Shown here: one piece after another, positions 1-64,000 of the stretch
How the letters are laid out: the number at the start of each line of letters is the position of its first letter
Position numbering within the stretch: position 1 is the stretch's first letter
Assembly: GCF_012910785.2 (NCBI RefSeq)
Contig: NZ_WTVH02000008.1
Coordinates: 620,001-684,000, forward strand
From: Aromatoleum buckelii
GTDB taxonomy: Bacteria > Pseudomonadota > Gammaproteobacteria > Burkholderiales > Rhodocyclaceae
Reading direction: 5' to 3'
DNA: 64,000 nucleotides
Notes under the pieces: model-generated
The model's input: the letters and a program-made list of their open reading frames with translations, nothing else
What the model was told of the DNA's origin: nothing
The model's database searches: none
Position numbers and translations under genes: made by a program

Positions 1-1
1 G

Positions 2-85
2 CTGTTCGGCGTGATCAACGGGCTGGTCGCCGCGCGCCTGCTGCGGGACCGCATTGCCGTACCGGCGGGCGCAGCCAAGCGGTAG
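2..85 (+). CDS. 3' end of an unidentified protein (cut by the left edge)
   Basis: An open frame enters from the left edge and stops with TAG at 83-85. The visible 27 residues begin with a hydrophobic stretch ([14 protein letters not shown]) and finish with a short basic tail (GAAKR), which would suit the last membrane helix of a small membrane protein. Too little is present to name a family. About 115 bases separate it from the next start, so it need not be in the same operon. Confidence 0.4.
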
Positions 86-200
86 CGGACAGGGGCTGGC
101 AGCAATTTTGCTCGCTCGGGAAAACGCCTGGCGGCCCAGGTTTTCTTGTCCTGCTCGGGGTACTCGGTTCCCGGCGGGATTTCCATCGAGAGGAGGCATC

Positions 201-1184
201 ATGTTCAAGGCGGTACTGATCGAGAAGGACGACGCCGGCTATCGGGCAACGCTGACCGACGTCGATGACGCGCGTCTGCCCGACGGCGACGTGACAGTGC
301 GGGTCGCGTATTCGACGCTGAACTACAAGGACGCGCTCGCGATCACCGGCAAGGGGCCGGTCGTGCGCCAGTTTCCGATGGTCCCCGGCATCGACCTCGC
401 CGGCAGCGTCGAGCACAGCTCGCATCCGGAGTACCGGGCCGGCGATCTCGTCGTGCTCAACGGCTGGGGCGTCGGCGAAGGCCACTGGGGCGGGCTCGCG
501 GAGAAGGCGCGGCTTGCCGGCGACTGGCTGGTGCCGCTGCCGGCGGCGTTCTCGCCGAAGCAGGCGATGGCGATCGGCACCGCCGGCTACACGGCGATGC
601 TGTGCGTGATGGCGCTCGAACGGCACGGCGTGACGCCGGACCAGGGCGACGTGCTCGTCACCGGTGCGAACGGCGGTGTCGGCAGCGTCGCGGTGTCGCT
701 GCTCGCGAAGCTCGGCTACCGCGTCGTCGCCTCGACCGGGCGGCCGAACGAAGTCGAGTACCTGAACGCGCTCGGCGCCGCCGAAATCATCGACCGGGTG
801 CAGTTCTCGGTGCCCGGCAAGCCGCTGGCGAAGGAGCGCTGGGCCGGTGCCGTCGACACGGTCGGCAGCCACACGCTCGCGAACGTCTGCGCGAGCATGA
901 AGTACCGCGGCGTCGTTGCCGCGTGCGGCCTCGCGCAGGGCATGGACTTCCCGGCGACGGTCGCGCCGTTCATCCTGCGAGGCGTGACGCTCGCCGGCGT
1001 CGATAGCGTCTATTGCCCGCGACCGGAACGCCTCGAAGCGTGGCAGCGGCTCGCGCGCGATCTCGATCCCGCGCATCTCGACCTGATCTCGCACGAAGTC
1101 GGCCTCGCCGACGTGATCCGCCTCTCCGGCGAGCTGCTCGCCGGCCAGGTGCGCGGGCGGCTGATCGTCGACGTCAACCGTTGA
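201..1184 (+). CDS. acuI: Acrylyl-CoA reductase-like NADPH oxidoreductase (YhdH/AcuI family, MDR superfamily)
   Basis: A 327-residue zinc-free medium-chain dehydrogenase. The start is the ATG at 201 because a clean AGGAGG lies 4 bases upstream; the frame is open further left, but that part does not look like the family. It has an N-terminal GroES-like fold ([10 protein letters not shown]) and a Rossmann motif GANGGVGS near residue 155, typical of NADPH-binding YhdH proteins. The family reduces acrylyl-CoA to propionyl-CoA in the cytosol (AcuI of Rhodobacter, YhdH of E. coli). The substrate here is inferred from family. The product would feed the propionyl-CoA carboxylase/methylmalonyl-CoA mutase genes at 41.7-49.1 kb, although the two loci are not adjacent. 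Confidence 0.85.
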
Positions 1185-1248
1185 GCCCATCGCCTTGAGC
1201 CCATCGCCTCCGGGCCGTTTTTTCAACTTGCTGTCAAAAGGAATGCCC

Positions 1249-1830
1249 ATGACCGACCGTCCCATCAGCCGCTTTCCGGTGCCCGAACTGAAGGACCTGC
1301 CCGACGACGTGCGCGGGAAGATCCTTGCAGTGCAGGAGAAAGCCGGTTTCGTGCCGAACGTCTTCCTCGCACTCGCACACCGGCCCGACGAATTCCGCGC
1401 CTTCTTCGCGTATCACGACGCCCTGATGGAGAAGAACGAAGGGCTGACGAAGGCCGAGCGCGAGATGATTGTCGTCGCGACCTCAGGGGCGAACGGCTGC
1501 CTGTACTGCGTCGTCGCGCACGGCGCGATCCTGCGCATCCGCGCGAAGAACCCGCGCGTCGCCGATCAGGTGGCGACGAACTACCGCAAGGCCGAGATCA
1601 CGCCGCGCCAGCGCGCGATGCTCGACTTCGCGATGAAGGTCGCGCTCGCTTCGGCCGAAGTCGATGACCCCGATTTCGCCGCGCTGCGCACACAGGGTTT
1701 CAGCGACGACGAGATCTGGGACATCGGCGCCATTGCGGCTTTCTTCGCGATGAGCAACCGGCTCGCGAACCTCTCGAGCATGCGGCCGAACGACGAGTTC
1801 TTCCTGATGGGGCGGCTGCCGAAAGCCTGA
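1249..1830 (+). CDS. Peroxidase-related protein, AhpD/carboxymuconolactone decarboxylase-like
   Basis: A 193-residue protein of the AhpD-like fold. The ATG at 1249 is preferred over the in-frame ATG at 1243 because the AAAGGA at 1236-1241 is correctly spaced only for 1249. The redox motif is C84-L-Y-C87 followed by H91, the CxxC...H arrangement used by AhpD for alkylhydroperoxidase activity or thiol relay. The hydrophobic helices after residue 150 fit the trimer or hexamer-forming fold. It lies 64 bases after the reductase gene on the same strand and may be cotranscribed. Family members are often called 'uncharacterized peroxidase-related enzyme'; the physiological substrate is unknown. Confidence 0.8.
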   Translation: MTDRPISRFPVPELKDLPDDVRGKILAVQEKAGFVPNVFLALAHRPDEFRAFFAYHDALMEKNEGLTKAEREMIVVATSGANGCLYCVVAHGAILRIRAKNPRVADQVATNYRKAEITPRQRAMLDFAMKVALASAEVDDPDFAALRTQGFSDDEIWDIGAIAAFFAMSNRLANLSSMRPNDEFFLMGRLPKA

Positions 1831-1885
1831 ACCCCTGCGGCGGCACGATGGGCCGCGGCGCTGATCGATGGCCGAACCGCCGGCG

Positions 1886-2443
1886 TCAGCCGAGATCCGG
1901 CGCGACGAGGATGCGCCCGGCGCGGCGCCGGCCGGCGAATGCGCCCGGCGTGCCCTGCCCGCCATGCGCGTGGCAGATCGCGCACGCGAGCGCGTCGGCC
2001 GCGTCCGGGCTCGGGCAGCCATCGAGCACCAGCAGCCGCTGCACCATGTGCTGGACCTGCTCTTTGGCCGCCTTGCCGTAGCCGACGACCGCCTGCTTGA
2101 CTTGCAGCGCCGTGTATTCATGCACCGGCAGGTCGCACGACACGGCGCCGCAGATCACCGCGCCGCGCGCCTGGCCGAGCAGCAACGTCGATTGCGGATT
2201 GACGTTGACGAACACTTTCTCGACCGCGACCTGGTCGGGCGTGTAGGCCGCGATGACTTCGCGCACGCCCTCGAGCAGCGTCTTCAGCCGTCCGGGCAAT
2301 TCGCCATCGCGCGTGCGGATGCAGCCGCTCGCGACGTAGCGCAGCTGATTGCCGAGCTTGTCGATGACGCCGAAGCCTGTGATGCGCAGCCCCGGATCGA
2401 GTCCGAGAATGCGGGTGGCAACGACGGTGGAAGCGCTTTTCAT
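1886..2443 (-). CDS. ruvC: Holliday junction endodeoxyribonuclease RuvC
   Basis: A 185-residue resolvase that cleaves four-way junctions symmetrically during recombination repair, acting with RuvAB. The four catalytic acids are all present with the exact E. coli spacing: D16 (in LGLDPG), E75 (in VAVEKVF), D147 and D150 (in [12 protein letters not shown]), against E. coli D7, E66, D138 and D141. The start at 2443 leaves a nine-residue N-terminal extension; an in-frame ATG at 2464 is also possible, and neither has a strong ribosome binding site. ruvA and ruvB are not beside it, and yebC, often next to ruvC, lies 6 kb away. Confidence 0.95.
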
Positions 2444-2588
2444 GCCGCGCATTCTACGGGCCATCGGGCAGCGGGGTCGAATCGTGGCAGCGGAGCGCGT
2501 CGTTCGTCCTGCGTGCAGCGCCGTACACGTGCAGGGTCAAGAACTCGCCGACCGGGCGGCGGTCACCCAGGAAGAGGGACGAGCGACG

Positions 2589-2765
2589 ATGATTCCGCAA
2601 TTGGATCGGGTGTATGTGATCGAGCTGTGCAGCGGCGAGTTGCGGCGTTGGCGTTTTCTCGGTCCGGGCCACCGCGAATCGGTGTGGTGGCGCGACGAGG
2701 AAACCGGGCGCACGTTCTCCGAAGCGAGCCTGATGTACGTCTGGGAGATCGTCGCGGAGGCGTGA
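2589..2765 (+). CDS. Small hypothetical protein (58 aa)
   Basis: A 58-residue soluble protein starting at ATG 2589, with a purine-rich GAAGAGGGA upstream. The frame is open further left, but the upstream part overlaps ruvC on the other strand and has no start signal. The protein is rich in aromatic and charged residues (several W, E and R; ends YVWEIVAEA) and has no membrane segment or Cys motif. It lies alone between divergent ruvC and the convergent sigma-54 regulator. No family recognised; third-position GC is like that of its neighbours, so it is probably a real native gene. Confidence 0.6.
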   Translation: MIPQLDRVYVIELCSGELRRWRFLGPGHRESVWWRDEETGRTFSEASLMYVWEIVAEA

Positions 2766-2877
2766 ACAGACCGGAAGCGCGGGCGCAGGCGCTTTTTCGC
2801 AGTCGCCCGGCCTGCCGTTTGTCGCCGAACGTCATTCAAGGAGCCCTGAGCCCGCACGCGACGCCAATCGTGGCCGC

Positions 2878-4224
2878 TCAGTTCCGGTTGAGCCGCTTCC
2901 ACAAGGTCGTGCGCGACATGCCGAGTCGGCGCGCCGCTTCCGCCCGGTTGCCGCCGCACTGCTCGAGCATGCGCTGGATCTGTGCCTGCTCCTCGTCAGG
3001 CGTCACCTGCGTCGCGTAGTAGCGCGTCAGCGGCAGTGGCAGCAGCACCTCGTGCGTCGATTCGACGGGGGCCACGACTTCGGGCAGCAGGTGCTGCGGC
3101 AGGATCGTCGCCCCGTCGGAATTGACGACCGCATATTCGAGGGCGTTGAACAGCTGCCGCACGTTGCCCGGCCAGTGGTAAGACTCCATCGCCACGATCG
3201 CCTCCGGCGACAGCCGCAGGTCGGGCCGGCGGTAGCGTTCGCCGAGTTCGCCGAGCAGGCGGCTCGCGAGCAGCGCGATGTCCTCGCGGCGCTCGCGCAG
3301 CGCCGGCACGTGCAGCGGCAGCACGTGCAAGCGGTAATACAGATCTTCGCGGAACTCCCCACGGCCGACCATCCCGGCGATGTCGCGATGGGTTGCGGCG
3401 ACGACGCGCACATCGACTTTGCGCGGATGGTTCTCGCCGACGCGCACGATTTCGCGCTCCTGCAGCACGCGCAGCAACCGGGTCTGTGTTGCCGGAGAAA
3501 TCTCGCCGATCTCGTCGAGCAGCAACGTGCCGCCGTTGGCGGCTTCGAAGCGGCCGAGGCGAGCTCCGGTTGCGCCGGAAAACGAGCCTTTGGCGTGGCC
3601 GAAGAGTTCTGATTCCTGCAGGTTTTCCGGCAGCGACGCGCAATGCACGGCGACGTAAGGGCCTTTCGCGCGCGCCGAGTTGTCGTGCAGCGCGCGCGCA
3701 ACCAGTTCCTTGCCGACGCCGCTTTCGCCGGTGATCAGCACGTTGGCTTCACTCGCCGCGACGCGCAGCACTTTCTGGTAGAGGTCCTGCATCGCGCGGC
3801 TGCGCCCGGTCAGCCCGCCGAGCTGCCAGCGGTCGCGCACTTCGGCTTCGAGTTCGACTTCGCGCGAGCGGTCGCGCAGCACGATCGCGCAGTACAGCCC
3901 GGAATCGTTCGGCGGTAGCAGCATCGCCCACATGCGCAGCGGAATGTCGACGCCGCTGGGCGAGCGCACGATGATGTCCTGGACCTTGTCGTCCTCGCCC
4001 TTTGCCGGGGTCAGCGAACATTCTCCGCGCGCTTCACAGGCCCGGGCACACTCGGTGCCCCGGAACAGCGTCGGACACAGTTCGTCGACGAGGCGCCGGT
4101 CGTCGTGCCCGATCATCCGCGCGGCTGCGCTGTTCATCTCGAGGACGCGGCGCGCCCGATCGAGAAACAGCACGCCTTCTTCGAGGCTGTCGAGAAATAC
4201 TCGCAGGGTTGCCAGACTCGGCAT
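2878..4224 (-). CDS. Sigma-54-dependent activator with Cys-rich PAS domain, likely regulator of the adjacent NO reductase operon
   Basis: A 448-residue bacterial enhancer-binding protein. Residues 5-125 form a PAS sensor domain with four cysteines (C50, C59, C63, C69), residues 137-370 an AAA+ domain, and the last 30 residues a Fis-type helix-turn-helix ([20 protein letters not shown]). Walker A is GESGVGKE (166-173) and Walker B is LLLDEIGE (234-241). The sigma-54 contact loop reads GSFSGA (213-218) instead of the usual GAFTGA. It is transcribed divergently from the heme-copper oxidoreductase operon, and the region between them carries palindromic half-sites and a -24/-12 promoter. Control of that operon is inferred from this layout. 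The cysteines might bind iron or an Fe-S cluster and sense NO or redox state; this is speculation. Confidence 0.9.
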
Positions 4225-4240
4225 CTGAATCCTCCTTTTT

Positions 4241-4273
4241 GTTCAGACTGAACGTCCAGAGCGAACGTTCAGT
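4241..4273 (+). promoter_or_regulatory. Candidate enhancer (UAS) for the sigma-54 activator: three alternating GTTCAG half-sites
   Basis: GTTCAG-A-CTGAAC (4241-4253) is a perfect palindrome. A third copy, GTTCAG at 4267-4272, makes a second, wider inverted repeat: ACTGAACGT (4247-4255) against ACGTTCAGT (4265-4273). The cluster is 71-103 bases upstream of the -24 element at 4344 and 17 bases from the activator's own start codon. That is the usual distance for an enhancer-binding protein site and would also allow autoregulation. Confidence 0.6.
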
Positions 4274-4315
4274 TTCTCCTCCACAACATTCCAGCAGCTA
4301 AGCGCTGCGCGAAAA

Positions 4316-4329
4316 ATGATTGTGATCAA
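4316..4329 (+). promoter_or_regulatory. FNR/Anr/Dnr-like box
   Basis: ATGAT-TGTG-ATCAA matches the FNR/Dnr consensus TTGAT-N4-ATCAA at 9 of 10 positions. It lies between the presumed enhancer and the -24/-12 promoter of the NO reductase-like operon, 15 bases upstream of the -24 element. An oxygen- or NO-responsive CRP/FNR-family input is therefore plausible. The site is read from sequence only. Confidence 0.5.
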
Positions 4330-4343
4330 TGATTTGCTAGATG

Positions 4344-4359
4344 TGGCACAGTGCTGGCT
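4344..4359 (+). promoter_or_regulatory. Sigma-54 (-24/-12) promoter of the norSY-like operon
   Basis: TGGCACA-GTGC-TGGCT fits the sigma-54 consensus TGGCACG-N4-TTGCW with perfect -24 (TGGCAC), correct spacing, and one mismatch in the -12 element (TGGC for TTGC). Transcription would start near 4371, about 48 bases before the GTG start at 4419. The divergent sigma-54 activator gene next door strengthens the call. Confidence 0.65.
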
Positions 4360-4418
4360 AAGAGAATGCTAGGGGGACGGCTTGTCCCGAAGACGATCGC
4401 ATGACAGGAGAATCCACC

Positions 4419-4949
4419 GTGCAACCAATCGCTTGGCAAATATCGCTCGTGCTGATGGCACTCGTCGCGTTCGGCTTTGCCTTTGTCGCCATCAATTCCG
4501 GGCGGCGCCAGGAAGATTATTCGCCGCTGCAGAAGAGCGCCTATCGCCTGCGCTCGCGCCTTTTCTGGGGCCTGGTGCTGGTGTTCGGCCCGGCGATGAT
4601 CTACACGCTGTTCGAACTGCCGTACGACGCGGCGCGGGCCAACACCGGGGCGGGCCCGGTACAGGTCGTCGACGCGACAGGCTACCAGTGGCGCTGGGAA
4701 CTCAGCCAGGATCACGTCGCCGTCGGCCAGCCGGTCGAGTTCCGCGTCACCAGCGCCGATGTCAATCACGGCTTCGGCATTTACGACGCGAACCTGCACC
4801 TGGTCGCGCAGACGCAGGCGATGCCCGGCTACACCAACACGCTGCGTCACACTTTCAGCGAGGAAGGGACATACAAGATCCTGTGCATGGAGTACTGCGG
4901 CCTCGCGCACCACAACATGTTGACCGAAATCCGGGTCGGCGCTCAGTAA
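4419..4949 (+). CDS. norS: CuA-containing subunit II of heme-copper NO reductase (NorS-like)
   Basis: A 176-residue membrane-anchored cupredoxin that passes electrons from a periplasmic donor to the catalytic subunit. The GTG at 4419 is chosen because AGGAG at 4406-4410 sits 8 bases before it; the upstream in-frame ATG at 4401 overlaps that site. Two membrane helices lie near residues 5-25 and 45-65. All CuA ligands are visible: H117, C156, E158, C160, H164 and M167 (C-M-E-Y-C-G-L-A-H-H-N-M). It is followed after 14 bases by the catalytic subunit. Subunit II with this short architecture followed by subunit I, SenC and a membrane protein matches norSY-senC-orf1 of ammonia oxidisers. Confidence 0.8.
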   Translation: MQPIAWQISLVLMALVAFGFAFVAINSGRRQEDYSPLQKSAYRLRSRLFWGLVLVFGPAMIYTLFELPYDAARANTGAGPVQVVDATGYQWRWELSQDHVAVGQPVEFRVTSADVNHGFGIYDANLHLVAQTQAMPGYTNTLRHTFSEEGTYKILCMEYCGLAHHNMLTEIRVGAQ

Positions 4950-4963
4950 CGGAGGAGACGAAC

Positions 4964-6451
4964 GTGGCGACCTACACTTACGAACATATTCCCGACCAGG
5001 GAGCGAAGGCCGGCGTGCTGGCCTACCTCGCGACATCGGCCGTCGTGCTGCTGCTGATGATGGTCTTCGGCCTGCTGATGCGGCTCGAGCAGGCGCAGTG
5101 GATCTCGATCGGCGCGATCCGCTTTTACGAACTGATGACCTTGCATGGCGCCGGCATGGTCGGCATCGCGGCGATCGCCGGCGCGTCGATCATGTGGCAC
5201 TTCCTGCGCCAGTACGTCGACCTGTCGTCGCGTATCTTCGTCGCGAACCTCGTTTTGTTCCTCGTCGGCGTCGTGATGATCCTCGGCAGCGTGCTGCTCG
5301 GGCATTTCCACGGCGCGTGGACGTTCCTCTACCCGCTGCCCGGCAAGTCGATGGGCTTGTGGAGCCCCGGTGCGGCGGCGCTTTTCATGGGCGGGCTGCT
5401 CGTCATCGGCGTCGGCTTCCTGCTGCTGCACCTCGACATCGCGCGTGCGCTCGTCGCGCGCTACGGCAACTTCTCGCGCGCGCTCGGCTGGCCGCAGCTC
5501 TTCGGCCACGATGACGGAAAGGCCCCGCCGCCGACCGTGGTCGCGAGCGCAATGGTCACCGTCGTCAACGTCATCGGCCTGGTCGTCGGTGCGAGCATCC
5601 TGGCGATGATGCTGGTGAACCTTTACGTGCCCGAGTTCGACATCGATCCGCTTCTCGCGAAAGGCATGATCTACTTCTTCGGCCACATCTTCATCAACGC
5701 GACGATCTACATGGCGGTGATCGGCGTCTACGAGATCCTGCCGCGCTACACGCAGCGCCCGTGGAAGTCGAACAAGGTGTTCCTCGCGTCGTGGACTGCG
5801 TCGACGCTGATGGTGATGTTCATCTTCCCGCACCACCTGCTGATGGACTTTGCGTTCCCGAAGTGGATGCTCATCATGGGCCACATTATCGGCTACCTGA
5901 ACACCGTGCCGATCCTCGTCGTCACCGGCTACGGCGCGCTGATGATCGTGTATCGCTCGGGCATCCGCTGGGACATGGGGTCGAAGCTGCTGTTCCTGTC
6001 GCTGTTCGGCTGGGCGGCGGGCGCGATGCCGGCGTTCATCGACGGCACCATCACCGTCAACTACGTGATGCACAACACCCTGTGGGTGCCCGGCCACTTC
6101 CATACCTACCTGCTGCTCGGCATGGTGACGATGGTGTTCGGCTTCATGTACTACCTCGGCAAACCGAGCCACGAGCACGACGATCACCTGATCGACCGCA
6201 TCGCGTTCTGGCTCTTCACGTCGTCGGTGCTCGGCTTCACGATGAGCTTCCTGTATTCGGGCAAGGAAAGCGTCGCGCGCCGCTACGCTGCCCACCTGCC
6301 CGAATGGGTGCCGTACGACCGCATCGCGTCGGTGTTCGCGGTGCTCGTGATCGCCTCGGCGCTGGTGTTCATCGGGCGCTTCTTCGCTCGCATCGGGCTC
6401 GCGCGCCATGACTACCAGCGCGCTCCGGTCGCGCGCAGCGTCGCCGCATGA
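4964..6451 (+). CDS. norY: Heme-copper oxidoreductase catalytic subunit I, probable NO reductase (NorY-like, sNOR family)
   Basis: A 495-residue, roughly 12-helix membrane enzyme starting at GTG 4964, with GGAGGAGA upstream. Metal ligands are present: low-spin heme H61 and H380, CuB ligands H241, H290 and H291, and high-spin heme H378 (PGHFHT). The position four residues after H241, which in oxygen-reducing oxidases holds the cross-linked tyrosine, is asparagine (H241-I-F-I-N245). Loss of this tyrosine and the gene order argue for nitric oxide reduction (2 NO to N2O) rather than O2 reduction. This is inferred: the sNOR assignment rests on gene order and recalled family knowledge, with no alignment done. 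An unusual oxidase remains possible. Confidence 0.75.
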   Translation: MATYTYEHIPDQGAKAGVLAYLATSAVVLLLMMVFGLLMRLEQAQWISIGAIRFYELMTLHGAGMVGIAAIAGASIMWHFLRQYVDLSSRIFVANLVLFLVGVVMILGSVLLGHFHGAWTFLYPLPGKSMGLWSPGAAALFMGGLLVIGVGFLLLHLDIARALVARYGNFSRALGWPQLFGHDDGKAPPPTVVASAMVTVVNVIGLVVGASILAMMLVNLYVPEFDIDPLLAKGMIYFFGHIFINATIYMAVIGVYEILPRYTQRPWKSNKVFLASWTASTLMVMFIFPHHLLMDFAFPKWMLIMGHIIGYLNTVPILVVTGYGALMIVYRSGIRWDMGSKLLFLSLFGWAAGAMPAFIDGTITVNYVMHNTLWVPGHFHTYLLLGMVTMVFGFMYYLGKPSHEHDDHLIDRIAFWLFTSSVLGFTMSFLYSGKESVARRYAAHLPEWVPYDRIASVFAVLVIASALVFIGRFFARIGLARHDYQRAPVARSVAA

Positions 6452-6461
6452 GTCCGGGTCG

Positions 6462-7076
6462 ATGAGTGACGCCGCGCGCAGCGTCGTCCTGACGGTGCTG
6501 GTGACCGTTCTCGGCACCGGCGCTTTCTGGTGGGGAACCGACGGTTTCAGCGCTTTTACCGCTGAAACCGCCCGCCGGGCCGACATCCTGCGCGCGCCAC
6601 GCCCGCTGCCTGCGGCCGTCCTCGAAGACCAGGACGGCCGTGTTTTCCGGCTCGACGATTACCGCGGACGCTTGCTCGCAGTCGAGTTCATCTACACGCG
6701 CTGCACGACGATCTGCCGCAGCCTCGGCATGGCGTTCAAACAGATCCGCGACCGCGTGCCGCCCGACGCCCTCGGGCGCGACGTGGCGCTGCTGAGCATC
6801 AGCTTCGACCCCGAGCGCGACGATCCGGCGAGTCTCAAGATCTACGGCGGCAGTCACGGCGCCGATGGCGAGCACTGGCGCATCGCGCGAGTGCGGGACG
6901 CGGCGCAGCTGCAGGCGCTTCTCGATGCTTTCGGCGTCGTCGTGATCCCGGACCGTTTCGGCGGGTTCGAGCACAACGCGGCGATCCACCTCGTCGGCCG
7001 CGACGGGCGGCTCGTCGAAATCAGCGATCTCGAAGCGCCGCTGCAGTTTGCCGAGAAGCTCGCGGAGGCGCTGTGA
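6462..7076 (+). CDS. senC: SCO1/SenC-family copper chaperone
   Basis: A 204-residue thioredoxin-fold protein anchored by one N-terminal helix (VVLTVLVTVLGTGAFWW) with the catalytic domain in the periplasm. Copper ligands are the CxxxC pair in YTRCTTICRS and the later histidine in GFEHNAAIH. The proline that usually follows the second cysteine is absent. Family members deliver copper to the CuA centre of the adjacent subunit II or keep its cysteines reduced. It begins 10 bases after subunit I and overlaps the next gene by 4 bases, so the four genes are one transcription unit. Confidence 0.85.
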   Translation: MSDAARSVVLTVLVTVLGTGAFWWGTDGFSAFTAETARRADILRAPRPLPAAVLEDQDGRVFRLDDYRGRLLAVEFIYTRCTTICRSLGMAFKQIRDRVPPDALGRDVALLSISFDPERDDPASLKIYGGSHGADGEHWRIARVRDAAQLQALLDAFGVVVIPDRFGGFEHNAAIHLVGRDGRLVEISDLEAPLQFAEKLAEAL

Positions 7077-7723
7077 TCGCCGCGCTCGCCCGTCCGCAAG
7101 TGGGTTTTCGCGTGCTCGGCGCGCTGTATCTGCTGCTCGCGGCGCCGCCGCTGCGCACCTCGCTCGAAGCGACGATGAGCGGCCACATGCTGGTGCAGAT
7201 TCCGCTTCTCGCCGCGATCGGCTTCGTCGCCTGCCGCCTGCTGCCCGTAGCGCGGCAGGAGCGCTTGCTCGACGCGGGCGGCGGTGCTGTGCCGTATGTC
7301 GTGCTGGTGGTCTTCGCGTCGACGTGGTGGATGCTGCCGCGTGCGCTCGACGACGCGCTTGCGAGCCCGCTCGTCGAAGCGGCGAAGTTCATCAGCCTGC
7401 CCCTGCTCGTCGGGCTGCCGCTCGCGCTGGCGTGGCGTCGGCTCGGGCCGATCGGCCGCGGCTTCGTCTGGACCAACTTCATCAGCATGCTTGCGGTGCT
7501 CGGCTGGCTGTACATTGCCGCGCCGGTGCGCGTGTGCAACAGCTACCTCGTCGACCAGCAGGAAAGCGCCGGCTGGCTGATGGTGAAGCTCGCGCTGCTG
7601 CTGTTCGCCGGTTGGCTCGCCAGCCTGTTCGTCGGCGGCGGCGGAAACCCCGCGCTGTCCACTGCGGAGCAGGTTGCGCCCCCACCGGCACCGAGCCGCG
7701 ACTGCGGCCCGGAGCGCAACTGA
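7073..7723 (+). CDS. Membrane protein of the norSY-senC-orf1 cluster (Orf1)
   Basis: A 216-residue integral membrane protein with about six helices, starting at a GTG whose last two bases overlap the senC stop. The segment MSGHMLVQIPLL (H38) resembles the conserved HM..Q helix of CtaG-type oxidase assembly proteins. Further conserved-looking elements are TWWMLPRALDD and a single Cys near NSYLVDQQ. The soluble tail is Pro/Ala rich. In ammonia oxidisers the fourth gene of the norSY-senC-orf1 cluster is an uncharacterised membrane protein at the same position. A role in maturation of the copper enzyme is inferred. It converges on the EamA gene with an 8-base gap. Confidence 0.7.
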   Translation: MIAALARPQVGFRVLGALYLLLAAPPLRTSLEATMSGHMLVQIPLLAAIGFVACRLLPVARQERLLDAGGGAVPYVVLVVFASTWWMLPRALDDALASPLVEAAKFISLPLLVGLPLALAWRRLGPIGRGFVWTNFISMLAVLGWLYIAAPVRVCNSYLVDQQESAGWLMVKLALLLFAGWLASLFVGGGGNPALSTAEQVAPPPAPSRDCGPERN

Positions 7724-7730
7724 ATCGGGT

Positions 7731-8615
7731 TCAGACCTTGCGCGCGAGCCACACGCCCGACACGGCGATCACCATCCCGGCGAGCGCGAACCCGGTCAGC
7801 GTCTCGCCGAACAGCAACCAGGCCATCAGCGCGGTCGTCGGCGGCGTGAGGTAGAACAGGCTCGCGACGTTGACCGCGCTGCCGCTGCGGATCAGCAGGT
7901 TCAGCAGGCTGATCGCGCCGAGCGACAGCACCAGCACCAGCCAAAGGATCGCGAACACGAACTCGCCGCTCCAGTCGATCTGCATCGTCTCGGTGCGGCT
8001 CGCGAAGTATGCCGTGATGAGCAGGCACGGCACGAACTGGATGACCGAGCCGGTGCGCAGGTCGAAGGACGGGCAGAAGCGCTTCTGGTACAGCGTGCCG
8101 ACCGTGATGCCGGCCAGCGCGGCCAGCGCCGGGGCGAGCATCCAGCCGAGTTGGGCAGACGACCCGTTGCCGAACGCGACCTTGTTGCTGACGACCAGCG
8201 TGACGCCGATGAAGCCGAGCGCGAGCCCGGCCCATTGCCGCGCACTGACGCGTTCGCCGAGCAGCCAGCCGGCGCCGAGCGCGGTGAGCAGCGGCTGCAT
8301 GCCGACGACGAGCGCCGCGACGCCGGTCGGCAGGCCGCGGTGCAGCGTCATGAAGACGCCGCCGAGATAAGTCGCATGCACGAGCAGGCCGGCGACGCCG
8401 ATATGCGCCGCCTGGCGCCAGTTGCTCGGCCAGCGCGCGCGGGTGGCGAGCGCCAGCACGGCCATCAGCGCGATCACCAGCACATAGCGGGTCGAAAGAA
8501 AGGTCAGCGGCTCGGCATAGGGCAGGCCGAACTTCGCGCCGATGAAGCCGGTGCTCCACAGGAGCACGAACAGCAGCGGGGCGGCGGCGGTGAGGGAAGG
8601 CGGCAGGGTCGGCAT
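7731..8615 (-). CDS. EamA/DMT-family transporter
   Basis: A 294-residue inner-membrane protein with the ten-helix, two-repeat layout of drug/metabolite transporters. The first repeat begins PLLFVLLWSTGFIGAKFGL and the second begins around LAALAGITVGTLYQKRF, both typical of EamA domains. Family members export amino acids or other small metabolites; the substrate cannot be told from sequence. It is transcribed toward the NO reductase cluster. No strong ribosome binding site precedes the ATG at 8615. The upstream 70 bases contain the yebC terminator, so it has its own promoter or is weakly expressed by read-through. Confidence 0.85.
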   Translation of the reverse strand: MPTLPPSLTAAAPLLFVLLWSTGFIGAKFGLPYAEPLTFLSTRYVLVIALMAVLALATRARWPSNWRQAAHIGVAGLLVHATYLGGVFMTLHRGLPTGVAALVVGMQPLLTALGAGWLLGERVSARQWAGLALGFIGVTLVVSNKVAFGNGSSAQLGWMLAPALAALAGITVGTLYQKRFCPSFDLRTGSVIQFVPCLLITAYFASRTETMQIDWSGEFVFAILWLVLVLSLGAISLLNLLIRSGSAVNVASLFYLTPPTTALMAWLLFGETLTGFALAGMVIAVSGVWLARKV

Positions 8616-8708
8616 CGGTCAGCGGGCGGCTCGCGCGAGATGGGAAATGGCGGGACCACGCAATCTTACCGTTCATCAATTTGTTTGAGGCCAAACATTG
8701 ACGAAAAA

Positions 8709-8729
8709 AAACCGCCTGGCGGGCGGTTT
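8709..8729 (-). terminator. Rho-independent terminator after yebC
   Basis: An 8-bp stem AAACCGCC (8709-8716) / GGCGGTTT (8722-8729) with a 5-base loop is followed, in the leftward direction, by a run of T (the A tract at 8704-8711 on the + strand). It lies 20 bases beyond the yebC stop. Confidence 0.85.
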
Positions 8730-8749
8730 GTCGCAGGCGGCGCGGCGCC

Positions 8750-9475
8750 TTATTCGTCCATCACCGCCGACGTATAGACTTCCTGGACGTCGTCGAGCGA
8801 TTCGAGCGCATCGAGCAGCTTCTGCATCCGCTCGGCGTCGTCGCCGGAGAGTTCGGTCTCGTTCTGCGGCTTCATCGTGACTTCGCCGAACTCGGCCCTG
8901 AAGCCGGCCTTCTCGAGCGCATCCTTGACGTTCGAGTACTCGTACGGCGCCGTGATGACTTCGATCGAACCGTCGTCGTTGGGGACGACGTCTTCCGCGC
9001 CGACTTCGAGCGCCGCTTCCATCAGCGCGTCCTCGCTCGTGCCCGGTGCGAACATCAGCTGGCCGCAGTGCTTGAACTGGAACGCGACGCAGCCGTCGGT
9101 GCCCATGTTGCCGCCGTATTTCGAGAATGCGTGGCGCACGTCGGCAACGGTGCGCGTCTTGTTGTCGGTGAGGCAATCGACCATCACCGCCGCCCCGCCG
9201 ATGCCATAGCCCTCGTAGCGGGCTTCCTCGTAGCTGACGCCGTCGAGCTCACCGGTGCCGCGCTTGATCGCGCGGTCGATGTTCTCGCTGGGCATGTTCT
9301 CGGCTTTCGCCTTGTCCACGGCCAGGCGCAGGCGCGGATTGAAGTTCGGATCGCCCCCGCCCATGCGCGCGGCGACGGTGATCTCCTTGATCAGCTTGGT
9401 GAATACCTTGCCCCGCTTGGCGTCCTGACGACCCTTGCGGTGCTGAATGTTGGCCCACTTGGAATGACCCGCCAT
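8750..9475 (-). CDS. yebC: YebC/PmpR/TACO1-family protein
   Basis: A 241-residue cytosolic protein beginning [18 protein letters not shown], the unmistakable YebC N-terminus, with the three-domain fold expected at this length. Homologues act as DNA-binding transcriptional regulators (PmpR) or, as shown more recently, as translation factors that relieve ribosome stalling at proline stretches (TACO1/YebC). In many proteobacteria it sits beside ruvC; here it is a single-gene unit with its own terminator. Confidence 0.95.
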
Positions 9476-9786
9476 AAAATCCCCGATGCTGCCGATTTCG
9501 ATTGAAAATGGCGGCCATTATACAGGCGCACGCCCGTCGTGCCCCCGCAGCGCTCGTTCGTGAGGTCTGGTAGAGTGGCGCCGCTCTGTTGGCGCGCTCG
9601 CTCCCGATACCCGGCTTGCATTTTCGGCCGGTGCTGCCCGGATTTCGACGGAAGCTGCAGCACCCGGCGGGAGTTTTTTTCGCGCCGCCCGCGCGACGAT
9701 CGGCCCCCTTGCTCATGATTGCCGTACCCGCCCCGTGATCTGCGGATTTCGCGGGGATTCGAAAACCGACGCCCGAGGAAATTGAA
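9476..9786. other. 311-base intergenic region between yebC and the SLOG-like gene
   Basis: On the minus strand, TATAAT (9517-9522 read in reverse) is a perfect -10 hexamer 42 bases upstream of yebC, but the -35 position (GGGGCA) is poor. A T-run at about 9673-9679 follows a short GC-rich stretch without a convincing stem. No open frame in this stretch looks coding, and no RNA gene was recognised. Confidence 0.35.
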
Positions 9787-10404
9787 GTGACGGCCAGTTC
9801 TCCCCTTGCGTTGCCGTTCGTGCCGCGCCGGGTTTTTCTGTTCAGCGGCCACCGCGTCGACACGCCCGACCGGCGTACGCCACGTTTCCCGGCGGGCCTG
9901 GAAGCCGTCGCGGCACGATGTATCGCACAGGCGCTCGAGGCATGGGAGGCCGGCCCCGGCGATCTGGCGCTGGCGCAGGGCGCGAGCGGCGGCGATATCC
10001 TGTTTCTCGAAGCGTGCCGCGCCCGCGGCCTGCACGTGCAGATGCTGCTGCCGCTCAACGAGGCGCAGTTCGTCCAATGCAAGATCCTGCCGTCGGTCGA
10101 CGGCGAGCGCTGGCGGGAGCGCTTCCAGGTATTGAAGGCCGGCCTCGCGTCGCCGCCGCTCGTCATGCCGGCACGGCCGATCACGCTTGCGCACCTCGCG
10201 ATTCCCGAAAACGCCGGCCCCTGTGAACGCTGCAATCTGTGGTCGCTCGACATCGCCCTCCATTGGGGGGCGGAGAGGCTGCGCTTCCTGTGCCTGTGGA
10301 ACGGTGGCGGGGCGGACGGGGCCGGCGGCACGGCGCACCTTTACCGTGAAGCCCGGCGCCGTGGTGCACAAGTGGTGTGGCTCGACACGCGCTCCCTGTG
10401 GTAA
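9787..10404 (+). CDS. Rossmann-like (SLOG-type) hypothetical protein
   Basis: A 205-residue soluble protein starting at GTG 9787, with GAGGAAATTGAA upstream. It begins FLFSGHRVDTPDR and continues with AQGASGGDILFLEACRARG and VQMLLPL, a strand-glycine-loop-helix pattern that recalls SLOG nucleotide-binding domains, including the copy attached to some nucleotide cyclases and TPR proteins. A later CERCNLW motif contains two cysteines. SLOG proteins bind nucleotides or nucleotide-derived signals in stress or immunity systems, but no partner effector gene is adjacent here. Function not known; family call is tentative. Confidence 0.5.
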   Translation: MTASSPLALPFVPRRVFLFSGHRVDTPDRRTPRFPAGLEAVAARCIAQALEAWEAGPGDLALAQGASGGDILFLEACRARGLHVQMLLPLNEAQFVQCKILPSVDGERWRERFQVLKAGLASPPLVMPARPITLAHLAIPENAGPCERCNLWSLDIALHWGAERLRFLCLWNGGGADGAGGTAHLYREARRRGAQVVWLDTRSLW

Positions 10405-10492
10405 GCCCGGCGCGTTTCGGCAACCCGCGCCAGCTGCGCAGCTGAACGAACGGCCGGCGGCGCCGGACGCCTTCGGCCGAATGCGGGAAAAG

Positions 10493-10783
10493 TTATTTCG
10501 ACTTCGCGACCTGCTTTTTCGCGCCGCCCACGGTGAGCTGCTCGCGCAGCTGGGCGACCGATTTATCCCCGATTCCGGGCACTTTCGTCAGATCGTCGAC
10601 GCTCGCGAAGGCCCCGTTCGACTTGCGGTATTCGATGATCGCCTTGGCCTTCGCCGGCCCGATTCCCTTGACCGTCTCGAGAGCGGCGGCGTCGGCGGTG
10701 TTGACGTCGACCGGCGCCTCGGCCAGCGCCGCCAGTGGCGACAGGGCGAGGGCGAAGAGCAGCGAACGGAGCAGTTTGTTCAT
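10493..10783 (-). CDS. Secreted helix-hairpin-helix (ComEA-like) DNA-binding protein
   Basis: A 96-residue protein with a cleavable signal peptide (MNKLLRSLLFALALSPLAALAEA) followed by VDVNTADAAALETVKGIG and VPGIGDKSVAQL, two helix-hairpin-helix motifs as in ComEA. The start at 10783 has a good GGAGGT 7 bases upstream; the longer open frame to its right has no such signal. ComEA proteins bind incoming double-stranded DNA in the periplasm during transformation; stand-alone short ComEA paralogues are common in betaproteobacteria and their roles are not all proven. No other competence gene is nearby. The C-terminus is Lys-rich. Confidence 0.85.
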   Translation of the reverse strand: MNKLLRSLLFALALSPLAALAEAPVDVNTADAAALETVKGIGPAKAKAIIEYRKSNGAFASVDDLTKVPGIGDKSVAQLREQLTVGGAKKQVAKSK

Positions 10784-10985
10784 GTGAGTACCTCCAGGCG
10801 GGTTCATGCCATATGGCAAATGCAATCTACGAGTCGCTGCAAACGATGTCAATGACATTTTATCGAGGGCCGCCCGGTCGTTTCGCGGGCAGCAGCGGCT
10901 TGGCTGTATCGAGCAGCGCGCGCTCGGCCCGGATTGCGGCCGCAACGCAGGCCCGGGCATTTATTAAGGCGGCAAATAAATACAA

Positions 10986-11046
10986 CCGTTTGCCCTGAGC
11001 CCGTCGAAGGGCATCGGCAGGGCTTCGACAGGCTCAGCCCGAACGG
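10986..11046. repeat. 61-bp REP-like imperfect palindrome, copy 1
   Basis: The left arm (CCGTTTGCCCTGAGC, 10986-11000, then CCGTCGAAGGGC) is nearly the reverse complement of the right arm (GGGCTTCGACAGG, then CTCAGCCCGAACGG, ending 11046). A near-identical 61-bp element lies at 40608-40668. This copy is between the divergent helix-hairpin-helix gene and rquA. It resembles extragenic palindromic repeats carried in many copies in proteobacterial genomes. Confidence 0.85.
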
Positions 11047-11115
11047 TATTTGCCTGTCGGGTTAATATTCCGCTGCGGCGCGTGGTCGGTAGCGGTAAAT
11101 AGGTAGGCTTCGATT

Positions 11116-11856
11116 ATGCTTGGGGCCATGGAACCGAATCCCGCCGACCCCGCACTGCACGTCCACGGGGCTCTCGTGCCGCATGACGCCGAGATACCTT
11201 CCTATCTGCGCCGCGCCTACTCCTGGGCTTATCTCGACCCGCGCACGCTGCGCTGGCTCGATCGGCCCGGCGTCGTCTCGGCGATTCTGTGGGGGAACGC
11301 GAATCGCCTGATGCGCGACGCGGTCGCCGAGTTCGCGCCCGGGCAGCGCGTGCTGCAGGCAGCCTGCGTGTATGGCGGATTTTCAGCGCTGCTCGCGCAG
11401 CGAATCGGGGCACACGGTGCGCTCGATGTCGTCGACGTCGCCGCGTTGCAGGTCGCGAACGCACGCGGCAAGCTCGCGGGTTTCCGTCAGGCGAAGGTAT
11501 GGCAGGCGGATCTTTCCGTGCCCGGCTGCGTCGCTGCTGGCGGCTACGATGGGGTGTGCTGTTTCTTCCTGCTGCACGAGGTGCCGGAGGCCGAGCGCTG
11601 TCGGATCGTTGACAACCTGCTCGCGGCAGTGCGGCCCGGCGGCAGGATCGTGTTCGTCGACTACCATCGGCCGCGTGGCTGGCACCCGTTGCGCCCGGTG
11701 ATGTCGCTGGTATTCCGCAGGTTCGAGCCTTATGCGGAATCACTTTTCGGCGCCGCGATCGAGTCGCGCTCGGCGCGCTCGGCCGGCTTCGAATGGACGA
11801 AGACCACCTGCTTCGGTGGTCTTTATCAAAAGCTCGTCGGCACGCGGCGAGGTTGA
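11116..11856 (+). CDS. rquA: Rhodoquinone biosynthesis methyltransferase RquA
   Basis: A 246-residue SAM-dependent methyltransferase-fold protein. The ATG at 11116 has AGGTAGG 8 bases upstream; an ATG at 11128 is a less likely start. The sequence shows features I associate with RquA: AYLDPRTLRWLDRPGVV, SAILWGNANRLMRDA, a motif I variant LQAACVYGGFS in place of the usual GxGxG, CCFFLLHEVP and VDYHRPRGWHPLRP, then FGGLYQKLV. RquA converts ubiquinone to rhodoquinone, the low-potential quinone used for fumarate reduction without oxygen. Other class I methyltransferases lack the VYGxFS variant. It converges with rhlE and stands alone. The name rests on motif memory, not alignment. Confidence 0.78.
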   Translation: MLGAMEPNPADPALHVHGALVPHDAEIPSYLRRAYSWAYLDPRTLRWLDRPGVVSAILWGNANRLMRDAVAEFAPGQRVLQAACVYGGFSALLAQRIGAHGALDVVDVAALQVANARGKLAGFRQAKVWQADLSVPGCVAAGGYDGVCCFFLLHEVPEAERCRIVDNLLAAVRPGGRIVFVDYHRPRGWHPLRPVMSLVFRRFEPYAESLFGAAIESRSARSAGFEWTKTTCFGGLYQKLVGTRRG

Positions 11857-11882
11857 AAACCCCTGCGCCGCGGATCGGCGCG

Positions 11883-13406
11883 TCAGCGGTTGCGATCGTC
11901 CGTCTTGGCGTTGAAGAGTGCCGGACGCGGCTGCGCGCGACGGGTGCTGTCGGGTCGCGGCGCCGGGCGTGCGCTGTCGCTGCGTGGCGTGCCGTTCGGC
12001 CCGGCGTTGCGCGGTGCCCGGTTGCCGTCCGCGTCGGGACGTCCGCGGCTGGCTTCGACTTCGCTGCGCGGGGCGCGATTGCCGAAATTGTCGGCGTCGC
12101 GTGACCGGGCGGGGGCTCGGGAAGGAGCCGGGTGGGCCGTCTGCCGGCTGGCGGGGCGGTCGGTGCGTGCTTGGCGCGGCGCGTTCGCGTTGTTGTGTCG
12201 CGACGGCTGACGCGGTTGCCGCGGGGGACGCGCGTCGCTCTCGTTCGGGTCGACCGGCGCGATTGCGAAGGCCGGCAGCACTTCGCGGTCGATCGTGCGC
12301 TTGATCAGCCGCTCGATCGCCGTCAGGTGTTGGCGCTCTTCGGAGTCGATGAACGACACCGCGGCGCCGCTCGAGCCGGCGCGGCCGGTGCGGCCGATGC
12401 GATGGACGTAGTCTTCGGGAACGTTCGGCAGTTCGAAGTTCACGACATGCGGCAACTGGTCGATGTCGAGTCCGCGCGCGGCGATGTCGGTCGCGACCAG
12501 CACTGGCAGCGAGCCGTCCTTGAATTCGGCCAGCGCGCGGGTACGCGCCGACTGGCTCTTGTTGCCGTGGATCGCCGCCGACGGGATGCCGTGCTTGGCG
12601 AGGTATTCGGCGAGCTTGTTGGCGCCGTGCTTGGTGCGGGTGAACACCAGCACCTGATGCCAGTCGTTCTCCTTGACCAGATGCACGAGCAGGTCGCGCT
12701 TCTGCTTCTGCGCGACCGAATAGACTGACTGCTGCACGAGTTCGGACGCGGTGTTGCGTCGCGCGACTTCGACGCAGCCCGGATTGTGCAGCAGGCCGTT
12801 CGCGAGGCTGCGGATCTCGTCCGAGAAAGTCGCCGAAAACAGCAGGTTCTGGCGCTGCTTCGGCAGCAGCGCGAGGATCTTGCGGATGTCGCGGATGAAG
12901 CCCATGTCGAGCATGCGGTCCGCTTCGTCGAGGATCAGGATCTCGACGCCCGACAGGTCGAGCGTCTTCTGGCCGACGTGGTCGAGCAGCCGGCCCGGGG
13001 TCGCGACGAGGATGTCGACGCGCTTCTTCAGCGCCTGGATCTGCGGGTTGATGCCGACGCCGCCGAACATCACCATCGACGTGAGCGGCAGATGCTTGCC
13101 GTAGGTCTGCACGGACTCCTCGACCTGCGCCGCGAGTTCGCGCGTCGGAGTCAGGATCAGGCAGCGCGGCCGGCCGGCCTTCGGGTTCGCTGGGGGGGTG
13201 GCGGACAGACGGTGCAGCACCGGCAGCGTAAAGCCGGCAGTCTTGCCGGTGCCGGTCTGGGCGGCGGCGAGCAGGTCGCCGCCGGCGAGCACCAGCGGGA
13301 TCGCCTGTGCCTGGATCGGCGTCGGCGTCGTGTAGCCGGATTCGGAAATTGCGCGCAGCAGCGGTTCGGCCAGTCCGAGACCGGCAAAGTTTGCTTCTGA
13401 TGTCAT
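11883..13406 (-). CDS. rhlE: DEAD-box RNA helicase, RhlE type
   Basis: A 507-residue ATP-dependent RNA helicase. Start at 13406 ([12 protein letters not shown]); a GGAG is 13 bases upstream, rather far. Helicase motifs in order: Q motif (GYTTPTPIQ), I (AQTGTGKT), Ia (PTRELA), II (DEAD), III (SAT), and VI ([10 protein letters not shown]). After about residue 390 comes a low-complexity tail rich in Arg, Pro, Asn and Asp, common in RhlE proteins and used for RNA contact. Likely works in ribosome assembly or RNA turnover, especially in the cold. Single-gene unit. Confidence 0.92.
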
Positions 13407-13679
13407 CGAGAAAATTGCTCCAGCGACGGCCTGTCGCTCAAGCTGAGTGACACCAATCGAGGCGGGCGGGGAAATGAGACCGGAAAAGGTCGTTGGGGAC
13501 GAGCGTCGCCGATTGGCTGGGCGCACGCAAGAGATGGATTGTACGGGCTTTTGCGGCAGCGCAGCGAAATTCTTGCGCAAAGTGTGGACGATGCGCCACG
13601 CTACTCCTTACGTGCAATGTTTCGGCAGCCGATTGGCAGTTATAGTCCTCGTTCTGTCCATGGTTACAGGTGCCGGTCA

Positions 13680-14807
13680 ATGCAAGCTTCCTGTCCGCGT
13701 TTGTCACGCCTTCGGTCGCGTCTGGCGCGGCGACTCGGCTTGAAGGCGCTGGCCGCCTGCCTGATTCTCGCGTTCGGCGCCGTCGCCGGTCGCGTCGCGT
13801 TCGCGACGTGGAGTTTTCTCGTTGAAGGGAAAGTCGCGGTGGCAACGACTTCCGCCGCCGTGTCGATGGTCGCGTTCGCGCTCGCGTGGCGCGGCCTCGG
13901 GTGGCTGCTCTCGCCGGCTGCGTGCCCTGCCGGCGTTCGCCTGCCGCGCGAGGCGGCGCGCTCGCTCCATGCGATGATCGACCAGATGAGCCAGCGCTTC
14001 GGCGGGATTCCCGTCGACGCGGTGTGGATCGGTGGCGACATGAACGCTGCGATCCTGCAACGGCCGCGCTGGGGCTGGGTCGGCCCGATCGAGACGCATC
14101 TGATCATTGGCCTGCCGCTTGCCCATAGCGTGTCGCGACGCCAGTTCTGCGCGATCCTCGCTCACGAATTCGCCCATCTGGCGTGCCAGCGGCAGCGGCT
14201 CGACGCCTGGTGGGGGCACTTGCGCGCGTGGTGGTTCCGCGTGCTGGACCGCTGCATCGACGGCATTCCGCTGCTCGGGCGCGGATTCGAATGGGGGTTC
14301 GCCGGCGATCTGCGTGAGGCGCTGCGCCTCGCGCGCCTCGAAGAGTTCGAAGCCGATGCGGTCGCCGCGCGCGTCGTCGGCGCGCAGCTGGTCGGCGAAG
14401 CGCTCGTCGAAGTCGCGCTGAAAGAGCGTTTTCTCAGCGAGGATTACTGGCGCAAAGTCATGGCACAGAGCCGGCTGCAGCCGGAACCGTCGATTCGCCC
14501 GTACCGGGACATGGGGCTCGGGATGATGGCGGGTTTCAGGCGGCCGATGCCGGGATTGCTTGATCTGAGGCGCTGGATGGCGGGTGACGAAGAGCAGGCT
14601 CCAGGCGCCAGTTTTCACCCGACGGTCGCCGAGCGCTTGCGTGCGCTGCGCGTGCGCGCCGCGGTGTCGCACGGCGAGCGCAAGTCGGTCGCCGACGCCT
14701 GCCTCGCGCCGCTGCTGCCGACGCTGGCGTGGGTCTTCGACCGCGCGTGGTGGGAGGACTCGCGCCTCGCGTGGCGGGGCTGTTACCAGCTGTCGCGCCC
14801 GCGTTGA
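13680..14807 (+). CDS. M48-family membrane metalloprotease
   Basis: A 375-residue protein starting at ATG 13680 with AGGTG 9 bases upstream. Two hydrophobic helices (roughly residues 20-40 and 55-80) precede a zinc protease domain with H162-E-F-A-H166 and the downstream acidic ligand in E221-E-F-E-A-D226, the M48 (HtpX/Ste24) arrangement. The C-terminal part contains a repeated WxxD/AWW pattern. Related proteases degrade misfolded membrane or envelope proteins. The protein is not close to canonical HtpX, so it is called by family only. Ends 11 bases before the convergent btuF gene. Confidence 0.8.
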   Translation: MQASCPRLSRLRSRLARRLGLKALAACLILAFGAVAGRVAFATWSFLVEGKVAVATTSAAVSMVAFALAWRGLGWLLSPAACPAGVRLPREAARSLHAMIDQMSQRFGGIPVDAVWIGGDMNAAILQRPRWGWVGPIETHLIIGLPLAHSVSRRQFCAILAHEFAHLACQRQRLDAWWGHLRAWWFRVLDRCIDGIPLLGRGFEWGFAGDLREALRLARLEEFEADAVAARVVGAQLVGEALVEVALKERFLSEDYWRKVMAQSRLQPEPSIRPYRDMGLGMMAGFRRPMPGLLDLRRWMAGDEEQAPGASFHPTVAERLRALRVRAAVSHGERKSVADACLAPLLPTLAWVFDRAWWEDSRLAWRGCYQLSRPR

Positions 14808-14817
14808 GGTGCGATGA

Positions 14818-15711
14818 TCAGCGCTCGTCGCGTTTCGCGCGGGCGGCGTCGAGAAATTCGCACAGCTGCGCGGCGCCGTCGAGAATCCGCGGCGTGTGGC
14901 GCTGGATGAGTTCGGGCGGCACGAAGTAGAGGTTCCCGGCGCGGCTCGCCGCCAGCCCCGGCCAGCGTTTCCATCGATCGAGCCATTCCGGGCGCGCCTC
15001 GCCCATGCCGCTGGCGACGATCACTTCCGGATCGGCCGCGAGCACGCTTTCGACGCCGATCGCTGGCGCGAGCTGCGCCAGCGCGCCGAACACGTTCCTG
15101 CCGCCGCACAGACGTATGACGTCGGAAATCAGGTGTTCGTCGTTGATCGTCATCAGCGGATCGTCCCAGATCTGGTAGAACAGCGGCACCGCTGGGCGCT
15201 GGCCGTAACGCCGAGCGAGCTCCGTCCTGCGCGCGCGAAACGCCTCGGCCGCGGCGTGGCCGGCCTGGTCGCTGCCGGTGAGGCGGCCAAACGTCTCGAG
15301 GCTGTGCGCGACGTCGTCGAGACTGCGCGGTTCGTTGAGGAACACCGGGATCCCGAGCGCCTCGAGCTTGGCGAGATGCGCGTTGCGATTGCCGCTGTGC
15401 CACGCGATCACGAGGTCTGGCTGCAACGCCGCGACCGCCTCCATATCCACGTTGCTGTAGCCGCCAACGCGCGGCAGCGCCTTCGCCGCGTCGGGGAAGT
15501 CGCTGTACTCGACGACGCCGACGATCCGTCCCCCCGCGCCCGCCGCGAACAACAGCTCGGTGACGTGCGGCGCGAGGCTGACGATGCGCCGAGCCGGCTG
15601 CGCGAGCTGCACGCGCCGTCCGGTGTCGTCCTCGACGACGAGTTCGGCGCGCAGCGGAGCGGCGAGCAGGAGGCAAAGGCAGAGTGTTGCGGGGATGCGA
15701 AGCGGGGTCAT
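14818..15711 (-). CDS. btuF: Cobalamin-binding periplasmic protein (BtuF-like)
   Basis: A 297-residue ABC-transporter binding protein with a signal peptide (ends LLAAPLRAELV) and the two-lobe helical-backbone fold. Telling segments are RRIVSLAPHVTELLFAAGAG, GYSNVDMEAVAALQPDLVIAW, LGIPVFL and CGGRNVFG, as in BtuF proteins that capture vitamin B12. A heme- or siderophore-binding relative is possible, but the divergent cobQ gene 108 bases away supports a corrinoid role. The partner BtuC and BtuD genes are not in the window. Confidence 0.85.
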   Translation of the reverse strand: MTPLRIPATLCLCLLLAAPLRAELVVEDDTGRRVQLAQPARRIVSLAPHVTELLFAAGAGGRIVGVVEYSDFPDAAKALPRVGGYSNVDMEAVAALQPDLVIAWHSGNRNAHLAKLEALGIPVFLNEPRSLDDVAHSLETFGRLTGSDQAGHAAAEAFRARRTELARRYGQRPAVPLFYQIWDDPLMTINDEHLISDVIRLCGGRNVFGALAQLAPAIGVESVLAADPEVIVASGMGEARPEWLDRWKRWPGLAASRAGNLYFVPPELIQRHTPRILDGAAQLCEFLDAARAKRDER

Positions 15712-15819
15712 CGGAAGTACCGTGAAGCCGGCGCCAGGCTCGATCGGCCTGGAAATCGTCGGCGGAGCTTATCTAATCGGCGATAATCGGCCGCTTTCAA
15801 CGAAGCGGGATTTTACGCG

Positions 15820-17289
15820 ATGCCACATGCCGTTGCGCTGATGGTTCAGGGGACGACGTCGGACGCCGGGAAAAGCACGCTCGTCGCCGGCCTCGCCCGG
15901 GTGCTGTTCCGCCGCGGCGTGCGCATCGCGCCGTTCAAGCCGCAAAACATGGCGTTGAATTCCGCCGTGACCGTCGACGGCGGCGAGATCGGCCGCGCTC
16001 AGGCGCTGCAGGCGCTGGCCGCAGGGCTTGAGCCGCATAGCGATTTCAATCCGGTGCTGCTGAAGCCTTCTACCGACGTCGGCGCGCAGGTCGTCATCCA
16101 CGGCCGCGTCGCGCTGAGCCTGTCGGCGCGCGACTACCATGCGTACAAGCCGACGGCGATGGCGGCGGTGATGGCGTCGTGGGATCGCCTCGTCACCGCC
16201 TACGAGTGCGTGCTCGTCGAAGGGGCAGGCAGTCCCGCGGAAATCAACCTGCGCGACCGCGACATCGCGAACATGGGGTTCGCGGAAGCCGCGGACGTGC
16301 CGGTGATCCTCGTCGCCGACATCGACCGCGGCGGAGTATTCGCGCATCTGGTCGGCACGCTGGAACTGCTGTCGCCGTCCGAGCAGGCGCGCGTCAAGGG
16401 TTTTGTCATCAACCGCTTTCGCGGCGACCTCGGGCTGCTGCAGCCCGGGCTCGACTGGCTCGAAGCGCGCACCGGGCGGCCGGTGCTCGGCGTGCTGCCG
16501 TACCTGCACGGGCTGTTCCTCGACGCCGAGGACGGCCTCGCCGATGCCCGCGCGGACAAGGGCGAAGCGCGCCTCACCGTGGTCGCGCCGGTCTATCCGC
16601 GCATCTCGAACCACACCGACTTCGACGCGCTGCGCCTGCACCCGCAGGTCGATTTCCGCTGGGTCGGCCCCGGCCAGGCGATGCCCGCGGCGGACCTGAT
16701 CGTCCTGCCCGGTTCGAAGAGCGTGCAGGCGGACCTCGCGTGGCTGCGCGCGCAGGGCTGGGACGCGGCGATCCTGCGGCACCTGCGCTACGGCGGCAAG
16801 CTCGCCGGCATCTGCGGCGGCTTCCAGATGCTCGGTCGATGGCTGCACGATCCGCTCGGCGTCGAAGGCGGCGCCGGCAGCACCGCCGGGCTCGGCCTGC
16901 TGGACATGGAAACGACGCTTGCAGCCGAAAAGCGCCTCGAGAACGTGTGCGGCACGCTGAACCTCCCCGGCTCGCCCGCTGCGGCAGGCTACGAGATCCA
17001 CATGGGCGTGAGCGGAGGGGCAGCGCTCGACCGGCCGGCGCTGCAGTTCGCCGACGGACGCGGCGACGGCGCACTGTCGGCGGACGGCCAGATCCTCGGT
17101 ACGTATCTCCATGGGCTCTTCGACACTCCCGCCGCGCTGTCGGCGCTGCTCGCGTGGGCGGGGGCGGGCGAAGTCGAAACCGTCGATCTCGCCGCACGGC
17201 GCGAAGCCGACCTCGACCGGCTTGCCGACGCGATCGAGCGCCATCTCGACCTCGGCCGGCTGTTTCCCGCCGAGTGGGTCCGCAGGTGA
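15820..17289 (+). CDS. cobQ: Cobyric acid synthase CobQ
   Basis: A 489-residue glutamine-dependent amidotransferase that amidates four side chains of adenosylcobyrinic acid a,c-diamide. N-terminal dethiobiotin-synthetase-like domain with P-loop [10 protein letters not shown] (residues 11-20) and [17 protein letters not shown]-terminal class I-like glutaminase domain with the nucleophile elbow [10 protein letters not shown] and the late YLHGLFD histidine. Length is normal for CobQ. Divergent from btuF; no cobalamin riboswitch fold was recognised in the 108-base gap. Supplies cofactor for the two B12-dependent mutases in this window, though other cob genes are elsewhere. Confidence 0.95.
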
Positions 17290-17336
17290 CGCCGGCGACG
17301 TTCCGGACGCCATTGCCCGGGCGCGCCTGAAAGGCG

Positions 17337-18119
17337 TCAGCGGCCGGTGAAGCGCGGCGGGCGCTTGGCGAAGAACGCTTCGAGCCCTTCGCGGTAGTCC
17401 GCAGTGTCGAGGAACGCGAAGGCGGCGCGCTTCTCGTCTGCGCCGAGCGGCTCGTCCCGCATCAGCCGGTGCACCCACTGCTTGTGCCAGCGCGCGACGA
17501 GCGGAGCGCCGGCGGCGATGCGGGCCGCGCTCGCCTGCGCTTCGTCGATCACTTTCTCGTCGTCGACGATCCGCGTCAGCAGGCCTTTCTGCAGCGCTTC
17601 ACGCGCCGTCAGGATCCGGCCTTCGAGCAGGATCTCGAGCAGCACCGCCGGGCCGACGAGCTCGAGCAGCCCGGCCATCTCGCCCGGATACATCGAGAAG
17701 CCGAGGCGGTTGATCGGAGCGCCGAAGCGCGCCGATTCGCCGGCGATGCGCAAGTCGCAGCAGCCGGCGATCTCGAGGCCGCCGCCGACGCACGCGCCCT
17801 GGATCGCCGCAACGGTTGGAACCGGGCACGCACGGATCGCGTCGAGCGCGGCCGCGACGAGCCCGTCGTGGTAGTGCAGCGCGTCCTCGACCGTCGCGCG
17901 CACGGTGAGGAATTCCTCGATGTCGCCGCCCGCGGCGAAAGCCTTGTCGCCGTCGCCGCGCAGGATCACGCAGCGCAGCCCGTCGTCGGCCGCGATCCGT
18001 TCGAACGATTCGTGCAGCGCGATCCACATCGCCGAGTCGATCGCGTTGAGCTTGCCGGGGTTCGACAACACGAGGGTCGCGACCCCGTCGCCGGACGAAA
18101 AAACGATCCGGCCTTTCAT
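17337..18119 (-). CDS. Enoyl-CoA hydratase/isomerase (crotonase) family protein
   Basis: A 260-residue crotonase-fold protein. Start at 18119 (MKGRIVFSSGDG); the frame stays open to 18416 but the extra part is A/T-rich and non-crotonase. The oxyanion-hole region (AFAAGGDI, then GACVGGGLEIAG) is intact and E116 matches the first catalytic Glu of crotonase. The second catalytic Glu is replaced: the PEI motif reads P135-I136-N137. The enzyme is therefore unlikely to be a standard hydratase and may be an isomerase, decarboxylase or thioesterase-type member. Converges with cobQ; divergent from the acetate permease operon. Confidence 0.8.
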   Translation of the reverse strand: MKGRIVFSSGDGVATLVLSNPGKLNAIDSAMWIALHESFERIAADDGLRCVILRGDGDKAFAAGGDIEEFLTVRATVEDALHYHDGLVAAALDAIRACPVPTVAAIQGACVGGGLEIAGCCDLRIAGESARFGAPINRLGFSMYPGEMAGLLELVGPAVLLEILLEGRILTAREALQKGLLTRIVDDEKVIDEAQASAARIAAGAPLVARWHKQWVHRLMRDEPLGADEKRAAFAFLDTADYREGLEAFFAKRPPRFTGR

Positions 18120-18206
18120 TGCGCGTTGCCGTATGGAATATTCAACATGCTGTTTTCGCTTGTATTTTTTGCAATCAAAAATTCTCTTATGCGTTACAAA
18201 AAAACT

Positions 18207-18226
18207 TCCATACCCCACGGTATGGA
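18207..18226. promoter_or_regulatory. Palindrome between the crotonase gene and actP operon
   Basis: TCCATACC (18207-18214) and GGTATGGA (18219-18226) form a perfect 8-bp inverted repeat with a 4-base spacer in an A/T-rich stretch that stands out from the GC-rich surroundings. It lies 88 bases upstream of the crotonase start (leftward) and 123 bases before the DUF485 start (rightward). Operator or small hairpin; the regulator is unknown. Confidence 0.45.
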
Positions 18227-18234
18227 GTGATTTA

Positions 18235-18248
18235 GATGATATATCATC
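18235..18248. promoter_or_regulatory. Perfect 14-bp palindrome GATGATATATCATC
   Basis: GATGATATATCATC is self-complementary over all 14 bases and sits 9 bases from the neighbouring inverted repeat, 101 bases upstream of the DUF485-actP operon. It has the size of a dimeric repressor or activator operator. No regulator gene is adjacent to it. Confidence 0.45.
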
Positions 18249-18348
18249 CGCTCCAGTCACGACTGCGTCAGACGGTCGGGTGGAAAAATGAAGGTGAAGG
18301 TGGAGGCAGTCGGGTTTTCGTTGCTTTCTTACTTTGGGAGAGGTGAAA

Positions 18349-18669
18349 GTGTCCAGTTCCATGTATGCGCATATCAGGCGCAATCCGCGTTTTACGGAAC
18401 TCGTTTCGAAGCGCACCCGCTTTGCGACGATCCTGTCGGCGATCGTGCTGACGATCTTCTACGGCTTCGTGCTGCTCGTGGCGTTCGCGCCCGATCTGAT
18501 CGGCTCGCGCCTGTCCGGTACCAGCAACCTGACCTTCGGCGTCGCTGCCGGCCTGTTCCAGTTCATCTTCTTCTGGGTGCTGACCTTCATCTACGTGCGC
18601 CGCGCGAACGGCGAGTTCGACGACATCAACAATGAAATCGTGCGTGCCGCATGGAAGGACGAAAAATGA
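18349..18669 (+). CDS. DUF485 membrane protein (YjcH-like)
   Basis: A 106-residue inner-membrane protein with two helices ([21 protein letters not shown] and [19 protein letters not shown]). The GTG at 18349 is preferred because GGGAGAGG ends 6 bases upstream. DUF485 proteins (YjcH in E. coli) nearly always precede acetate permease, and this one overlaps actP by 4 bases (ATGA). It probably assists or regulates the symporter; the biochemical role is not established. Confidence 0.9.
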
Positions 18670-20345
18670 GGAAATCATCCTTCCTGTCGCGTCTCGCCGG
18701 CGGCCTGCTGCCGCTGGGGTTCGCTGCTTCGGCGTTCGCCGGTGACGCGATCGAGGCCACCGAGAAGCAGGGCGTCAATCTCACCGCGATCGGCATGTTC
18801 TTCGTCTTCGTGTTGATGACGCTCGGCATCACCTACTGGGCGGCGAGCCGCACCAAGTCGACGGCCGATTTCTACACCGCCGGCGGCGGCATCACCGGCT
18901 GGCAGAACGGGCTGGCGATCGCCGGCGACTACATGTCGGCGGCGACGCTGCTCGGCCTGACCGCGATGATGTACACGCAGGGCGTCGACGCGTACATCTA
19001 CATGATCGCGTTCTTCGTCGGCTGGCCGATCATCCTGTTCCTGATGGCCGAACGCCTGCGCAACCTCGGCAAGTTCACGTTCGCCGACATTACCGCGTAC
19101 CGCCTCGACCAGGGCAAGGTGCGCACGATGGCGGCGGTCAGTTCGCTGACGGTGGTGTGCTTCTATCTCGTCGCGCAGATGGTCGGCGCCGGTCAGCTGA
19201 TCAAGCTGCTGTTCGGCCTCGACTACGTCTATGCGCTGTTCGTCGTCGGCGCGCTGATGATGGTGTACGTGACGTTCGGCGGCATGGTCGCGACGACCTG
19301 GGTGCAGATCATCAAGGCCTGCATGCTGCTGATCGGCGGCACGACGGTGATGCTGCTCGCGTTCAGCCAGTTCGGTTTCAGCTTCGACGAGCTGACGACG
19401 CGCGCGATGGAAATGCACAAGCTCGGCGACAAGCTGCTCGCCCCGGGGAGCCTGCTCGCCGATCCGGTGACTGCGATCTCGCTCGGCCTCGGGCTGATGT
19501 TCGGAACGGCCGGCCTGCCGCACATCCTGATGCGCTTCTTCACCGTCACCGACGCGAAGGAAGCGCGCAAGTCGGTGCTCTACGCTTCGGGCATCGTCGC
19601 GTACTTCTTCAACGTCATCGCGATCATGGGCCTGTGCGCGATCCTGATCGTCGGCACGAACCCGGCGTTCTTCGAAGGCGGCGAGCTCGGCGGCAAGGTC
19701 ATCGGTGGCGGCAACATGATCGCGATGCACCTCGCGAGCGCCGTCGGCGGCAACCTGCTGCTCGGCTTCCTGTCGGCAGTCGCGTTCGCGACGATCCTCG
19801 CGGTCGTTGCCGGCCTCGCGCTCGCCGGCGCCTCGGCGATTTCGCACGACATCTACTCGCGCGTGATCATGAAAGGCAAGGCGTCCGAAACCACCGAGCT
19901 GAGAGTGTCGAAGTTCGCGACGATCGGCCTCGGCGTCGTCGCAGTGCTGCTCGGCATCGCGTTCGAGAAGATGAACATCGCGTTCATGGTCGCGCTCGCG
20001 TTCGGCGTCGCGGCATCGGCCAACTTCCCGGTGCTGATCCTGTCGATGTACTGGAAGGGCCTGACGACCCGCGGCGCGTTGTGGGGCGGCTACTCCGGCC
20101 TCGTCAGCGCGGTGATGTTCGTCGTGCTGTCGAAGTCGGTGTGGGTGGACGTGCTCGGCAATGCCTCGGCGATCTTCCCCTACACACAGCCGGCGCTGTT
20201 CTCGATGCCGATCGCGTTCCTGCTGACGATCATCGTGTCGAAGCTCGACATGAGCGCGCGCGCCAAGCGCGAGATCGAAGCTTTCGACGATCAGTACGTG
20301 CGTGCGCAGACCGGTGTCGGAGCGGCGACCGCGTCCAGCCACTGA
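18666..20345 (+). CDS. actP: Cation/acetate symporter ActP
   Basis: A 559-residue sodium:solute symporter family protein with an N-terminal signal-like helix ([15 protein letters not shown]) and about 13 further membrane segments. Characteristic segments: [32 protein letters not shown] (in part), [38 protein letters not shown]. ActP imports acetate and other short monocarboxylates such as glyoxylate or propionate. Coupled by overlap to the DUF485 gene. The propionate link would suit the propionyl-CoA pathway in this window, but that is inference. Confidence 0.93.
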
Positions 20346-20389
20346 GTCCGGGTACCGGAGATACCGCCGCGCTTCGGCGCGGCGGCACG

Positions 20390-20424
20390 ACCCCCGTCAG
20401 GCATTGCCCGGCGGGGGTTTTGTC
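20390..20424 (+). terminator. Rho-independent terminator after actP
   Basis: ACCCCCG (20390-20396) pairs with CGGGGGT (20412-20418) across a 15-base loop and is followed by TTTTGTCTTTT. Just before it, CCGCCGCGC-TTCG-GCGCGGCGG (20364-20385) is a perfect 9-bp stem with a UUCG tetraloop but no T-tract. The two hairpins in series close the actP transcript. Confidence 0.8.
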
Positions 20425-20441
20425 TTTTCGCCCCGCCTGCG

Positions 20442-21818
20442 TCACTCGCCGAAAGCGGCAGCGGTCTGTACCGCTGCAACTTGTCCGGCGGAACGGGCCA
20501 GCTGGGGGCACAGCCCCAATACGGCGCAGGCGTCGCTTTTGGTCAGGTCGTGGCCCAGCATCAGCCGCACGTCGACGGCGAGATCGTTCGACGCGGTGGC
20601 CCGGACTGCCGGCCGGAACGGCAGGCGGGCGGCGAACGCAGTGGCCGCTTCGCGGTAGCCGTCGCGGTATTCGACGAAGGACGCGGCCTGGTCGAACGGG
20701 CGGCTGTTCGTCAGGCGCGGGCGCGCGGCCCCCTGCTGTTCGAGCAATCCGGCAAGCCGCCGAGCGAGGCCTTCGCCGCCGTGACCGTTCGAAATCTCGT
20801 GGCGCGCCGGCCGGGACGCTGACGGACGAGGCGCAGCAGCCGGGCGCAGGTCATCGGTGAGGTTCGGGGTGGCAGCGCGAGCGGCGAGCGGCTCAGTCGC
20901 CCGGGGGAGCGCAGAAGGGCGCGCGGCGGCGGTGATGATCGCGGCTGCCTCGACGACCGCCGTTTCACGCCTTGGCGGCCCATTGAGCAGTTCGAAGACG
21001 TTTTCGGCGACTTTCACGAGCCTTGCGCGCGGCGTCGTCCTGACCGCAGGTCCGGCAATCGCTGCGGCCGGCGCGGGTGCTGGCGCAGCGGCTTGCGCCA
21101 ACGCAGGGATCGGCGTCGCTGTGCCCGGCAGATCGGCGGCAATGGTGCCGACCGTGACCGATGGCCCCGCGGCAGTTGAGGGGAGCGGGGCTGCTGACAG
21201 CGCCGGGAACGGCTGCGCGGGTCCGGCTTCAGCCGGAGGCACGGACTGCGCGACATTCAGGATTGGGGCGGGTGCAGCAGGCGAGGCCCCGCTTGCCCGC
21301 GCGTTGGCGAACTCCGCTTTGTCCTGCATGCCGAGGCGTCGGTAAACCGTTGCCAGGTTGGTCCATGCGCGACGGTTGTTGCCGTCGAGTTCGACGGCCC
21401 GGCGCAGCGACGTCGCTGCGGCGTCGTGCCGTCCTGCGAGCAGCAGCGCGTAGCCGAGATTGTTGTACAGGTGGCTCGCCGCGGGGGCGAGACTCACCGC
21501 CCGTTCGAGTGCCCGCAAACCGTCCTCGAACCGGCCGAGCGCGGCCTGCAGCGAGCCGAGCGCGTTCCACGCCGCAGCGTGTTCAGGGTCGGCATCCAGG
21601 GCTTCGCGGTACGCGGCGATCGCTTCTTCATTGGCGCCCCGCCTCTCCTTGTAACGCCCGAGCGCGAAATAGCCGGCCGCGTCGTTCGTGGCGCCATGGT
21701 GCACGCTTTGCACCGGCGCAATTTTCCAGGCGTTTTCCGGCATCACCGGGTTCGTGCTGCACGCGCTGACCAAAAGCGCGGCGAGCACCGGGTTCAACGC
21801 GAGTACGCGCTTTTTCAT
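20442..21818 (-). CDS. tadD: TPR lipoprotein of the Tad locus (TadD-like)
   Basis: A 458-residue protein with a lipobox (LLVSACS, lipidated at about C20). Residues 45-180 contain three to four tetratricopeptide repeats (AAGYFALGRYKERRG, AAAWNALGSLQAALG, LYNNLGYALLLAG). The rest is a long Ala/Pro-rich linker and a short ordered C-terminus, longer than typical TadD. TadD is an outer-membrane-associated pilotin-like factor needed for the secretin and pilus assembly. It is the last gene of the leftward tad transcription unit, 16 bases after tadC. Confidence 0.82.
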   Translation of the reverse strand: MKKRVLALNPVLAALLVSACSTNPVMPENAWKIAPVQSVHHGATNDAAGYFALGRYKERRGANEEAIAAYREALDADPEHAAAWNALGSLQAALGRFEDGLRALERAVSLAPAASHLYNNLGYALLLAGRHDAAATSLRRAVELDGNNRRAWTNLATVYRRLGMQDKAEFANARASGASPAAPAPILNVAQSVPPAEAGPAQPFPALSAAPLPSTAAGPSVTVGTIAADLPGTATPIPALAQAAAPAPAPAAAIAGPAVRTTPRARLVKVAENVFELLNGPPRRETAVVEAAAIITAAARPSALPRATEPLAARAATPNLTDDLRPAAAPRPSASRPARHEISNGHGGEGLARRLAGLLEQQGAARPRLTNSRPFDQAASFVEYRDGYREAATAFAARLPFRPAVRATASNDLAVDVRLMLGHDLTKSDACAVLGLCPQLARSAGQVAAVQTAAAFGE

Positions 21819-21834
21819 CGTGCTTCTCCTCGCG

Positions 21835-22782
21835 TCAGCCGCCGCTGGTTCCCGCCATCGTCGGCAGCAGGATGCGGTACACCTGGATCATCGCCGGCCC
21901 GAGCAGCACGAGCATCAGCGACGGAAAGATGAAGAAGATCAGCGGGAACAGCAGCTTCAGCGCGATCTTCGCTGCGGCTTCCTCGGCGCGCTGGCGGCGC
22001 CGCGTGCGCAACATGTCGGAGTGGATGCGCAGCGATGTCGCGATGCTCGTGCCGAAGCGCTCCGCCTGGATCACCATCGCGACGAAACCTTCGACTTCCT
22101 CGACGCCGGTCCGGGCGGCGAGATTGCGCAGCGCTCGCGCCCGTTCGAGGCCCGCACGCAGTTCCAGCGTCACGAGATGCAGCTCTTCGGCGAGCGCTTC
22201 GCTCTTGTGCTGCATCTCGTCGGCGACGCGCACCAGCGCCGCCTCGACGCCGAGACCGGCTTCGACACACACCGTCATCAGGTCGAGCGCATCCGGGAAA
22301 GTCTCGAAAATCTCGCGTTGGCGCACGAAGATCAGCCGGTTCAGGACGATGTTCGGCACGTAATAGCCGAACGCCGCCGCGAGCAGCACGACCAACAGCG
22401 TGCCCTGGAACTGCAGCGACGGCGTCGACACCAGCACTGTGGAATACGCGAGCAGCGGCAGCCCGAGCGCGAGGACGGTCTTGACGCCGAAGAACGCGAG
22501 CGGCGCGGCGGCGTGGCGGATGCCGGCGTGCATGAAGCGCGCGCGCAGCGCCGACATGTCCTCGCTGTCCTCCGGCGTCGATAGCTTCGCGAAGGGTTTC
22601 GTCAGCTTGACGGTGCGTTCGATCCAGGCGTCGGCCCCCGGTCCGACGGTCGACTTGCCGCCCCCGAGTGCCTGCAGCCGGTCCGCGGTCGCCGAGCGCG
22701 AGAACAGGCTCATGACAAAGAACGCGCCCGCCGTCACCGCGACGAAGAGCAGCCCGAGAAATCCGATCTGCGTGTAGTCCAT
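21835..22782 (-). CDS. tadC: Tad pilus inner-membrane platform protein TadC
   Basis: A 315-residue T2SS-F-domain protein with an N-terminal helix (GFLGLLFVAVTAGAFFVMSLF), central helices and a C-terminal hydrophobic pair ending LLGPAMIQVYRILLPTM. The cytosolic T2SF domain includes ALDLMTVCVEAGLGVEAALVRVA in the usual place. With TadB it forms the platform on which TadA drives Flp assembly. Directly follows tadB with 24 bases between. Confidence 0.9.
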   Translation of the reverse strand: MDYTQIGFLGLLFVAVTAGAFFVMSLFSRSATADRLQALGGGKSTVGPGADAWIERTVKLTKPFAKLSTPEDSEDMSALRARFMHAGIRHAAAPLAFFGVKTVLALGLPLLAYSTVLVSTPSLQFQGTLLVVLLAAAFGYYVPNIVLNRLIFVRQREIFETFPDALDLMTVCVEAGLGVEAALVRVADEMQHKSEALAEELHLVTLELRAGLERARALRNLAARTGVEEVEGFVAMVIQAERFGTSIATSLRIHSDMLRTRRRQRAEEAAAKIALKLLFPLIFFIFPSLMLVLLGPAMIQVYRILLPTMAGTSGG

Positions 22783-22806
22783 GTCCCGTTCTCCCGTCTT
22801 CCGCCG

Positions 22807-23781
22807 CTACACGCGGATGCGGATGATCTTGCGCATCCACACCACGCCCAGCACCATCATCCCCATGGCGCCGTAGATGAAGTTGATCCCTGCCGGGTCT
22901 TCCCACAGCACTTTCATGAAGCCGGGGTTGACGATGTTGATCAGCGCCGCGGTCGCGAACGGCAGGCAGCCGAGGATCCACGCCGACAGCTTCCCTTCGG
23001 CCGACAGCGTGCGGATCTCGCCGTACAGCTTCAGCCGCGCGCGCACGATCTTGCTGATGTTGTCGAGCAGCTCCGCGAGATTGCCGCCCGAATCGCGCTG
23101 GATCAGCACCGCAATGACGAAGTAGCTGAGGTCGGTGCTGTCGGTGCGCGAAGCGAGGTTCAGCATCGCCGTCTGCTGCGGCACGCCGTAGTTCATCTCG
23201 TCGAACAGGATGCGGAACTCGCCGCCGATCGGGTCCTTCATCTCCTCGGCGACCATCTTGATCGCGGTCGGAAACGCGTGTCCGGCGCGCAATGCGCGGC
23301 CCATCAGGTCGAGCGCTTCGGGCAGCTGCAGCTCGAAGCGCTGCATGTGCTGGTTGCGCGCGCGCATCACGTACAGCGTCGGCAGCGCCCCGAGCACCGC
23401 GGCGAAGCCGGCGCCGAGGAACAGCGGCCGGTTCAGCAGCAGCGGCAACGTGAAGCCGAGCGCCGCGAGCGCGACCGTCCAGCCGGCGAACTGCGCCAGC
23501 GTCAGTTGCAGGCGCGACTGCACGATGAGCCGGTTGATGCCGTGAAGTTGCGGCACGGCCGCGAGGAGGCGGTCGCCGGCGGCCGAGCCCGCGGCGTTCT
23601 GCTCCTTGTACAGCGACGCCGGCCGGGCGCTGCGCACGCCGCTCGCGACTTCGTCGAGGCGGCGGTTGAGCCGCTTCGCGTCGGCGCTGTGGCTCGACGC
23701 CCACCACAGGTAGGCGCCTTCGAGGAACAGCACGACCGTGATGAAGGTCGCGAGGGCGAAGAGCAGCGTCAGGATGTCCAT
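22807..23781 (-). CDS. tadB: Tad pilus inner-membrane platform protein TadB
   Basis: A 324-residue T2SS-F-domain protein; the typical ALDLMGRALRAGHAFPTAIKMV segment lies about residue 170, and helices flank the cytosolic domain. Paralogue of TadC. It starts 8 bases after the tadA stop, so the two are translated together. Confidence 0.92.
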   Translation of the reverse strand: MDILTLLFALATFITVVLFLEGAYLWWASSHSADAKRLNRRLDEVASGVRSARPASLYKEQNAAGSAAGDRLLAAVPQLHGINRLIVQSRLQLTLAQFAGWTVALAALGFTLPLLLNRPLFLGAGFAAVLGALPTLYVMRARNQHMQRFELQLPEALDLMGRALRAGHAFPTAIKMVAEEMKDPIGGEFRILFDEMNYGVPQQTAMLNLASRTDSTDLSYFVIAVLIQRDSGGNLAELLDNISKIVRARLKLYGEIRTLSAEGKLSAWILGCLPFATAALINIVNPGFMKVLWEDPAGINFIYGAMGMMVLGVVWMRKIIRIRV

Positions 23782-23788
23782 CGTGTTC

Positions 23789-25141
23789 TCACTCGAAGCG
23801 CCGCCCGGGGTTGAACATGTCCTCGGGCAGGCGGATGCCGAACGAGCGCAGGCGTTCGGCGAAATGCGGGCGCACGCCGGTCGCGGTGAAGTAGCCCTGC
23901 ACTTCGCCGGTCTCCGAAATGCCCGTCTGACGGAACGCGAAGATCTCCTGCATCGTGATCATCTCGCCTTCCATGCCGGTGATCTCCTGGATGCTGATGA
24001 CTTTGCGCTTGCCGTCGGTCAGCCGGCTCGCCTGCACGATCAGGCCGATCGCGCTGGCGATCTGCGCGCGCGCGACTTTCGGTGGCAGGTTCGCGTCGGA
24101 CATGCCGATCATGTTCTCCATGCGGCCGAGCGCATCACGCGGCGTGTTCGCGTGCACCGTCGTCATCGAGCCTTCGTGGCCGGTGTTCATCGCCTGCAGC
24201 ACGTCGAAGGCTTCGGCGCCACGCGTCTCGCCGAGGATGATCCGGTCCGGGCGCATGCGCAGCGCGTTCCTCACCAGCGCGCGCTGCGAGACTTCGCCTT
24301 TGCCCTCGATGTTCGGCGGCCGCGTCTCGAGCCGCACGACGTGCGGCTGCTGCAGCTGCAGCTCCGCCGCGTCCTCGATCGTGACGATGCGCTCGTCGGC
24401 AGGGATGTTCGCGGTCAGGATGTTCAGCAGCGTCGTCTTGCCGCTGCCGGTGCCGCCCGAGATCAGGATGTTCACTTTTGCGCGCGCGAGGCCCGCGAGG
24501 AGCTCGCCCATCTCCGGCGTCAGCGCCTTGAAGCCGATCAGCTTCTCCATCGTCAGCGGCACCGCGGCGAAGCGGCGGATCGACACCACCGGCCCGTCGA
24601 GCGCGAGCGGCGGGATGATCGCGTTCACGCGCGAGCCGTCCGGCAGGCGCGCGTCGACCATCGGGCTCGACTCGTCGACGCGCCGCCCGACGCGCGACAC
24701 GATCTTGTCGATGATCTTCATCAGGTGCGCGTCGTCGCTGAACGTGACGGGGGTCAGCTCGATCTTGCCGTGCCGCTCGACGTAGATCTGCTGCGAGCCG
24801 TTGATCAGGATGTCCGACACCGTCGGGTCCGCGAGCAGCGGCTCGATCGGCCCGAGCCCGAGCATCTCGTACTGGATGTCGCGCACGAGGTCGCGCCGCT
24901 CGTTCGTGTTGATGACGACGTTTTCTTCGGCGAGCAGGCGCTCGACCATCAGCCGCAATTCGTCCCGCAACTGCTCGGGAGCGAGGTTCTCCATCGCCTC
25001 GAGGTCGATGCGCGACAGCAGCAGCTGGTGGATGCGCATCTTCAGCGTCTGATACGCCTTGTTCGCGTGGGGGTCGGGCGCCGCCGCCGGACGCATCACG
25101 GTGTCGGTCGGGACTGATTCGAGGCGCTGTCGCAAGCTCAT
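23789..25141 (-). CDS. tadA: Tad pilus assembly ATPase TadA (CpaF)
   Basis: A 450-residue secretion ATPase of the VirB11/GspE superfamily, cytosolic and hexameric, powering Flp pilus extension and perhaps retraction. Walker A is GGTGSGKTT at residues 229-237, with an Asp box ([23 protein letters not shown] region) and a His box ([18 protein letters not shown]) after it. An AAAGGAA ribosome binding site precedes the ATG at 25141. The N-terminal 80 residues form the usual helical cap. It lies 36 bases after tadZ. Confidence 0.97.
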
Positions 25142-25177
25142 TTCACGTTCCTTTCAATAGTCATCCGCGTGCCGCGC

Positions 25178-26332
25178 TCAATGCGTCGCGAACAGGCGCG
25201 ACAGCCAGCCCTTGCTCGCTTTTTCCGGGTCGTCGACGAGCGAGTCGGCGATTTCGCGCAGCGCTTTCGTCACCGGGCTGTTCTTCGCCAGCCGCGCGAT
25301 CGGCTCGCCCTGGTTCACCGACGCCGCGACCGTGTCGTAGCTGTTCGGCACCGTCTTGAACAGCTTCGCCTTCACCGTGCGCTCGACGTCCTGCAGGCTG
25401 ATCTCGCTGTTCTTGTGCTGGCGATTGACGACCAGACCGACTTTCGACATCGGGTAGCCGAGCGACACGAACACCTCGACGAGCCGCTTCGCTTCGCGGA
25501 TGAACGGCAACGTCAGCTGGACCACCGGAAAGATCATGTCGGCCATGTCGAACGGCTTCAGGCTCACCGCGTCGAGCGAGCGCCCGACATCGACGATGAC
25601 GAAGTCGTAGTTCGTGCGCGCGACCTTGAGGATCGCCTCGACGTGCTCGGGACGGACGTCGGTCGAGTGGGCCGGGTCGTCAGGCGCCGCGAGCAGGTGA
25701 AAGCCGGGCGCAACCTCGAGCATCGCCGATTGCAGGAAGGCGGCATCGAGCCGGTGGATCTGCTGGCACACCAGTGCCAGATTGCTCGCCGGCTTCAGGT
25801 CGGTGACGTACATCGCCGCGTCGCCGAACTGCAGGTTCAGGTCGATCAGCGCGACGCGCTTGCCGTGCACCGCCGCGAGGACCCAGGCGAGATTCGTCGC
25901 GAGGAACGTCGCGCCGCTGCCGCCCTTGCAGGAGGTCAGGGCGAGGATCTTGCCGTTGGTCGCGCTGCCGCCCCGCTTGCGCAGGATGCGCGCCAAGGCA
26001 GCGTGCAATGCCTCGGGCGACGGCGAACTCGGCAGCACTTCGCGCACCCCGGCACGGAACGCCTGCAGCAGGAAGTCCGACGACGTGTCGGCCGTGATGA
26101 CGATCGGCTCGATCTGCGGGTAGCGCAGCGTCAATTGCTCGAGCGCATCGAGGTTCGCCGGGCGGAATGCGTCGAGTACGACGACGTCCGGCACCGTGCC
26201 ATTGACTGCGCCGAGCGGTTCGCTCGACGTCGCGTGACCGACAGCGACGTCCATCAACTTGCCCGCCTGCGCGAGCGTCGCCCGCAGACGCTCGGCGCTG
26301 TCGTGGTTGTCGGAAAGGATTCGGATTTTCAT
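25178..26332 (-). CDS. tadZ: TadZ/CpaE pilus localisation ATPase
   Basis: A 384-residue protein with an N-terminal receiver-like domain (MKIRILSDNHDSAERL, lacking a full phospho-acceptor set) and a C-terminal ParA/MinD-type ATPase with a deviant Walker A (TSCKGGSGATFLATNLA). TadZ proteins mark the cell pole or assembly site for the Tad machine. AGAGGAA precedes the ATG at 26332. The Lys of the canonical GKGGxGKT is partly altered (GGSGAT), a common feature in CpaE-like proteins. Confidence 0.9.
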   Translation of the reverse strand: MKIRILSDNHDSAERLRATLAQAGKLMDVAVGHATSSEPLGAVNGTVPDVVVLDAFRPANLDALEQLTLRYPQIEPIVITADTSSDFLLQAFRAGVREVLPSSPSPEALHAALARILRKRGGSATNGKILALTSCKGGSGATFLATNLAWVLAAVHGKRVALIDLNLQFGDAAMYVTDLKPASNLALVCQQIHRLDAAFLQSAMLEVAPGFHLLAAPDDPAHSTDVRPEHVEAILKVARTNYDFVIVDVGRSLDAVSLKPFDMADMIFPVVQLTLPFIREAKRLVEVFVSLGYPMSKVGLVVNRQHKNSEISLQDVERTVKAKLFKTVPNSYDTVAASVNQGEPIARLAKNSPVTKALREIADSLVDDPEKASKGWLSRLFATH

Positions 26333-26363
26333 GAGGGCTTCCTCTGTGGCATCCGTTCATTCG

Positions 26364-26816
26364 TCAGAGACACACCGGGTTGGCGACGTCATCGATCGAG
26401 CTTGCGAGGCTTTCGCGCGGGAGGGTGGTCGCGAATGCCGGCAGGCTCAGGCTGAGTGGAACGAGCGGAATGTAAGTGGCGATTGGTACGGGTTCGATCC
26501 GGACCGTTATCTCGTCGCAGGTCTCGGGGCCGCAGCCCGTGGGCGTGTACAAGATCGTGATCTTGTCGCTCGGAACCGTCGGAAACAGACTTGTCATTTT
26601 GGCCTTGATTGCTGAGTCGGCAACATCACAGACAACGGCGATACGTGCACCGAGGCGTGTCGCCTCCGTCGCCGTGTTCCAGTAAAAGAAGACGCGGCCC
26701 ATTTCCATTACGCCGATCAGCAGGGTGAAGAAAAGTGCTGCGACAAGCGCAAACTCGATGGCGGCTACGCCCCGCTGTGTGCGTTTTCCAGTTTCTTCGG
26801 AGAAGCCCCGCCTCAT
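26364..26816 (-). CDS. tadF: TadE/TadF-like minor pseudopilin
   Basis: A 150-residue protein with a pseudopilin-like N-terminus (QRG-VAAIEFALVAALFF) whose cleavage after Gly by the TadV peptidase is expected, then one membrane helix and a periplasmic domain with several cysteines (CDVAD, TGCGPETCDE). The start ATG at 26816 overlaps the stop of the preceding gene (TGATG); a GTG three bases earlier would also work. Minor pilins of this type are required for Flp pilus biogenesis. tadE versus tadF naming is arbitrary here. Confidence 0.82.
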   Translation of the reverse strand: MRRGFSEETGKRTQRGVAAIEFALVAALFFTLLIGVMEMGRVFFYWNTATEATRLGARIAVVCDVADSAIKAKMTSLFPTVPSDKITILYTPTGCGPETCDEITVRIEPVPIATYIPLVPLSLSLPAFATTLPRESLASSIDDVANPVCL

Positions 26817-27262
26817 CACAGCACCTGTCTCATGGTTACGCTGATGTCGCCGAAGGTCATGTTGGGCGCGACGAAAGGCACCAGTGAGACGAACTGATAT
26901 CCGGCGACCGTCACGCTTACCAGGTTGATCACACCACTTCCCGTCGCCTGGTTCTGATGGGTCGTCGGACTGCTGATCTGGTCGTGGACCCGGATATGGT
27001 CAGTTGTCAGGCCGGGAGCGAGAGGACTTCCGCTGCATGTGCGATTGCCATATACAGCGAGGCATTTGGCTGTGCCGGATCCCTCCCCGGGGCCCTTTTG
27101 CGTCAAATAGCGGGCGGCATCGCGAGCCGATTTGGCGAGCGTGTTGTACTGGTACATTGCTCGACCGAATTCCGTGATGCCGAACGCGATCAATAAGAGC
27201 GGAATCATTACCAGAGCAAGTTCGACCGCTACCGCGCCGCGCTGCCTATGTCGCATTCTCAT
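26816..27262 (-). CDS. tadE: TadE-like minor pseudopilin
   Basis: A 148-residue protein with a basic start (MRMRHRQRG) and cleavage-site-like RG-AVAVELALVMIPLLLIAFG, including the Glu at +5. The periplasmic part holds two cysteines (KCLAVYGNRTCSG). It begins 9 bases after the tadG stop and is fused to the next gene by the overlapping stop and start. Same role as the other TadE-like protein. Confidence 0.85.
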   Translation of the reverse strand: MRMRHRQRGAVAVELALVMIPLLLIAFGITEFGRAMYQYNTLAKSARDAARYLTQKGPGEGSGTAKCLAVYGNRTCSGSPLAPGLTTDHIRVHDQISSPTTHQNQATGSGVINLVSVTVAGYQFVSLVPFVAPNMTFGDISVTMRQVL

Positions 27263-27271
27263 CGTCGTGTC

Positions 27272-28534
27272 CTATTGGACAAGTGAGGGTACAAGCGGGC
27301 CGATACTGCCCGGGCCTCCCACTGAGCCGGACGTCGCGCACGGGCTCGACGGATCTGTCGCGCTGCCGCGGTATTCCAGCCAGACCTCTTCCCCTGAAGC
27401 AGGGCCGTTGTCATTGCTCAGGGGATGGAGCATCAGTACACAGGCATAGCCGAGAATCGGAACGGTCTGTGGATTCGAAGTTTTCCAGCTCTCGCAATCC
27501 ACGACCGGCACCACTACGGTCCGGCGATCTGCACCGAAATTCTTGTGACCGGATTGATCGATCGGGTTATAGCCATTTAACGCAGGCCCTTGATAGGGGC
27601 TGTATTGCGACCGCGCCGTGCGATAGTTCGAAATGTCGCCAGCGCCCGCATAGGCATTGAACTTCGCGGGCCACGACGCGGCGGTGTAGCTCATTCCGGT
27701 CCAGTCGGGTGGCGCGGAACTGAACGAATCGCTGCCTTTGTAAAGACCGAAACGTGTGTTCCACGCTTTGCCGAGCGACGCGATATTGCCCTGCTGCCCG
27801 ACCTGGGTTCCCGTGCCTGCAGGCGGAAGGGCGCATTGCCCCGAGCCTTTCAGGATTTCGGCGAGTTCACTCGCGCCTCCGCCGTCGTTCGGACTGAAGT
27901 CGATCCAGTCGAAACTCCCTGTTGCTGATTCGGTCAGCTTGCTCGTCACCCATTGGCCGACTTGAAGACCGTCGAGCGGAGAACTGACGGGTGCCGCGGG
28001 CGGTTTGCACAGACCGATCGGAATCGCACAACTTGTTTGAGCATTGCGCAAAGTGGCAACCGCATATGCCGAAACATCCTTGGGACCTTGTCCGAGGACT
28101 TGCATGAACCAGGGAGGAATGTCCTCCGCACGGGCGATGCACATGACGAACCGGGAGCTCACGTCGGCGCTTCCGCTCGGCTGATATGCCGCGTTGGGGG
28201 CGAGCGCGGTGTAGAACCGGACGTCCCCGGGAGCAATCGAAATTGCAGTGTCCTGGAAGTCGTGTGAATTTCGCGCTGCAACCGCAATTCCGGCGGCGAC
28301 CGCATTATCCAGATAGCTTGCGGAGCAGAGCCCCGCAGAAGGATCGCAGGTGAGTTCGCGCGAGGCGGCCAGCGCGCAGGCATCGGCTGCGTTCTGCAGC
28401 TCTGTCTTATTCACGTAGAGGTGGCTGAGGTCGAGCGCGAGGCCCGCGAAGCCGACGAGCGCCACAAGTGAAAGGGCCGTGATGATCGCGACCACACCGC
28501 GCTGTGATTCACGACCCGCGTGACGATTCCGCAT
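27272..28534 (-). CDS. tadG: TadG-like pilus-associated protein
   Basis: A 420-residue protein beginning RESQRGVVAIITALSLVALVGFAGLALDL (in part), the TadG/TadE_like N-terminal helix, followed by NKTELQNAADACALAASREL, the conserved segment after that helix. The remaining 340 residues are periplasmic, rich in Ser, Gly and Asn, with several cysteines (LTCDPSAGLC, CAIPIGLCKPP). It has no clear von Willebrand A domain, unlike some TadG proteins. It lies 24 bases after the small lipoprotein gene. Confidence 0.85.
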   Translation of the reverse strand: MRNRHAGRESQRGVVAIITALSLVALVGFAGLALDLSHLYVNKTELQNAADACALAASRELTCDPSAGLCSASYLDNAVAAGIAVAARNSHDFQDTAISIAPGDVRFYTALAPNAAYQPSGSADVSSRFVMCIARAEDIPPWFMQVLGQGPKDVSAYAVATLRNAQTSCAIPIGLCKPPAAPVSSPLDGLQVGQWVTSKLTESATGSFDWIDFSPNDGGGASELAEILKGSGQCALPPAGTGTQVGQQGNIASLGKAWNTRFGLYKGSDSFSSAPPDWTGMSYTAASWPAKFNAYAGAGDISNYRTARSQYSPYQGPALNGYNPIDQSGHKNFGADRRTVVVPVVDCESWKTSNPQTVPILGYACVLMLHPLSNDNGPASGEEVWLEYRGSATDPSSPCATSGSVGGPGSIGPLVPSLVQ

Positions 28535-28558
28535 AGCGCCGCTCCCGTCCCTTATTTG

Positions 28559-28837
28559 TCACTGCCCCGAAGCACCGATGCCGATCGTCATAATGCTCGC
28601 CTGCGGTTCGGGGGTCGTGTAGCTCTTTGCATACTCACCCATCGCACCTTGCGCCGCCTTGCCATCGATACCAGCGACGGGATCGGTGTTTTTCGACGCC
28701 TCGGGGAAAATAATTTGCTGCGCTGCGGTCGTGCGTGCAGCTTCACCGAAGCGCGAATCCCAGTTCGGTGAGGTGGCGACGCAGCCCGTAAGGGCGAGCG
28801 CTGCGAGCGCGGCAGTCAGTCTTGCGAATGCATTCAT
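28559..28837 (-). CDS. Small lipoprotein in the RcpB/CpaD position of the Tad locus
   Basis: A 92-residue lipoprotein with lipobox LALTGCVA (lipidation at about C19), preceded by AGGAG. After the signal comes SPNWDSRFGEAARTTAAQQIIFPEAS, a pattern also found near the N-terminal part of CpaD/RcpB-type proteins, but the protein is far shorter than CpaD (about 200 residues). It sits between the secretin and tadG, exactly where rcpB/cpaD is usually found. It may do the reduced job of a secretin-associated lipoprotein; this is inferred from position. Confidence 0.75.
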   Translation of the reverse strand: MNAFARLTAALAALALTGCVATSPNWDSRFGEAARTTAAQQIIFPEASKNTDPVAGIDGKAAQGAMGEYAKSYTTPEPQASIMTIGIGASGQ

Positions 28838-28847
28838 GGTCTGCTCC

Positions 28848-30548
28848 TCATTTCGGCTCAAAGCCGCCGCGGGCGGAATTTTCCGCACCGGGCAAGAGAT
28901 CAAGATGGTCCGCCGGAGCGCGCCCCTCGCCTTCGATTTTTCCGCGCCAGATCACATCACTGCGGCTCGGTTCGACGTAGTTGTCGGTCGGCAGCGCGTA
29001 GTCCTCGGGCAGCGGCTTGACCAGGCGCGGAGTGATGACGAATACGAGTTCGGAGCGGTCGGTCTGGAACTCGGTGCTGCGGAACAGCGCGCCGAGCACG
29101 GGCAACTCGCCGAGGAACGGGAACGCCCGGATGTTCGTCGTCGTGTTGTTCTTGATCAGGCCGCCGATCGCGAAGCTCTGGCCGTCCCGAAGCTGGACCG
29201 TGGTGAAAGCGCGGCGCGTCGTGAAGGAAGGCAGGATCGCGAGGCCGTTCACCCCCGGGGCGCTCAACCCGACGCCTTCGCGGTTCAGTTCTGAGACCTC
29301 CGGTCGCACGGCGAGGTTGATGCGCCCGCCTTCGAGCACCGTCGGCGTGAATTTCACCGAAACGCCGAACTCCTTTTCCTCCAGCGTCACCGTCCTCGTC
29401 CCGCCGTCGTTTTGCGAGACGGGGATGAAGATCTTGCCACCGGCGAGGAAGCTGCCTTCCTGGCCGCTGATCGCCATGACCGTCGGTTCGGCGAGAATCT
29501 TGACGAGACCATCGTTCTTTTGCGCATCGACGCCGATCAGCGTGCTGTTCTTGCCCGAGATCAGCGGTACGGTCGTCGCGTCGCCGCCGATCGTCGCGTT
29601 GCCGATCGGCGCCGTGATCGCGCTGGTGCCGCTGGCGTTGCTGATCGAATCGACGATGCCGCCGCCGACGCGTGCGCCGACGGTTCCCGACACCTGTCCC
29701 CCGACTGGGCTCTTGCCTCCGAACACGCCCGACAGGAAGCGGATCATCGTGCCGTCCCCCGCGGCATAGGCGCGGGAGAAATCGATGCCGAATCGGTCCA
29801 TCACCGCTTTCGACACCTCGGCGACTTTCACTTCCAGCATCACCTGCTGGGGCGCTCCGACGCGGAGCATGTTGAGGACGCGCGCGTTGCGCCCGTTTTC
29901 TCCCCCGCCGCCATCGCGAACGTATGCGGATGCAATCTCGACGGCTCGATCGACCTTCGTCGCATCGCTGACAGTCCCGGTCAGCACGAGCGAGTCGTAT
30001 GCCGAACTGACCTTGATCCCGGTTTCGTCCGGGAGCAGCGCTGTCAAGGCGCCCTGCACCGAAGTCACGTCCATCGCAACCGTGACGTCGAGCGCGGTGC
30101 AGCCGCCTGAGCGGTCGACGAGCACGACGTTCGTCGAGCCGACGCTCTTGCCGAGCAGATAGATCTCGTTCGGGCTCAACAGCAGCACGTCGACCTGCGC
30201 GACGCCGGGCCGGCCGTCGCTCTGCTTTGCCTGCTGTGCGCCCTTGTCGTCCTTTGCCGGTTCCGCGCTTGGGCGCGCCGCCTGCGCATTGTCGGGGTTC
30301 CCGAGCAGGATGCGGGTGACCGGGACTTCCGGCCGGATCACCGACGATTTGCCGACGGGGATCGTGACCATCGGGGCGATTTCGACGCGCCCGCAGGGCG
30401 AACCGTTCGTGGTCGCGACGGAGACCCTCGGCGCTGCGGGTGAGGTGCCGATGGCTGCGGGCGCCGAGGCCGGCAGCAGCAGCGCCAGCGCTATGAAAGC
30501 TCCGGCCCGTATGGAACGATGACGTCTGTGTAGGTTGTTCGTGCTCAT
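28848..30548 (-). CDS. rcpA: Tad pilus outer-membrane secretin RcpA/CpaC
   Basis: A 566-residue secretin with a signal peptide (IALALLLPASAPAAIG). Start at 30548 with AGGGAA upstream. The N-terminal domain contains the pilus secretin signature (SVIRPEVPVTRILLGNPDNAQ), the middle has BON/N-domain repeats (SAYDSLVLTGTVSDATKVDRAVEIA region), and the C-terminal half the secretin core (VKILAEPTVMAISGQEGSFLAGG in part, TPTVLEGGRINLAVRPEVSEL in part, FPFLGELPVLGALFRS). It forms the multimeric outer-membrane pore for the Flp fibre. Ends 10 bases before the small lipoprotein. Confidence 0.95.
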   Translation of the reverse strand: MSTNNLHRRHRSIRAGAFIALALLLPASAPAAIGTSPAAPRVSVATTNGSPCGRVEIAPMVTIPVGKSSVIRPEVPVTRILLGNPDNAQAARPSAEPAKDDKGAQQAKQSDGRPGVAQVDVLLLSPNEIYLLGKSVGSTNVVLVDRSGGCTALDVTVAMDVTSVQGALTALLPDETGIKVSSAYDSLVLTGTVSDATKVDRAVEIASAYVRDGGGGENGRNARVLNMLRVGAPQQVMLEVKVAEVSKAVMDRFGIDFSRAYAAGDGTMIRFLSGVFGGKSPVGGQVSGTVGARVGGGIVDSISNASGTSAITAPIGNATIGGDATTVPLISGKNSTLIGVDAQKNDGLVKILAEPTVMAISGQEGSFLAGGKIFIPVSQNDGGTRTVTLEEKEFGVSVKFTPTVLEGGRINLAVRPEVSELNREGVGLSAPGVNGLAILPSFTTRRAFTTVQLRDGQSFAIGGLIKNNTTTNIRAFPFLGELPVLGALFRSTEFQTDRSELVFVITPRLVKPLPEDYALPTDNYVEPSRSDVIWRGKIEGEGRAPADHLDLLPGAENSARGGFEPK

Positions 30549-30583
30549 GATGTTCCCTGCGCTCGGCAATCGTTTGGAAGCGA

Positions 30584-31432
30584 TTAGAAGCATTCGTTGA
30601 CCTTGGAGACGCCGCGGATCACCTCGACGCAGACCTGCTGCTTCGGGGCGACCGTGGGGGCAGGGGGTTTTGCAGCAACGCGGCGCGGTGCGGCAGGCTT
30701 GGCCGGCGGTGCTGCGGGAGGCTCGTCGAATGTGCGCAGCAGCATCGCTTTCGTGATGCCCACCGTGTCCGTCGGGTTCGAGTCGATCTGGTTGCGCAGC
30801 ACCAGCGACAGGTTGCCGACGCTGCGCGCGAGGTCGAGCCGCTCAGCCTGTTCGGGCGTCACTTCGAGCGTCACCGCATTGACGACTTTCGGCTTCGTCT
30901 CGTCGCGGTTCGCTTCCTGCGCGACGGCGAGCACGAGGATGCGTTCGAGGACGATCTTCGAGATCATCTGGTCCGTATTGTTGCGGTTCGCGCCGGTGTT
31001 TTCGGTATTGACCATGATGTCGACGTAGTTGCCGGGCAGCGTGAAGCCGGCGACGCCGATGACGTCATTGACGCGCACGGTGATCGCGCGCTTGCCTTCC
31101 GGCACTACCGCGGACAGGCCGCCTTTCGTGCCCTCCGGTGCGAGGCGCGATTCGAGGACCGGTTCGCCGGGCTGGATGCCGGTGATCGCGACGCGGCCGT
31201 CGAGCTTCGCGAGGTCGTTGAACGCGCCGGCCGGGATGCTGCCGGACGGCCATTCGACGAGGCGGATCGCCTCCGGCGCGATGCGGCTGCCGAGCTGCAG
31301 CTCGACGGCGGCGACCGCGATGCGATTGCCGTCGCCGGCGGACTTCGCCTGCAGCCAGCGCGTGCCGAGCACGACTGCCGCAAGGCCGGCGAGCATCGCG
31401 ACCAAAAGAAAGCCCATCCCTTTTGCCTTCAT
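30584..31432 (-). CDS. rcpC: RcpC/CpaB pilus assembly protein
   Basis: A 282-residue periplasmic protein with one N-terminal helix (GMGFLLVAMLAGLAAVVLG) and an SAF domain (AAVELQLGSRIAPEAIRLVEWP, AITGIQPGEPVLESRLAPEG) followed by the CpaB/RcpC region (PEGKRAITVRVNDVIGVAGF, GNYVDIMV). Start at 31432, six bases after AAGGGG, in preference to the in-frame ATG two codons upstream. The tail is Pro/Ala/Lys rich and ends in two cysteines. Such proteins stabilise the secretin and may bind peptidoglycan through the SAF domain. Confidence 0.92.
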   Translation of the reverse strand: MKAKGMGFLLVAMLAGLAAVVLGTRWLQAKSAGDGNRIAVAAVELQLGSRIAPEAIRLVEWPSGSIPAGAFNDLAKLDGRVAITGIQPGEPVLESRLAPEGTKGGLSAVVPEGKRAITVRVNDVIGVAGFTLPGNYVDIMVNTENTGANRNNTDQMISKIVLERILVLAVAQEANRDETKPKVVNAVTLEVTPEQAERLDLARSVGNLSLVLRNQIDSNPTDTVGITKAMLLRTFDEPPAAPPAKPAAPRRVAAKPPAPTVAPKQQVCVEVIRGVSKVNECF

Positions 31433-31554
31433 GTGCATCCCCTTGTTTCATGTCGCGGCGCATGCCCGGCGACCGGACAAAGCCCGCGGTGCTGCTCCGG
31501 TGAAAACCGGCGACCGCCCATGCGGCCACCGGCCCCCCTCCCCCGGTTCGCGCC

Positions 31555-32862
31555 CTATCGGGTCGCGAAGTAGTTATGCCAGGCCCACTCCAGAGCTTCC
31601 GGCGTCAGACGCGCCGGTTCGCCGAGGTAGCGGGCGAGATCGGCGATCTGGTTCACCAGGTCGCGCGGGTAGCACGCGAGCAGCGGCTGCCCGTGCGCCT
31701 TGTGGTAATCGTTCAACAGCATCTGGAACGCGCTTTCATCGAACGGCACGTCGCGTGCGTCGCAGACTCGCGTGAAAATCTCCCGGTATTCGTGCTCGTC
31801 CATCGGCCCGATGTGGATCTTGTAGCCGAGCCGGCGCAGGAAAGCCGGGTCGGCGACGTCGGCCGGCATCAGGTTCGTCGAGAACACCAGCACGACGTCG
31901 AACGGCAGCGCGAACTTCGTGCCGCTGTGCAGTGCGAGGTAGTCGTGGTGCCGGTCCATCGGCACGATCCAGCGGTTCATCAGCTGCTCGGGCGTGACGA
32001 TCTGCCGGCCGAGGTCGTCGACGACGAACAGACCATTGTTCGCCTTCACGTGCGGCGGCGCCTGGTAGAAGCCGCTGCTCGCGTCGTAGTCGAGGTCGAG
32101 CATGCGCAGCGTCAGCTCGCCGCCGGTGATCGCGACCGGCCGTTTGCAGCGCACCCAGCGCAGATCCGGCCGCATCAGGTTGTCGAGCGCGGCAGGGCGG
32201 CGGTCGTCCTCAATCGGCGTGTGAATCAGCGGGTCGAACACCTGGATGATCTCGCCATCGACGAGGATCGCGTGCGGCACGGCGATATCGCCGTCGAGCA
32301 GCAATGCGAGCCGCTCGGCGAGATAAGTCTTGCCGGCGCCAGCCGGGCCGTACAGGAACAGCGCGCGGCCCGACCCCATCGCCGCGCCGAGCTGGTCGCG
32401 CACTTCCGGCTTGACGATCAGACCGCGAAACGCCTCGTTTACACCGTCGCGTGTCACTCGCATCTTCGTCACCGACTGGCGCTCGACCTGCGCGACATAC
32501 GCCGTGAGGCCGACCGGCGCGGCGCCGGCGTACTTGCAGCGGCCGAGGTATTCGACCGCGCGGGCGCGACCGGCGTCGGTCAGTTCATACAGAATGTCGC
32601 CGTCCGTCTCGCCGCGGCGCAGCACTTCGCACAGCCGCTCCGCGCGCATGAACGCGAGCAGGCTTTCGAGCACAGTCGCCGGCAGGCGCATCTGCTGCGA
32701 CAGCTCGGTCAGCCGCATCTGGCCGCGCACGAACAAGAGCTTCGCCGCAAGCTCGACGAGGAACAGCAGCGGCAGGCCGGTTTCTTCGAGCGTGCGCGGG
32801 GCGCGCGGGAACGCGGCGGCTTCGTCGAGAGGGATCACGCGGGCGGCGGATGGTGCATTCAT
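31555..32862 (-). CDS. AAA ATPase of the Tad locus
   Basis: A 435-residue cytosolic protein. Residues 25-110 look like a winged-helix region (LFVRGQMRLTELSQQMRLP, YELTDAGRARA), followed by an AAA+ domain with Walker A GPAGAGKT (172-179) and Walker B-like VVDDLG (280-285), then VLVFSTNLMPADVADPAFLRRLGYKI, typical of MoxR-like/AAA 5 ATPases. It has no counterpart in the classic tad gene set but is embedded between tadV and rcpC on the same strand. Its winged helix suggests a regulatory or remodelling ATPase. Function unknown. Confidence 0.82.
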   Translation of the reverse strand: MNAPSAARVIPLDEAAAFPRAPRTLEETGLPLLFLVELAAKLLFVRGQMRLTELSQQMRLPATVLESLLAFMRAERLCEVLRRGETDGDILYELTDAGRARAVEYLGRCKYAGAAPVGLTAYVAQVERQSVTKMRVTRDGVNEAFRGLIVKPEVRDQLGAAMGSGRALFLYGPAGAGKTYLAERLALLLDGDIAVPHAILVDGEIIQVFDPLIHTPIEDDRRPAALDNLMRPDLRWVRCKRPVAITGGELTLRMLDLDYDASSGFYQAPPHVKANNGLFVVDDLGRQIVTPEQLMNRWIVPMDRHHDYLALHSGTKFALPFDVVLVFSTNLMPADVADPAFLRRLGYKIHIGPMDEHEYREIFTRVCDARDVPFDESAFQMLLNDYHKAHGQPLLACYPRDLVNQIADLARYLGEPARLTPEALEWAWHNYFATR

Positions 32863-32885
32863 GACGAGTTCCGGCAAGTTTCCAT

Positions 32886-33464
32886 TCAACTCAGCGCCCA
32901 GCCGCCGGAGCGGACGAGGATCAGTTGCAGCACGACGCCGGCGGCAATCGCGACGGCATAAGGCATGCGGCCGGCGGTCTGCGCGAGCGGCTCGAAGCGC
33001 GGGCTGTCGCCCCCCGCTGCGCGCACCGCGCTCGTCGTCAGCATGAAGCGCAGGTTCGTCGCGAGCTGGCGGAACGAGCGCTGCCACAGCGCCATGACGA
33101 ATGCGAGCACGCCACCGGCGAGGAAGGTCAGTACGACGACACCCAGCGTCTGCAGCGGACCGAGAAACGCGCCGACCATCATCATCAGCTTGACGTCGCC
33201 GGCTCCCATCGCGCGCAACGCGTAGAGGGGAAACAGCGCTGCGAAGCCGACGGCGATTCCGGCGGAAACCATAACAAGTGTTACGCCAGAAGAAATTGAA
33301 GTCGAGTCATTCAGGCCGGAAAAGAGGCAAGTAAAAAGCGCGGCAGACATGCCTGCGAAAATAAGAAAGTTAGGCACGCGGCGAAAACGAACATCCATGT
33401 AGACTGCAAGCGCAAGCGCAAACAGCAGAGGCAACCAAGCACCTTCAATTTTCACGTTCGCCAA
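32886..33464 (-). CDS. tadV: Prepilin peptidase TadV/CpaA
   Basis: A 192-residue polytopic aspartic protease of the A24 family. Both catalytic aspartates are visible: the first in MDVRFRRVPN (about residue 20) and the second in GAGDVKLMMM. There is no N-methylation domain, as expected for the Tad type. It removes the leader of the Flp pilins and the TadE/F pseudopilins. Upstream is the flp gene, separated by a hairpin at 33486-33519; downstream is the AAA ATPase after 23 bases. Confidence 0.92.
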   Translation of the reverse strand: MANVKIEGAWLPLLFALALAVYMDVRFRRVPNFLIFAGMSAALFTCLFSGLNDSTSISSGVTLVMVSAGIAVGFAALFPLYALRAMGAGDVKLMMMVGAFLGPLQTLGVVVLTFLAGGVLAFVMALWQRSFRQLATNLRFMLTTSAVRAAGGDSPRFEPLAQTAGRMPYAVAIAAGVVLQLILVRSGGWALS

Positions 33465-33485
33465 CCTATGATCTCAGTGAAGATA

Positions 33486-33519
33486 CGTGGCGCTTTGAAG
33501 GAAATCACTAAGCGCCACG
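33486..33519. other. Stem-loop between flp and tadV
   Basis: CGTGGCGCTT (33486-33495) pairs perfectly with AAGCGCCACG (33510-33519) across a 14-base loop. In the leftward tad transcript the stem is not followed by a T-run, so it is unlikely to be a full terminator; on the opposite strand a GCGCTTTTTTTAT follows it. It most likely protects the 3' end of an abundant flp message or attenuates read-through into tadV. Confidence 0.6.
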
Positions 33520-33527
33520 CGCTTTTT

Positions 33528-33689
33528 TTATAGTTCAGCTGCGATCGCATTAAAGAGGGCGAGAAGGTTCGTGCCAACCAGCTTCACGCCTGCGATAATC
33601 ACTACTGCAATTAGCGCGGCGATCAGGCCATATTCAATCGCCGTCACGCCTTCTTCGTCCCGAACAAACCGCTTCATCATTTCCAGCAT
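33528..33689 (-). CDS. flp: Flp type IVb pilin (first copy)
   Basis: A 53-residue major pilin: short leader MLEMMKRFVRDEEG, then VTAIEYGLIAALIAVVIIAGV with Glu at +5 and the Tyr after it, the Flp signature. AGGAGATAATT precedes the ATG at 33689. Cleavage between Gly14 and Val15 by TadV would leave a 39-residue pilin. Short C-terminal part FNAIAAEL. A second, divergent Flp lies upstream. Confidence 0.95.
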   Translation of the reverse strand: MLEMMKRFVRDEEGVTAIEYGLIAALIAVVIIAGVKLVGTNLLALFNAIAAEL

Positions 33690-33805
33690 AATTATCTCCT
33701 TCATTTTGAAAAACCGCCGGACCTCCCGGCAACCAACCGGAGCGGGAGGCCCGTTCCGGAAAACTGCTGCGAGGTTTTCGGCCTCGCAGTGAAATCGTCG
33801 CCCAC

Positions 33806-33997
33806 TCACGACACCGCGTCGGAAACTTTCGTCGCGACGTCGCCGTAAAGCGCTTCGACACTGTCACCGAGCAACGCGACCGAACCCACGATTGCCCCGA
33901 AGATCAGCGCCCCCAGCAGCGCATATTCGATCGACGTGACGCCGTCCTGGTCTTCGATGAATCCTTTCAGCAGTCCGGCAATTCGCCTGGTTTTCAT
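33806..33997 (-). CDS. flp2: Flp type IVb pilin (second copy)
   Basis: A 63-residue pilin with leader MKTRRIAGLLKGFIEDQDG and mature start VTSIEYALLGALIFGAIVGSV. The C-terminus (LYGDVATKVSDAVS) differs from the other Flp, so the two are not a recent duplication. It is the first gene of the tad operon; a 15-base palindrome lies 40 bases upstream. One Flp is probably the main subunit and the other a minor or alternative one. Confidence 0.92.
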   Translation of the reverse strand: MKTRRIAGLLKGFIEDQDGVTSIEYALLGALIFGAIVGSVALLGDSVEALYGDVATKVSDAVS

Positions 33998-34036
33998 CGC
34001 TTTCGTCCTGTCCTGCGGCTTGACTTCAGATTAGGC

Positions 34037-34051
34037 GCCGAACGGTTCGGC
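34037..34051. promoter_or_regulatory. 15-base palindrome upstream of the tad operon
   Basis: GCCGAAC-G-GTTCGGC is a perfect 7-bp inverted repeat around one base, 40 bases upstream of the first flp start. It is placed to be an operator in the leader or promoter of the tad operon, or a small RNA hairpin near the 5' end. Confidence 0.4.
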
Positions 34052-34074
34052 AACATCGGCAATTGCGCCCGTTT

Positions 34075-34464
34075 TTAGTAGTCATATGCGCCACAGGTGC
34101 TTGTGACATTTGTCACGCTTGGGGAGGTGGCGCCGGAGGTGCCGAGATGATGCGCGTCGCGGTCTCGAGCTCTTTTTCGGAGAAGGCCGTGACTGTTCCC
34201 TGCCGATGTCACCGAAGATTTCGCGCCACACTCATCCCAATCGAACCCCGCCGCTTCGTCCCGGGTTTCAAGCGTCGGCATCCGCAGCAGGACGAGCACC
34301 GCAACGACGATTTCGGCCAGGCTGAACAGCAGCTTGCTCGTCATGCCGGTTTCGGCGAACGCGCCGAGGTGCGAGATTGCGAACAGCAGCAGCAGCGCGG
34401 AGGAAATCGCGCCGAGCGTGGACTGGGTTTGCGGCGACAACCTGTTTTTCGGCGAGGGCGTCAC
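34075..34464 (-). CDS. Small membrane protein of the tad regulatory block
   Basis: A 129-residue protein starting at GTG 34464 with AGGAGA 8 bases upstream. Two hydrophobic segments (TLGAISSALLLLFAISHLGAF and SLAEIVVAVLVLLRMP) suggest two membrane helices; the last 60 residues are polar and look unstructured. No family recognised. It is on the same strand as the tad operon and immediately upstream of it; the CRP-like palindrome at 34103-34116 overlaps its 3' coding end, so the extreme C-terminus is less certain. Confidence 0.5.
   Translation of the reverse strand: MTPSPKNRLSPQTQSTLGAISSALLLLFAISHLGAFAETGMTSKLLFSLAEIVVAVLVLLRMPTLETRDEAAGFDWDECGAKSSVTSAGNSHGLLRKRARDRDAHHLGTSGATSPSVTNVTSTCGAYDY
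34103..34116. promoter_or_regulatory. TGAC-N4-GTCA palindrome, site 1 (CRP-like)
   Basis: GTGACA-TT-TGTCAC is a perfect palindrome; read as TGTGA-CATTTG-TCACG it also matches the CRP/Vfr consensus TGTGA-N6-TCACA at 9 of 10 positions. It lies 106 bases upstream of the first flp start. Confidence 0.55.
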
Positions 34465-34673
34465 GGTTAGATCTCCTGATGCCGGGCGGGAATGACGATA
34501 GAAAACGGCCGTCGATGCTCCTTCGGGATGCCGTGGGGGGCGCCAGGGCGAGGGTTTCAGCTACCGTTCGCCCGGTGCCCGTTTGGCATTTCCTTCATGT
34601 TCGCCGGAGGTTCAGGATTCGGCATCGGCTGATGCGACTAATCGGCGTGGGCGCGTTCGACCGGTTGGACCCA

Positions 34674-34685
34674 TGACATTTGTCA
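34674..34685. promoter_or_regulatory. TGAC-N4-GTCA palindrome, site 2 (CRP-like)
   Basis: TGACATTTGTCA, identical over 12 bases to site 1 and sharing the following C-G. It lies just beyond the 3' end of the receiver gene and 210 bases upstream of the small membrane protein gene. Confidence 0.5.
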
Positions 34686-34699
34686 CGGGCTTCGGCGGT

Positions 34700-35098
34700 T
34701 CAGAGCGCGGCGAGGCGGATCGCGGCGATCAGTTCGTCGCCTGGCGCGGTCTTCGAAACGAAGCCGGCGGCGCCGAGGCGCTGCGCGCGCAGGCGCGCAC
34801 GCGGTTCGCCGAGGCACGTGAAGACGACGACCGCGGCATTGCAGCAGATGCGGAACAGCGGGATCAGCACGATGCCGTCTTCGCCGCCCAGGTTGGCATC
34901 GAGGACGATGACGTGCGGACGAACAGTTCGCGCAAGTTCGAGCGCCTGCCGGACGGAGCGGGCCTGCCCGGTCACGCGCATCCGCGGGGCTTCGCTCTCG
35001 ATCAGTGCGGTCACCCCTGCAAGGATCACGGGCTGATCGTCGACGAGCAGGATTTCGATCGGTGGAGCCAGAGCGCTCGACAAGATGGCATGCTCCAC
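34700..35098 (-). CDS. Stand-alone receiver-domain response regulator
   Basis: A 132-residue single-domain receiver with the acidic pair D20-D21, phospho-acceptor D67 (VIVLDANLGG), T94 and K116 in the expected positions. No output domain follows; the stop comes right after the last helix (AAIRLAAL). The start is a GTG at 35098 with no strong ribosome binding site. It resembles the receiver of NarL-type regulators. Presumably it is phosphorylated by the histidine kinase at 37264-38979 and acts as a phosphate sink or by protein contact. Confidence 0.8.
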   Translation of the reverse strand: MEHAILSSALAPPIEILLVDDQPVILAGVTALIESEAPRMRVTGQARSVRQALELARTVRPHVIVLDANLGGEDGIVLIPLFRICCNAAVVVFTCLGEPRARLRAQRLGAAGFVSKTAPGDELIAAIRLAAL

Positions 35099-35673
35099 GC
35101 GTGCGGCGACGGCCGCGAGGATTCAACGATACCGGGGGGCTCGCAAGCTGCGCATGGGAGAACTCGACTGCGAGAGGCATGACAACGCGACCGGGAAAAG
35201 TGCGTCGCGGGCGACTTGGCGGAGTTCCTGATCGAGGAAGACGTGTTCGGGACTCCGGGGGATCTGGCGATCAGCGCCCGGAAAATAGAAGGAGACGAAT
35301 TCGGGGAAGGCTTCTTCGCTTGCTCCGGGCCGAATCGTGCGGTGCGGAAACAGCATCGCCATCAAGACCAGCGATCGCCGGGAATCGTCGCGGGGGAGGA
35401 GATGCCTGCTGCTTGGCATGACAACTTGACTAGCGAAAGGCGGGTGGCAGGCGCGCCAGTACAGGCATTTCCGGCACCCGAAGTGCAAAACGGCGGAAAG
35501 TTCCTCGTCGAGCGCCGTTGCGGGGTTTGTTCACTCCATGACGAATGTCACATGGCGTTCTCGCGCTTTTGACCATGGCCCCGAGGGCCGCGTGGCGGTA
35601 CGTTCTCTCCTGTCATTTTCGACGCGCCCGCGACCTGCCGCCGCGTTTCCCGCTTCCAGAACGGAGAACAATA
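35099..35673. other. 575-base region without a convincing gene
   Basis: Open frames exist on both strands (35123-35488 leftward and 35216-35572 rightward) but overlap each other, lack ribosome binding sites and show no recognisable domain. The rightward one starts TTG and the leftward one has an atypical composition. The stretch holds the CRP-like palindrome at 35539-35550 and the leader of the lipoprotein gene. It may be a decayed gene or a long regulatory region. Confidence 0.4.
35539..35550. promoter_or_regulatory. TGAC-N4-GTCA palindrome, site 3
   Basis: TGACGAATGTCA has the same half-sites and spacing as sites 1 and 2, and is followed by CA, giving a TCACA half-site. It is 124 bases upstream of the lipoprotein start at 35674. 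A fourth, one-mismatch copy (TGCCGAATGTCA) is at 39043-39054 upstream of the kinase gene. Confidence 0.5.
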
Positions 35674-36513
35674 ATGAAAAAGGTTTTCGTCCTCCTAATA
35701 CCGGCGGCACTGACCGTCGTCGGTTGTGCGTCGCCGGTCCCCGTCGCGGAGAATTTTCCGCTTTCGTATCAAAAGGTCGCGCGCACTGCGCAGCACTGGG
35801 ACGTTGTCGCCGACGATGTCGTGGAGCAAACGATGAACGCGATCGAGGATAACGAGAGCCTCCAGAACAGGCCGCTCCACGTGGCGGCATCCGAGCGGCG
35901 TTCGGCTTTCAATCGCGCCTTCCGGGAATTCCTGATCACGCGGCTCGTGGATAGCGGAGCGGACGTCGATGTCTGCAAGTCTGAACCGTCGAGGAAGGAG
36001 GGTTTTGCTGCGGACGGAGCGCAGATCGAAGTCACCTACGATACCCAGGTGGTGAACCACGGGTTGGGCTTCCCGGACTACGAGCCGCGGCGGTACACGT
36101 GGCTTGCCGCCGGCGTCGCTGTGATTCACCGGCTCACGGAGCTGCACCTCAATTCGGTCGAATCGGTCGGCACCGGGCTTGCGGGAGGCGCGTTCGCGGA
36201 CTGGTGGCTGGGGCGTGACTCGAAACCTACGCGCACCGAAATCCTCATCACGACGACGATCGCCGAGAACAACCGCTTCGTCATGCGTCGAAGCGACATC
36301 TACTACGTGCCTGATGCGGATGCGGACCTGTTCGTGCGCTGGAGCGGGAAACGGAAATCGGAATGCCCCGAACAGTCGCAGATTGCCGCTTCAGGCACGG
36401 AGTCATCCGGGGCACCTGACGAACAGGAAGTCGAAAATAGCCGCAGGGAACTGGTTGCGCGGGGAATGCGGCGCATCAATCCGGAGTGGCGGAAGTCGGC
36501 GTTTTCTTACTGA
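35674..36513 (+). CDS. Hypothetical lipoprotein (279 aa) in the tad regulatory block
   Basis: A 279-residue lipoprotein starting at ATG 35674 with GGAGAA upstream; signal MKKVFVLLIPAALTVVGC with lipidation at C18. The body is mixed alpha/beta with segments YDTQVVNHGLGFPDYEPRRY and TRTEILITTTIAENNRFVMR suggesting a beta-rich core, and a small hydrophobic patch (GTGLAGGAFADWWLG). No family recognised. It is the only rightward gene in the block and converges on the response regulator. A role in the envelope near the pilus machine is only suggested by location. Confidence 0.75.
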   Translation: MKKVFVLLIPAALTVVGCASPVPVAENFPLSYQKVARTAQHWDVVADDVVEQTMNAIEDNESLQNRPLHVAASERRSAFNRAFREFLITRLVDSGADVDVCKSEPSRKEGFAADGAQIEVTYDTQVVNHGLGFPDYEPRRYTWLAAGVAVIHRLTELHLNSVESVGTGLAGGAFADWWLGRDSKPTRTEILITTTIAENNRFVMRRSDIYYVPDADADLFVRWSGKRKSECPEQSQIAASGTESSGAPDEQEVENSRRELVARGMRRINPEWRKSAFSY

Positions 36514-36586
36514 GCCTTCGCGTACGACCGGGTTCGAATTTGTTCAGCCGCCCGTTTGGCGAAGCTGCATGCCGGCGCCCCCGGCG

Positions 36587-37267
36587 TCACGAATTCACCA
36601 GCCCGATCCCGTGTTCCTTCGCATAAACGTACAGTTCGAGCCGGCCGCGCAGTTCGAGTTTGTGGTAGATCACGGTGAGGTGGTTGCGCAGGGTGTGTTC
36701 GCTGATGCCGAGGCTTTCGGCGAGGATCAGGCTCTTGGCGCCTTTGTGGCGGACGACGGTGGCGATGACTTCGAGTTCCTTCGGCGTCAGGCTCGAGATC
36801 TTCGCGCTGTGCTCGTCCGGCGGCGGACTTCCGCCCTTGAGCCTGTCCATGATGTCGCCGATCAGCGCGCGATTGACCCAGACGTCGCCTTCGTGGACTT
36901 TCTCGATCGCGCGCAACAGCACGTCGACCGGCTCTTCCTTCCGGACGACGCCGCGCGCGCCGGCCATGACAACGCGGCGATGCGCGTCCGTGTCGCGCGC
37001 GCCGGTCAGCACCAGCACGCGAGCGCTGAGGGTCCGGTGCAATTCGGCTAGCGCGGTGGCCGAATCGACGCCGCCCAGATCGAGGTCGAGCACGATCACG
37101 TCGGCGTTGCGGCTTTCGGGGTCGGCGAGCAGCTCCGCGATGCTTGTCGCGCTGCCGACCAGCTGCATGCGATCGGCACCTTCGATCAGGCGCTCGAGCC
37201 CCCACAGCGTCGTTCGGTGATCGTCGACGAGGAAGACACGGATGGCACTTTCGGTGGTGATTATCAT
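36587..37267 (-). CDS. NarL/LuxR-family response regulator
   Basis: A 226-residue two-component regulator: receiver (D15-D16, phospho-site D61 in VIVLDLDLGG) and a C-terminal LuxR helix-turn-helix (LTPKELEVIATVVRHKGAKSL in part, ISEHTLRNHLTVIYHKL). Its start overlaps the stop of the kinase by 4 bases, so the two are translated together. It probably controls the neighbouring tad genes; the target is inferred from position. Confidence 0.9.
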   Translation of the reverse strand: MIITTESAIRVFLVDDHRTTLWGLERLIEGADRMQLVGSATSIAELLADPESRNADVIVLDLDLGGVDSATALAELHRTLSARVLVLTGARDTDAHRRVVMAGARGVVRKEEPVDVLLRAIEKVHEGDVWVNRALIGDIMDRLKGGSPPPDEHSAKISSLTPKELEVIATVVRHKGAKSLILAESLGISEHTLRNHLTVIYHKLELRGRLELYVYAKEHGIGLVNS

Positions 37268-38979
37268 GGTTGGCCGTGCTTGGAATGGGCTGGGATGGAG
37301 ATGATCAGATCAGTCAGGCCGGGCCGCTGGCGCTCGACGACTGCACGGCCGTGGAGCGATTCGGCGCGTTCGACGATCGAGCGCGGGATGAACGGCGGGG
37401 GAGGGGCGTGCGGGTCGTGCGCGTTCGTGATCCGCAGCGAACAGACGCCGGCCTGCGCCGAGACGACGATTTCGGCGCGGCTCGCGTCGGTATGGCGGCG
37501 GATGTTCGTCAGCGCTTCGCCGACCATCGCGAAAATCGCCGCGGCAAGGCTGCGGCGCACCGGCAGTTCTCCTTCGCAACACACCGACACTTCGATCCCG
37601 AACAGCTCGGAAAATCGCTTGGCCTGCCGCCGCAGCGCCGGCGCGAGCGCATCGTCGGCGCCACACGCGCCCGCCCGCATGTCCGTCACAAGCTCGCGCA
37701 GATGGTGCAGCTCGCTGATCGCGACGTCCTTCAACGCGTGGATGTCGCGGTGCAGCGGGTTGTCGGGTGCGGCCTTGCGCGCGAGCGCTTCGATGCCGTA
37801 CTTCAGGCCGAGGTAGGGCTGGATCGCGGTGTCGTGGAGATCGCGGCCGATGCGGGCACGTTCGGTCGCCATCGCGGCTTCGGTGAGCCGCTCCAGCAGG
37901 CCCGCGTTTTCGATGACGGGGGCGAGCTGCTCCATCACCCCGTACAGCAGCTCGGCGTCGCGCGCGCGGTAGCGCCGATGCCGCGACGCGAGCAGCAGCC
38001 GGCACGGGTGCGGCGCACGGCGGCAAATCGGCATCGCGACCATCGACTGGGCGTCAAGGAGCTGGGCGAGCTGTTCGGCCGCTGCGCGGGCAGCGCTGTT
38101 CGACGCTCTGGTTTCGAGGTCGAAGCCGCTGTGACGACGCAGCGGCAGGCGGCCGACGTGGCCGAGATGATGTACGGCCGCGACGTCGGGCGGCAGGCAG
38201 CCCAGCGACTCGACGAGGCTCGCATGCAGTTCGCCCGACAGTTCGTTCACGTTGCCGCTGGCGTCGCAATCGAACAGGCGCGGCTCGCTGTCGGGGAGCC
38301 ACAGCAGAATCAGCCCTCGATCGGCGTCGAAATGGTGCGTCAGCGTGCGCAGCGTCGTCTCCGCGATGCGCCGGACTCCCCGGCGCGGGTCCAGCTGCCC
38401 GAGCAGGCGGTCGGCGACCGTCAGCTGCTCGTTCATCTGCACGCCGGCTCGTGCGAGAGCGGCCACGAGGGGGCCGAGAACGAGCAGCGACAGCGGCTGG
38501 AGCATCGCGCCCTGCCACGGGATGTCGCCATACCCTTTGTGGATGAGCAACTGGGCTGCGGCGACCGCGGCGGCGAACAGCGAAACCAGCAGGCCCGAGA
38601 CGAAGCCGAAGCTCAGCGACGCGAAGAGGACGGGAAAGAGCAGCAGCAGGATGAACAGGCTGCTTTGCGCCTCGGCGAGCCACGCGAAAAGCAGGATCCA
38701 TCCCGCATCGACCCACGGCGTGATGCGCGGCAGAACCGGGTGATTCCCGCGGGTTTCGACCCAGCACAGCCAGCCCGCATAGACGGCGTAGCCGACGGCC
38801 GCGAGCGCGGCGGGCGTGCGTCCCGTGCCCGACAGCGAGAGGGCTTCCGTTATGGCGACGATCGCGACAATGACACGTATGTTCGCAAGAATCCGCCGCA
38901 GTTCCGGGTTCAGGTGCAGGCCGCCGTTTGCGACGCCAGGCGGGAGCACCGCCGGCGAGGTGGCGCTGCTGTTGTCCAT
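37264..38979 (-). CDS. NarX-type sensor histidine kinase
   Basis: A 571-residue membrane kinase. The start at 38979 follows GGGAGAA; an ATG eight codons upstream is less likely. About six membrane helices occupy residues 20-170, then a GAF-like cytosolic region ([18 protein letters not shown]) and a HisKA_3 dimerisation domain with the phospho-accepting His in [17 protein letters not shown], followed by the ATPase domain (N box in [16 protein letters not shown], then LRITND-like acidic stretch). The G boxes near the end are short. Signal unknown. Pairs with the regulator it overlaps. Confidence 0.88.
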
Positions 38980-39185
38980 CGTTGGAGTTCTCCCATCGGT
39001 CATGGCGCTTTTCGCATGTATGCCGAGAGCAATCGCGCCGTCTGCCGAATGTCACCATATTAAGCCATTCGGGCGTTGCACATCCTTACAATAAACCCAG
39101 CCGGGAAACGAAACGGCTATTGGGGAATCCCGGCCGGCGGCGCGCGTCAAACCGCCCGGGGCCGGGGAGCGGCCGGGAGACGATG

Positions 39186-40586
39186 ATGAAAGCCACGCGT
39201 ACCGAAACCGATTCGATGGGGCCTGTCGAAGTCGCGGCGGACCGTTACTGGGGAGCCCAGACCGAACGCTCGGTCGCGCATTTCCCGATCGGCACCGAGC
39301 GCTTCCGCTGGGGGCGGGCGATGATTCGGGCGCTGGGCGTCCTGAAAAAGGCGGCAGCGCGGGCGAACGCGGAACTCGGCGAGTTGGCTCCGGAAGTCGC
39401 GACGCTGATCGAGCGCGCCGCGGACGAAGTCATCGACGGCACGCTCGACGCGCACTTCCCGCTCGTCGTGTTCCAGACCGGCTCCGGCACGCAGTCGAAC
39501 ATGAACGCGAACGAGGTCATCGCGAACCGCGCGATCGAACTTGCCGGCGGCGAGCTGGGCTCGAAGCACCCAGTGCATCCGAACGACCACGTCAATCGCG
39601 GCCAGTCGTCGAACGACACGTTCCCCACCGCGATGCATGTCGCGGCGGTCGAGCAATTGCACGACCGCCTGCTGCCCGCCGTGGGGCGACTGCGCGCTAC
39701 GCTCGCCGACAAGGCGAAGGAATTCAGCGACGTCGTCAAGACCGGGCGCACGCACCTGCAGGATGCGACGCCGATCACGCTCGGGCAGGAGATTGGGGCG
39801 TGGGTCGCGCAGATCGATTTCGGCATCGCGGCGGTCGAAAGCGCGCTGCCGGGACTGTACGACCTGGCGATCGGCGGCACTGCGGTCGGCACCGGGCTCA
39901 ACGCGCATCCGCGTTTCGGCGACCGCGCGGCGGCGGAGATTGCCGCGCTTACCGGACGTCCGTTCCGCAGCGCGCCGGACCGCTTCTTCGCGCTCGCCGC
40001 GCACGATGCGCTGGTGCAGGCGTCGGCGGCAATGCGCACGCTCGCGGGCGGGCTGATGAAGATGGGGAACGACGTGCGCTGGCTCGCGAGCGGGCCGCGC
40101 TGCGGCATCGGCGAGCTGACGATTCCCGAGAACGAGCCGGGGTCGTCGATCATGCCGGGCAAGGTCAACCCGACGCAGTGCGAGGCGCTGACGATGGTGT
40201 GCGTGCAGGTGTTCGGCAACGACGCGGCAGTCGCTTTCGCCGGCACGCAGGGGAATTTCCAGCTGAATGTCTACAAGCCGGTGATGGCGCACAATGTGCT
40301 GGAGAGCATCGCGCTGCTCGCGGACAGCTGCGACGCGTTCGACGCGCACTGCGCGCGCGGCCTGCTGCCGAACCTGCCGCGCATTCGCGAGAATCTCGAA
40401 AAGAACCTGATGCTCGTGACGGCGCTGAACCGCGAGATCGGCTACGACTGCGCCGCCGAGATCGCGAAGAAGGCGCACAAGGAAGGCCTGTCGCTGCGCG
40501 AAGCGGCACTCGCATCGGGCTACGTCGGCCCGGAGGAGTTCGATCTGTGGGTGGACCCGGAGGCGATGACGCGGCCGGGTGGGTAG
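39186..40586 (+). CDS. fumC: Fumarate hydratase class II
   Basis: A 466-residue oxygen-stable fumarase interconverting fumarate and malate. Signatures: [19 protein letters not shown] at the start, [16 protein letters not shown] in the middle, and the fumarase/aspartase signature [16 protein letters not shown]. The ATG at 39186 has a GGGAG at better distance than the ATG three bases earlier. Single-gene unit; its product links methylmalonyl-derived succinyl-CoA metabolism to malate. The REP-like repeat follows its stop by 22 bases. Confidence 0.96.
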
Positions 40587-40607
40587 TAAACCGGAGTTTA
40601 ATTACAA

Positions 40608-40668
40608 CCGTTCGCCCTGAGCTTGTCGAAGGGCGCTGCCAGGGCTTCGACAGGCTCAGCCCGAACGG
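40608..40668. repeat. 61-bp REP-like imperfect palindrome, copy 2
   Basis: CCGTTCGCCCTGAGC, TTGTCGAAGGGC and then GGGCTTCGACAGG, CTCAGCCCGAACGG: the same element as at 10986-11046 with a few arm changes and a different loop. Both are preceded by TACAA and followed by (T/G)ATTTG. Here it lies between the convergent fumC and GntR genes and could act as a bidirectional transcription end. Confidence 0.85.
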
Positions 40669-40698
40669 GATTTGTGCAATGACGGGGAAGGGTGCCGC

Positions 40699-41370
40699 TC
40701 AGGCGACCTTGTTCTTCGCTTTCGCGATCCGCGCGAGGGCGGCGCGCCCGCTGTCGATATGGGCACGCATCAGCAGTTCCGCCCGCTCCGCGTCGCGTTC
40801 GGCGAGCGCGGCGAGGATGTCGCGGTGCTCGGCAAGCGACTGTTCGAGCCGCCCTTCGCTGAACAGCGAATGGTGGCGCGACAGCTTGATGACTTTGCGC
40901 AGGTCCTCGATGACTTGCAACAGCCAGCGGTTGTCGGTGATCTTCTGCAGCGCTTGGTGGAAAGCCTGGTTTGCTTCGAAATAGCCGTCGATGTCGCCGC
41001 TGCCGGCGGCTTTTTCCAGTTTTTCGTGGATTTTCCGCAGCCGCTCGAGATCGGCGTCCGTCGCCTTGCGGGCGGTGATATGCGCGCACTGGCCTTCGAG
41101 CAGCGCCATGACGGTGAAAATTTCGTCGAGATCGCGCTCCGAGATTTCGTTGACGTAGCAGCCGCGGCGCGGCTTGAGCGTGACGAGACCTTCGGACGCA
41201 AGCACCTTCAGCGCCTCGCGTAACGGCGTCCGGGAGATGCCGTAATCGTCGGCCAGCGCCTGCTCGTCCACCCACGTACCGGGGGCGAGATCATGGGAAT
41301 AGATACGTTGGCGAAGCCTTTCGGCGACCTCCTGGTAGAGGGCGAGCGGAGCAATGCGGGAGGCGGTCAT
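40699..41370 (-). CDS. GntR/FCD-family transcriptional regulator
   Basis: A 223-residue regulator: N-terminal winged helix (LYQEVAERLRQRIYSHDLAPG, LADDYGISRTPLREALKVLASEGLV in part) and an all-helical FCD ligand-binding domain (FTVMALLEGQCAHITARKA, NQAFHQALQKITDNRWL, EHRDILAALAERD) with the metal-binding Asp/His residues typical of FCD proteins. Ligands are usually organic acids or their CoA-related metabolites. It is divergent from the methylmalonyl-CoA mutase operon and a palindrome overlapping that operon's predicted promoter suits it as local repressor. Confidence 0.9.
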   Translation of the reverse strand: MTASRIAPLALYQEVAERLRQRIYSHDLAPGTWVDEQALADDYGISRTPLREALKVLASEGLVTLKPRRGCYVNEISERDLDEIFTVMALLEGQCAHITARKATDADLERLRKIHEKLEKAAGSGDIDGYFEANQAFHQALQKITDNRWLLQVIEDLRKVIKLSRHHSLFSEGRLEQSLAEHRDILAALAERDAERAELLMRAHIDSGRAALARIAKAKNKVA

Positions 41371-41721
41371 GAGCGATTCAGTGCAGAGGTGGGGGCGCTT
41401 CCGGCAGTCGTGGTGCGCGGAAGTTGCATTCATAATTATGGATAAAGTATTATTCCCTGGTCGGCACAAGTCAACTTCCGGCGCGCGGCCTAGCATGGGA
41501 GTGCCAAGGGTTCAGCCATGCGCTGAACCTCCGGCAAGGGAAGGGAGAGCGCTACGTCGCAGCGCAGGAGCGTCGGCGGCCGCCCACGGGTCCGTTCCGT
41601 GGGCGGTCTCGTCGCCGCCACATTGTTGTTGGCCGGGTTTTTCATTGGGTTTCGAGCCGGTTCGCGTTTTACCGAATATCGCACGGCCGCTTTTCGCGGC
41701 CCTGAACAGAGAGGGTTTGTC
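41371..41721. other. 351-base divergent regulatory region and long leader
   Basis: Contains a predicted promoter and palindrome at 41424-41453, then about 260 bases of leader before the mutase start. The leader has no recognised riboswitch fold. The frame upstream of the mutase is open from a GTG at 41599 and would encode a hydrophobic stretch, but it lacks a ribosome binding site. Confidence 0.4.
41424..41453 (+). promoter_or_regulatory. Predicted sigma-70 promoter with embedded operator for the mutase operon
   Basis: TTGCAT (-35, 41424-41429), an 18-base spacer, and TATTAT (-10, 41448-41453). The spacer contains the perfect palindrome CATAATTATG (41431-41440), extended to AT..AT at 41428-41443. 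A repressor bound there would block RNA polymerase. The divergent GntR/FCD gene is the natural candidate. Confidence 0.55.
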
Positions 41722-43902
41722 ATGTCGAACGCCAAGATGCCGGCGTACCCGCAGCCGGATATGGATGCCTGGAAGAAGGTCGCGGCGAAGCACGCGCCCG
41801 ACGGCGACATCGAAAAGCTGAACTGGATCACCCCCGAGGGGATCGCGGTGAAGCCGCTGTATACGAAGGCGGACGTCGCCGAGCTGCCGCACACCGACAC
41901 GCTGCCGGGCTTCGAGCCTTTCCTGCGCGGGCCGCAGCCGACGATGTACGCGGTCAAGCCGTGGACGATCCGCCAGTACGCGGGTTTCTCGACCGCTGAG
42001 GAATCGAACGCGTTTTACCGCAAGGCGCTGGCTGCCGGCGGCCAGGGTGTGTCGGTCGCGTTTGATCTGGCGACGCACCGCGGCTACGATTCGGATCATC
42101 CGCGCGTCACCGGCGACGTCGGCAAGGCGGGCGTCGCGATCGACTCGGTCGAGGACATGAAGATCCTCTTCGACAGCATTCCGCTCGACAAGGTGTCGGT
42201 GTCGATGACGATGAACGGCGCGGTGCTGCCGATCCTCGCCGGCTACATCGTCGCCGCCGAAGAGCAGGGCGTTTCGCAGGACAAGCTCTCGGGGACCATC
42301 CAGAACGACATCCTCAAGGAGTTCATGGTCCGCAACACCTATATCTATCCGCCGACGCCGTCGATGAAGATCATCGCCGACATCTTCGGCTACACCGCGC
42401 AGCACATGCCGAAGTTCAACTCGATCTCGATCTCCGGCTATCACATCCAGGAAGCCGGTGCGAACCAGGCGATCGAACTCGCGTTCACGCTCGCCGACGG
42501 CCTGGAATACGTGCGCACCGGCATCAACAGCGGCATGGACGTCGATGCGTTCGCCGGCCGGCTGTCGTTCTTCTGGGCGGTCGGGATGAACTTCTATCTC
42601 GAAGTCGCGAAGATGCGCGCCGCGCGCCTGTTGTGGTGGCGGATCATGAAAGGCTTCAACCCGAAGAGCGCGAAGTCGATGATGCTGCGCACGCACTCGC
42701 AAACGTCGGGCTGGTCGCTGACCGAGCAGGACCCGTACAACAACGTCGTGCGCACGACGATCGAAGCGATGGCGGCGGTGTTCGGCGGCACGCAGTCGCT
42801 GCACACGAACGCGCTCGACGAAGCGATCGCGCTGCCGACCGAGTTCTCGGCGCGGATCGCGCGCAACACGCAGATCATCATCCAGGAAGAGACGCACATC
42901 TGTAACGTCGTCGATCCGTGGGCGGGCTCCTACATGATGGAGAAGCTCACGCAGGAGATGGCCGACACCGCGTGGAGCCTGATCGAGGAGATCGAGGCGA
43001 TGGGCGGCATGACGAAAGCCGTCGAGTCCGGCTGGGCGAAGATGAAAGTCGAGGAGTGCGCCGCCGAGAAGCAGGCGCGCATCGATTCCGGCAAGGACGT
43101 CATCGTCGGCGTGAACAAGTACAAGCTCGCGAAGGAAGACCCGATCGAGATCCTCGACATCGACAACCACGCGGTGCGCGATTCGCAGATCGCGCGGCTG
43201 AAGCAAATCCGCGCGACGCGTGACGCAGCCGCGGTGAAAGCGGCGCTCGACGCGCTGACCGCGTGCGCCGAAGCCGGGCAGAACGGCAGCCGCGACGGCA
43301 ACCTGCTCGACCTCGCGGTGAAGGCGATGCGCGTGCGCGCGACGGTCGGCGAAGTGTCCGACGCGCTCGAGAAAGTGTTCGGCCGCTACCGCGCGAACCC
43401 GCAGGCGGTGTCCGGCGTGTATGGCGCCGTCGTCGAGAACGACTCCGACTGGAAGGCGCTGAAAGCCGACATCGAGGCGTTCGTCGCCGAGGAAGGCCGG
43501 CGCCCGCGCATCATGATCGCGAAGCTCGGCCAGGACGGCCATGACCGCGGCGCGAAAGTCGTCGCGTCCGCGTTCGCCGACCTCGGCTTCGACATCGACA
43601 TCGGCCCGCTCTTCCAGACGCCGGAAGAAGCTGCGCGCCACGCGGTCGAGAACGACGTCCACGCGATCGGCTGCTCGAGCCTCGCCGCGGGTCACAAGAC
43701 GCTGGTGCCGGAGATCATCGACGGCCTGAAGAAGCTCGGCGCGGGCGACATCGTCGTCTTCGTCGGCGGCGTGATCCCGGCGCAGGACTACGACGGGCTG
43801 TACGCGGCTGGCGCGAAAGGTATTTTCGGGCCGGGCACGCCGATCCAGACCGCGGCGCGCGAAGTGCTGAAGCAGATCCGCGCGGCGAAGGTGGCAGCGT
43901 AA
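41722..43902 (+). CDS. scpA: Methylmalonyl-CoA mutase (single-chain, B12-dependent)
   Basis: A 726-residue adenosylcobalamin enzyme converting (R)-methylmalonyl-CoA to succinyl-CoA. Start ATG 41722 with GAGAGGG upstream. The catalytic barrel has [11 protein letters not shown]-like [10 protein letters not shown] with Y86 and the carboxylate-binding R204 in [11 protein letters not shown], 118 residues apart exactly as Y89 and R207 of the Propionibacterium enzyme, so the substrate is methylmalonyl-CoA rather than isobutyryl-CoA. The C-terminal cobalamin domain has DGHDRGAKV with the axial-ligand H607. First gene of the propionyl-CoA operon. Confidence 0.96.
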
Positions 43903-43940
43903 GACGGCGATCGCAGCGCAATTTGCAAGGGGAGGAAGTC

Positions 43941-44171
43941 ATGGACGCGAAACTGCTGGAGCGGATCACCCTCGAGCCCGGCAAGCGGGGCGGCAAACCT
44001 TGCCTCCGGGGAATGCGGATCACCGTTTATGACATTCTCGGTTGGCTCGCTTCGGGAATGTCGGCGGAGGAGATCCTCGCGGATTACCCTGAGCTGGAAG
44101 CGCTCGATGTGACTGCCTGCCTTGCTTTTGCCGCCGAACGCGAACAGCGCATCAGTCGGGTGGCAGCGTGA
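43941..44171 (+). CDS. DUF433 antitoxin-like protein
   Basis: A 76-residue protein starting at ATG 43941 after GGAGGAAG. It has the DUF433 pattern: ITLEPGKRGGKPCLRGMRITVYDILGWLASG followed by MSAEEILADYPELEALDV, a small winged-helix-like domain. DUF433 proteins are commonly paired with PIN-like DUF5615 toxins. It overlaps the next gene by 4 bases (GTGA), the usual toxin-antitoxin coupling. It lies 38 bases after the mutase stop in an otherwise metabolic operon. Confidence 0.85.
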   Translation: MDAKLLERITLEPGKRGGKPCLRGMRITVYDILGWLASGMSAEEILADYPELEALDVTACLAFAAEREQRISRVAA

Positions 44172-44500
44172 AGCTGCTGCTCGACCAGAATCTGTCGCGG
44201 CGTCTGCTGCCCGATCTCGAGCACTTCTTCCCGGGCTCTTCACAAGTGCAATTGCTTGGACTCGAGCGCGCGAGTGATCTCGCGTTATGGGAATTTGCGA
44301 AAGAAAACGGCTACACGATTGTGACGAAGGACGTGGATTTTCTCGAGCTCATGCTGTTGCGCGGATTTCCGCCGAAAATCGTATGGTTGAACTGTGGCAA
44401 TGTATCCAGTGCTGCGGTTCGCGAACGGCTGATTACGCGGAGCGGTGAGATCCGCGAATTCCTTGCGTCGACAGAAGAAGGCGTGCTGGAACTTGAGTAA
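44168..44500 (+). CDS. DUF5615 PIN-like toxin candidate
   Basis: A 110-residue protein starting at GTG 44168: MKLLLDQNLSRRLLPDL, with the first acidic residue of the PIN/Mut7-C-like fold, then YTIVTKDVDFLEL (acidic pair) and PKIVWLNCGNVSS. This is the DUF5615 domain, predicted ribonuclease of the VapC/PIN superfamily. The stop overlaps the TTG start of meaB by 8 bases, so the pair is translationally built into the operon. Toxin activity is inferred from family. Confidence 0.85.
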   Translation: MKLLLDQNLSRRLLPDLEHFFPGSSQVQLLGLERASDLALWEFAKENGYTIVTKDVDFLELMLLRGFPPKIVWLNCGNVSSAAVRERLITRSGEIREFLASTEEGVLELE

Positions 44501-45503
44501 ACCGGTCGAGGATTCCTTGCTCGCGCCGGAAGACCGGAAACTCGTCGACGGCGTGCTCGCCGGACAGCTGCGCCCGCTGGCGAAGACGATCACGCTGATC
44601 GAGTCGTCGCGCGAGGACCACCAGGCGCGCGCGCACAAGGTCATGGAGGCGCTGTTGCCGGCGAGCGGCAATGCGCTGCGCGTCGGCATATCCGGCGTGC
44701 CGGGCGTCGGCAAGTCGACGTTCATCGAGGCGCTCGGGCTGTACCTGATCGAACAGGGGCATCGCGTCGCGGTGCTCGCGGTCGATCCGTCGTCGTCGGT
44801 GACCGGCGGTTCGATCCTCGGCGATAAGACGCGCATGGAGATGCTGTCGCAGCGCACCGAAGCGTATATCCGGCCCAGTCCGTCGGCCGGTTCGCTCGGC
44901 GGCGTTGCCGCGCGGACGCGCGAGACGATGCTCGTGTGCGAGGCGGCGGGCTTCGACGTGATCATCGTCGAGACGGTCGGCGTCGGCCAGTCGGAGACTG
45001 CAGTCGCCGGCATGACCGACATCTTCTGCCTGCTGCAGCTGCCGAATGCCGGCGACGACCTGCAGGCGATCAAGAAGGGGATCATGGAGATCGCCGACCT
45101 GATCGTCATCAACAAGGCCGACATCGATGCGCGCGCGGCGCAGCTCGCGAAATCCCAGATGAAGAGTGCGCTGATGATGTTCCGCCACGCGTCGCCGAAC
45201 TGGACGCCGCCGGTGCTGACGCTGTCGGCGCTGCAGAAGGACAGCGTCGCCGGGTTCTGGGACGAAGTGAAGCGCTACCGGGACACGCTGAGGCCGACCG
45301 GAGAGTTCGACGCGAAGCGCCGCCATCAGGCGCTCGCGTGGATGTGGGAAATGATCGACAGCGGCCTGCGCAGTCGCTTTCGCAGCCACCCGCAGGTGAA
45401 GCACGAATTGCCCGGGATTGCGCGCGCGGTCGAAGAGGGCGCGACGACGCCGTCCGCTGCCGCGATGCGCCTGCTCGGCTATCTGGAAAAACCGTCACAG
45501 TAG
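44493..45503 (+). CDS. meaB: Methylmalonyl-CoA mutase GTPase chaperone MeaB
   Basis: A 336-residue G3E-family GTPase that loads and protects the cobalamin cofactor of methylmalonyl-CoA mutase. P-loop GVPGVGKST (68-76), VDPSSSVTGGSILGDKTRM, VETVGVGQSE and NKAD are all present; the C-terminal dimerisation arm is intact. The likely start is the TTG at 44493 overlapping the toxin stop, with GCTGGA before it; an ATG 16 codons earlier lies inside the toxin gene in another frame. Placement after the mutase matches the role; the toxin-antitoxin pair separates them. Confidence 0.92.
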   Translation: MSKPVEDSLLAPEDRKLVDGVLAGQLRPLAKTITLIESSREDHQARAHKVMEALLPASGNALRVGISGVPGVGKSTFIEALGLYLIEQGHRVAVLAVDPSSSVTGGSILGDKTRMEMLSQRTEAYIRPSPSAGSLGGVAARTRETMLVCEAAGFDVIIVETVGVGQSETAVAGMTDIFCLLQLPNAGDDLQAIKKGIMEIADLIVINKADIDARAAQLAKSQMKSALMMFRHASPNWTPPVLTLSALQKDSVAGFWDEVKRYRDTLRPTGEFDAKRRHQALAWMWEMIDSGLRSRFRSHPQVKHELPGIARAVEEGATTPSAAAMRLLGYLEKPSQ

Positions 45504-45557
45504 CGCGGAAAACGAAATTTCGGCGCCGCCAAAAAGCGAAGCACAAGGAGGTTTTCA

Positions 45558-47090
45558 ATGCACGACATCATCCGCCAGCTGCAGGAAAAGCGGGAGGCAG
45601 CCCGTCTGGGCGGCGGCCAGCGGCGCATCGACGCCCAGCATGCGAAAGGCAAGCTCACCGCGCGCGAGCGCATCGAACTGCTGCTCGACGAGGACAGCTT
45701 CGAAGAGTGGGACATGTACAAGGAGCACCGCTGCACCGACTTCGGCATGGCCGAGGAGACGGTGCCGGGCGATGGGGTCGTGACCGGTTACGGCACGGTC
45801 AATGGCCGGCTGGTGTTCGTGTTCTCGCAGGACTTCACCGTGTTCGGCGGGTCGCTGTCGGAGACGCACGCGCAGAAGATCTGCAAGATCATGGACCACG
45901 CAATGAAAGTGGGCGCGCCGGTGATCGGGCTCAACGACTCGGGCGGTGCGCGCATCCAGGAAGGTGTCGATTCGCTCGGCGGCTACGCCGACGTGTTCCA
46001 GCGCAACGTCATGGCGTCGGGCGTCGTGCCGCAGATCTCGCTGATCATGGGCCCGTGCGCCGGCGGCGCGGTGTACTCGCCGTCGATGACCGACTTCATT
46101 TTCATGGTCAAGGACTCGTCGTACATGTTCGTGACCGGTCCTGAAGTCGTGAAGACCGTCACGCACGAGGAAGTCACTGCCGAGGAGCTCGGCGGCGCGG
46201 TCACGCACACGACGAAGTCGGGCGTCGCCGACCTCGCGTTCGAGGACGACGTCGAGGCGCTCGCGATGTTGCGCCGCTTCATCGACTTCCTGCCGCTGTC
46301 GAACCGCGAGAAGCCGCCGGTCAAGCCGACCGCGGATCCCGCCGACCGCATGGACGAGTCACTCGACACGCTGGTGCCGGCAAACGCGAACCAGCCGTAC
46401 GACATGAAGGAGCTGATCGCGAAGATCGTCGATGAAGGCGACTTCTTCGAGCTGCAGCCGGACTACGCGAAGAACATCCTGATCGGCTTCGGCCGCATGG
46501 AAGGCCAGACGGTCGGCATCGTCGCGAACCAGCCGCTGGTGCTCGCCGGCTGCCTCGACATCAAGAGCTCGATCAAGGCCGCGCGCTTCGTGCGCTTTTG
46601 CGACGCGTTCAACATCCCGGTCGTGACGTTCGTCGACGTTCCCGGGTTCATGCCCGGCACCAGCCAGGAGTATGGCGGCATCATCAAGCACGGCGCGAAG
46701 CTGCTGTACGCGTACGCCGAATGCACCGTGCCGAAGATCACCGTCATCACGCGCAAGGCCTACGGCGGCGCGTACGACGTCATGAGCTCGAAACACCTGC
46801 GCGGCGACGTGAACCTCGCGTGGCCGACCGCCGAGATCGCGGTGATGGGACCGAAAGGTGCGGTCGAGATCATCTTCCGCGAGGAAAAGAACGACCCGGC
46901 GAAAATCTCCGCGCGCGAAGCCGAGTACAAGGAAAAGTTCGCGAACCCGTTCGTCGCGGCCCATCGCGGCTTCATCGACGACGTCATCATGCCGCACAAC
47001 ACGCGCAAGCGGATCTGCCGCTCGCTGGCGATGCTGCGCGACAAGCAGCTCGACAACCCGTGGCGCAAGCACGGCAACATCCCGCTCTGA
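45558..47090 (+). CDS. pccB: Propionyl-CoA carboxylase beta subunit
   Basis: A 510-residue carboxyltransferase that moves CO2 from biotin to propionyl-CoA, giving (S)-methylmalonyl-CoA. It begins [20 protein letters not shown] and contains the carboxyltransferase segments [21 protein letters not shown] in part, [17 protein letters not shown] and [18 protein letters not shown] in part. AGGAGG precedes the start at 45558. Between meaB and pccA in the same operon. The GGAVYSP-type active site fits propionyl- over acetyl-CoA preference, though substrate cannot be settled by eye. Confidence 0.95.
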
Positions 47091-47119
47091 CCGTTCATCG
47101 CTCTGAATTGAGGTAAGAA

Positions 47120-49108
47120 ATGTTCAAGAAGATTCTGATCGCGAACCGGGGAGAGATCGCCTGCCGCGTCATCAAGACCGCCCGCAAGATGGGCATCACG
47201 ACCGTCGCCGTGTATTCCGAGGCCGACCGCGACGCGCTGTTCGTCGACATGGCCGACGAAGGCGTGTGCATCGGGCCGGCGGCGTCTAAAGAGTCGTATC
47301 TGGTCATCGACAAGATCATCGCCGCGTGCAAGCAGACGGGTGCCGAAGCGGTACATCCGGGCTACGGCTTCCTGTCCGAGAACGCCGAGTTCTCGCGCCG
47401 GCTCGAGGAAGAAGGCATCGTCTTCATCGGACCGAAGCACTACTCGGTCGGCCAGATGGGCGACAAGATCGCGTCGAAGAAGCTCGCCAAGGAAGCCAAG
47501 GTCAATACGATTCCGGGCTACGCCGACGCGATCGACACGGCAGAACAGGCGGTCGAGATCGCCAAGGGCATCGGCTACCCGGTGATGATCAAGGCTTCGG
47601 CCGGCGGCGGCGGCAAAGGTCTGCGCGTCGCGTTCAACGACCAGGAGTGCTTCGAAGGCTTCACGTCGTGCCGCAACGAAGCGAAGACCGCGTTCGGCGA
47701 CGACCGCATCCTGATCGAGAAGTACGTGCTCGAGCCGCGCCATATCGAGATCCAGGTGCTCGGCGATGCGCACGGCAACGTCGTGTACCTGCACGAGCGC
47801 GAGTGCTCGATCCAGCGCCGTCACCAGAAAGTCATCGAAGAGGCGCCGAGCCCGTTCCTCGATGCGGCGACGCGCAAGGCGATGGGCGAGCAGGCGGTCG
47901 CGCTCGCGAAGGCGGTGCAGTACCAGTCGGCCGGCACGGTCGAGTTCGTCGTCGGCGCCGACAAGTCGTTCTACTTCCTCGAGATGAACACCCGGCTGCA
48001 GGTCGAGCACCCGGTCACCGAGATGATCACGGGGCTCGATCTCGTCGAGCAGATGATTCGCGTCGCGGCCGGCGAGAAGCTCGCGTTCCGCCAGGAAGAC
48101 ATCCAGCTCAACGGCTGGTCGATGGAGTGCCGCATCAATGCCGAAGACCCGTTCCGCGGCTTCCTGCCGTCGACCGGGCGGCTCGTGAAATTCCAGCCGC
48201 CTGCTTCCGTCGACGGCCAGGTGCGCGTCGATACCGGCGTGTACGAAGGCGGCGAGATCTCGATGTTCTACGACTCGATGATCGCGAAGCTGATCACGCA
48301 CGGCGCGAACCGCGACCAGGCGATCGAGCGGATGCGCGATGCGCTCAACGCGTTCGTGATCCGCGGCATCAGTTCGAACATCCCGTTCCAGGCCGCGCTG
48401 ATGCAGCATCCGCGCTTCGTTTCGGGCCACTTCAACACCGGGTTCATCGCCGAGGAGTACCCGAAGGGCTTTGATGCTTCGATGGTGCCGCACGATGACC
48501 CGACGCTGTTCATCGCGGCCGCCGCCGCGCTGCACCGCCGTTTCGAGGACCGCGATGCGCAGATCTCCGGCCAGATGCCCGGCCACGAGCGGATCGTCAG
48601 CGACAAATACACGGTGATGCGCGGTGACGAACGCAGCCTCGTGACGGTCGTGCCGGCTGCCGGTGGCTACGACGTGAAGCTCGCCGGCGAGACGTTCGCG
48701 GTGCGCACCGACTGGAAGTTCGGCGACGCACTGATGAACGGCACGCTCAACGGCAAGCCGTTCACGATCCAGGTCGCCCGCACCGGCCTGCGCTATCGCC
48801 TGTCGCACAACGGCACGCAGGCGGTGCTGCTGGTCATGAGCGCACGGTGGGCCGAACTGCAGGCGCTGATGCCGACCAAAGTGCCGCCCGACCTGTCGCG
48901 CTTCCTGCTGTCGCCGATGCCGGGGCTGCTGCGCGAGATCGCGGTGCGCGAAGGTCAGGAGGTCAAGGCGGGCGAGAAGCTTGCGGTCATCGAGGCGATG
49001 AAGATGGAGAACGTCCTCAAGGCCGAGCAGGACGGCAAGGTGAAGAAGATCGTCGCCACGGCCGGCGCCAGCCTCGCGGTGGACGAGGTGATCGTCGAGT
49101 TCGAGTAA
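47120..49108 (+). CDS. pccA: Propionyl-CoA carboxylase alpha subunit (biotin carboxylase + carrier)
   Basis: A 662-residue subunit with biotin carboxylase (KKILIANRGEIACRVIKTARK in part, ATP-grasp glycine loop ASAGGGGKGLRVA, EMNTRLQVEHPVTEM), a linker (BT) domain, and a C-terminal biotin carrier with EAMKMEN, the biotinylated lysine being K628. Uses ATP and bicarbonate to carboxylate biotin. Last gene of the propionyl-CoA operon, 29 bases after pccB, and followed by a strong terminator. Confidence 0.96.
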   Translation: MFKKILIANRGEIACRVIKTARKMGITTVAVYSEADRDALFVDMADEGVCIGPAASKESYLVIDKIIAACKQTGAEAVHPGYGFLSENAEFSRRLEEEGIVFIGPKHYSVGQMGDKIASKKLAKEAKVNTIPGYADAIDTAEQAVEIAKGIGYPVMIKASAGGGGKGLRVAFNDQECFEGFTSCRNEAKTAFGDDRILIEKYVLEPRHIEIQVLGDAHGNVVYLHERECSIQRRHQKVIEEAPSPFLDAATRKAMGEQAVALAKAVQYQSAGTVEFVVGADKSFYFLEMNTRLQVEHPVTEMITGLDLVEQMIRVAAGEKLAFRQEDIQLNGWSMECRINAEDPFRGFLPSTGRLVKFQPPASVDGQVRVDTGVYEGGEISMFYDSMIAKLITHGANRDQAIERMRDALNAFVIRGISSNIPFQAALMQHPRFVSGHFNTGFIAEEYPKGFDASMVPHDDPTLFIAAAAALHRRFEDRDAQISGQMPGHERIVSDKYTVMRGDERSLVTVVPAAGGYDVKLAGETFAVRTDWKFGDALMNGTLNGKPFTIQVARTGLRYRLSHNGTQAVLLVMSARWAELQALMPTKVPPDLSRFLLSPMPGLLREIAVREGQEVKAGEKLAVIEAMKMENVLKAEQDGKVKKIVATAGASLAVDEVIVEFE

Positions 49109-49163
49109 CGCCGGTTCCGCTGCGATAACCCGGCCGCGCTCATTGTGCGCAGCCGATCCGGAA

Positions 49164-49193
49164 AAAGGGCTCATCAAGGTGAGCCCTTTTTTC
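49164..49193 (+). terminator. Rho-independent terminator of the propionyl-CoA operon
   Basis: AAAGGGCTCA (49164-49173) and TGAGCCCTTT (49180-49189) form a 10-bp stem with a 6-base loop followed by TTTTTTCTTG. 56 bases after the pccA stop. Confidence 0.92.
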
Positions 49194-49315
49194 TTGATTT
49201 TGTTTCGGTATCCCGGCGACACCCTTCCCCGGCGGGATCAGAATCGATGCGGCCGGTGATCCGGGGCGATCCCTTGCGGCGCACAGCCGAGGCGTCCACG
49301 GCAGCCTCTCAATAT

Positions 49316-49344
49316 TTGCCCAAATATAAATTGTGAGATAGTAT
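49316..49344 (+). promoter_or_regulatory. Predicted sigma-70 promoter upstream of the aminomutase-like gene
   Basis: TTGCCC (49316-49321), a 17-base A/T-rich spacer and TAGTAT (49339-49344). It gives a leader of about 180 bases before the ATG at 49530; nothing else was recognised in the 421-base gap apart from the pccA terminator. Confidence 0.5.
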
Positions 49345-49529
49345 GGCTGCGCTTCACGAACGCCCGCTGCGTGCCGGCGTTCGTTCCTGAACGGCAGCGG
49401 GTCGCTCACTTCTTCGCGACGTCCTGTACCGCCGCCACAAGACCAACGTTCGACGGACCGTGCATCACCCTCGATCGCCTTCGCGCGGGGGCTGCGCGTG
49501 CCGATACGGAACGAGATCAGGAGACATCC

Positions 49530-50918
49530 ATGACGGCTCAAGTCCAGTCCCTTACCCGCCCGATCACTTTCAACACCGCGCGCTTCGACCCGGTGCCGTT
49601 CAAGGTCTACACGCAGCGCGACCTCGACCAGATTGCGCCGCTGGCGAAACTGTCCGACGCGCAGCGCTTCGAGATGAAAGTCGTGTCGTCGGTGCTGCCG
49701 TTTCGCGTCAACCAGTACGTCATCGACGAACTGATCGACTGGGACAACATTCCCGCCGATCCGATGTTCCAGCTGACGTTCCCGCAGCGCGGCATGCTCG
49801 CGCCGGAACATTTCGACCGCATCGCGACGTTGCTCCGGCACGGCGCGGACAAGAAGGATGTCGACACAGCCATCGACGCGGTGCGCCACGAGCTGAACCC
49901 GCATCCGGCCGACCAGATGGAAATGAACATGCCGCGCGACGAGCACGGCAACCGCCTCGAGGGCATTCAGCACAAGTACCGCGAGACAGTGCTGTACTTC
50001 CCGAGCCAGGGCCAGACCTGCCACAGCTATTGCACGTTCTGCTTCCGCTGGGCGCAGTTCGTCGGCGACAAGGAGCTGCGCATCGCGTCGTCCGAAGCCG
50101 AGACGCTGCACGCCTATCTGCGCCACCATCGCGAAGTCACCGACCTCTTGTTCACCGGCGGCGACCCGATGGTGATGAAAACGCGCCACCTGCGGGACTA
50201 CCTCGAGCCGCTGCTCGAGCCGGAATTCGAGCACATCCAGACGATCCGCGTCGGCACCAAGGCGCTGACGTTCTGGCCGCACCGCTTCCTCGGCGCCGAT
50301 GACGCCGACGAGCTGATCGCACTGCTCGAACGCCTCACCGAGGCGGGCAAGCACGTCGCGCTGATGACGCATTTCAACCACTGGAAGGAACTCGACACCG
50401 AGGCGACGCAGGCCGCGGTGCGGCGGCTGCGCAAGGCCGGTGTCGTGATCCGCGGGCAGGGACCGCTGATCGCCCACATCAACGACGATCCCGACGTGTG
50501 GGCGCGGATGTGGAAGACGCAGGTGCGGCTCGGCATCGTGCCGTACTACATGTTCGTCGAGCGCGACACCGGCGCGCGCAACTACTTCGAAGTGCCGCTC
50601 GTGCGCGCGTGGGAGATCTACCGCGACGCGATGCAGCAGGTATCGGGCTTGGGGCGCACGGCGCGCGGCCCGAGCATGAGCGCGAGCCCCGGCAAGGTCG
50701 AGGTCCAGGGCGTGACGGAAGTCGCCGGCGAGAAAGTTTTCGTGCTGCGCTTCATCCAGGGACGCAATCCGGACTGGGTGCAGCGGCCGTTCTTCGCGAA
50801 GTTCGATCCGCAGGCGACGTGGTTCGACCACCTGAAGCCGGCGTTCGGCGACGAAAAATGGTTCTGGGAGGACGAGTACGAAGCGATCCGCGATGACAAG
50901 CTGTCGATCGAAAGCTGA
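49530..50918 (+). CDS. KamA-family radical SAM protein (lysine 2,3-aminomutase-like)
   Basis: A 462-residue radical SAM enzyme starting at ATG 49530 after AGGAGA. The cluster-binding cysteines are C164-x3-C168-x2-C171 (CHSYCTFCFR), and TGGDPMVMKTRHL is the glycine-rich SAM site. The family uses PLP; a lysine in SPGKVEVQG near residue 390 is the likely Schiff-base residue, although the usual PGGGGK form is absent. The protein lacks the C-terminal zinc-binding extension of clostridial enzymes. It may act on lysine, glutamate or another amino acid; the substrate is open. Confidence 0.82.
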   Translation: MTAQVQSLTRPITFNTARFDPVPFKVYTQRDLDQIAPLAKLSDAQRFEMKVVSSVLPFRVNQYVIDELIDWDNIPADPMFQLTFPQRGMLAPEHFDRIATLLRHGADKKDVDTAIDAVRHELNPHPADQMEMNMPRDEHGNRLEGIQHKYRETVLYFPSQGQTCHSYCTFCFRWAQFVGDKELRIASSEAETLHAYLRHHREVTDLLFTGGDPMVMKTRHLRDYLEPLLEPEFEHIQTIRVGTKALTFWPHRFLGADDADELIALLERLTEAGKHVALMTHFNHWKELDTEATQAAVRRLRKAGVVIRGQGPLIAHINDDPDVWARMWKTQVRLGIVPYYMFVERDTGARNYFEVPLVRAWEIYRDAMQQVSGLGRTARGPSMSASPGKVEVQGVTEVAGEKVFVLRFIQGRNPDWVQRPFFAKFDPQATWFDHLKPAFGDEKWFWEDEYEAIRDDKLSIES

Positions 50919-51077
50919 ACAACGCGCGTGCGCCGGCGGCTGTCCCGGACGCGACGCCGGCGGGCGCCGCGTTTGCTCCACAGTGACGAGCCGGCGTCGA
51001 TGCGGTCCGCGTTTCAGCAAGCCGCCGCTCGCCGACGTGTAATATCCGCAGCGGACGTCCACACACGGAGGCGGATC

Positions 51078-51935
51078 ATGCGTATCGGCGGTCGTCGGGA
51101 AAGCGAGAACGTCGAGGACCGGCGCGGCTCGCACTTCAGGCTCGGAGGGGGTGGCAAGATCGGCATCGGCACGATCGTGCTCGCGCTCGTCGCGATGTAT
51201 TTCGGCATCGACCCGAGCGTCGTGTTCGACACCGCGAGCGTCCAGTCGCCATCGCCGGCCACGCAGTCCACCTCGCCACGCTCGGCTGCGGAAGATGAAC
51301 TGGCCCGCTTCGCCTCGCAGGTGCTCGCCGATACCGAGGACACGTGGGAGCCGATTTTCGCGTCCGCCGGCGGCCAGTACCGGGAGCCGCGCATGGTGCT
51401 GTTCACCGGCGCGACGCGCAGCGCGTGCGGCGTCGGGCAGGCGGAGATGGGACCGTTCTACTGTCCGGCCGACGAGAAAGTCTACCTCGACCTGTCCTTC
51501 TTCGACGACTTGCAGAACCGCTTCCGCGCGCCCGGCGATTTTGCCCAGGCGTACGTGATCGCGCACGAAGTCGGCCATCACGTGCAGAACCTGCTCGGCA
51601 TCTCCGAAAAGGTTCAGCAGGCGCGCGAGCGGCTGCCGGCGCGCGAGGCGAATGCGCTGTCGGTCCGCGTCGAACTGCAGGCCGACTGCCTCGCGGGCGT
51701 GTGGGGCCATCACGCCGACCGTACGCGCCAGCTGCTCGAAGCGGGCGACGTCGAGGAGGCGCTCGGCGCGGCCTCTGCGATTGGCGACGACCGGCTGCAG
51801 AAACAGGTGCAGGGCCAGGTCGTTCCGGACAGCTTCACGCACGGCAGCTCGGCCCAGCGCGCGCGCTGGTTCCGCCTCGGCCTCGAGCGCGGTGACCTGC
51901 GCGCGTGCGACACGTTCAGCCCGGGCGCGCTCTGA
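51078..51935 (+). CDS. ypfJ: Neutral zinc metallopeptidase, YpfJ/DUF2342-type
   Basis: A 285-residue protein with one membrane helix (GIGTIVLALVAMYFGI, residues 29-44) and a periplasmic or outer domain containing H163-E-V-G-H-H with RACGVG- and YCP-type motifs (SACGVGQAEMGPFYCP), the hallmark of the putative neutral zinc metallopeptidase family. GGAGGCGGATC precedes the ATG at 51078. Later VELQADCLAGVWGHHA provides the third zinc ligand region. Substrate unknown; often encoded alone, as here. Confidence 0.9.
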   Translation: MRIGGRRESENVEDRRGSHFRLGGGGKIGIGTIVLALVAMYFGIDPSVVFDTASVQSPSPATQSTSPRSAAEDELARFASQVLADTEDTWEPIFASAGGQYREPRMVLFTGATRSACGVGQAEMGPFYCPADEKVYLDLSFFDDLQNRFRAPGDFAQAYVIAHEVGHHVQNLLGISEKVQQARERLPAREANALSVRVELQADCLAGVWGHHADRTRQLLEAGDVEEALGAASAIGDDRLQKQVQGQVVPDSFTHGSSAQRARWFRLGLERGDLRACDTFSPGAL

Positions 51936-51968
51936 ACGCCCTCCTCGGCGGCCGTCGGTAGCTGCCGG

Positions 51969-52445
51969 TTATCCCGCGAGGCGCGCGAACGCGTCGACGA
52001 CTTCCGGCGGCGCCTGCACCAGTTCGACGAGGACGCCTTCGCCGCCGATCGGGAATTCGTCGTTGCCTTTCGGATGCAGGAAAGTGATGTCGAAGCCGGC
52101 CGCGCCACGGCGAATGCCTCCGGGCGCGAAGCGCACACCTTGCGCAGTCAGCCATTCGACCGCGACCGGCAGGTCATCGACCCACAGGCCGACGTGGTTC
52201 AGCGGCGTCGCGTGCACCGCGGGCTTTTTTTCGGCGTCGAGCGGCTGCATCAGGTCGACTTCGACCTTGAACGGCCCTTTGCCCATCGCGCAGATGTCTT
52301 CGTCGACGTTCTCGCGCTCGCTGACGAAGTTGCCGGTGACTTCCAGCCCGAGCATGTCCACCCACAACGTCTTGAGCCGCTCCTTGCTCGGGCCGCCGAT
52401 GGCGATCTGCTGGATGCCGAGGATCCTGAACGGGCGGTGCGACAT
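51969..52445 (-). CDS. VOC-superfamily protein, possible methylmalonyl-CoA epimerase or glyoxalase-like enzyme
   Basis: A 158-residue two-module vicinal-oxygen-chelate protein (AGGAG 8 bases before the start at 52445). Candidate metal ligands in order: Q in GIQQIAI near the first strand (usually His), [17 protein letters not shown] and LVELVQAP. The Q/H/E pattern after the first strand resembles methylmalonyl-CoA epimerase, with the first His replaced by Gln. The pathway needs an epimerase between pccAB and scpA and no other candidate is in the window. Lactoylglutathione lyase-type annotation is an alternative. Confidence 0.65.
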
Positions 52446-52570
52446 TTGGGTAATCTCCTGAATTCTGCGGGGAAGGGAAACCAAGGGCGGAATTGTAGCG
52501 AACGGATGAACGTGGTGCATGGCCCCCGGTGCCGGGCTGTCCGGTCCCGCACCGCGTCCGGCCTCCCAGG

Positions 52571-53398
52571 TCACGGCGGGGACTCGCTCGTCGCGCGCCG
52601 CAGCCGCAGCGACTCCCCGCGTTCGACGAGATAGCGCGCGGGCGGCTTGCCGAGCACTTTCTTGAACATCGTGATGAAGGCGCTGACGGATTCGTAGCCG
52701 AGATCCTGCGCGACCACCTGCACCGTCATCCCTGCCGACAGGCGCTGCAGCGCGATGACGATGTGCAGCTGCTGGCGCCAGCGGCCGAAAGTCATGCCGG
52801 TTTCGCCGACGATCAGGCGCGCCAGCGTGCGCTCGCCGATCGATACGCGCCGCGCCCATTCGGCCATCGTGCTGCGGTCGGACGGATCGTTCATCAGCGC
52901 GTCGGCGATGCGGCGCAGGCGCGGCTCGGCCGTGATCGGCAAATGGAGCTGTTCGGCCGGCATCTGCACGAGCTCGTCGAGCAGCACCGCGACGAGGCGC
53001 CCGGTCGGCCCGTCGATGGAATAGCTCTGCGGCAGTTCGACGAGGCGCAGGATCAGCTCGCGCAGCAGCGGGCTCACCGACAGCGTGCAGCAGCTCGCCG
53101 GCAGCGCCGCCGCGTCGGGCTCGACGAACAGCAGGCAGATGCGGCCATTCAGCGATACCCGGTTGGTGTGCGGCATGCCGCCCGGGATCCACACTGCGCC
53201 GTGCGGCGGCACGATCCACAGGCCGGAAGGCACTTCGCACGTCACCGAGCCGCGCGCCGCCAGGACGAGCTGCCCTTTGCGGTGCCGGTGCACCGGCAGC
53301 TCGCGGCTGTTGTCGCGGATGTCGACGGTCAGCGCCACGGCCGGGCTGTACAGCTCGTCGGGATCGAAGCGCGCCAGGCTGTCAAGAAGGTCGGACAT
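52571..53398 (-). CDS. AraC-family transcriptional regulator (NimR-like)
   Basis: A 275-residue regulator with an N-terminal cupin ([23 protein letters not shown] in part, [17 protein letters not shown]) and a C-terminal AraC double helix-turn-helix ([47 protein letters not shown]). Divergent from the CynX/NimT-type transporter, the same pairing as nimR-nimT in E. coli, so it most likely regulates that exporter. Confidence 0.9.
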
Positions 53399-53425
53399 GA
53401 AGGGAAAGCTTGTGTGCAGGCAGAA

Positions 53426-53449
53426 TCAAGATATTAACCGTCAAGATAT
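53426..53449. promoter_or_regulatory. Direct repeats in the AraC/MFS intergenic region
   Basis: TCAAGATAT occurs at 53426-53434 and again at 53441-53449, 15 bases apart start to start, in the 118-base divergent gap. Tandem direct repeats on one face of the helix are the usual binding site of AraC-type proteins. A third partial copy (GATTCAGAT) follows. Confidence 0.5.
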
Positions 53450-53516
53450 CGAGATTCAGATAAGCGCCCACCCTCTAGAATCGAATCCATCTCCCCTTCT
53501 TCCACGGTGGATTCGC

Positions 53517-54755
53517 ATGAAGCCGCACGCCTCCGTCACGCCGCCCGCCGCTCAGGGCCTCCTCATCGTCGGCATCCTGCTGATTGCCGCGAACCTGCGC
53601 GCCCCGGTCACCGGCGTCGGCCCGGTGCTTGCCGACATCCAGCACAGCTTCGGCTTCAACGCCACGCAGGCCGGCGTGCTGGCGACGCTGCCGCTGCTCG
53701 CGTTCGCGCTCGTCTCGCCGCTCGCCGCCGGCCTCGCGCGCCGGCACGGGCTCGAACGCACGCTGTTCGCGGCGCTGCTGCTGCTGACGACCGGCATCCT
53801 CGTGCGTTCGTCGGGCACCGCGTGGGGGCTGTTTGGCGGCACGGTGATACTGGGCAGCGCGATCGCGGTCTGCAATGTCCTGCTGCCGAGCCTCTTGAAG
53901 CGGGACTTCGCCGCGAAAGTCTCGACGATGACGTCACTTTACGCGGTGACGATGAGCGTGAGCGCCGCCTTGTGTTCGGCGGTGATGATTCCGCTGACGG
54001 GAATGTCGTCGTCCGGATGGACTTTCGCGCTCGGCATCTGGGCCGTCCTTGCCGCGTTCAGCGCAGTGATGTGGCTGCCGCAGCTGCGCAGGGCGACGCG
54101 CCCGATGCAGCAGGCCGCCACGACTCCAGCGATCCCGATATGGCGCTCGCCGCTCGCGTGGCAGGTGACCGCTTTCATGGGGCTCAATTCGTTCGTCTAC
54201 TACGTCGTCATCAGCTGGCTCCCGGCGATCCTGCAGCAAAACGGCTATTCCGCGGCGTCCGCCGGCTCGCTGCACGGGCTGCTGCAGCTCGCGACGGTGG
54301 TTCCCGGCGTGCTCGCGGTGCCGCTGATCCACCGCCTGACCGATCAGCGCGCCGCCGCGTTCCTGAGTGCGACCCTCGCCCTCGTCGGCCTCGTCGGCTT
54401 CATCGCGCTGCCGGGCTGGAGCGTCGTGTGGTGCATCTTCTATGGCTTCGGCAGCAGCGCCTGCCTGATCCTGGCGCTGACGTTCATGAGCCTGCGTGCA
54501 GGCAGCGTGCATCAGGCGGCAGCGCTGTCGGGCATGGCACAGGCCGTGGGTTACCTGCTCGCCGCAGTCGGCCCGACCCTCGTCGGCGCGCTCCATGACA
54601 TCTTCGGCGGCTGGTCCGCCGCGCTGCTGCTGTGCGCGGCGATATCCGTAGTCCAGGCCGTGTTCGGCCTGTACGCCGGCCGCCCGACGCAGATCGGCGC
54701 GCTGTCACCGCTGCCGGTACCGCCGGTGCCGGAGTTGGCGGGGAGGCGGCGCTGA
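53517..54755 (+). CDS. MFS transporter, CynX/NimT family
   Basis: A 412-residue, 12-helix major facilitator protein. The early motif LLIAANLRAPVTGVGPVLADI is diagnostic of the CynX/NimT (2-nitroimidazole, cyanate) family, followed by a loop ARRHGLERTL in place of the usual MFS motif A. Start ATG 53517 with a weak GGTGG. Probably exports a small organic compound under control of the divergent AraC regulator. Substrate unknown. Confidence 0.88.
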   Translation: MKPHASVTPPAAQGLLIVGILLIAANLRAPVTGVGPVLADIQHSFGFNATQAGVLATLPLLAFALVSPLAAGLARRHGLERTLFAALLLLTTGILVRSSGTAWGLFGGTVILGSAIAVCNVLLPSLLKRDFAAKVSTMTSLYAVTMSVSAALCSAVMIPLTGMSSSGWTFALGIWAVLAAFSAVMWLPQLRRATRPMQQAATTPAIPIWRSPLAWQVTAFMGLNSFVYYVVISWLPAILQQNGYSAASAGSLHGLLQLATVVPGVLAVPLIHRLTDQRAAAFLSATLALVGLVGFIALPGWSVVWCIFYGFGSSACLILALTFMSLRAGSVHQAAALSGMAQAVGYLLAAVGPTLVGALHDIFGGWSAALLLCAAISVVQAVFGLYAGRPTQIGALSPLPVPPVPELAGRRR

Positions 54756-54828
54756 CGGGCAGAGGTGGCCTGTGATGCGGAAGGAGACGCGGGAGCGGGT
54801 GAAAGTTGCCAGCGCCCTCGTCGTGCCG

Positions 54829-55548
54829 TCATTCCCATCGCACCTGTGCCGAAAAAAGATATCCGGCGCCGTACACCGTCTTGATCAGCTTCGGCTGCTG
54901 CGGGTCGTCGTCGAGTTTGCGGCGCAGGCGCGAGATGCGCACGTCGATGCTGCGGTCGAACGGGTCGACGTCGCGCTCGCCGAGCAACTGTTCGCGGCTC
55001 AGGATCTTGTTCGGCCGGCGCAGCAGCGCGAGCAGCAGCGCCGCCTCGGCCGCCGAAACGCTGACTTCGGGTTCGCCCGGACGGGACAGCGCGAGCCGGC
55101 CGGTATCGAAGCGCCAGTTTGCGAAGACCGCGACACTGCGTTCGTCCGCGCCCGGCGCGGGGGATGCGGCGCGCTGGTAGCGGCGCAGGATCGAGCGCAC
55201 ACGGGCGACGAGTTCGCGCGGTTCGAACGGCTTGACGAGGTAGTCGTCGGCGCCGAGTTCGAGGCCGAGGACGCGGTCGGTGACATCGTTGCGGCCGGTA
55301 AGGATCAGCACGGCGCACGGGCTGCCGTCCTGCAGTTCGCGCACCACCTGCATGCCGTCCATGTCCGGCAGGCCGAGGTCGACCACCACCAGGTCGGGGG
55401 AAGCTTTCCGCGCGCGGGCGAGCAGTTCGCGCCCGGTCGCGACGTGTTCGCTGCGGAAGCCGTAGTCGGCAAGTGCGCCGCAGATCAGGCGGGCGATATC
55501 CGCTTCGTCCTCGAGAACCAGGACAAGCGGCGGCGTGTTGTCGGTCAT
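54829..55548 (-). CDS. OmpR/KdpE-type response regulator
   Basis: A 239-residue regulator with a receiver (LVLEDEADIARLICGAL, phospho-site in LVVVDLGLPDMDG, KPFEPRELVARVRSILRR) and a C-terminal winged helix (DPFDRSIDVRISRLRRKLDDD, KTVYGAGYLF). Start at 55548, sharing 4 bases with the kinase stop. Works with the hybrid kinase upstream; targets unknown. Confidence 0.92.
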   Translation of the reverse strand: MTDNTPPLVLVLEDEADIARLICGALADYGFRSEHVATGRELLARARKASPDLVVVDLGLPDMDGMQVVRELQDGSPCAVLILTGRNDVTDRVLGLELGADDYLVKPFEPRELVARVRSILRRYQRAASPAPGADERSVAVFANWRFDTGRLALSRPGEPEVSVSAAEAALLLALLRRPNKILSREQLLGERDVDPFDRSIDVRISRLRRKLDDDPQQPKLIKTVYGAGYLFSAQVRWE

Positions 55549-57647
55549 CGGGTGGGCAGGTCCTCGGTGGTTGCCGGAACATCCAGGATCGCGGCGAGGC
55601 TCGTCGCGAGCGTGTCCTGGTCGAAAGGCTTGCGCAGCACCGGCACGTCGAGCTGCGTCGTGCCGGCGAGCGCGTTGTCGCTGGCGTAGCCTGTGATCAT
55701 CAGGATCGGCAGCCGCGGGCGCAGCGCGCGGGTACGTGCGACGAGTTCGCGGCCGCCGATCGCACCGGGCATCACGGTGTCGGTGACGAGGACCGCGATC
55801 TCCGGGACCGACTCGATCAGGCTCCACGCTTCGACGCCGTCGGCGGCCTCGATGACGGAGTGGCCGAGCGCGGTCAGTTGCAGCCGGATGATGCGGCGTA
55901 CTTCGGGTTCGTCCTCGACGAGCAGCACCGGCCCGGCGTTCTGGCGCCCGCGCAGTGCCGGCGAGGCACCTTTGGCCGGCGCCGCCGGCGTCGGGGCGAC
56001 GGTGCGTGGCAGCACGAACGTCACCGTCGTTCCCGAGCCGGGCGTGCTGCGGATGCGGATGTTGCCGCCCGACTGGCGCACGAAGCCATACACCATCGCC
56101 AGCCCGAGACCGCTGCCCTGGCCGAACGGTTTCGTTGTGAAGAACGGTTCGAACAGCCGCGGCAGCAGCTTCGCGTCGATGCCACAGCCGGTGTCGGTGA
56201 CGTCGATCTGCACGTACTCCCCCGGGGGCAGCTCGATGAGCATTGCGAGGCTCTCCGGGATGTGGCGCTCGCCGATCGCGATCGTCAGCGAGCCGCCGTC
56301 CGGCATCGCATCGCGCGCGTTGAGCGCGAGGTTCAGCAGCGCGTTCTCGAGCTGGTGGGGGTCGACAAAAGCGTGCAGCGGCACTGGCGGCAGGCGCGTC
56401 TGCAAGCGGATGTTTTCGGTCAGCGAGCGTGACAGCAGGTGCGCCATGTTGAGCACCAGCACGCCGACCTCGACTGTGATCGGTTCAAGTCCCTGGCCGC
56501 GCGAGAAGGTCAGCAACCGCTTGATCAGTTCCGCGCCGCGCCGCGCCGCGTGCAGCGCCGGGTCGAGGTGCTCGACCGCAGCACCGCCCTGCGGCAGCTT
56601 CGATTTCAGCTCGGCCAGGTTGCCGATGATGATCGTCAGCAGGTTGTTGAAATCGTGCGCGAGACCACCGGTGAGCTGGCCGACGGCTTCCATCTTCTGC
56701 GCCTGCACGAGCGCCGCCTGGCTCGCTTTCTGTTCGGTGATGTCCGTCGACAGCACGAAATAGCCGACCACTTCGCCGTGCGCGGACATTTCGGGCACGA
56801 TGACGCTGCGGGCATGCACGGTACGGCCGTTGTCGAGCTTGCGCGAATATTCGTAGCTGACGCGCTCGCCGCTCGCTGCAACCTTCAACTGCTCGACGAC
56901 CAGCGGGTACAGCGCGGCGCCGAACACGCTCTCGATGCTGCGCCCGACGATCGCATCCTTGGTCAGGCCGAACCATTCGGCGTAGCCGCGGTTCGCGAAA
57001 TGGTAGATTTCTTCGCGATCGACATACGCGATCAGCGCCGGGATCGAATCGATGATCAGCTTCAGCCGCTCCTCGGAGCGCCGCAGCGCGCCAGCGATTT
57101 CGTCGACTTCGGCATGCGCCTGCGCGAGCCGCACGTTCGCGCTCTCGAGCTCGGCCGTGCGGGCCTTGACGCGCGCCTCGAGTTCGGCGTTCTGCCGCTG
57201 GATGACGTCCTCGTAGCGGCGCTGTTCGGTGATGTCGGTCCACAGCGAGACGAAGCCGAGATTCGGGATCGGCACGCCGCGGATCGCGAGGATTTTGCCG
57301 TTCGGCCGTGCGCGCTCCGCGTAGTGCGGCAGGAACGCCCGCGCTGCGGCCATGCGCTCGGCGACGAGCTGGTCGACATCGCCTTCGCCGTATTCGCCGC
57401 GTTCGGCATTGAACCGCGCGAACTCCTCGAACGGCGTGCCGACGTGGACCATTTTCTCGGGAAAGTCGAGCAGCCGCAGCATCGCCTTGTTCCACGTCAC
57501 GAGCTTCGGCGTCACGTCGAAGACGGCGATCGCCTGGTCGAGCAGGTCGAGGCCGGCGAGCAGCAGGTCGTAGCGGCGCAGCTCCTGCGACGACAGCTTC
57601 GGCGGCGAGCCGCCTTTCGCAGGCGGAGTCGGCGTGTTGCGCAACAT
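55545..57647 (-). CDS. PAS-containing hybrid histidine kinase
   Basis: A 700-residue soluble sensor kinase without membrane helices. Two PAS domains (about residues 25-145 and 195-315) are joined by a predicted coiled coil (ELEARVKARTAELESANVRLAQ in part). Then come HisKA (phospho-His in GGLAHDFNNLLT), HATPase (ALLNLALNARDAMPDGG, VTDTGCGI, GQGSGLGLAMVYGF) and a C-terminal receiver (LLVEDEPEVRR, VTDTVMPG, LRKPFDQD). A cytosolic redox or ligand sensor is likely. The first PAS lacks an obvious cofactor motif. The downstream regulator overlaps it. Confidence 0.9.
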   Translation of the reverse strand: MLRNTPTPPAKGGSPPKLSSQELRRYDLLLAGLDLLDQAIAVFDVTPKLVTWNKAMLRLLDFPEKMVHVGTPFEEFARFNAERGEYGEGDVDQLVAERMAAARAFLPHYAERARPNGKILAIRGVPIPNLGFVSLWTDITEQRRYEDVIQRQNAELEARVKARTAELESANVRLAQAHAEVDEIAGALRRSEERLKLIIDSIPALIAYVDREEIYHFANRGYAEWFGLTKDAIVGRSIESVFGAALYPLVVEQLKVAASGERVSYEYSRKLDNGRTVHARSVIVPEMSAHGEVVGYFVLSTDITEQKASQAALVQAQKMEAVGQLTGGLAHDFNNLLTIIIGNLAELKSKLPQGGAAVEHLDPALHAARRGAELIKRLLTFSRGQGLEPITVEVGVLVLNMAHLLSRSLTENIRLQTRLPPVPLHAFVDPHQLENALLNLALNARDAMPDGGSLTIAIGERHIPESLAMLIELPPGEYVQIDVTDTGCGIDAKLLPRLFEPFFTTKPFGQGSGLGLAMVYGFVRQSGGNIRIRSTPGSGTTVTFVLPRTVAPTPAAPAKGASPALRGRQNAGPVLLVEDEPEVRRIIRLQLTALGHSVIEAADGVEAWSLIESVPEIAVLVTDTVMPGAIGGRELVARTRALRPRLPILMITGYASDNALAGTTQLDVPVLRKPFDQDTLATSLAAILDVPATTEDLPTR

Positions 57648-57720
57648 CAGGCGTGCATCCTCCGGGAGTGAGTTTGGCGCTTGCCCATTCTAGTCATCTC
57701 CGCAGGCGAAGACGCGCCGA

Positions 57721-58872
57721 CTACCTCACGGAACGCGGCGCAGGGCGCGGCGAGGCCGCAGCCTGGAAGTCCGCCCCCGCGCCCTGGTTCAGCAACTGCT
57801 TTCGAAACCGCTCCGGCGACATCCCGGTCCAGGCGACCACGGCACGATAGAACGCCGAGGGATCGGCGTAACCGAGTTCGGCGCCGATCTGCGCAATCGG
57901 CTGCGCTGTTTTCGTCAGCCGGGCGAGCGCGATGTCACGACGCAGCGCGTCCTTGATCGTGCGAAAGCTCGAGCCTTCCTCTTCGAGCCGGCGGTGCAGC
58001 GTGCGCGCTGACAGGTGCAGCCGGTCGGCGACGGCTTCGAGCGACAGGTTCTCGGGCAGCGCGTCGCGCAGCAGGTCGCGCACGCGATACACCATGTCGC
58101 GGTCGCGCCGGTACAGCATCGTGATCTTGCCGGGCGCACCGTCGAGGAAGGTGGCGAGCGCGGCGTCGTCGCGCCGCACCGGCAGGTCGAGCAGGTTGTC
58201 GCGCAGCCGCGCGACGAGCGTGCCGGCGTCGAAGAACGAATGTTCCGTATAGACCAGCGCGTAGTCGTCGGCGTGCGGGGGGCGAGGGTAGGGGAAATGC
58301 ACCGAGTCGAGCGCGAGCTCGCGGCTGACGAGCCAGCACGAAACCGCGTGGATCAGCCGCAGCAGCCACTCGAATGCGAACACGCGAGCCGGGTCTCCGC
58401 GCCGGTCCGCAAGCCGGCGCGTCTCCGAAATGCGCAGCTCGGCCCGCTCGTCGCCGTCGCCGCGCCGCACGCTGACTGCCAGATCGGGCAGCACGATGCG
58501 CAGGAAGCGCGCCGCGCGATCGAGCGCGTCGCCGAGCGTCGCCGCGCCGAGCATGCCGCGGCACAGGAACTCGAAGCTGCCCGAGCGCATCGGCTGCGCG
58601 AACAGGCCGAAGCCCTCGTCGTCCATCTCGCGACCGATCAGGTTGTACAGCGCCGCGTAGCGGTCGATCGGAACGCGCGTGGCGGGGTCTGCAAGGTCGA
58701 CGCCCGCTGCGGCGAGCAATGGCGCCGGATCGCGCCCTTGCCGGACCATTCCCGACAGCATCCCCGTAACAAAGCCGCGCGCAACCGTCGCACGACGGCT
58801 GCGAGTGGGACGCGGCAAGGCGGGGCGCGGCAAGACGGGGTCGAGCGCGCCAGCAGCGGAAGGGGTGGGCAT
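57721..58872 (-). CDS. AraC-family transcriptional regulator with N-terminal ligand domain
   Basis: A 383-residue regulator of the OruR/ArgR-like AraC type: an N-terminal helical ligand-binding domain (PIDRYAALYNLIGREMDDEGFGLF in part, FEFLCRGMLGAATLGDALDRAARF) and C-terminal HTH (LSLEAVADRLHLSARTLHRRLEEEG in part, IGAELGYADPSAFYRAVVAWTG). Start at 58872. It is divergent from icmF with 142 bases between, so it is the best candidate to control isobutyryl-CoA mutase. Inference from position. Confidence 0.88.
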   Translation of the reverse strand: MPTPSAAGALDPVLPRPALPRPTRSRRATVARGFVTGMLSGMVRQGRDPAPLLAAAGVDLADPATRVPIDRYAALYNLIGREMDDEGFGLFAQPMRSGSFEFLCRGMLGAATLGDALDRAARFLRIVLPDLAVSVRRGDGDERAELRISETRRLADRRGDPARVFAFEWLLRLIHAVSCWLVSRELALDSVHFPYPRPPHADDYALVYTEHSFFDAGTLVARLRDNLLDLPVRRDDAALATFLDGAPGKITMLYRRDRDMVYRVRDLLRDALPENLSLEAVADRLHLSARTLHRRLEEEGSSFRTIKDALRRDIALARLTKTAQPIAQIGAELGYADPSAFYRAVVAWTGMSPERFRKQLLNQGAGADFQAAASPRPAPRSVR

Positions 58873-59014
58873 CGTCGGGCTCGTGCAGCGCAAGGCGCGA
58901 GGTTGATTGGAAGGTTGGCGGATTTTGCACGATGGACGTCCGGCCGGGCAATGGCAATCGCTCGGCGGCCCTCCTAAGATGCAGGGCATCATCGGACATC
59001 ACGTGGAAAACGAC

Positions 59015-62000
59015 ATGACCAACCTCAGCGAAGCCAAGAAGCTCGTCAACTACAAGCCGAAGAACAAGGTCCGTTTCGTGACCGCCGCGGCACTGTTCGA
59101 CGGCCACGACGCGTCGATCAATATCATGCGCCGGATCCTCCAGTCGACCGGCTCCGAAGTGATCCACCTCGGCCACAACCGCTCGGTCGGCGAGATCGTC
59201 AACGCCGCGCTGCAGGAAGACGTGCAGGGCATCGCGATCACGTCGTACCAGGGCGGTCACGTCGAGTTCTTCAAGTACATGATCGACCTGTTGAAGGCCA
59301 ACGGCGGCGAGAACATCAAGGTGTTCGGCGGCGGCGGCGGCGTGATCGTGCCGTCCGAGATTCGCGAGCTGCACGACTACGGCGTCACGCGCGTGTATTC
59401 GCCGGAAGACGGCGCGATGATGGGGTTGCAGGGCATGATCAACGACCTCGTCGAGAAGTCGGACTTCGACCTCACCGCGGTCGCGCCGCAGTCCGCTGAG
59501 GAAGTCGTCAAGCAGCTCACGACCGGCGAGCGCGCCGCGCGCCAGCGCGTGCTGTCGCGCGTAATCACCGCGCTCGAGAACGGCGCCTATGGCGACGACG
59601 TCAGGAAGGCGATCATCGACGCGGCGGCGAAAGTCAGGACGCCGGCGCTCGGCATCACCGGCACCGGCGGCGCGGGCAAGAGCTCGCTGACCGACGAACT
59701 CGTGCGCCGCTTCCGCCTCGACCAGAACGACAAGCTCAAGCTCGCGATCGTGTCGATCGACCCGTCGCGGAAGCGCACCGGCGGCGCGCTGCTCGGGGAC
59801 CGCATCCGCATGAACGCGATCGAGCACGACAACATCTTCATGCGCTCACTCGCGACGCGCGACACGGGTTCGGAAATTTCGGCCGCGCTGCCCGAAGTCA
59901 TCGCCGCGACGAAGCTCGTCGGCTTCGACCTCGTCATCGTCGAGACCTCCGGCATCGGCCAAGGCAATGCCGCGATCGTGCCGTACGTCGACCTGTCGCT
60001 GTACGTGATGACGCCGGAATTCGGCGCGGCGAGCCAGCTGGAGAAGATCGACATGCTCGACTTCGCCGACTTCGTCGCGATCAACAAGTTCGACCGCAAG
60101 GGCGCCGACGACGCGCTGCGCGACGTGAGGAAGCAGTATCAGAGGAACCGCGAGCTCTTCAGCCAGCCGACCGACGCGATGCCGGTCTTCGGCACGATGG
60201 CCGCGCGCTTCAACGACGACGGCGTGACCGCCCTGTACCAGGCGATGTTCCCGAAGCTCGTCGAGAAGGGCCTGAAGGCCAAGCCCGGCGTGCTGCCGAT
60301 CGTGGCGACGAAGGCGTCCTCCCACGGCCGCGCGATCGTGCCGGCCGAGCGCACGCGGTATCTGGCCGAGATCGCCGACACCGTTCGCGACTACCACAAG
60401 CACATCGAGCAGCAGGCGCGCGTCGCCCGCGAGCGCCAGTCGCTGAAGATCGCGAAGGCGCTGTTCGAGCAGTGCGGCAAGGGCGCGGGTGCCCAGGTGA
60501 CTTTCGATGAGCTGATCGGCTGGAAGGATGGCGAGCTGACGCCGACGGCGAAAAAGCTCCTCGAGATGTGGCCGAAGACGAAGGAGCTCTACGCCGCCGA
60601 CGAATACGTCGTGAAGATCCGCGACAAGGAGATCCGCACCAAACTGACGTCCGAATCGCTGTCGGGCACCAAGATCCGCAAAGTCGCGCTGCCGAGCTTC
60701 GACGACGACGGCGAGTCGCTGAAGTTCCTGATGAAGGAAAACGTCCCCGGCTCGTTCCCCTACACCGCTGGCGTGTTCGCGTTCAAGCGCGAAGGCGAGG
60801 ACCCGACGCGGATGTTCGCCGGTGAAGGCGACGCGTTCCGCACCAACCGCCGCTTCAAGAAAGTCTCCGAAGGCATGCCGGCGCACCGCCTGTCGACCGC
60901 GTTCGACTCGGTGACGCTGTATGGCTGCGACCCGGATTTGCGCCCGGACATCTACGGCAAGATCGGCAACTCCGGTGTGTCGATCGCGACGCTCGACGAC
61001 ATGAAAGTGCTGTACGACGGCTTCGACCTGTGCGCGCCGACGACGTCGGTGTCGATGACGATCAACGGGCCGGCGCCGATCATCCTCGCGTTCTTCTTCA
61101 ACACCGCGCTCGACCAGCAGGTCGCGAAATTCCGCGCCGACAACGGCCGCGAGCCGACGGAGACCGAGTTCCAGAAGATCAAGGAGTGGACGCTGTCGTC
61201 GGTGCGCGGCACGGTGCAGGCCGACATCCTGAAGGAAGACCAGGGCCAGAACACCTGCATCTTCTCGACCGAGTTCGCGCTGAAGATGATGGGCGACATC
61301 CAGGAGTACTTCGTCCATCACCAGGTGCAGAACTTCTACTCGGTGTCGATCTCCGGCTACCACATTGCCGAAGCCGGCGCGAACCCGATCTCGCAGCTCG
61401 CCTTCACGCTGTCGAACGGCTTCACGTACGTCGAGTCGTATCTCGCGCGCGGCATGCACATCGACGACTTCGCGCCGAACCTGTCGTTCTTCTTCTCGAA
61501 CGGCATGGATCCCGAGTACTCGGTGATCGGGCGCGTCGCGCGCCGCATCTGGGCCGTGGCGATGAAGAACAAGTACGGCGCGAACGAGCGCAGCCAGAAG
61601 CTCAAGTACCACGTGCAAACGTCCGGGCGCTCGCTGCACGCGCAGGAGATGGACTTCAACGACATCCGCACGACGCTGCAGGCGCTGATCGCGATCTACG
61701 ACAATTGCAACTCGCTGCACACCAACGCGTACGACGAGGCGATCACGACGCCGACCGAGGAATCGGTGCGCCGCGCGATGGCGATCCAGCTGATCATCAA
61801 CCGCGAATGGGGCTTGGCGAAGAACGAGAACCCGAACCAGGGTGCGTTCATCATCGAGGAACTCACCGACCTCGTCGAGGAAGCGGTGCTGCAGGAGTTC
61901 GAGGCGATCGCGTCGCGCGGCGGCGTGCTCGGCGCGATGGAGACCGGCTACCAGCGCGGCAAGATCCAGGAGGAGTCGCTGTACTACGAGCACAAGAAGC

Positions 62001-62302
62001 ACGACGGCTCGTACCCGATCATCGGCGTGAATACTTTCCTGAACCCGAAGGGCAGCGCGCAGCCGGAAATCGAACTCGCGCGCTCGACCGAGGAAGAGAA
62101 GCAGGGGCAGTTGAAGCGCCTCGCCGACTTCCAGGCACGCAACGCCGCGGAAGCGCCGAAGTGGCTCGCGAGGCTGCGCCAGACCGTCATCGAGAACGGC
62201 AACGTGTTCGAAGTGCTCGTCGACGCGGTGCGCTACTGCTCGCTCGGCCAGATCACGTCGGCGCTGTACGAAGTCGGCGGGCAGTATCGGCGCAGCATGT
62301 AA
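59015..62302 (+). CDS. icmF: Fused isobutyryl-CoA mutase IcmF (B12 domain, G-protein chaperone, mutase)
   Basis: A 1,095-residue single-chain enzyme. Cobalamin domain with DGHDAS (axial H31), then a MeaB-like GTPase with P-loop GTGGAGKS (216-223) and NKFD, then the CoA mutase barrel. Substrate residues are F601 (TRMFAGEG) and Q745 (GQNTCIF), spaced by 144 residues as F598 and Q742 in the Cupriavidus enzyme, so the pair is Phe/Gln of isobutyryl-CoA/n-butyryl-CoA mutase and not Tyr/Arg of methylmalonyl-CoA mutase. IcmF also slowly interconverts isovaleryl- and pivalyl-CoA. The ATG at 59015 is used; an ATG 12 codons upstream is weaker. Confidence 0.95.
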
Positions 62303-62326
62303 GCGCGGGCCGTCGAGGCAGTCATG

Positions 62327-62356
62327 AAAACGGCGCCACACGGCGCCGTTTTTTTC
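62327..62356 (+). terminator. Rho-independent terminator between icmF and the GGDEF/EAL gene
   Basis: AAAACGGCGCC (62327-62337) and GGCGCCGTTTT (62342-62352) form an 11-bp stem with loop ACAC followed by more T. The A-run on the left makes it bidirectional, serving both convergent genes. Confidence 0.9.
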
Positions 62357-62372
62357 TGTCTGGTTTGAACCG

Positions 62373-64000
62373 TCAGTGAGCAGTCGTCGGCGTTGGGTCC
62401 CCGGCTGTCGGGCGGTGCCTCCACTGGCAATGCGCCTCCCAGTCGACGAACTGTTCGGTCGGAATCGGGAAACCGACGAAATGGCCTTGGGCAGTGTCGC
62501 AGCCGAGCGCCCGCAGGCCGTTCCACTGCCCCTCGCTTTCGACCCCTTCGGCGACGACGCCGAGCCCGAGGTTGTGGCCGAGTTCGACCGTCGAGCGCAC
62601 GATGACTGCCGAGCCGGGGTTCGTCAGCATGCTTGCGACGAACGACTGGTCGATTTTCAGCGAGTCGACGGGCAGCTTCTGCAGGTAGCTCAGGCTCGAG
62701 TAGCCGGTGCCGAAATCGTCGATGAAGAGCTCGACGCCGAGGGCCTTCAGGCGCTGGAGCGTCTTGAGTGCGCCGGCCGGGTCTTCCATCAGGGCGCTTT
62801 CGGTCAGTTCGAACTGCATCATCTCGGGCGGCATCGCCCACGTGGCAAACAGGCTCGAGATGCGGTCGACGAGGCGCGGGTCGCGCAGGTCCTGCGCCGA
62901 CAGATTCACCGACAGCGGCTGGCGGATGCCCTGTTCGAACCACGTGTGGCTCTGGCGGAACGCAGTTTCGAGCACCCAGCGCGTCAGCGGCATGATCAGG
63001 CCGGCACGTTCGGCGAGCGCGATGAATTCGCCCGTCGCGACCATACCGTGCTGCGCGTGCTGCCAGCGCACCAGCGCTTCCGCGCCGCATACTTCGCCGG
63101 ACGAGATCGACACTTTCGGCTGGCAGAACAGCAGCAGTTCGTTCTTGTCGATCGCGCTGCGCAGGTCGCTCATCAGCGCGAGGCGACGCGTGCATTCCTG
63201 ATCGGCAGTGCCTTGGTACAGGGCGAATTTCGCGGCGGTGCGCTTTGCCTGGACGGCGGCGATCTTCGCGCGGCGCAGGATCGCATCGGCAGTGTTGCCG
63301 TGGCCGGGAAACATCGCGACGCCGATGTAAGCGTGCGGGTCGACGGTCAGCGGGCCGAGCGGCACCGGGTCGCAAACTTCGCGCATGATCCGCTGTGCGA
63401 GCCGGATCGCGACTTCAGCGCTGGTGTTCGGCAGGGCGAGCGCGAATTCGTCTTCACCAGCGCGCGCGACGGACCGTCCTTCGCCGGCGAGCTGCGACAG
63501 GCGCCTCGCCATCTCCTGCACCAGCAGGTCCGCCTCTTCGTAGCCCAGCGTGTCGCTGATCTCCTGGAAGTGCCCGATCTTGATGATCAGCAGCGCTAGC
63601 GGATTGTGCGCGGCATGCACCGCTTCGATCGCGGTCGTCAGCTCCTGGTGCAGTGAGGTGCGGTTCGGCAGGCCGGTGAGCGTGTCGAAGAAGGCCATGT
63701 GGCGGATCGTTTCTTCCGCCTCGCGGTGGCGCGCGCGCATCCGCAACGTGCCGATGCCGAAGCCGAGGTCATCGGCCATTTCGCCGAGCAGTGCACATTC
63801 CTGTTCGTTGAAAGCGTCGGGCTCGGCGGCGAAAATCGTCAGGTTGCCCGTCACCCGACCTTCGACCAGCAGCGGAAAGGCCGCGACCGAACCGTAGCCG
63901 CGCTCGATGGCTTCAGTGATCGGGATCGGCAGGTGGGGCGCGACCACGGTGTTGATATCCTGCACGACAGCCGGTTTGCCGGTTCGCACCGCCTGTGCGG
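62373..64000 (-). CDS. GAF-GGDEF-EAL c-di-GMP signalling protein (5' end beyond the right edge)
   Basis: The frame remains open to the right edge, entering in the middle of a GAF domain (TGKPAVVQDI, GSVAAFPLLVEGRVTGNL); a GTG at 63989 is not the true start. A GGDEF domain follows (MAFFDTLTGLPNRTSLHQEL) with its signature degenerated to A-G-E-D-E-F, then an EAL domain with intact AEALVRW, the NLSAQDL segment and DDFGTGYSSLSYLQKLPVD. The protein is probably a c-di-GMP phosphodiesterase with a regulatory GGDEF. At least 540 residues are visible. It ends just left of the icmF terminator. Confidence 0.9.
   Translation of the reverse strand, partial: AQAVRTGKPAVVQDINTVVAPHLPIPITEAIERGYGSVAAFPLLVEGRVTGNLTIFAAEPDAFNEQECALLGEMADDLGFGIGTLRMRARHREAEETIRHMAFFDTLTGLPNRTSLHQELTTAIEAVHAAHNPLALLIIKIGHFQEISDTLGYEEADLLVQEMARRLSQLAGEGRSVARAGEDEFALALPNTSAEVAIRLAQRIMREVCDPVPLGPLTVDPHAYIGVAMFPGHGNTADAILRRAKIAAVQAKRTAAKFALYQGTADQECTRRLALMSDLRSAIDKNELLLFCQPKVSISSGEVCGAEALVRWQHAQHGMVATGEFIALAERAGLIMPLTRWVLETAFRQSHTWFEQGIRQPLSVNLSAQDLRDPRLVDRISSLFATWAMPPEMMQFELTESALMEDPAGALKTLQRLKALGVELFIDDFGTGYSSLSYLQKLPVDSLKIDQSFVASMLTNPGSAVIVRSTVELGHNLGLGVVAEGVESEGQWNGLRALGCDTAQGHFVGFPIPTEQFVDWEAHCQWRHRPTAGDPTPTTAH

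Follow-up and report, generated by a model that had tools for sequence, protein, structure and literature searches.

A norSY-senC-orf1 cluster in Aromatoleum buckelii: a probable second NO reductase beside an apparently dedicated sigma54 switch

We analyzed a window of 64,000 nucleotides (the whole stretch of DNA studied) from Aromatoleum buckelii, in which four frames lie head-to-tail on the + strand at 4419–7723. The first, norS (4419–4949), encodes a CuA subunit II (Pfam COX2, E = 1.1 × 10−6); its best start is the GTG at 4419, with AGGAGA immediately 5' of it, and the frame is also open from the ATG at 4401. The catalytic heme-copper subunit I, which carries Asn245, is encoded by norY (4964–6451, GTG start; Pfam COX1, E = 1.3 × 10−48). 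It is followed by senC (about 6462–7076, ATG start), encoding a SCO1/SenC copper chaperone-like protein (Pfam SCO1/SenC, E = 2.6 × 10−15), and by orf1 (7073–7723, GTG start), encoding a membrane protein conserved in the cluster, for which the Pfam search matched no family.

The gene order was compared with 81 sNOR loci, 80 from a genome scan and one from Ruegeria. The same-strand neighbours of NorY included NorS in 80, SenC in 78 and orf1 in 80 of these loci, some of whose contigs are incomplete. The norSY-senC-orf1 arrangement is not a matter of chance. The literature also gives this order (passages of PMC4940428 and PMC4964001), N. briensis being among the cases. An earlier note on this DNA had read this order from the letters and matched it to the cluster of ammonia-oxidizing bacteria. 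The four frames, the Pfam matches and the conserved neighbours confirm the order, and the match holds as well, with NorY being 80–81% identical to its counterparts in N. multiformis and N. briensis (54–55% for two Nitrosomonas proteins). Counting the source genome, NorY is present in 13 of 17 Aromatoleum genomes.

Conserved residues were examined in an alignment of 82 NorY rows (the window plus the 81 loci). As the earlier note had claimed, NorY has all six metal-ligand histidines (H61, H241, H290, H291, H378 and H380), and asparagine replaces the cross-linking tyrosine (N245 in H241-IFI-N245). H61 is histidine in 81 rows and a gap in one, and the remaining five histidines are invariant; position 245 is Asn in 81 rows and X in one. 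No conserved tyrosine able to substitute for the lost one was found in helix VII of the 82 rows. The full CuA site claimed for NorS was also recovered (H123, C162, E164, C166, H170 and M173, counted from ATG 4401), with its ligands kept in 79–80 of 80 rows. SenC keeps C81, C85 and H171 in 78/78 rows, and orf1 keeps W86, P89, K105, R153, C155 and Q163 in 79/79. The AlphaFold model (mean pLDDT 79.6, pTM 0.85) resembles heme-copper oxidases in general; the 50 chains listed as matches are A-type or quinol oxidases at 15–19% identity, and the families are not separable from these structure matches.

A tree was built from 60 of the 128 collected proteins; L116, L117, L121, L159 and L160 were dropped, L126, L131, L135, L138 and L141 were left out as second copies, and other close or surplus rows were also not taken. 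NorY fell into one clade (100/100) with the sNOR rows of Nitrosospira, Nitrosomonas, Bacillaceae and Ruegeria, and into a nine-row group (95/94) containing Nitrosospira norY rows. The sNOR clade was separate from the ba3, bNOR-like, cNOR/qNOR, cbb3 and A-type rows. The labels ba3-like, bNOR-like, qNOR and cNorB are our own, based on motif, genus and tree position rather than on how the records are annotated. NorY was thus not placed inside a proven oxygen-reducing clade, the outcome that the earlier note had named as speaking against its reading. Because the deep joins of sNOR, A-type and ba3 are long branches, nothing was inferred from the relations among them.

The sNOR systems of Nitrosospira, Nitrosomonas and Nitrosococcus have in common with this cluster the gene order, Asn at the tyrosine position, a CuA subunit II and the tree clade, and the excerpted text of PMC8756737 gives N at this position for sNOR in its Table A4. 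Because the six histidines, Asn245, the CuA subunit II, the gene order and the tree clade all agree, NorY/NorS is, as judged from sequence, a member of the proposed sNOR family. Other memberships were considered and rejected: the cNorB-type L005 and the qNOR-type L137 have Glu at the tyrosine position (HLWVEG) and NorY does not; the ba3-like L128 and L129 of the B family have Tyr (helix VI), in contrast to Asn245; and NorY has Asn, not the Gln of eNOR.

Divergent from norS, a sigma54-dependent activator is encoded at 2878–4224 on the − strand, with an N-terminal PAS domain, an AAA+ domain and a Fis-type HTH (Pfam PAS_8, Sigma54_activat with E = 1.7 × 10−68, and HTH_8). This regulator and its promoter were absent from the earlier note. 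The PAS cysteines, C50-x8-C59-x3-C63-x5-C69, are invariant in all 26 aligned regulators, window included. The regulator occurs at 25 of the 81 sNOR loci and is lacking at 56, and these counts are not independent events because the 26 rows include eight from Aromatoleum (window counted) and three from Sulfuritalea. Of the genomes with an sNOR locus but no regulator beside it, 11 were tested, six Nitrosospira/Nitrosovibrio genomes among them, and in none was the sensor found anywhere in the genome; the sNOR loci of these six also differ from the window in lacking the upstream palindrome described below.

NorR uses a GAF domain as its sensor and binds GT-N7-AC, whereas the present activator has a four-Cys PAS (Pfam listed no GAF) and the candidate site GTTCA-N3-TGAAC. 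Its identification as NorR was rejected, since its NCBIfam NorR score of 334.6 bits falls short of the 476 required and covers the AAA+/HTH part only. The resemblance, as far as NorR is described in passages of PMC1274295, lies in the arrangement of a sigma54 AAA+ activator for an NO reductase, a sigma54 promoter and sites lying upstream.

Between activator and norS lie three + strand elements, a palindrome, an IHF-like site and a −24/−12 promoter, whose spacing is similar at most regulator-bearing loci. The sigma54-type promoter TGGCAC-N5-TGGCT (4344–4359) is the only match within the window; 0.07 matches were expected, and 7 of 100 shuffles contained one. Among the 26 regulator-bearing regions, a score of at least 10 of 11 was reached in 21 (expected 0.18) and of at least 9 in all 26 (expected 1.39), with 0 on the opposite strand at either score. 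The regions without regulator reached at least 10 in 0/54 and 9 in 2/54. The palindromic site GTTCAGACTGAACG (4241–4254) is repeated imperfectly just after, up to about 4272. It precedes the −24 element by 103 bases; of the 22 regions having the palindrome, 20 show a spacing of 100–111 bases. The exact palindrome was present at 20/25 regulator loci versus 2/56 loci without regulator; it is missing from four of the 26 regulator regions. The source genome contains two matches (one for the reversed-pattern control), the second within a cytochrome c-like coding frame, and a wider palindrome regulon was rejected on these grounds.

At 4324–4336, 20 bases before the −24 element, ATCAA-N4-TTG resembles the IHF consensus. 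This element was found in 13 of the 26 regulator-bearing regions versus 0.04 expected, the other 13 being without it. Reading TGAT-N4-ATCAA ahead of the promoter as an FNR/DNR box was rejected, because the full TTGAT-N4-ATCAA occurred in 0/26 regions and the shorter form in nine; the preferred reading is thus a putative IHF site.

The earlier note had also seen an extra NO reductase here, and the host agrees with this. The source genome has a cNorB-type protein (L005, assigned by its HLWVEG motif and the tree; no NCBIfam match at 1e-50) and Cytochrom_D1 (NirS-type) proteins. We consider it probable, as a whole explanation, that the cluster encodes an sNOR-type NO reductase, second beside the cNOR and switched by the divergent sigma54 activator. 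This rests on what the sequences show, namely the order of the genes, the ligands, the clade, the conservation of the regulator and the layout of the sites; for the substrate, electron donor, role of orf1, PAS signal and actual binding of the activator we infer the following. A periplasmic cytochrome c would donate electrons to the CuA of NorS, from which they would pass through heme b to the heme-CuB site in NorY, where 2 NO would most likely be reduced to N2O. SenC would load copper, and orf1 may be an associated membrane subunit or an assembly factor. The four-Cys PAS, probably an Fe-S or metal site, would sense NO, oxygen or redox state, and oxygen sensing could equally be its function. 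The activator would bind some 100 bases upstream, at the palindromic sites, IHF would bend the DNA, and sigma54 polymerase would initiate at the −24/−12 element.

NorSY would more likely serve NO removal than proton pumping. The earlier note's term "energy-conserving" was not upheld. Of five ba3 K-path residues compared, one is kept in NorY, Y256 matching Y248. In the excerpted PMC8756737, Table A4 predicts 0 proton channels for sNOR, 1 for eNOR and 1 for CuANOR.

Whereas sNOR was proposed as an NO reductase from ammonia-oxidizer genomes, PMC6967387 argues, in the passages available, for a possible high-affinity oxygen reductase, on the basis of B-type affiliation and a heme-copper rather than heme-iron site, and reports that sNOR genes of N. 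europaea rise 2.7- to 10.8-fold under oxygen limitation. NorSY might accordingly reduce mainly O2 at low oxygen and NO only incidentally, and canonical NirS/NirK are missing from 12 of 20 sNOR genomes. Canonical NO-forming nitrite reductases were present in 8/20 sNOR genomes versus 6/36 controls, a weak and non-significant difference (Fisher p = 0.10) between unmatched sets: searches at family, class and phylum level supplied the sNOR genomes, and all controls came from the class. We regard this oxidase function as unlikely. It must contend with the exchange of the cross-linking Tyr for Asn without a conserved helix VII substitute, with the mostly missing K-path counterparts, and with a source genome that already has one cbb3 oxidase and three of the A type, of which two exceed the CtaD cut-off and the third misses it by 1.4 bits.

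It must also contend with the NsrR-like regulators that adjoin other sNOR clusters. By single-query phmmer (E 1e-6, flanks of unequal length), Rrf2 regulator genes were counted, as lower bounds, at 21/56 loci without the sigma54 regulator versus 1/25 loci with it. All 22 Rrf2 proteins have a three-Cys motif. NsrR was the best-scoring family for 11 of the 13 tested and RirA for two, and none of the 13 reached the NsrR cut-off of 182 bits. An excerpted source lists the NsrR of N. oceani close to its sNOR genes. In other lineages, NsrR probably ties the control of sNOR to NO; NsrR and the sigma54 activator belong to unrelated protein families. We lean towards the view that these regulators point to NO as the substrate.

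The regulator could instead be a mere neighbour with another target, norSY being transcribed independently. Sigma54 activators can work on distant genes, the operon is kept without the regulator in Nitrosospira and at the other loci lacking it, and both binding and norSY transcription from the regulator are predictions. However, the −24/−12 element is directed solely towards norS in 26/26 regions, the palindrome's only other genomic copy is the one in the cytochrome c-like frame, the sites remain in front of norS at the two loci (L056, L077) where the regulator lies 5.6–5.7 kb downstream, and the sensor occurs in just 2 of 339 sampled class genomes, both sNOR-bearing. We consider a mere neighbour quite improbable. 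An electrogenic bNOR/CuANOR-type enzyme is hardly credible: bNOR, as seen in the literature excerpts on Bacillus and in L133 and L134, likewise has Asn for Tyr, a CuA subunit and senC (in the excerpts also a membrane-protein neighbour), but bNOR membership was rejected because the bNOR-like proteins of Neobacillus and Aquibacillus join the ba3-like rows that carry Tyr (100/99) and lie outside the sNOR clade, and both genomes hold sNOR and bNOR-like genes separately.

For the sNOR-type NO reductase with its sigma54 switch, the enzyme is ordinary, and what is new is the switch that appears to be dedicated to it; no description of such a control module was found in the literature searched. Only tentatively do we propose that the activator is a new NO-responsive sigma54 regulator, with a sensor unrelated to that of NorR, a probable Fe-S PAS reading NO or NO versus O2, and the sNOR operon as its sole target. 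On this view, denitrifiers would induce the enzyme to scavenge NO during oxic–anoxic shifts, and Nitrosospira, whose place in the tree is nested within lineages that have the regulator, would have dropped the switch. Should the sensor prove to be an Fe-S PAS, sigma54 control would gain another type of sensor for NO or O2. This denitrifier would carry a second, little-studied type of NO reductase next to its switch, and sNOR would be a second possible N2O source, overlooked by gene surveys using cNOR/qNOR alone. Many Aromatoleum species are kept as cultured strains, according to record titles. With the mapped promoter and regulator, this makes a concrete question testable, namely whether NO or low oxygen induces norSY.

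Other genes were seen beside single sNOR clusters. A flavohemoglobin (L084) and an RIC repair protein (L114) were both above their NCBIfam cut-offs, and the FNT protein of L049 scored 175 bits, below the fnt cut-off of 232. Matches by phmmer only were an Hmp in L046, three truncated globins and three CRP/FNR proteins.

The new element at this locus is a sigma54 switch, apparently dedicated to the sNOR operon. We scanned a named genome collection with a profile and obtained 495 places encoding relatives; the best 80 of these 495, together with Ruegeria pomeroyi, make up the 81 sNOR loci compared. In the window, a PAS-AAA+-Fis activator (2878–4224, minus strand) is encoded divergently from norS, and homologues scoring at least 546 bits were found in 25 of the 81 loci, belonging to Aromatoleum, Sulfuritalea, other Rhodocyclales, Noviherbaspirillum, Ramlibacter, other Burkholderiales, Thiobacillus and Thiohalobacter. 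All 26 regulators, the window's counted, share four invariant cysteines (C50, C59, C63 and C69), and the AAA+ loop reads GAFSGA in 16, GSFSGA in 8 and GAFTGA in 2. Judged by NCBIfam score, the activator is not NorR. We found no account of the regulator or its sites in the literature searched, which included excerpts of PMC1274295.

Between the regulator and the operon, pattern matching predicted a promoter, TGGCAC-N5-TKGCW (4344–4359), which is the sole match in 64 kb (0.07 expected; one was present in 7 of 100 shuffles), and a GTTCA-N3-TGAAC palindrome (4241–4253), again the sole match (0.03 expected; 3 of 100 shuffles). A promoter score of at least 10 of 11 was reached in 21 of the 26 regulator-bearing regions (expected 0.18) and of at least 9 in all 26 (expected 1.39), with 0 on the opposite strand in both cases; because these rows are related (8 Aromatoleum and 3 Sulfuritalea among them), the site counts overstate independence. 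Upstream regions without the regulator gave a score of at least 10 in 0/54 and of 9 in 2/54. The palindrome, with a spacer of 2–3 bases, was present upstream in 22/26 regulator-bearing regions (expected 0.01) and lay 100–111 bases 5′ of the −24 element in 20 of those 22, the distance being 77 in locus L062 and 92 in L065. Its exact form occurred in 20/25 regulator loci versus 2/56 others, and an IHF-like site was seen 19–20 bases 5′ of the −24 element in 13/26 regions. In loci L056 and L077 the regulator gene is 5.6–5.7 kb downstream and the sites remain 5′ of norS, which ties them to the operon. Small frames stand between the sigma54 promoter and norS in several loci, including a cytochrome c-like frame (CxxCH) in the Ramlibacter locus L048 and, in several of L042–L045, L058 and L060–L064, secreted-looking frames with a DPLxASFxRxL-like motif.

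The sensor domain has no paralogue in the window's own 4.16 Mb genome at E 0.001. It was detected in 2 of 339 sampled genomes of the class, the own genome and G433, both sNOR-bearing; it was not seen in the other 12 sNOR genomes, which come from a separate class sample that may differ from the first. All 11 genomes examined with a regulator-less sNOR locus (six Nitrosospira/Nitrosovibrio and five others) lacked it at E 1e-5, and the search detected 3/3 positive controls. Since Nitrosospira is nested among regulator-bearing rows in the tree, loss of the regulator there would be the simplest account.

The enzyme itself is an ordinary sNOR member. Its four frames are consecutive on the plus strand: norS (4419–4949; Pfam COX2), norY (4964–6451; COX1), senC (6462–7076; SCO1-SenC) and orf1 (7073–7723), an open frame for which the Pfam search matched no family. 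NorY is adjoined by NorS in 80/81, SenC in 78/81 and orf1 in 80/81 sNOR loci (best 80 of 495 plus R. pomeroyi). Passages of PMC4940428 and PMC4964001 give the norSY-senC-orf1 order, which the earlier note recognised here, for Nitrosospira and Nitrosomonas. Every residue which that note had claimed was found: the six ligand histidines of NorY are retained in 81–82 of 82 aligned rows, 81 of which have Asn and one X at position 245, and NorS retains its CuA ligands in 79–80 of 80 rows. The window's NorY shares 98% identity with A. anaerobium and 93–95% with A. diolicum, A. tolulyticum, A. evansii and others, which marks the genus as Aromatoleum; NorY occurs in 13 of 17 genomes from this genus, counting the own one.

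In a PMSF tree built from 60 subunits I, one clade (100/100) unites NorY with every sNOR row and with two remote rows that also have Asn. The named rows closest to NorY come from Aromatoleum, Noviherbaspirillum, Ramlibacter and Sulfuritalea, which Nitrosospira joins in a group of 9 rows (95/94). Elsewhere in the tree, outside the sNOR clade, are the cNorB-type protein, the cbb3 and the three A-type oxidases of the own genome. Ba3-like (Tyr) and bNOR-like (Asn) proteins of Neobacillus and Aquibacillus form a separate clade (100/99); Two distinct groups thus carry Asn, and its replacement of the cross-linking Tyr, seen in the bNOR-like L133 and L134 and in sNOR rows, may have arisen twice. Two distant subunits I with 32–34% identity, L146 (3875–5359, on a Thermomicrobium plasmid) and L034 (genome G248), also have Asn at this position and may represent a further Asn-bearing family; the former has a subunit II gene and a formate/nitrite transporter gene as neighbours.

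The sNOR family is known from sequence rather than from firm biochemistry. Its proposed energy conservation was examined at five T. thermophilus ba3 positions: Y237, Y244, Y248, S309 and T312. These align with N245, V252, Y256, I317 and V320 of NorY, so only one of five (Y248, as Y256) is kept. In Table A4 of PMC8756737, modified from Hemp and Gennis, the sNOR entry is N, and the number of predicted proton channels is 0. The description "energy-conserving" is thus not supported at the sequence level.

For the substrate, the sequence evidence leans towards NO, because of helix VII and the neighbouring genes. In cbb3 oxidases, a helix VII tyrosine stands in for the missing cross-link tyrosine. 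Among the 82 aligned rows, helix VII of NorY has no conserved tyrosine able to do so, the most frequent being at position 288 (Y in 46, F in 35, V in 1). Within the flanks compared, an Rrf2 regulator accompanies 21 of the 56 sNOR loci without the sigma54 regulator, and L048 has both. Three cysteines with NsrR-like spacing occur in 22/22 Rrf2 proteins (L048 included; those of L074 and L075 are identical); the best-scoring family was NsrR for 11 and RirA for 2 of 13 proteins scored, with the NsrR cut-off reached by 0/13. A flavohemoglobin (L084) and a RIC repair protein (L114) each adjoin one sNOR cluster above the NCBIfam cut-offs; further candidate neighbours come from three truncated-globin matches and one more Hmp match. 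In Nitrosococcus oceani, a section of PMC3772326 places NsrR (Noc2967) near the sNOR genes Noc2969–2971.

Nitrite reductase provides counter-evidence to the NO reading, its enrichment being weak: NirS (>400 bits) or NirK (above cut-off) was found in 8/20 sNOR genomes versus 6/36 controls (Fisher p 0.10; unmatched sets). Passages of PMC6967387 prefer an oxidase role for the N. europaea sNOR, which is reported to be strongly induced under oxygen limitation, and mention Nitrococcus mobilis as a case with indirect signs of NO reduction.

Near 42/81 sNOR clusters there is a match to the formate/nitrite family. The own genome encodes four Cytochrom_D1 proteins within 14 kb (G000:C2:738834–752299), two of them above 500 bits and possibly two nirS copies. 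At L040 (2379–5158), two frames adjoin a regulator-less sNOR cluster whose NorY identity is 83–84%: one for a second HCO-like membrane protein, the other for a regulator of CRP/FNR type.
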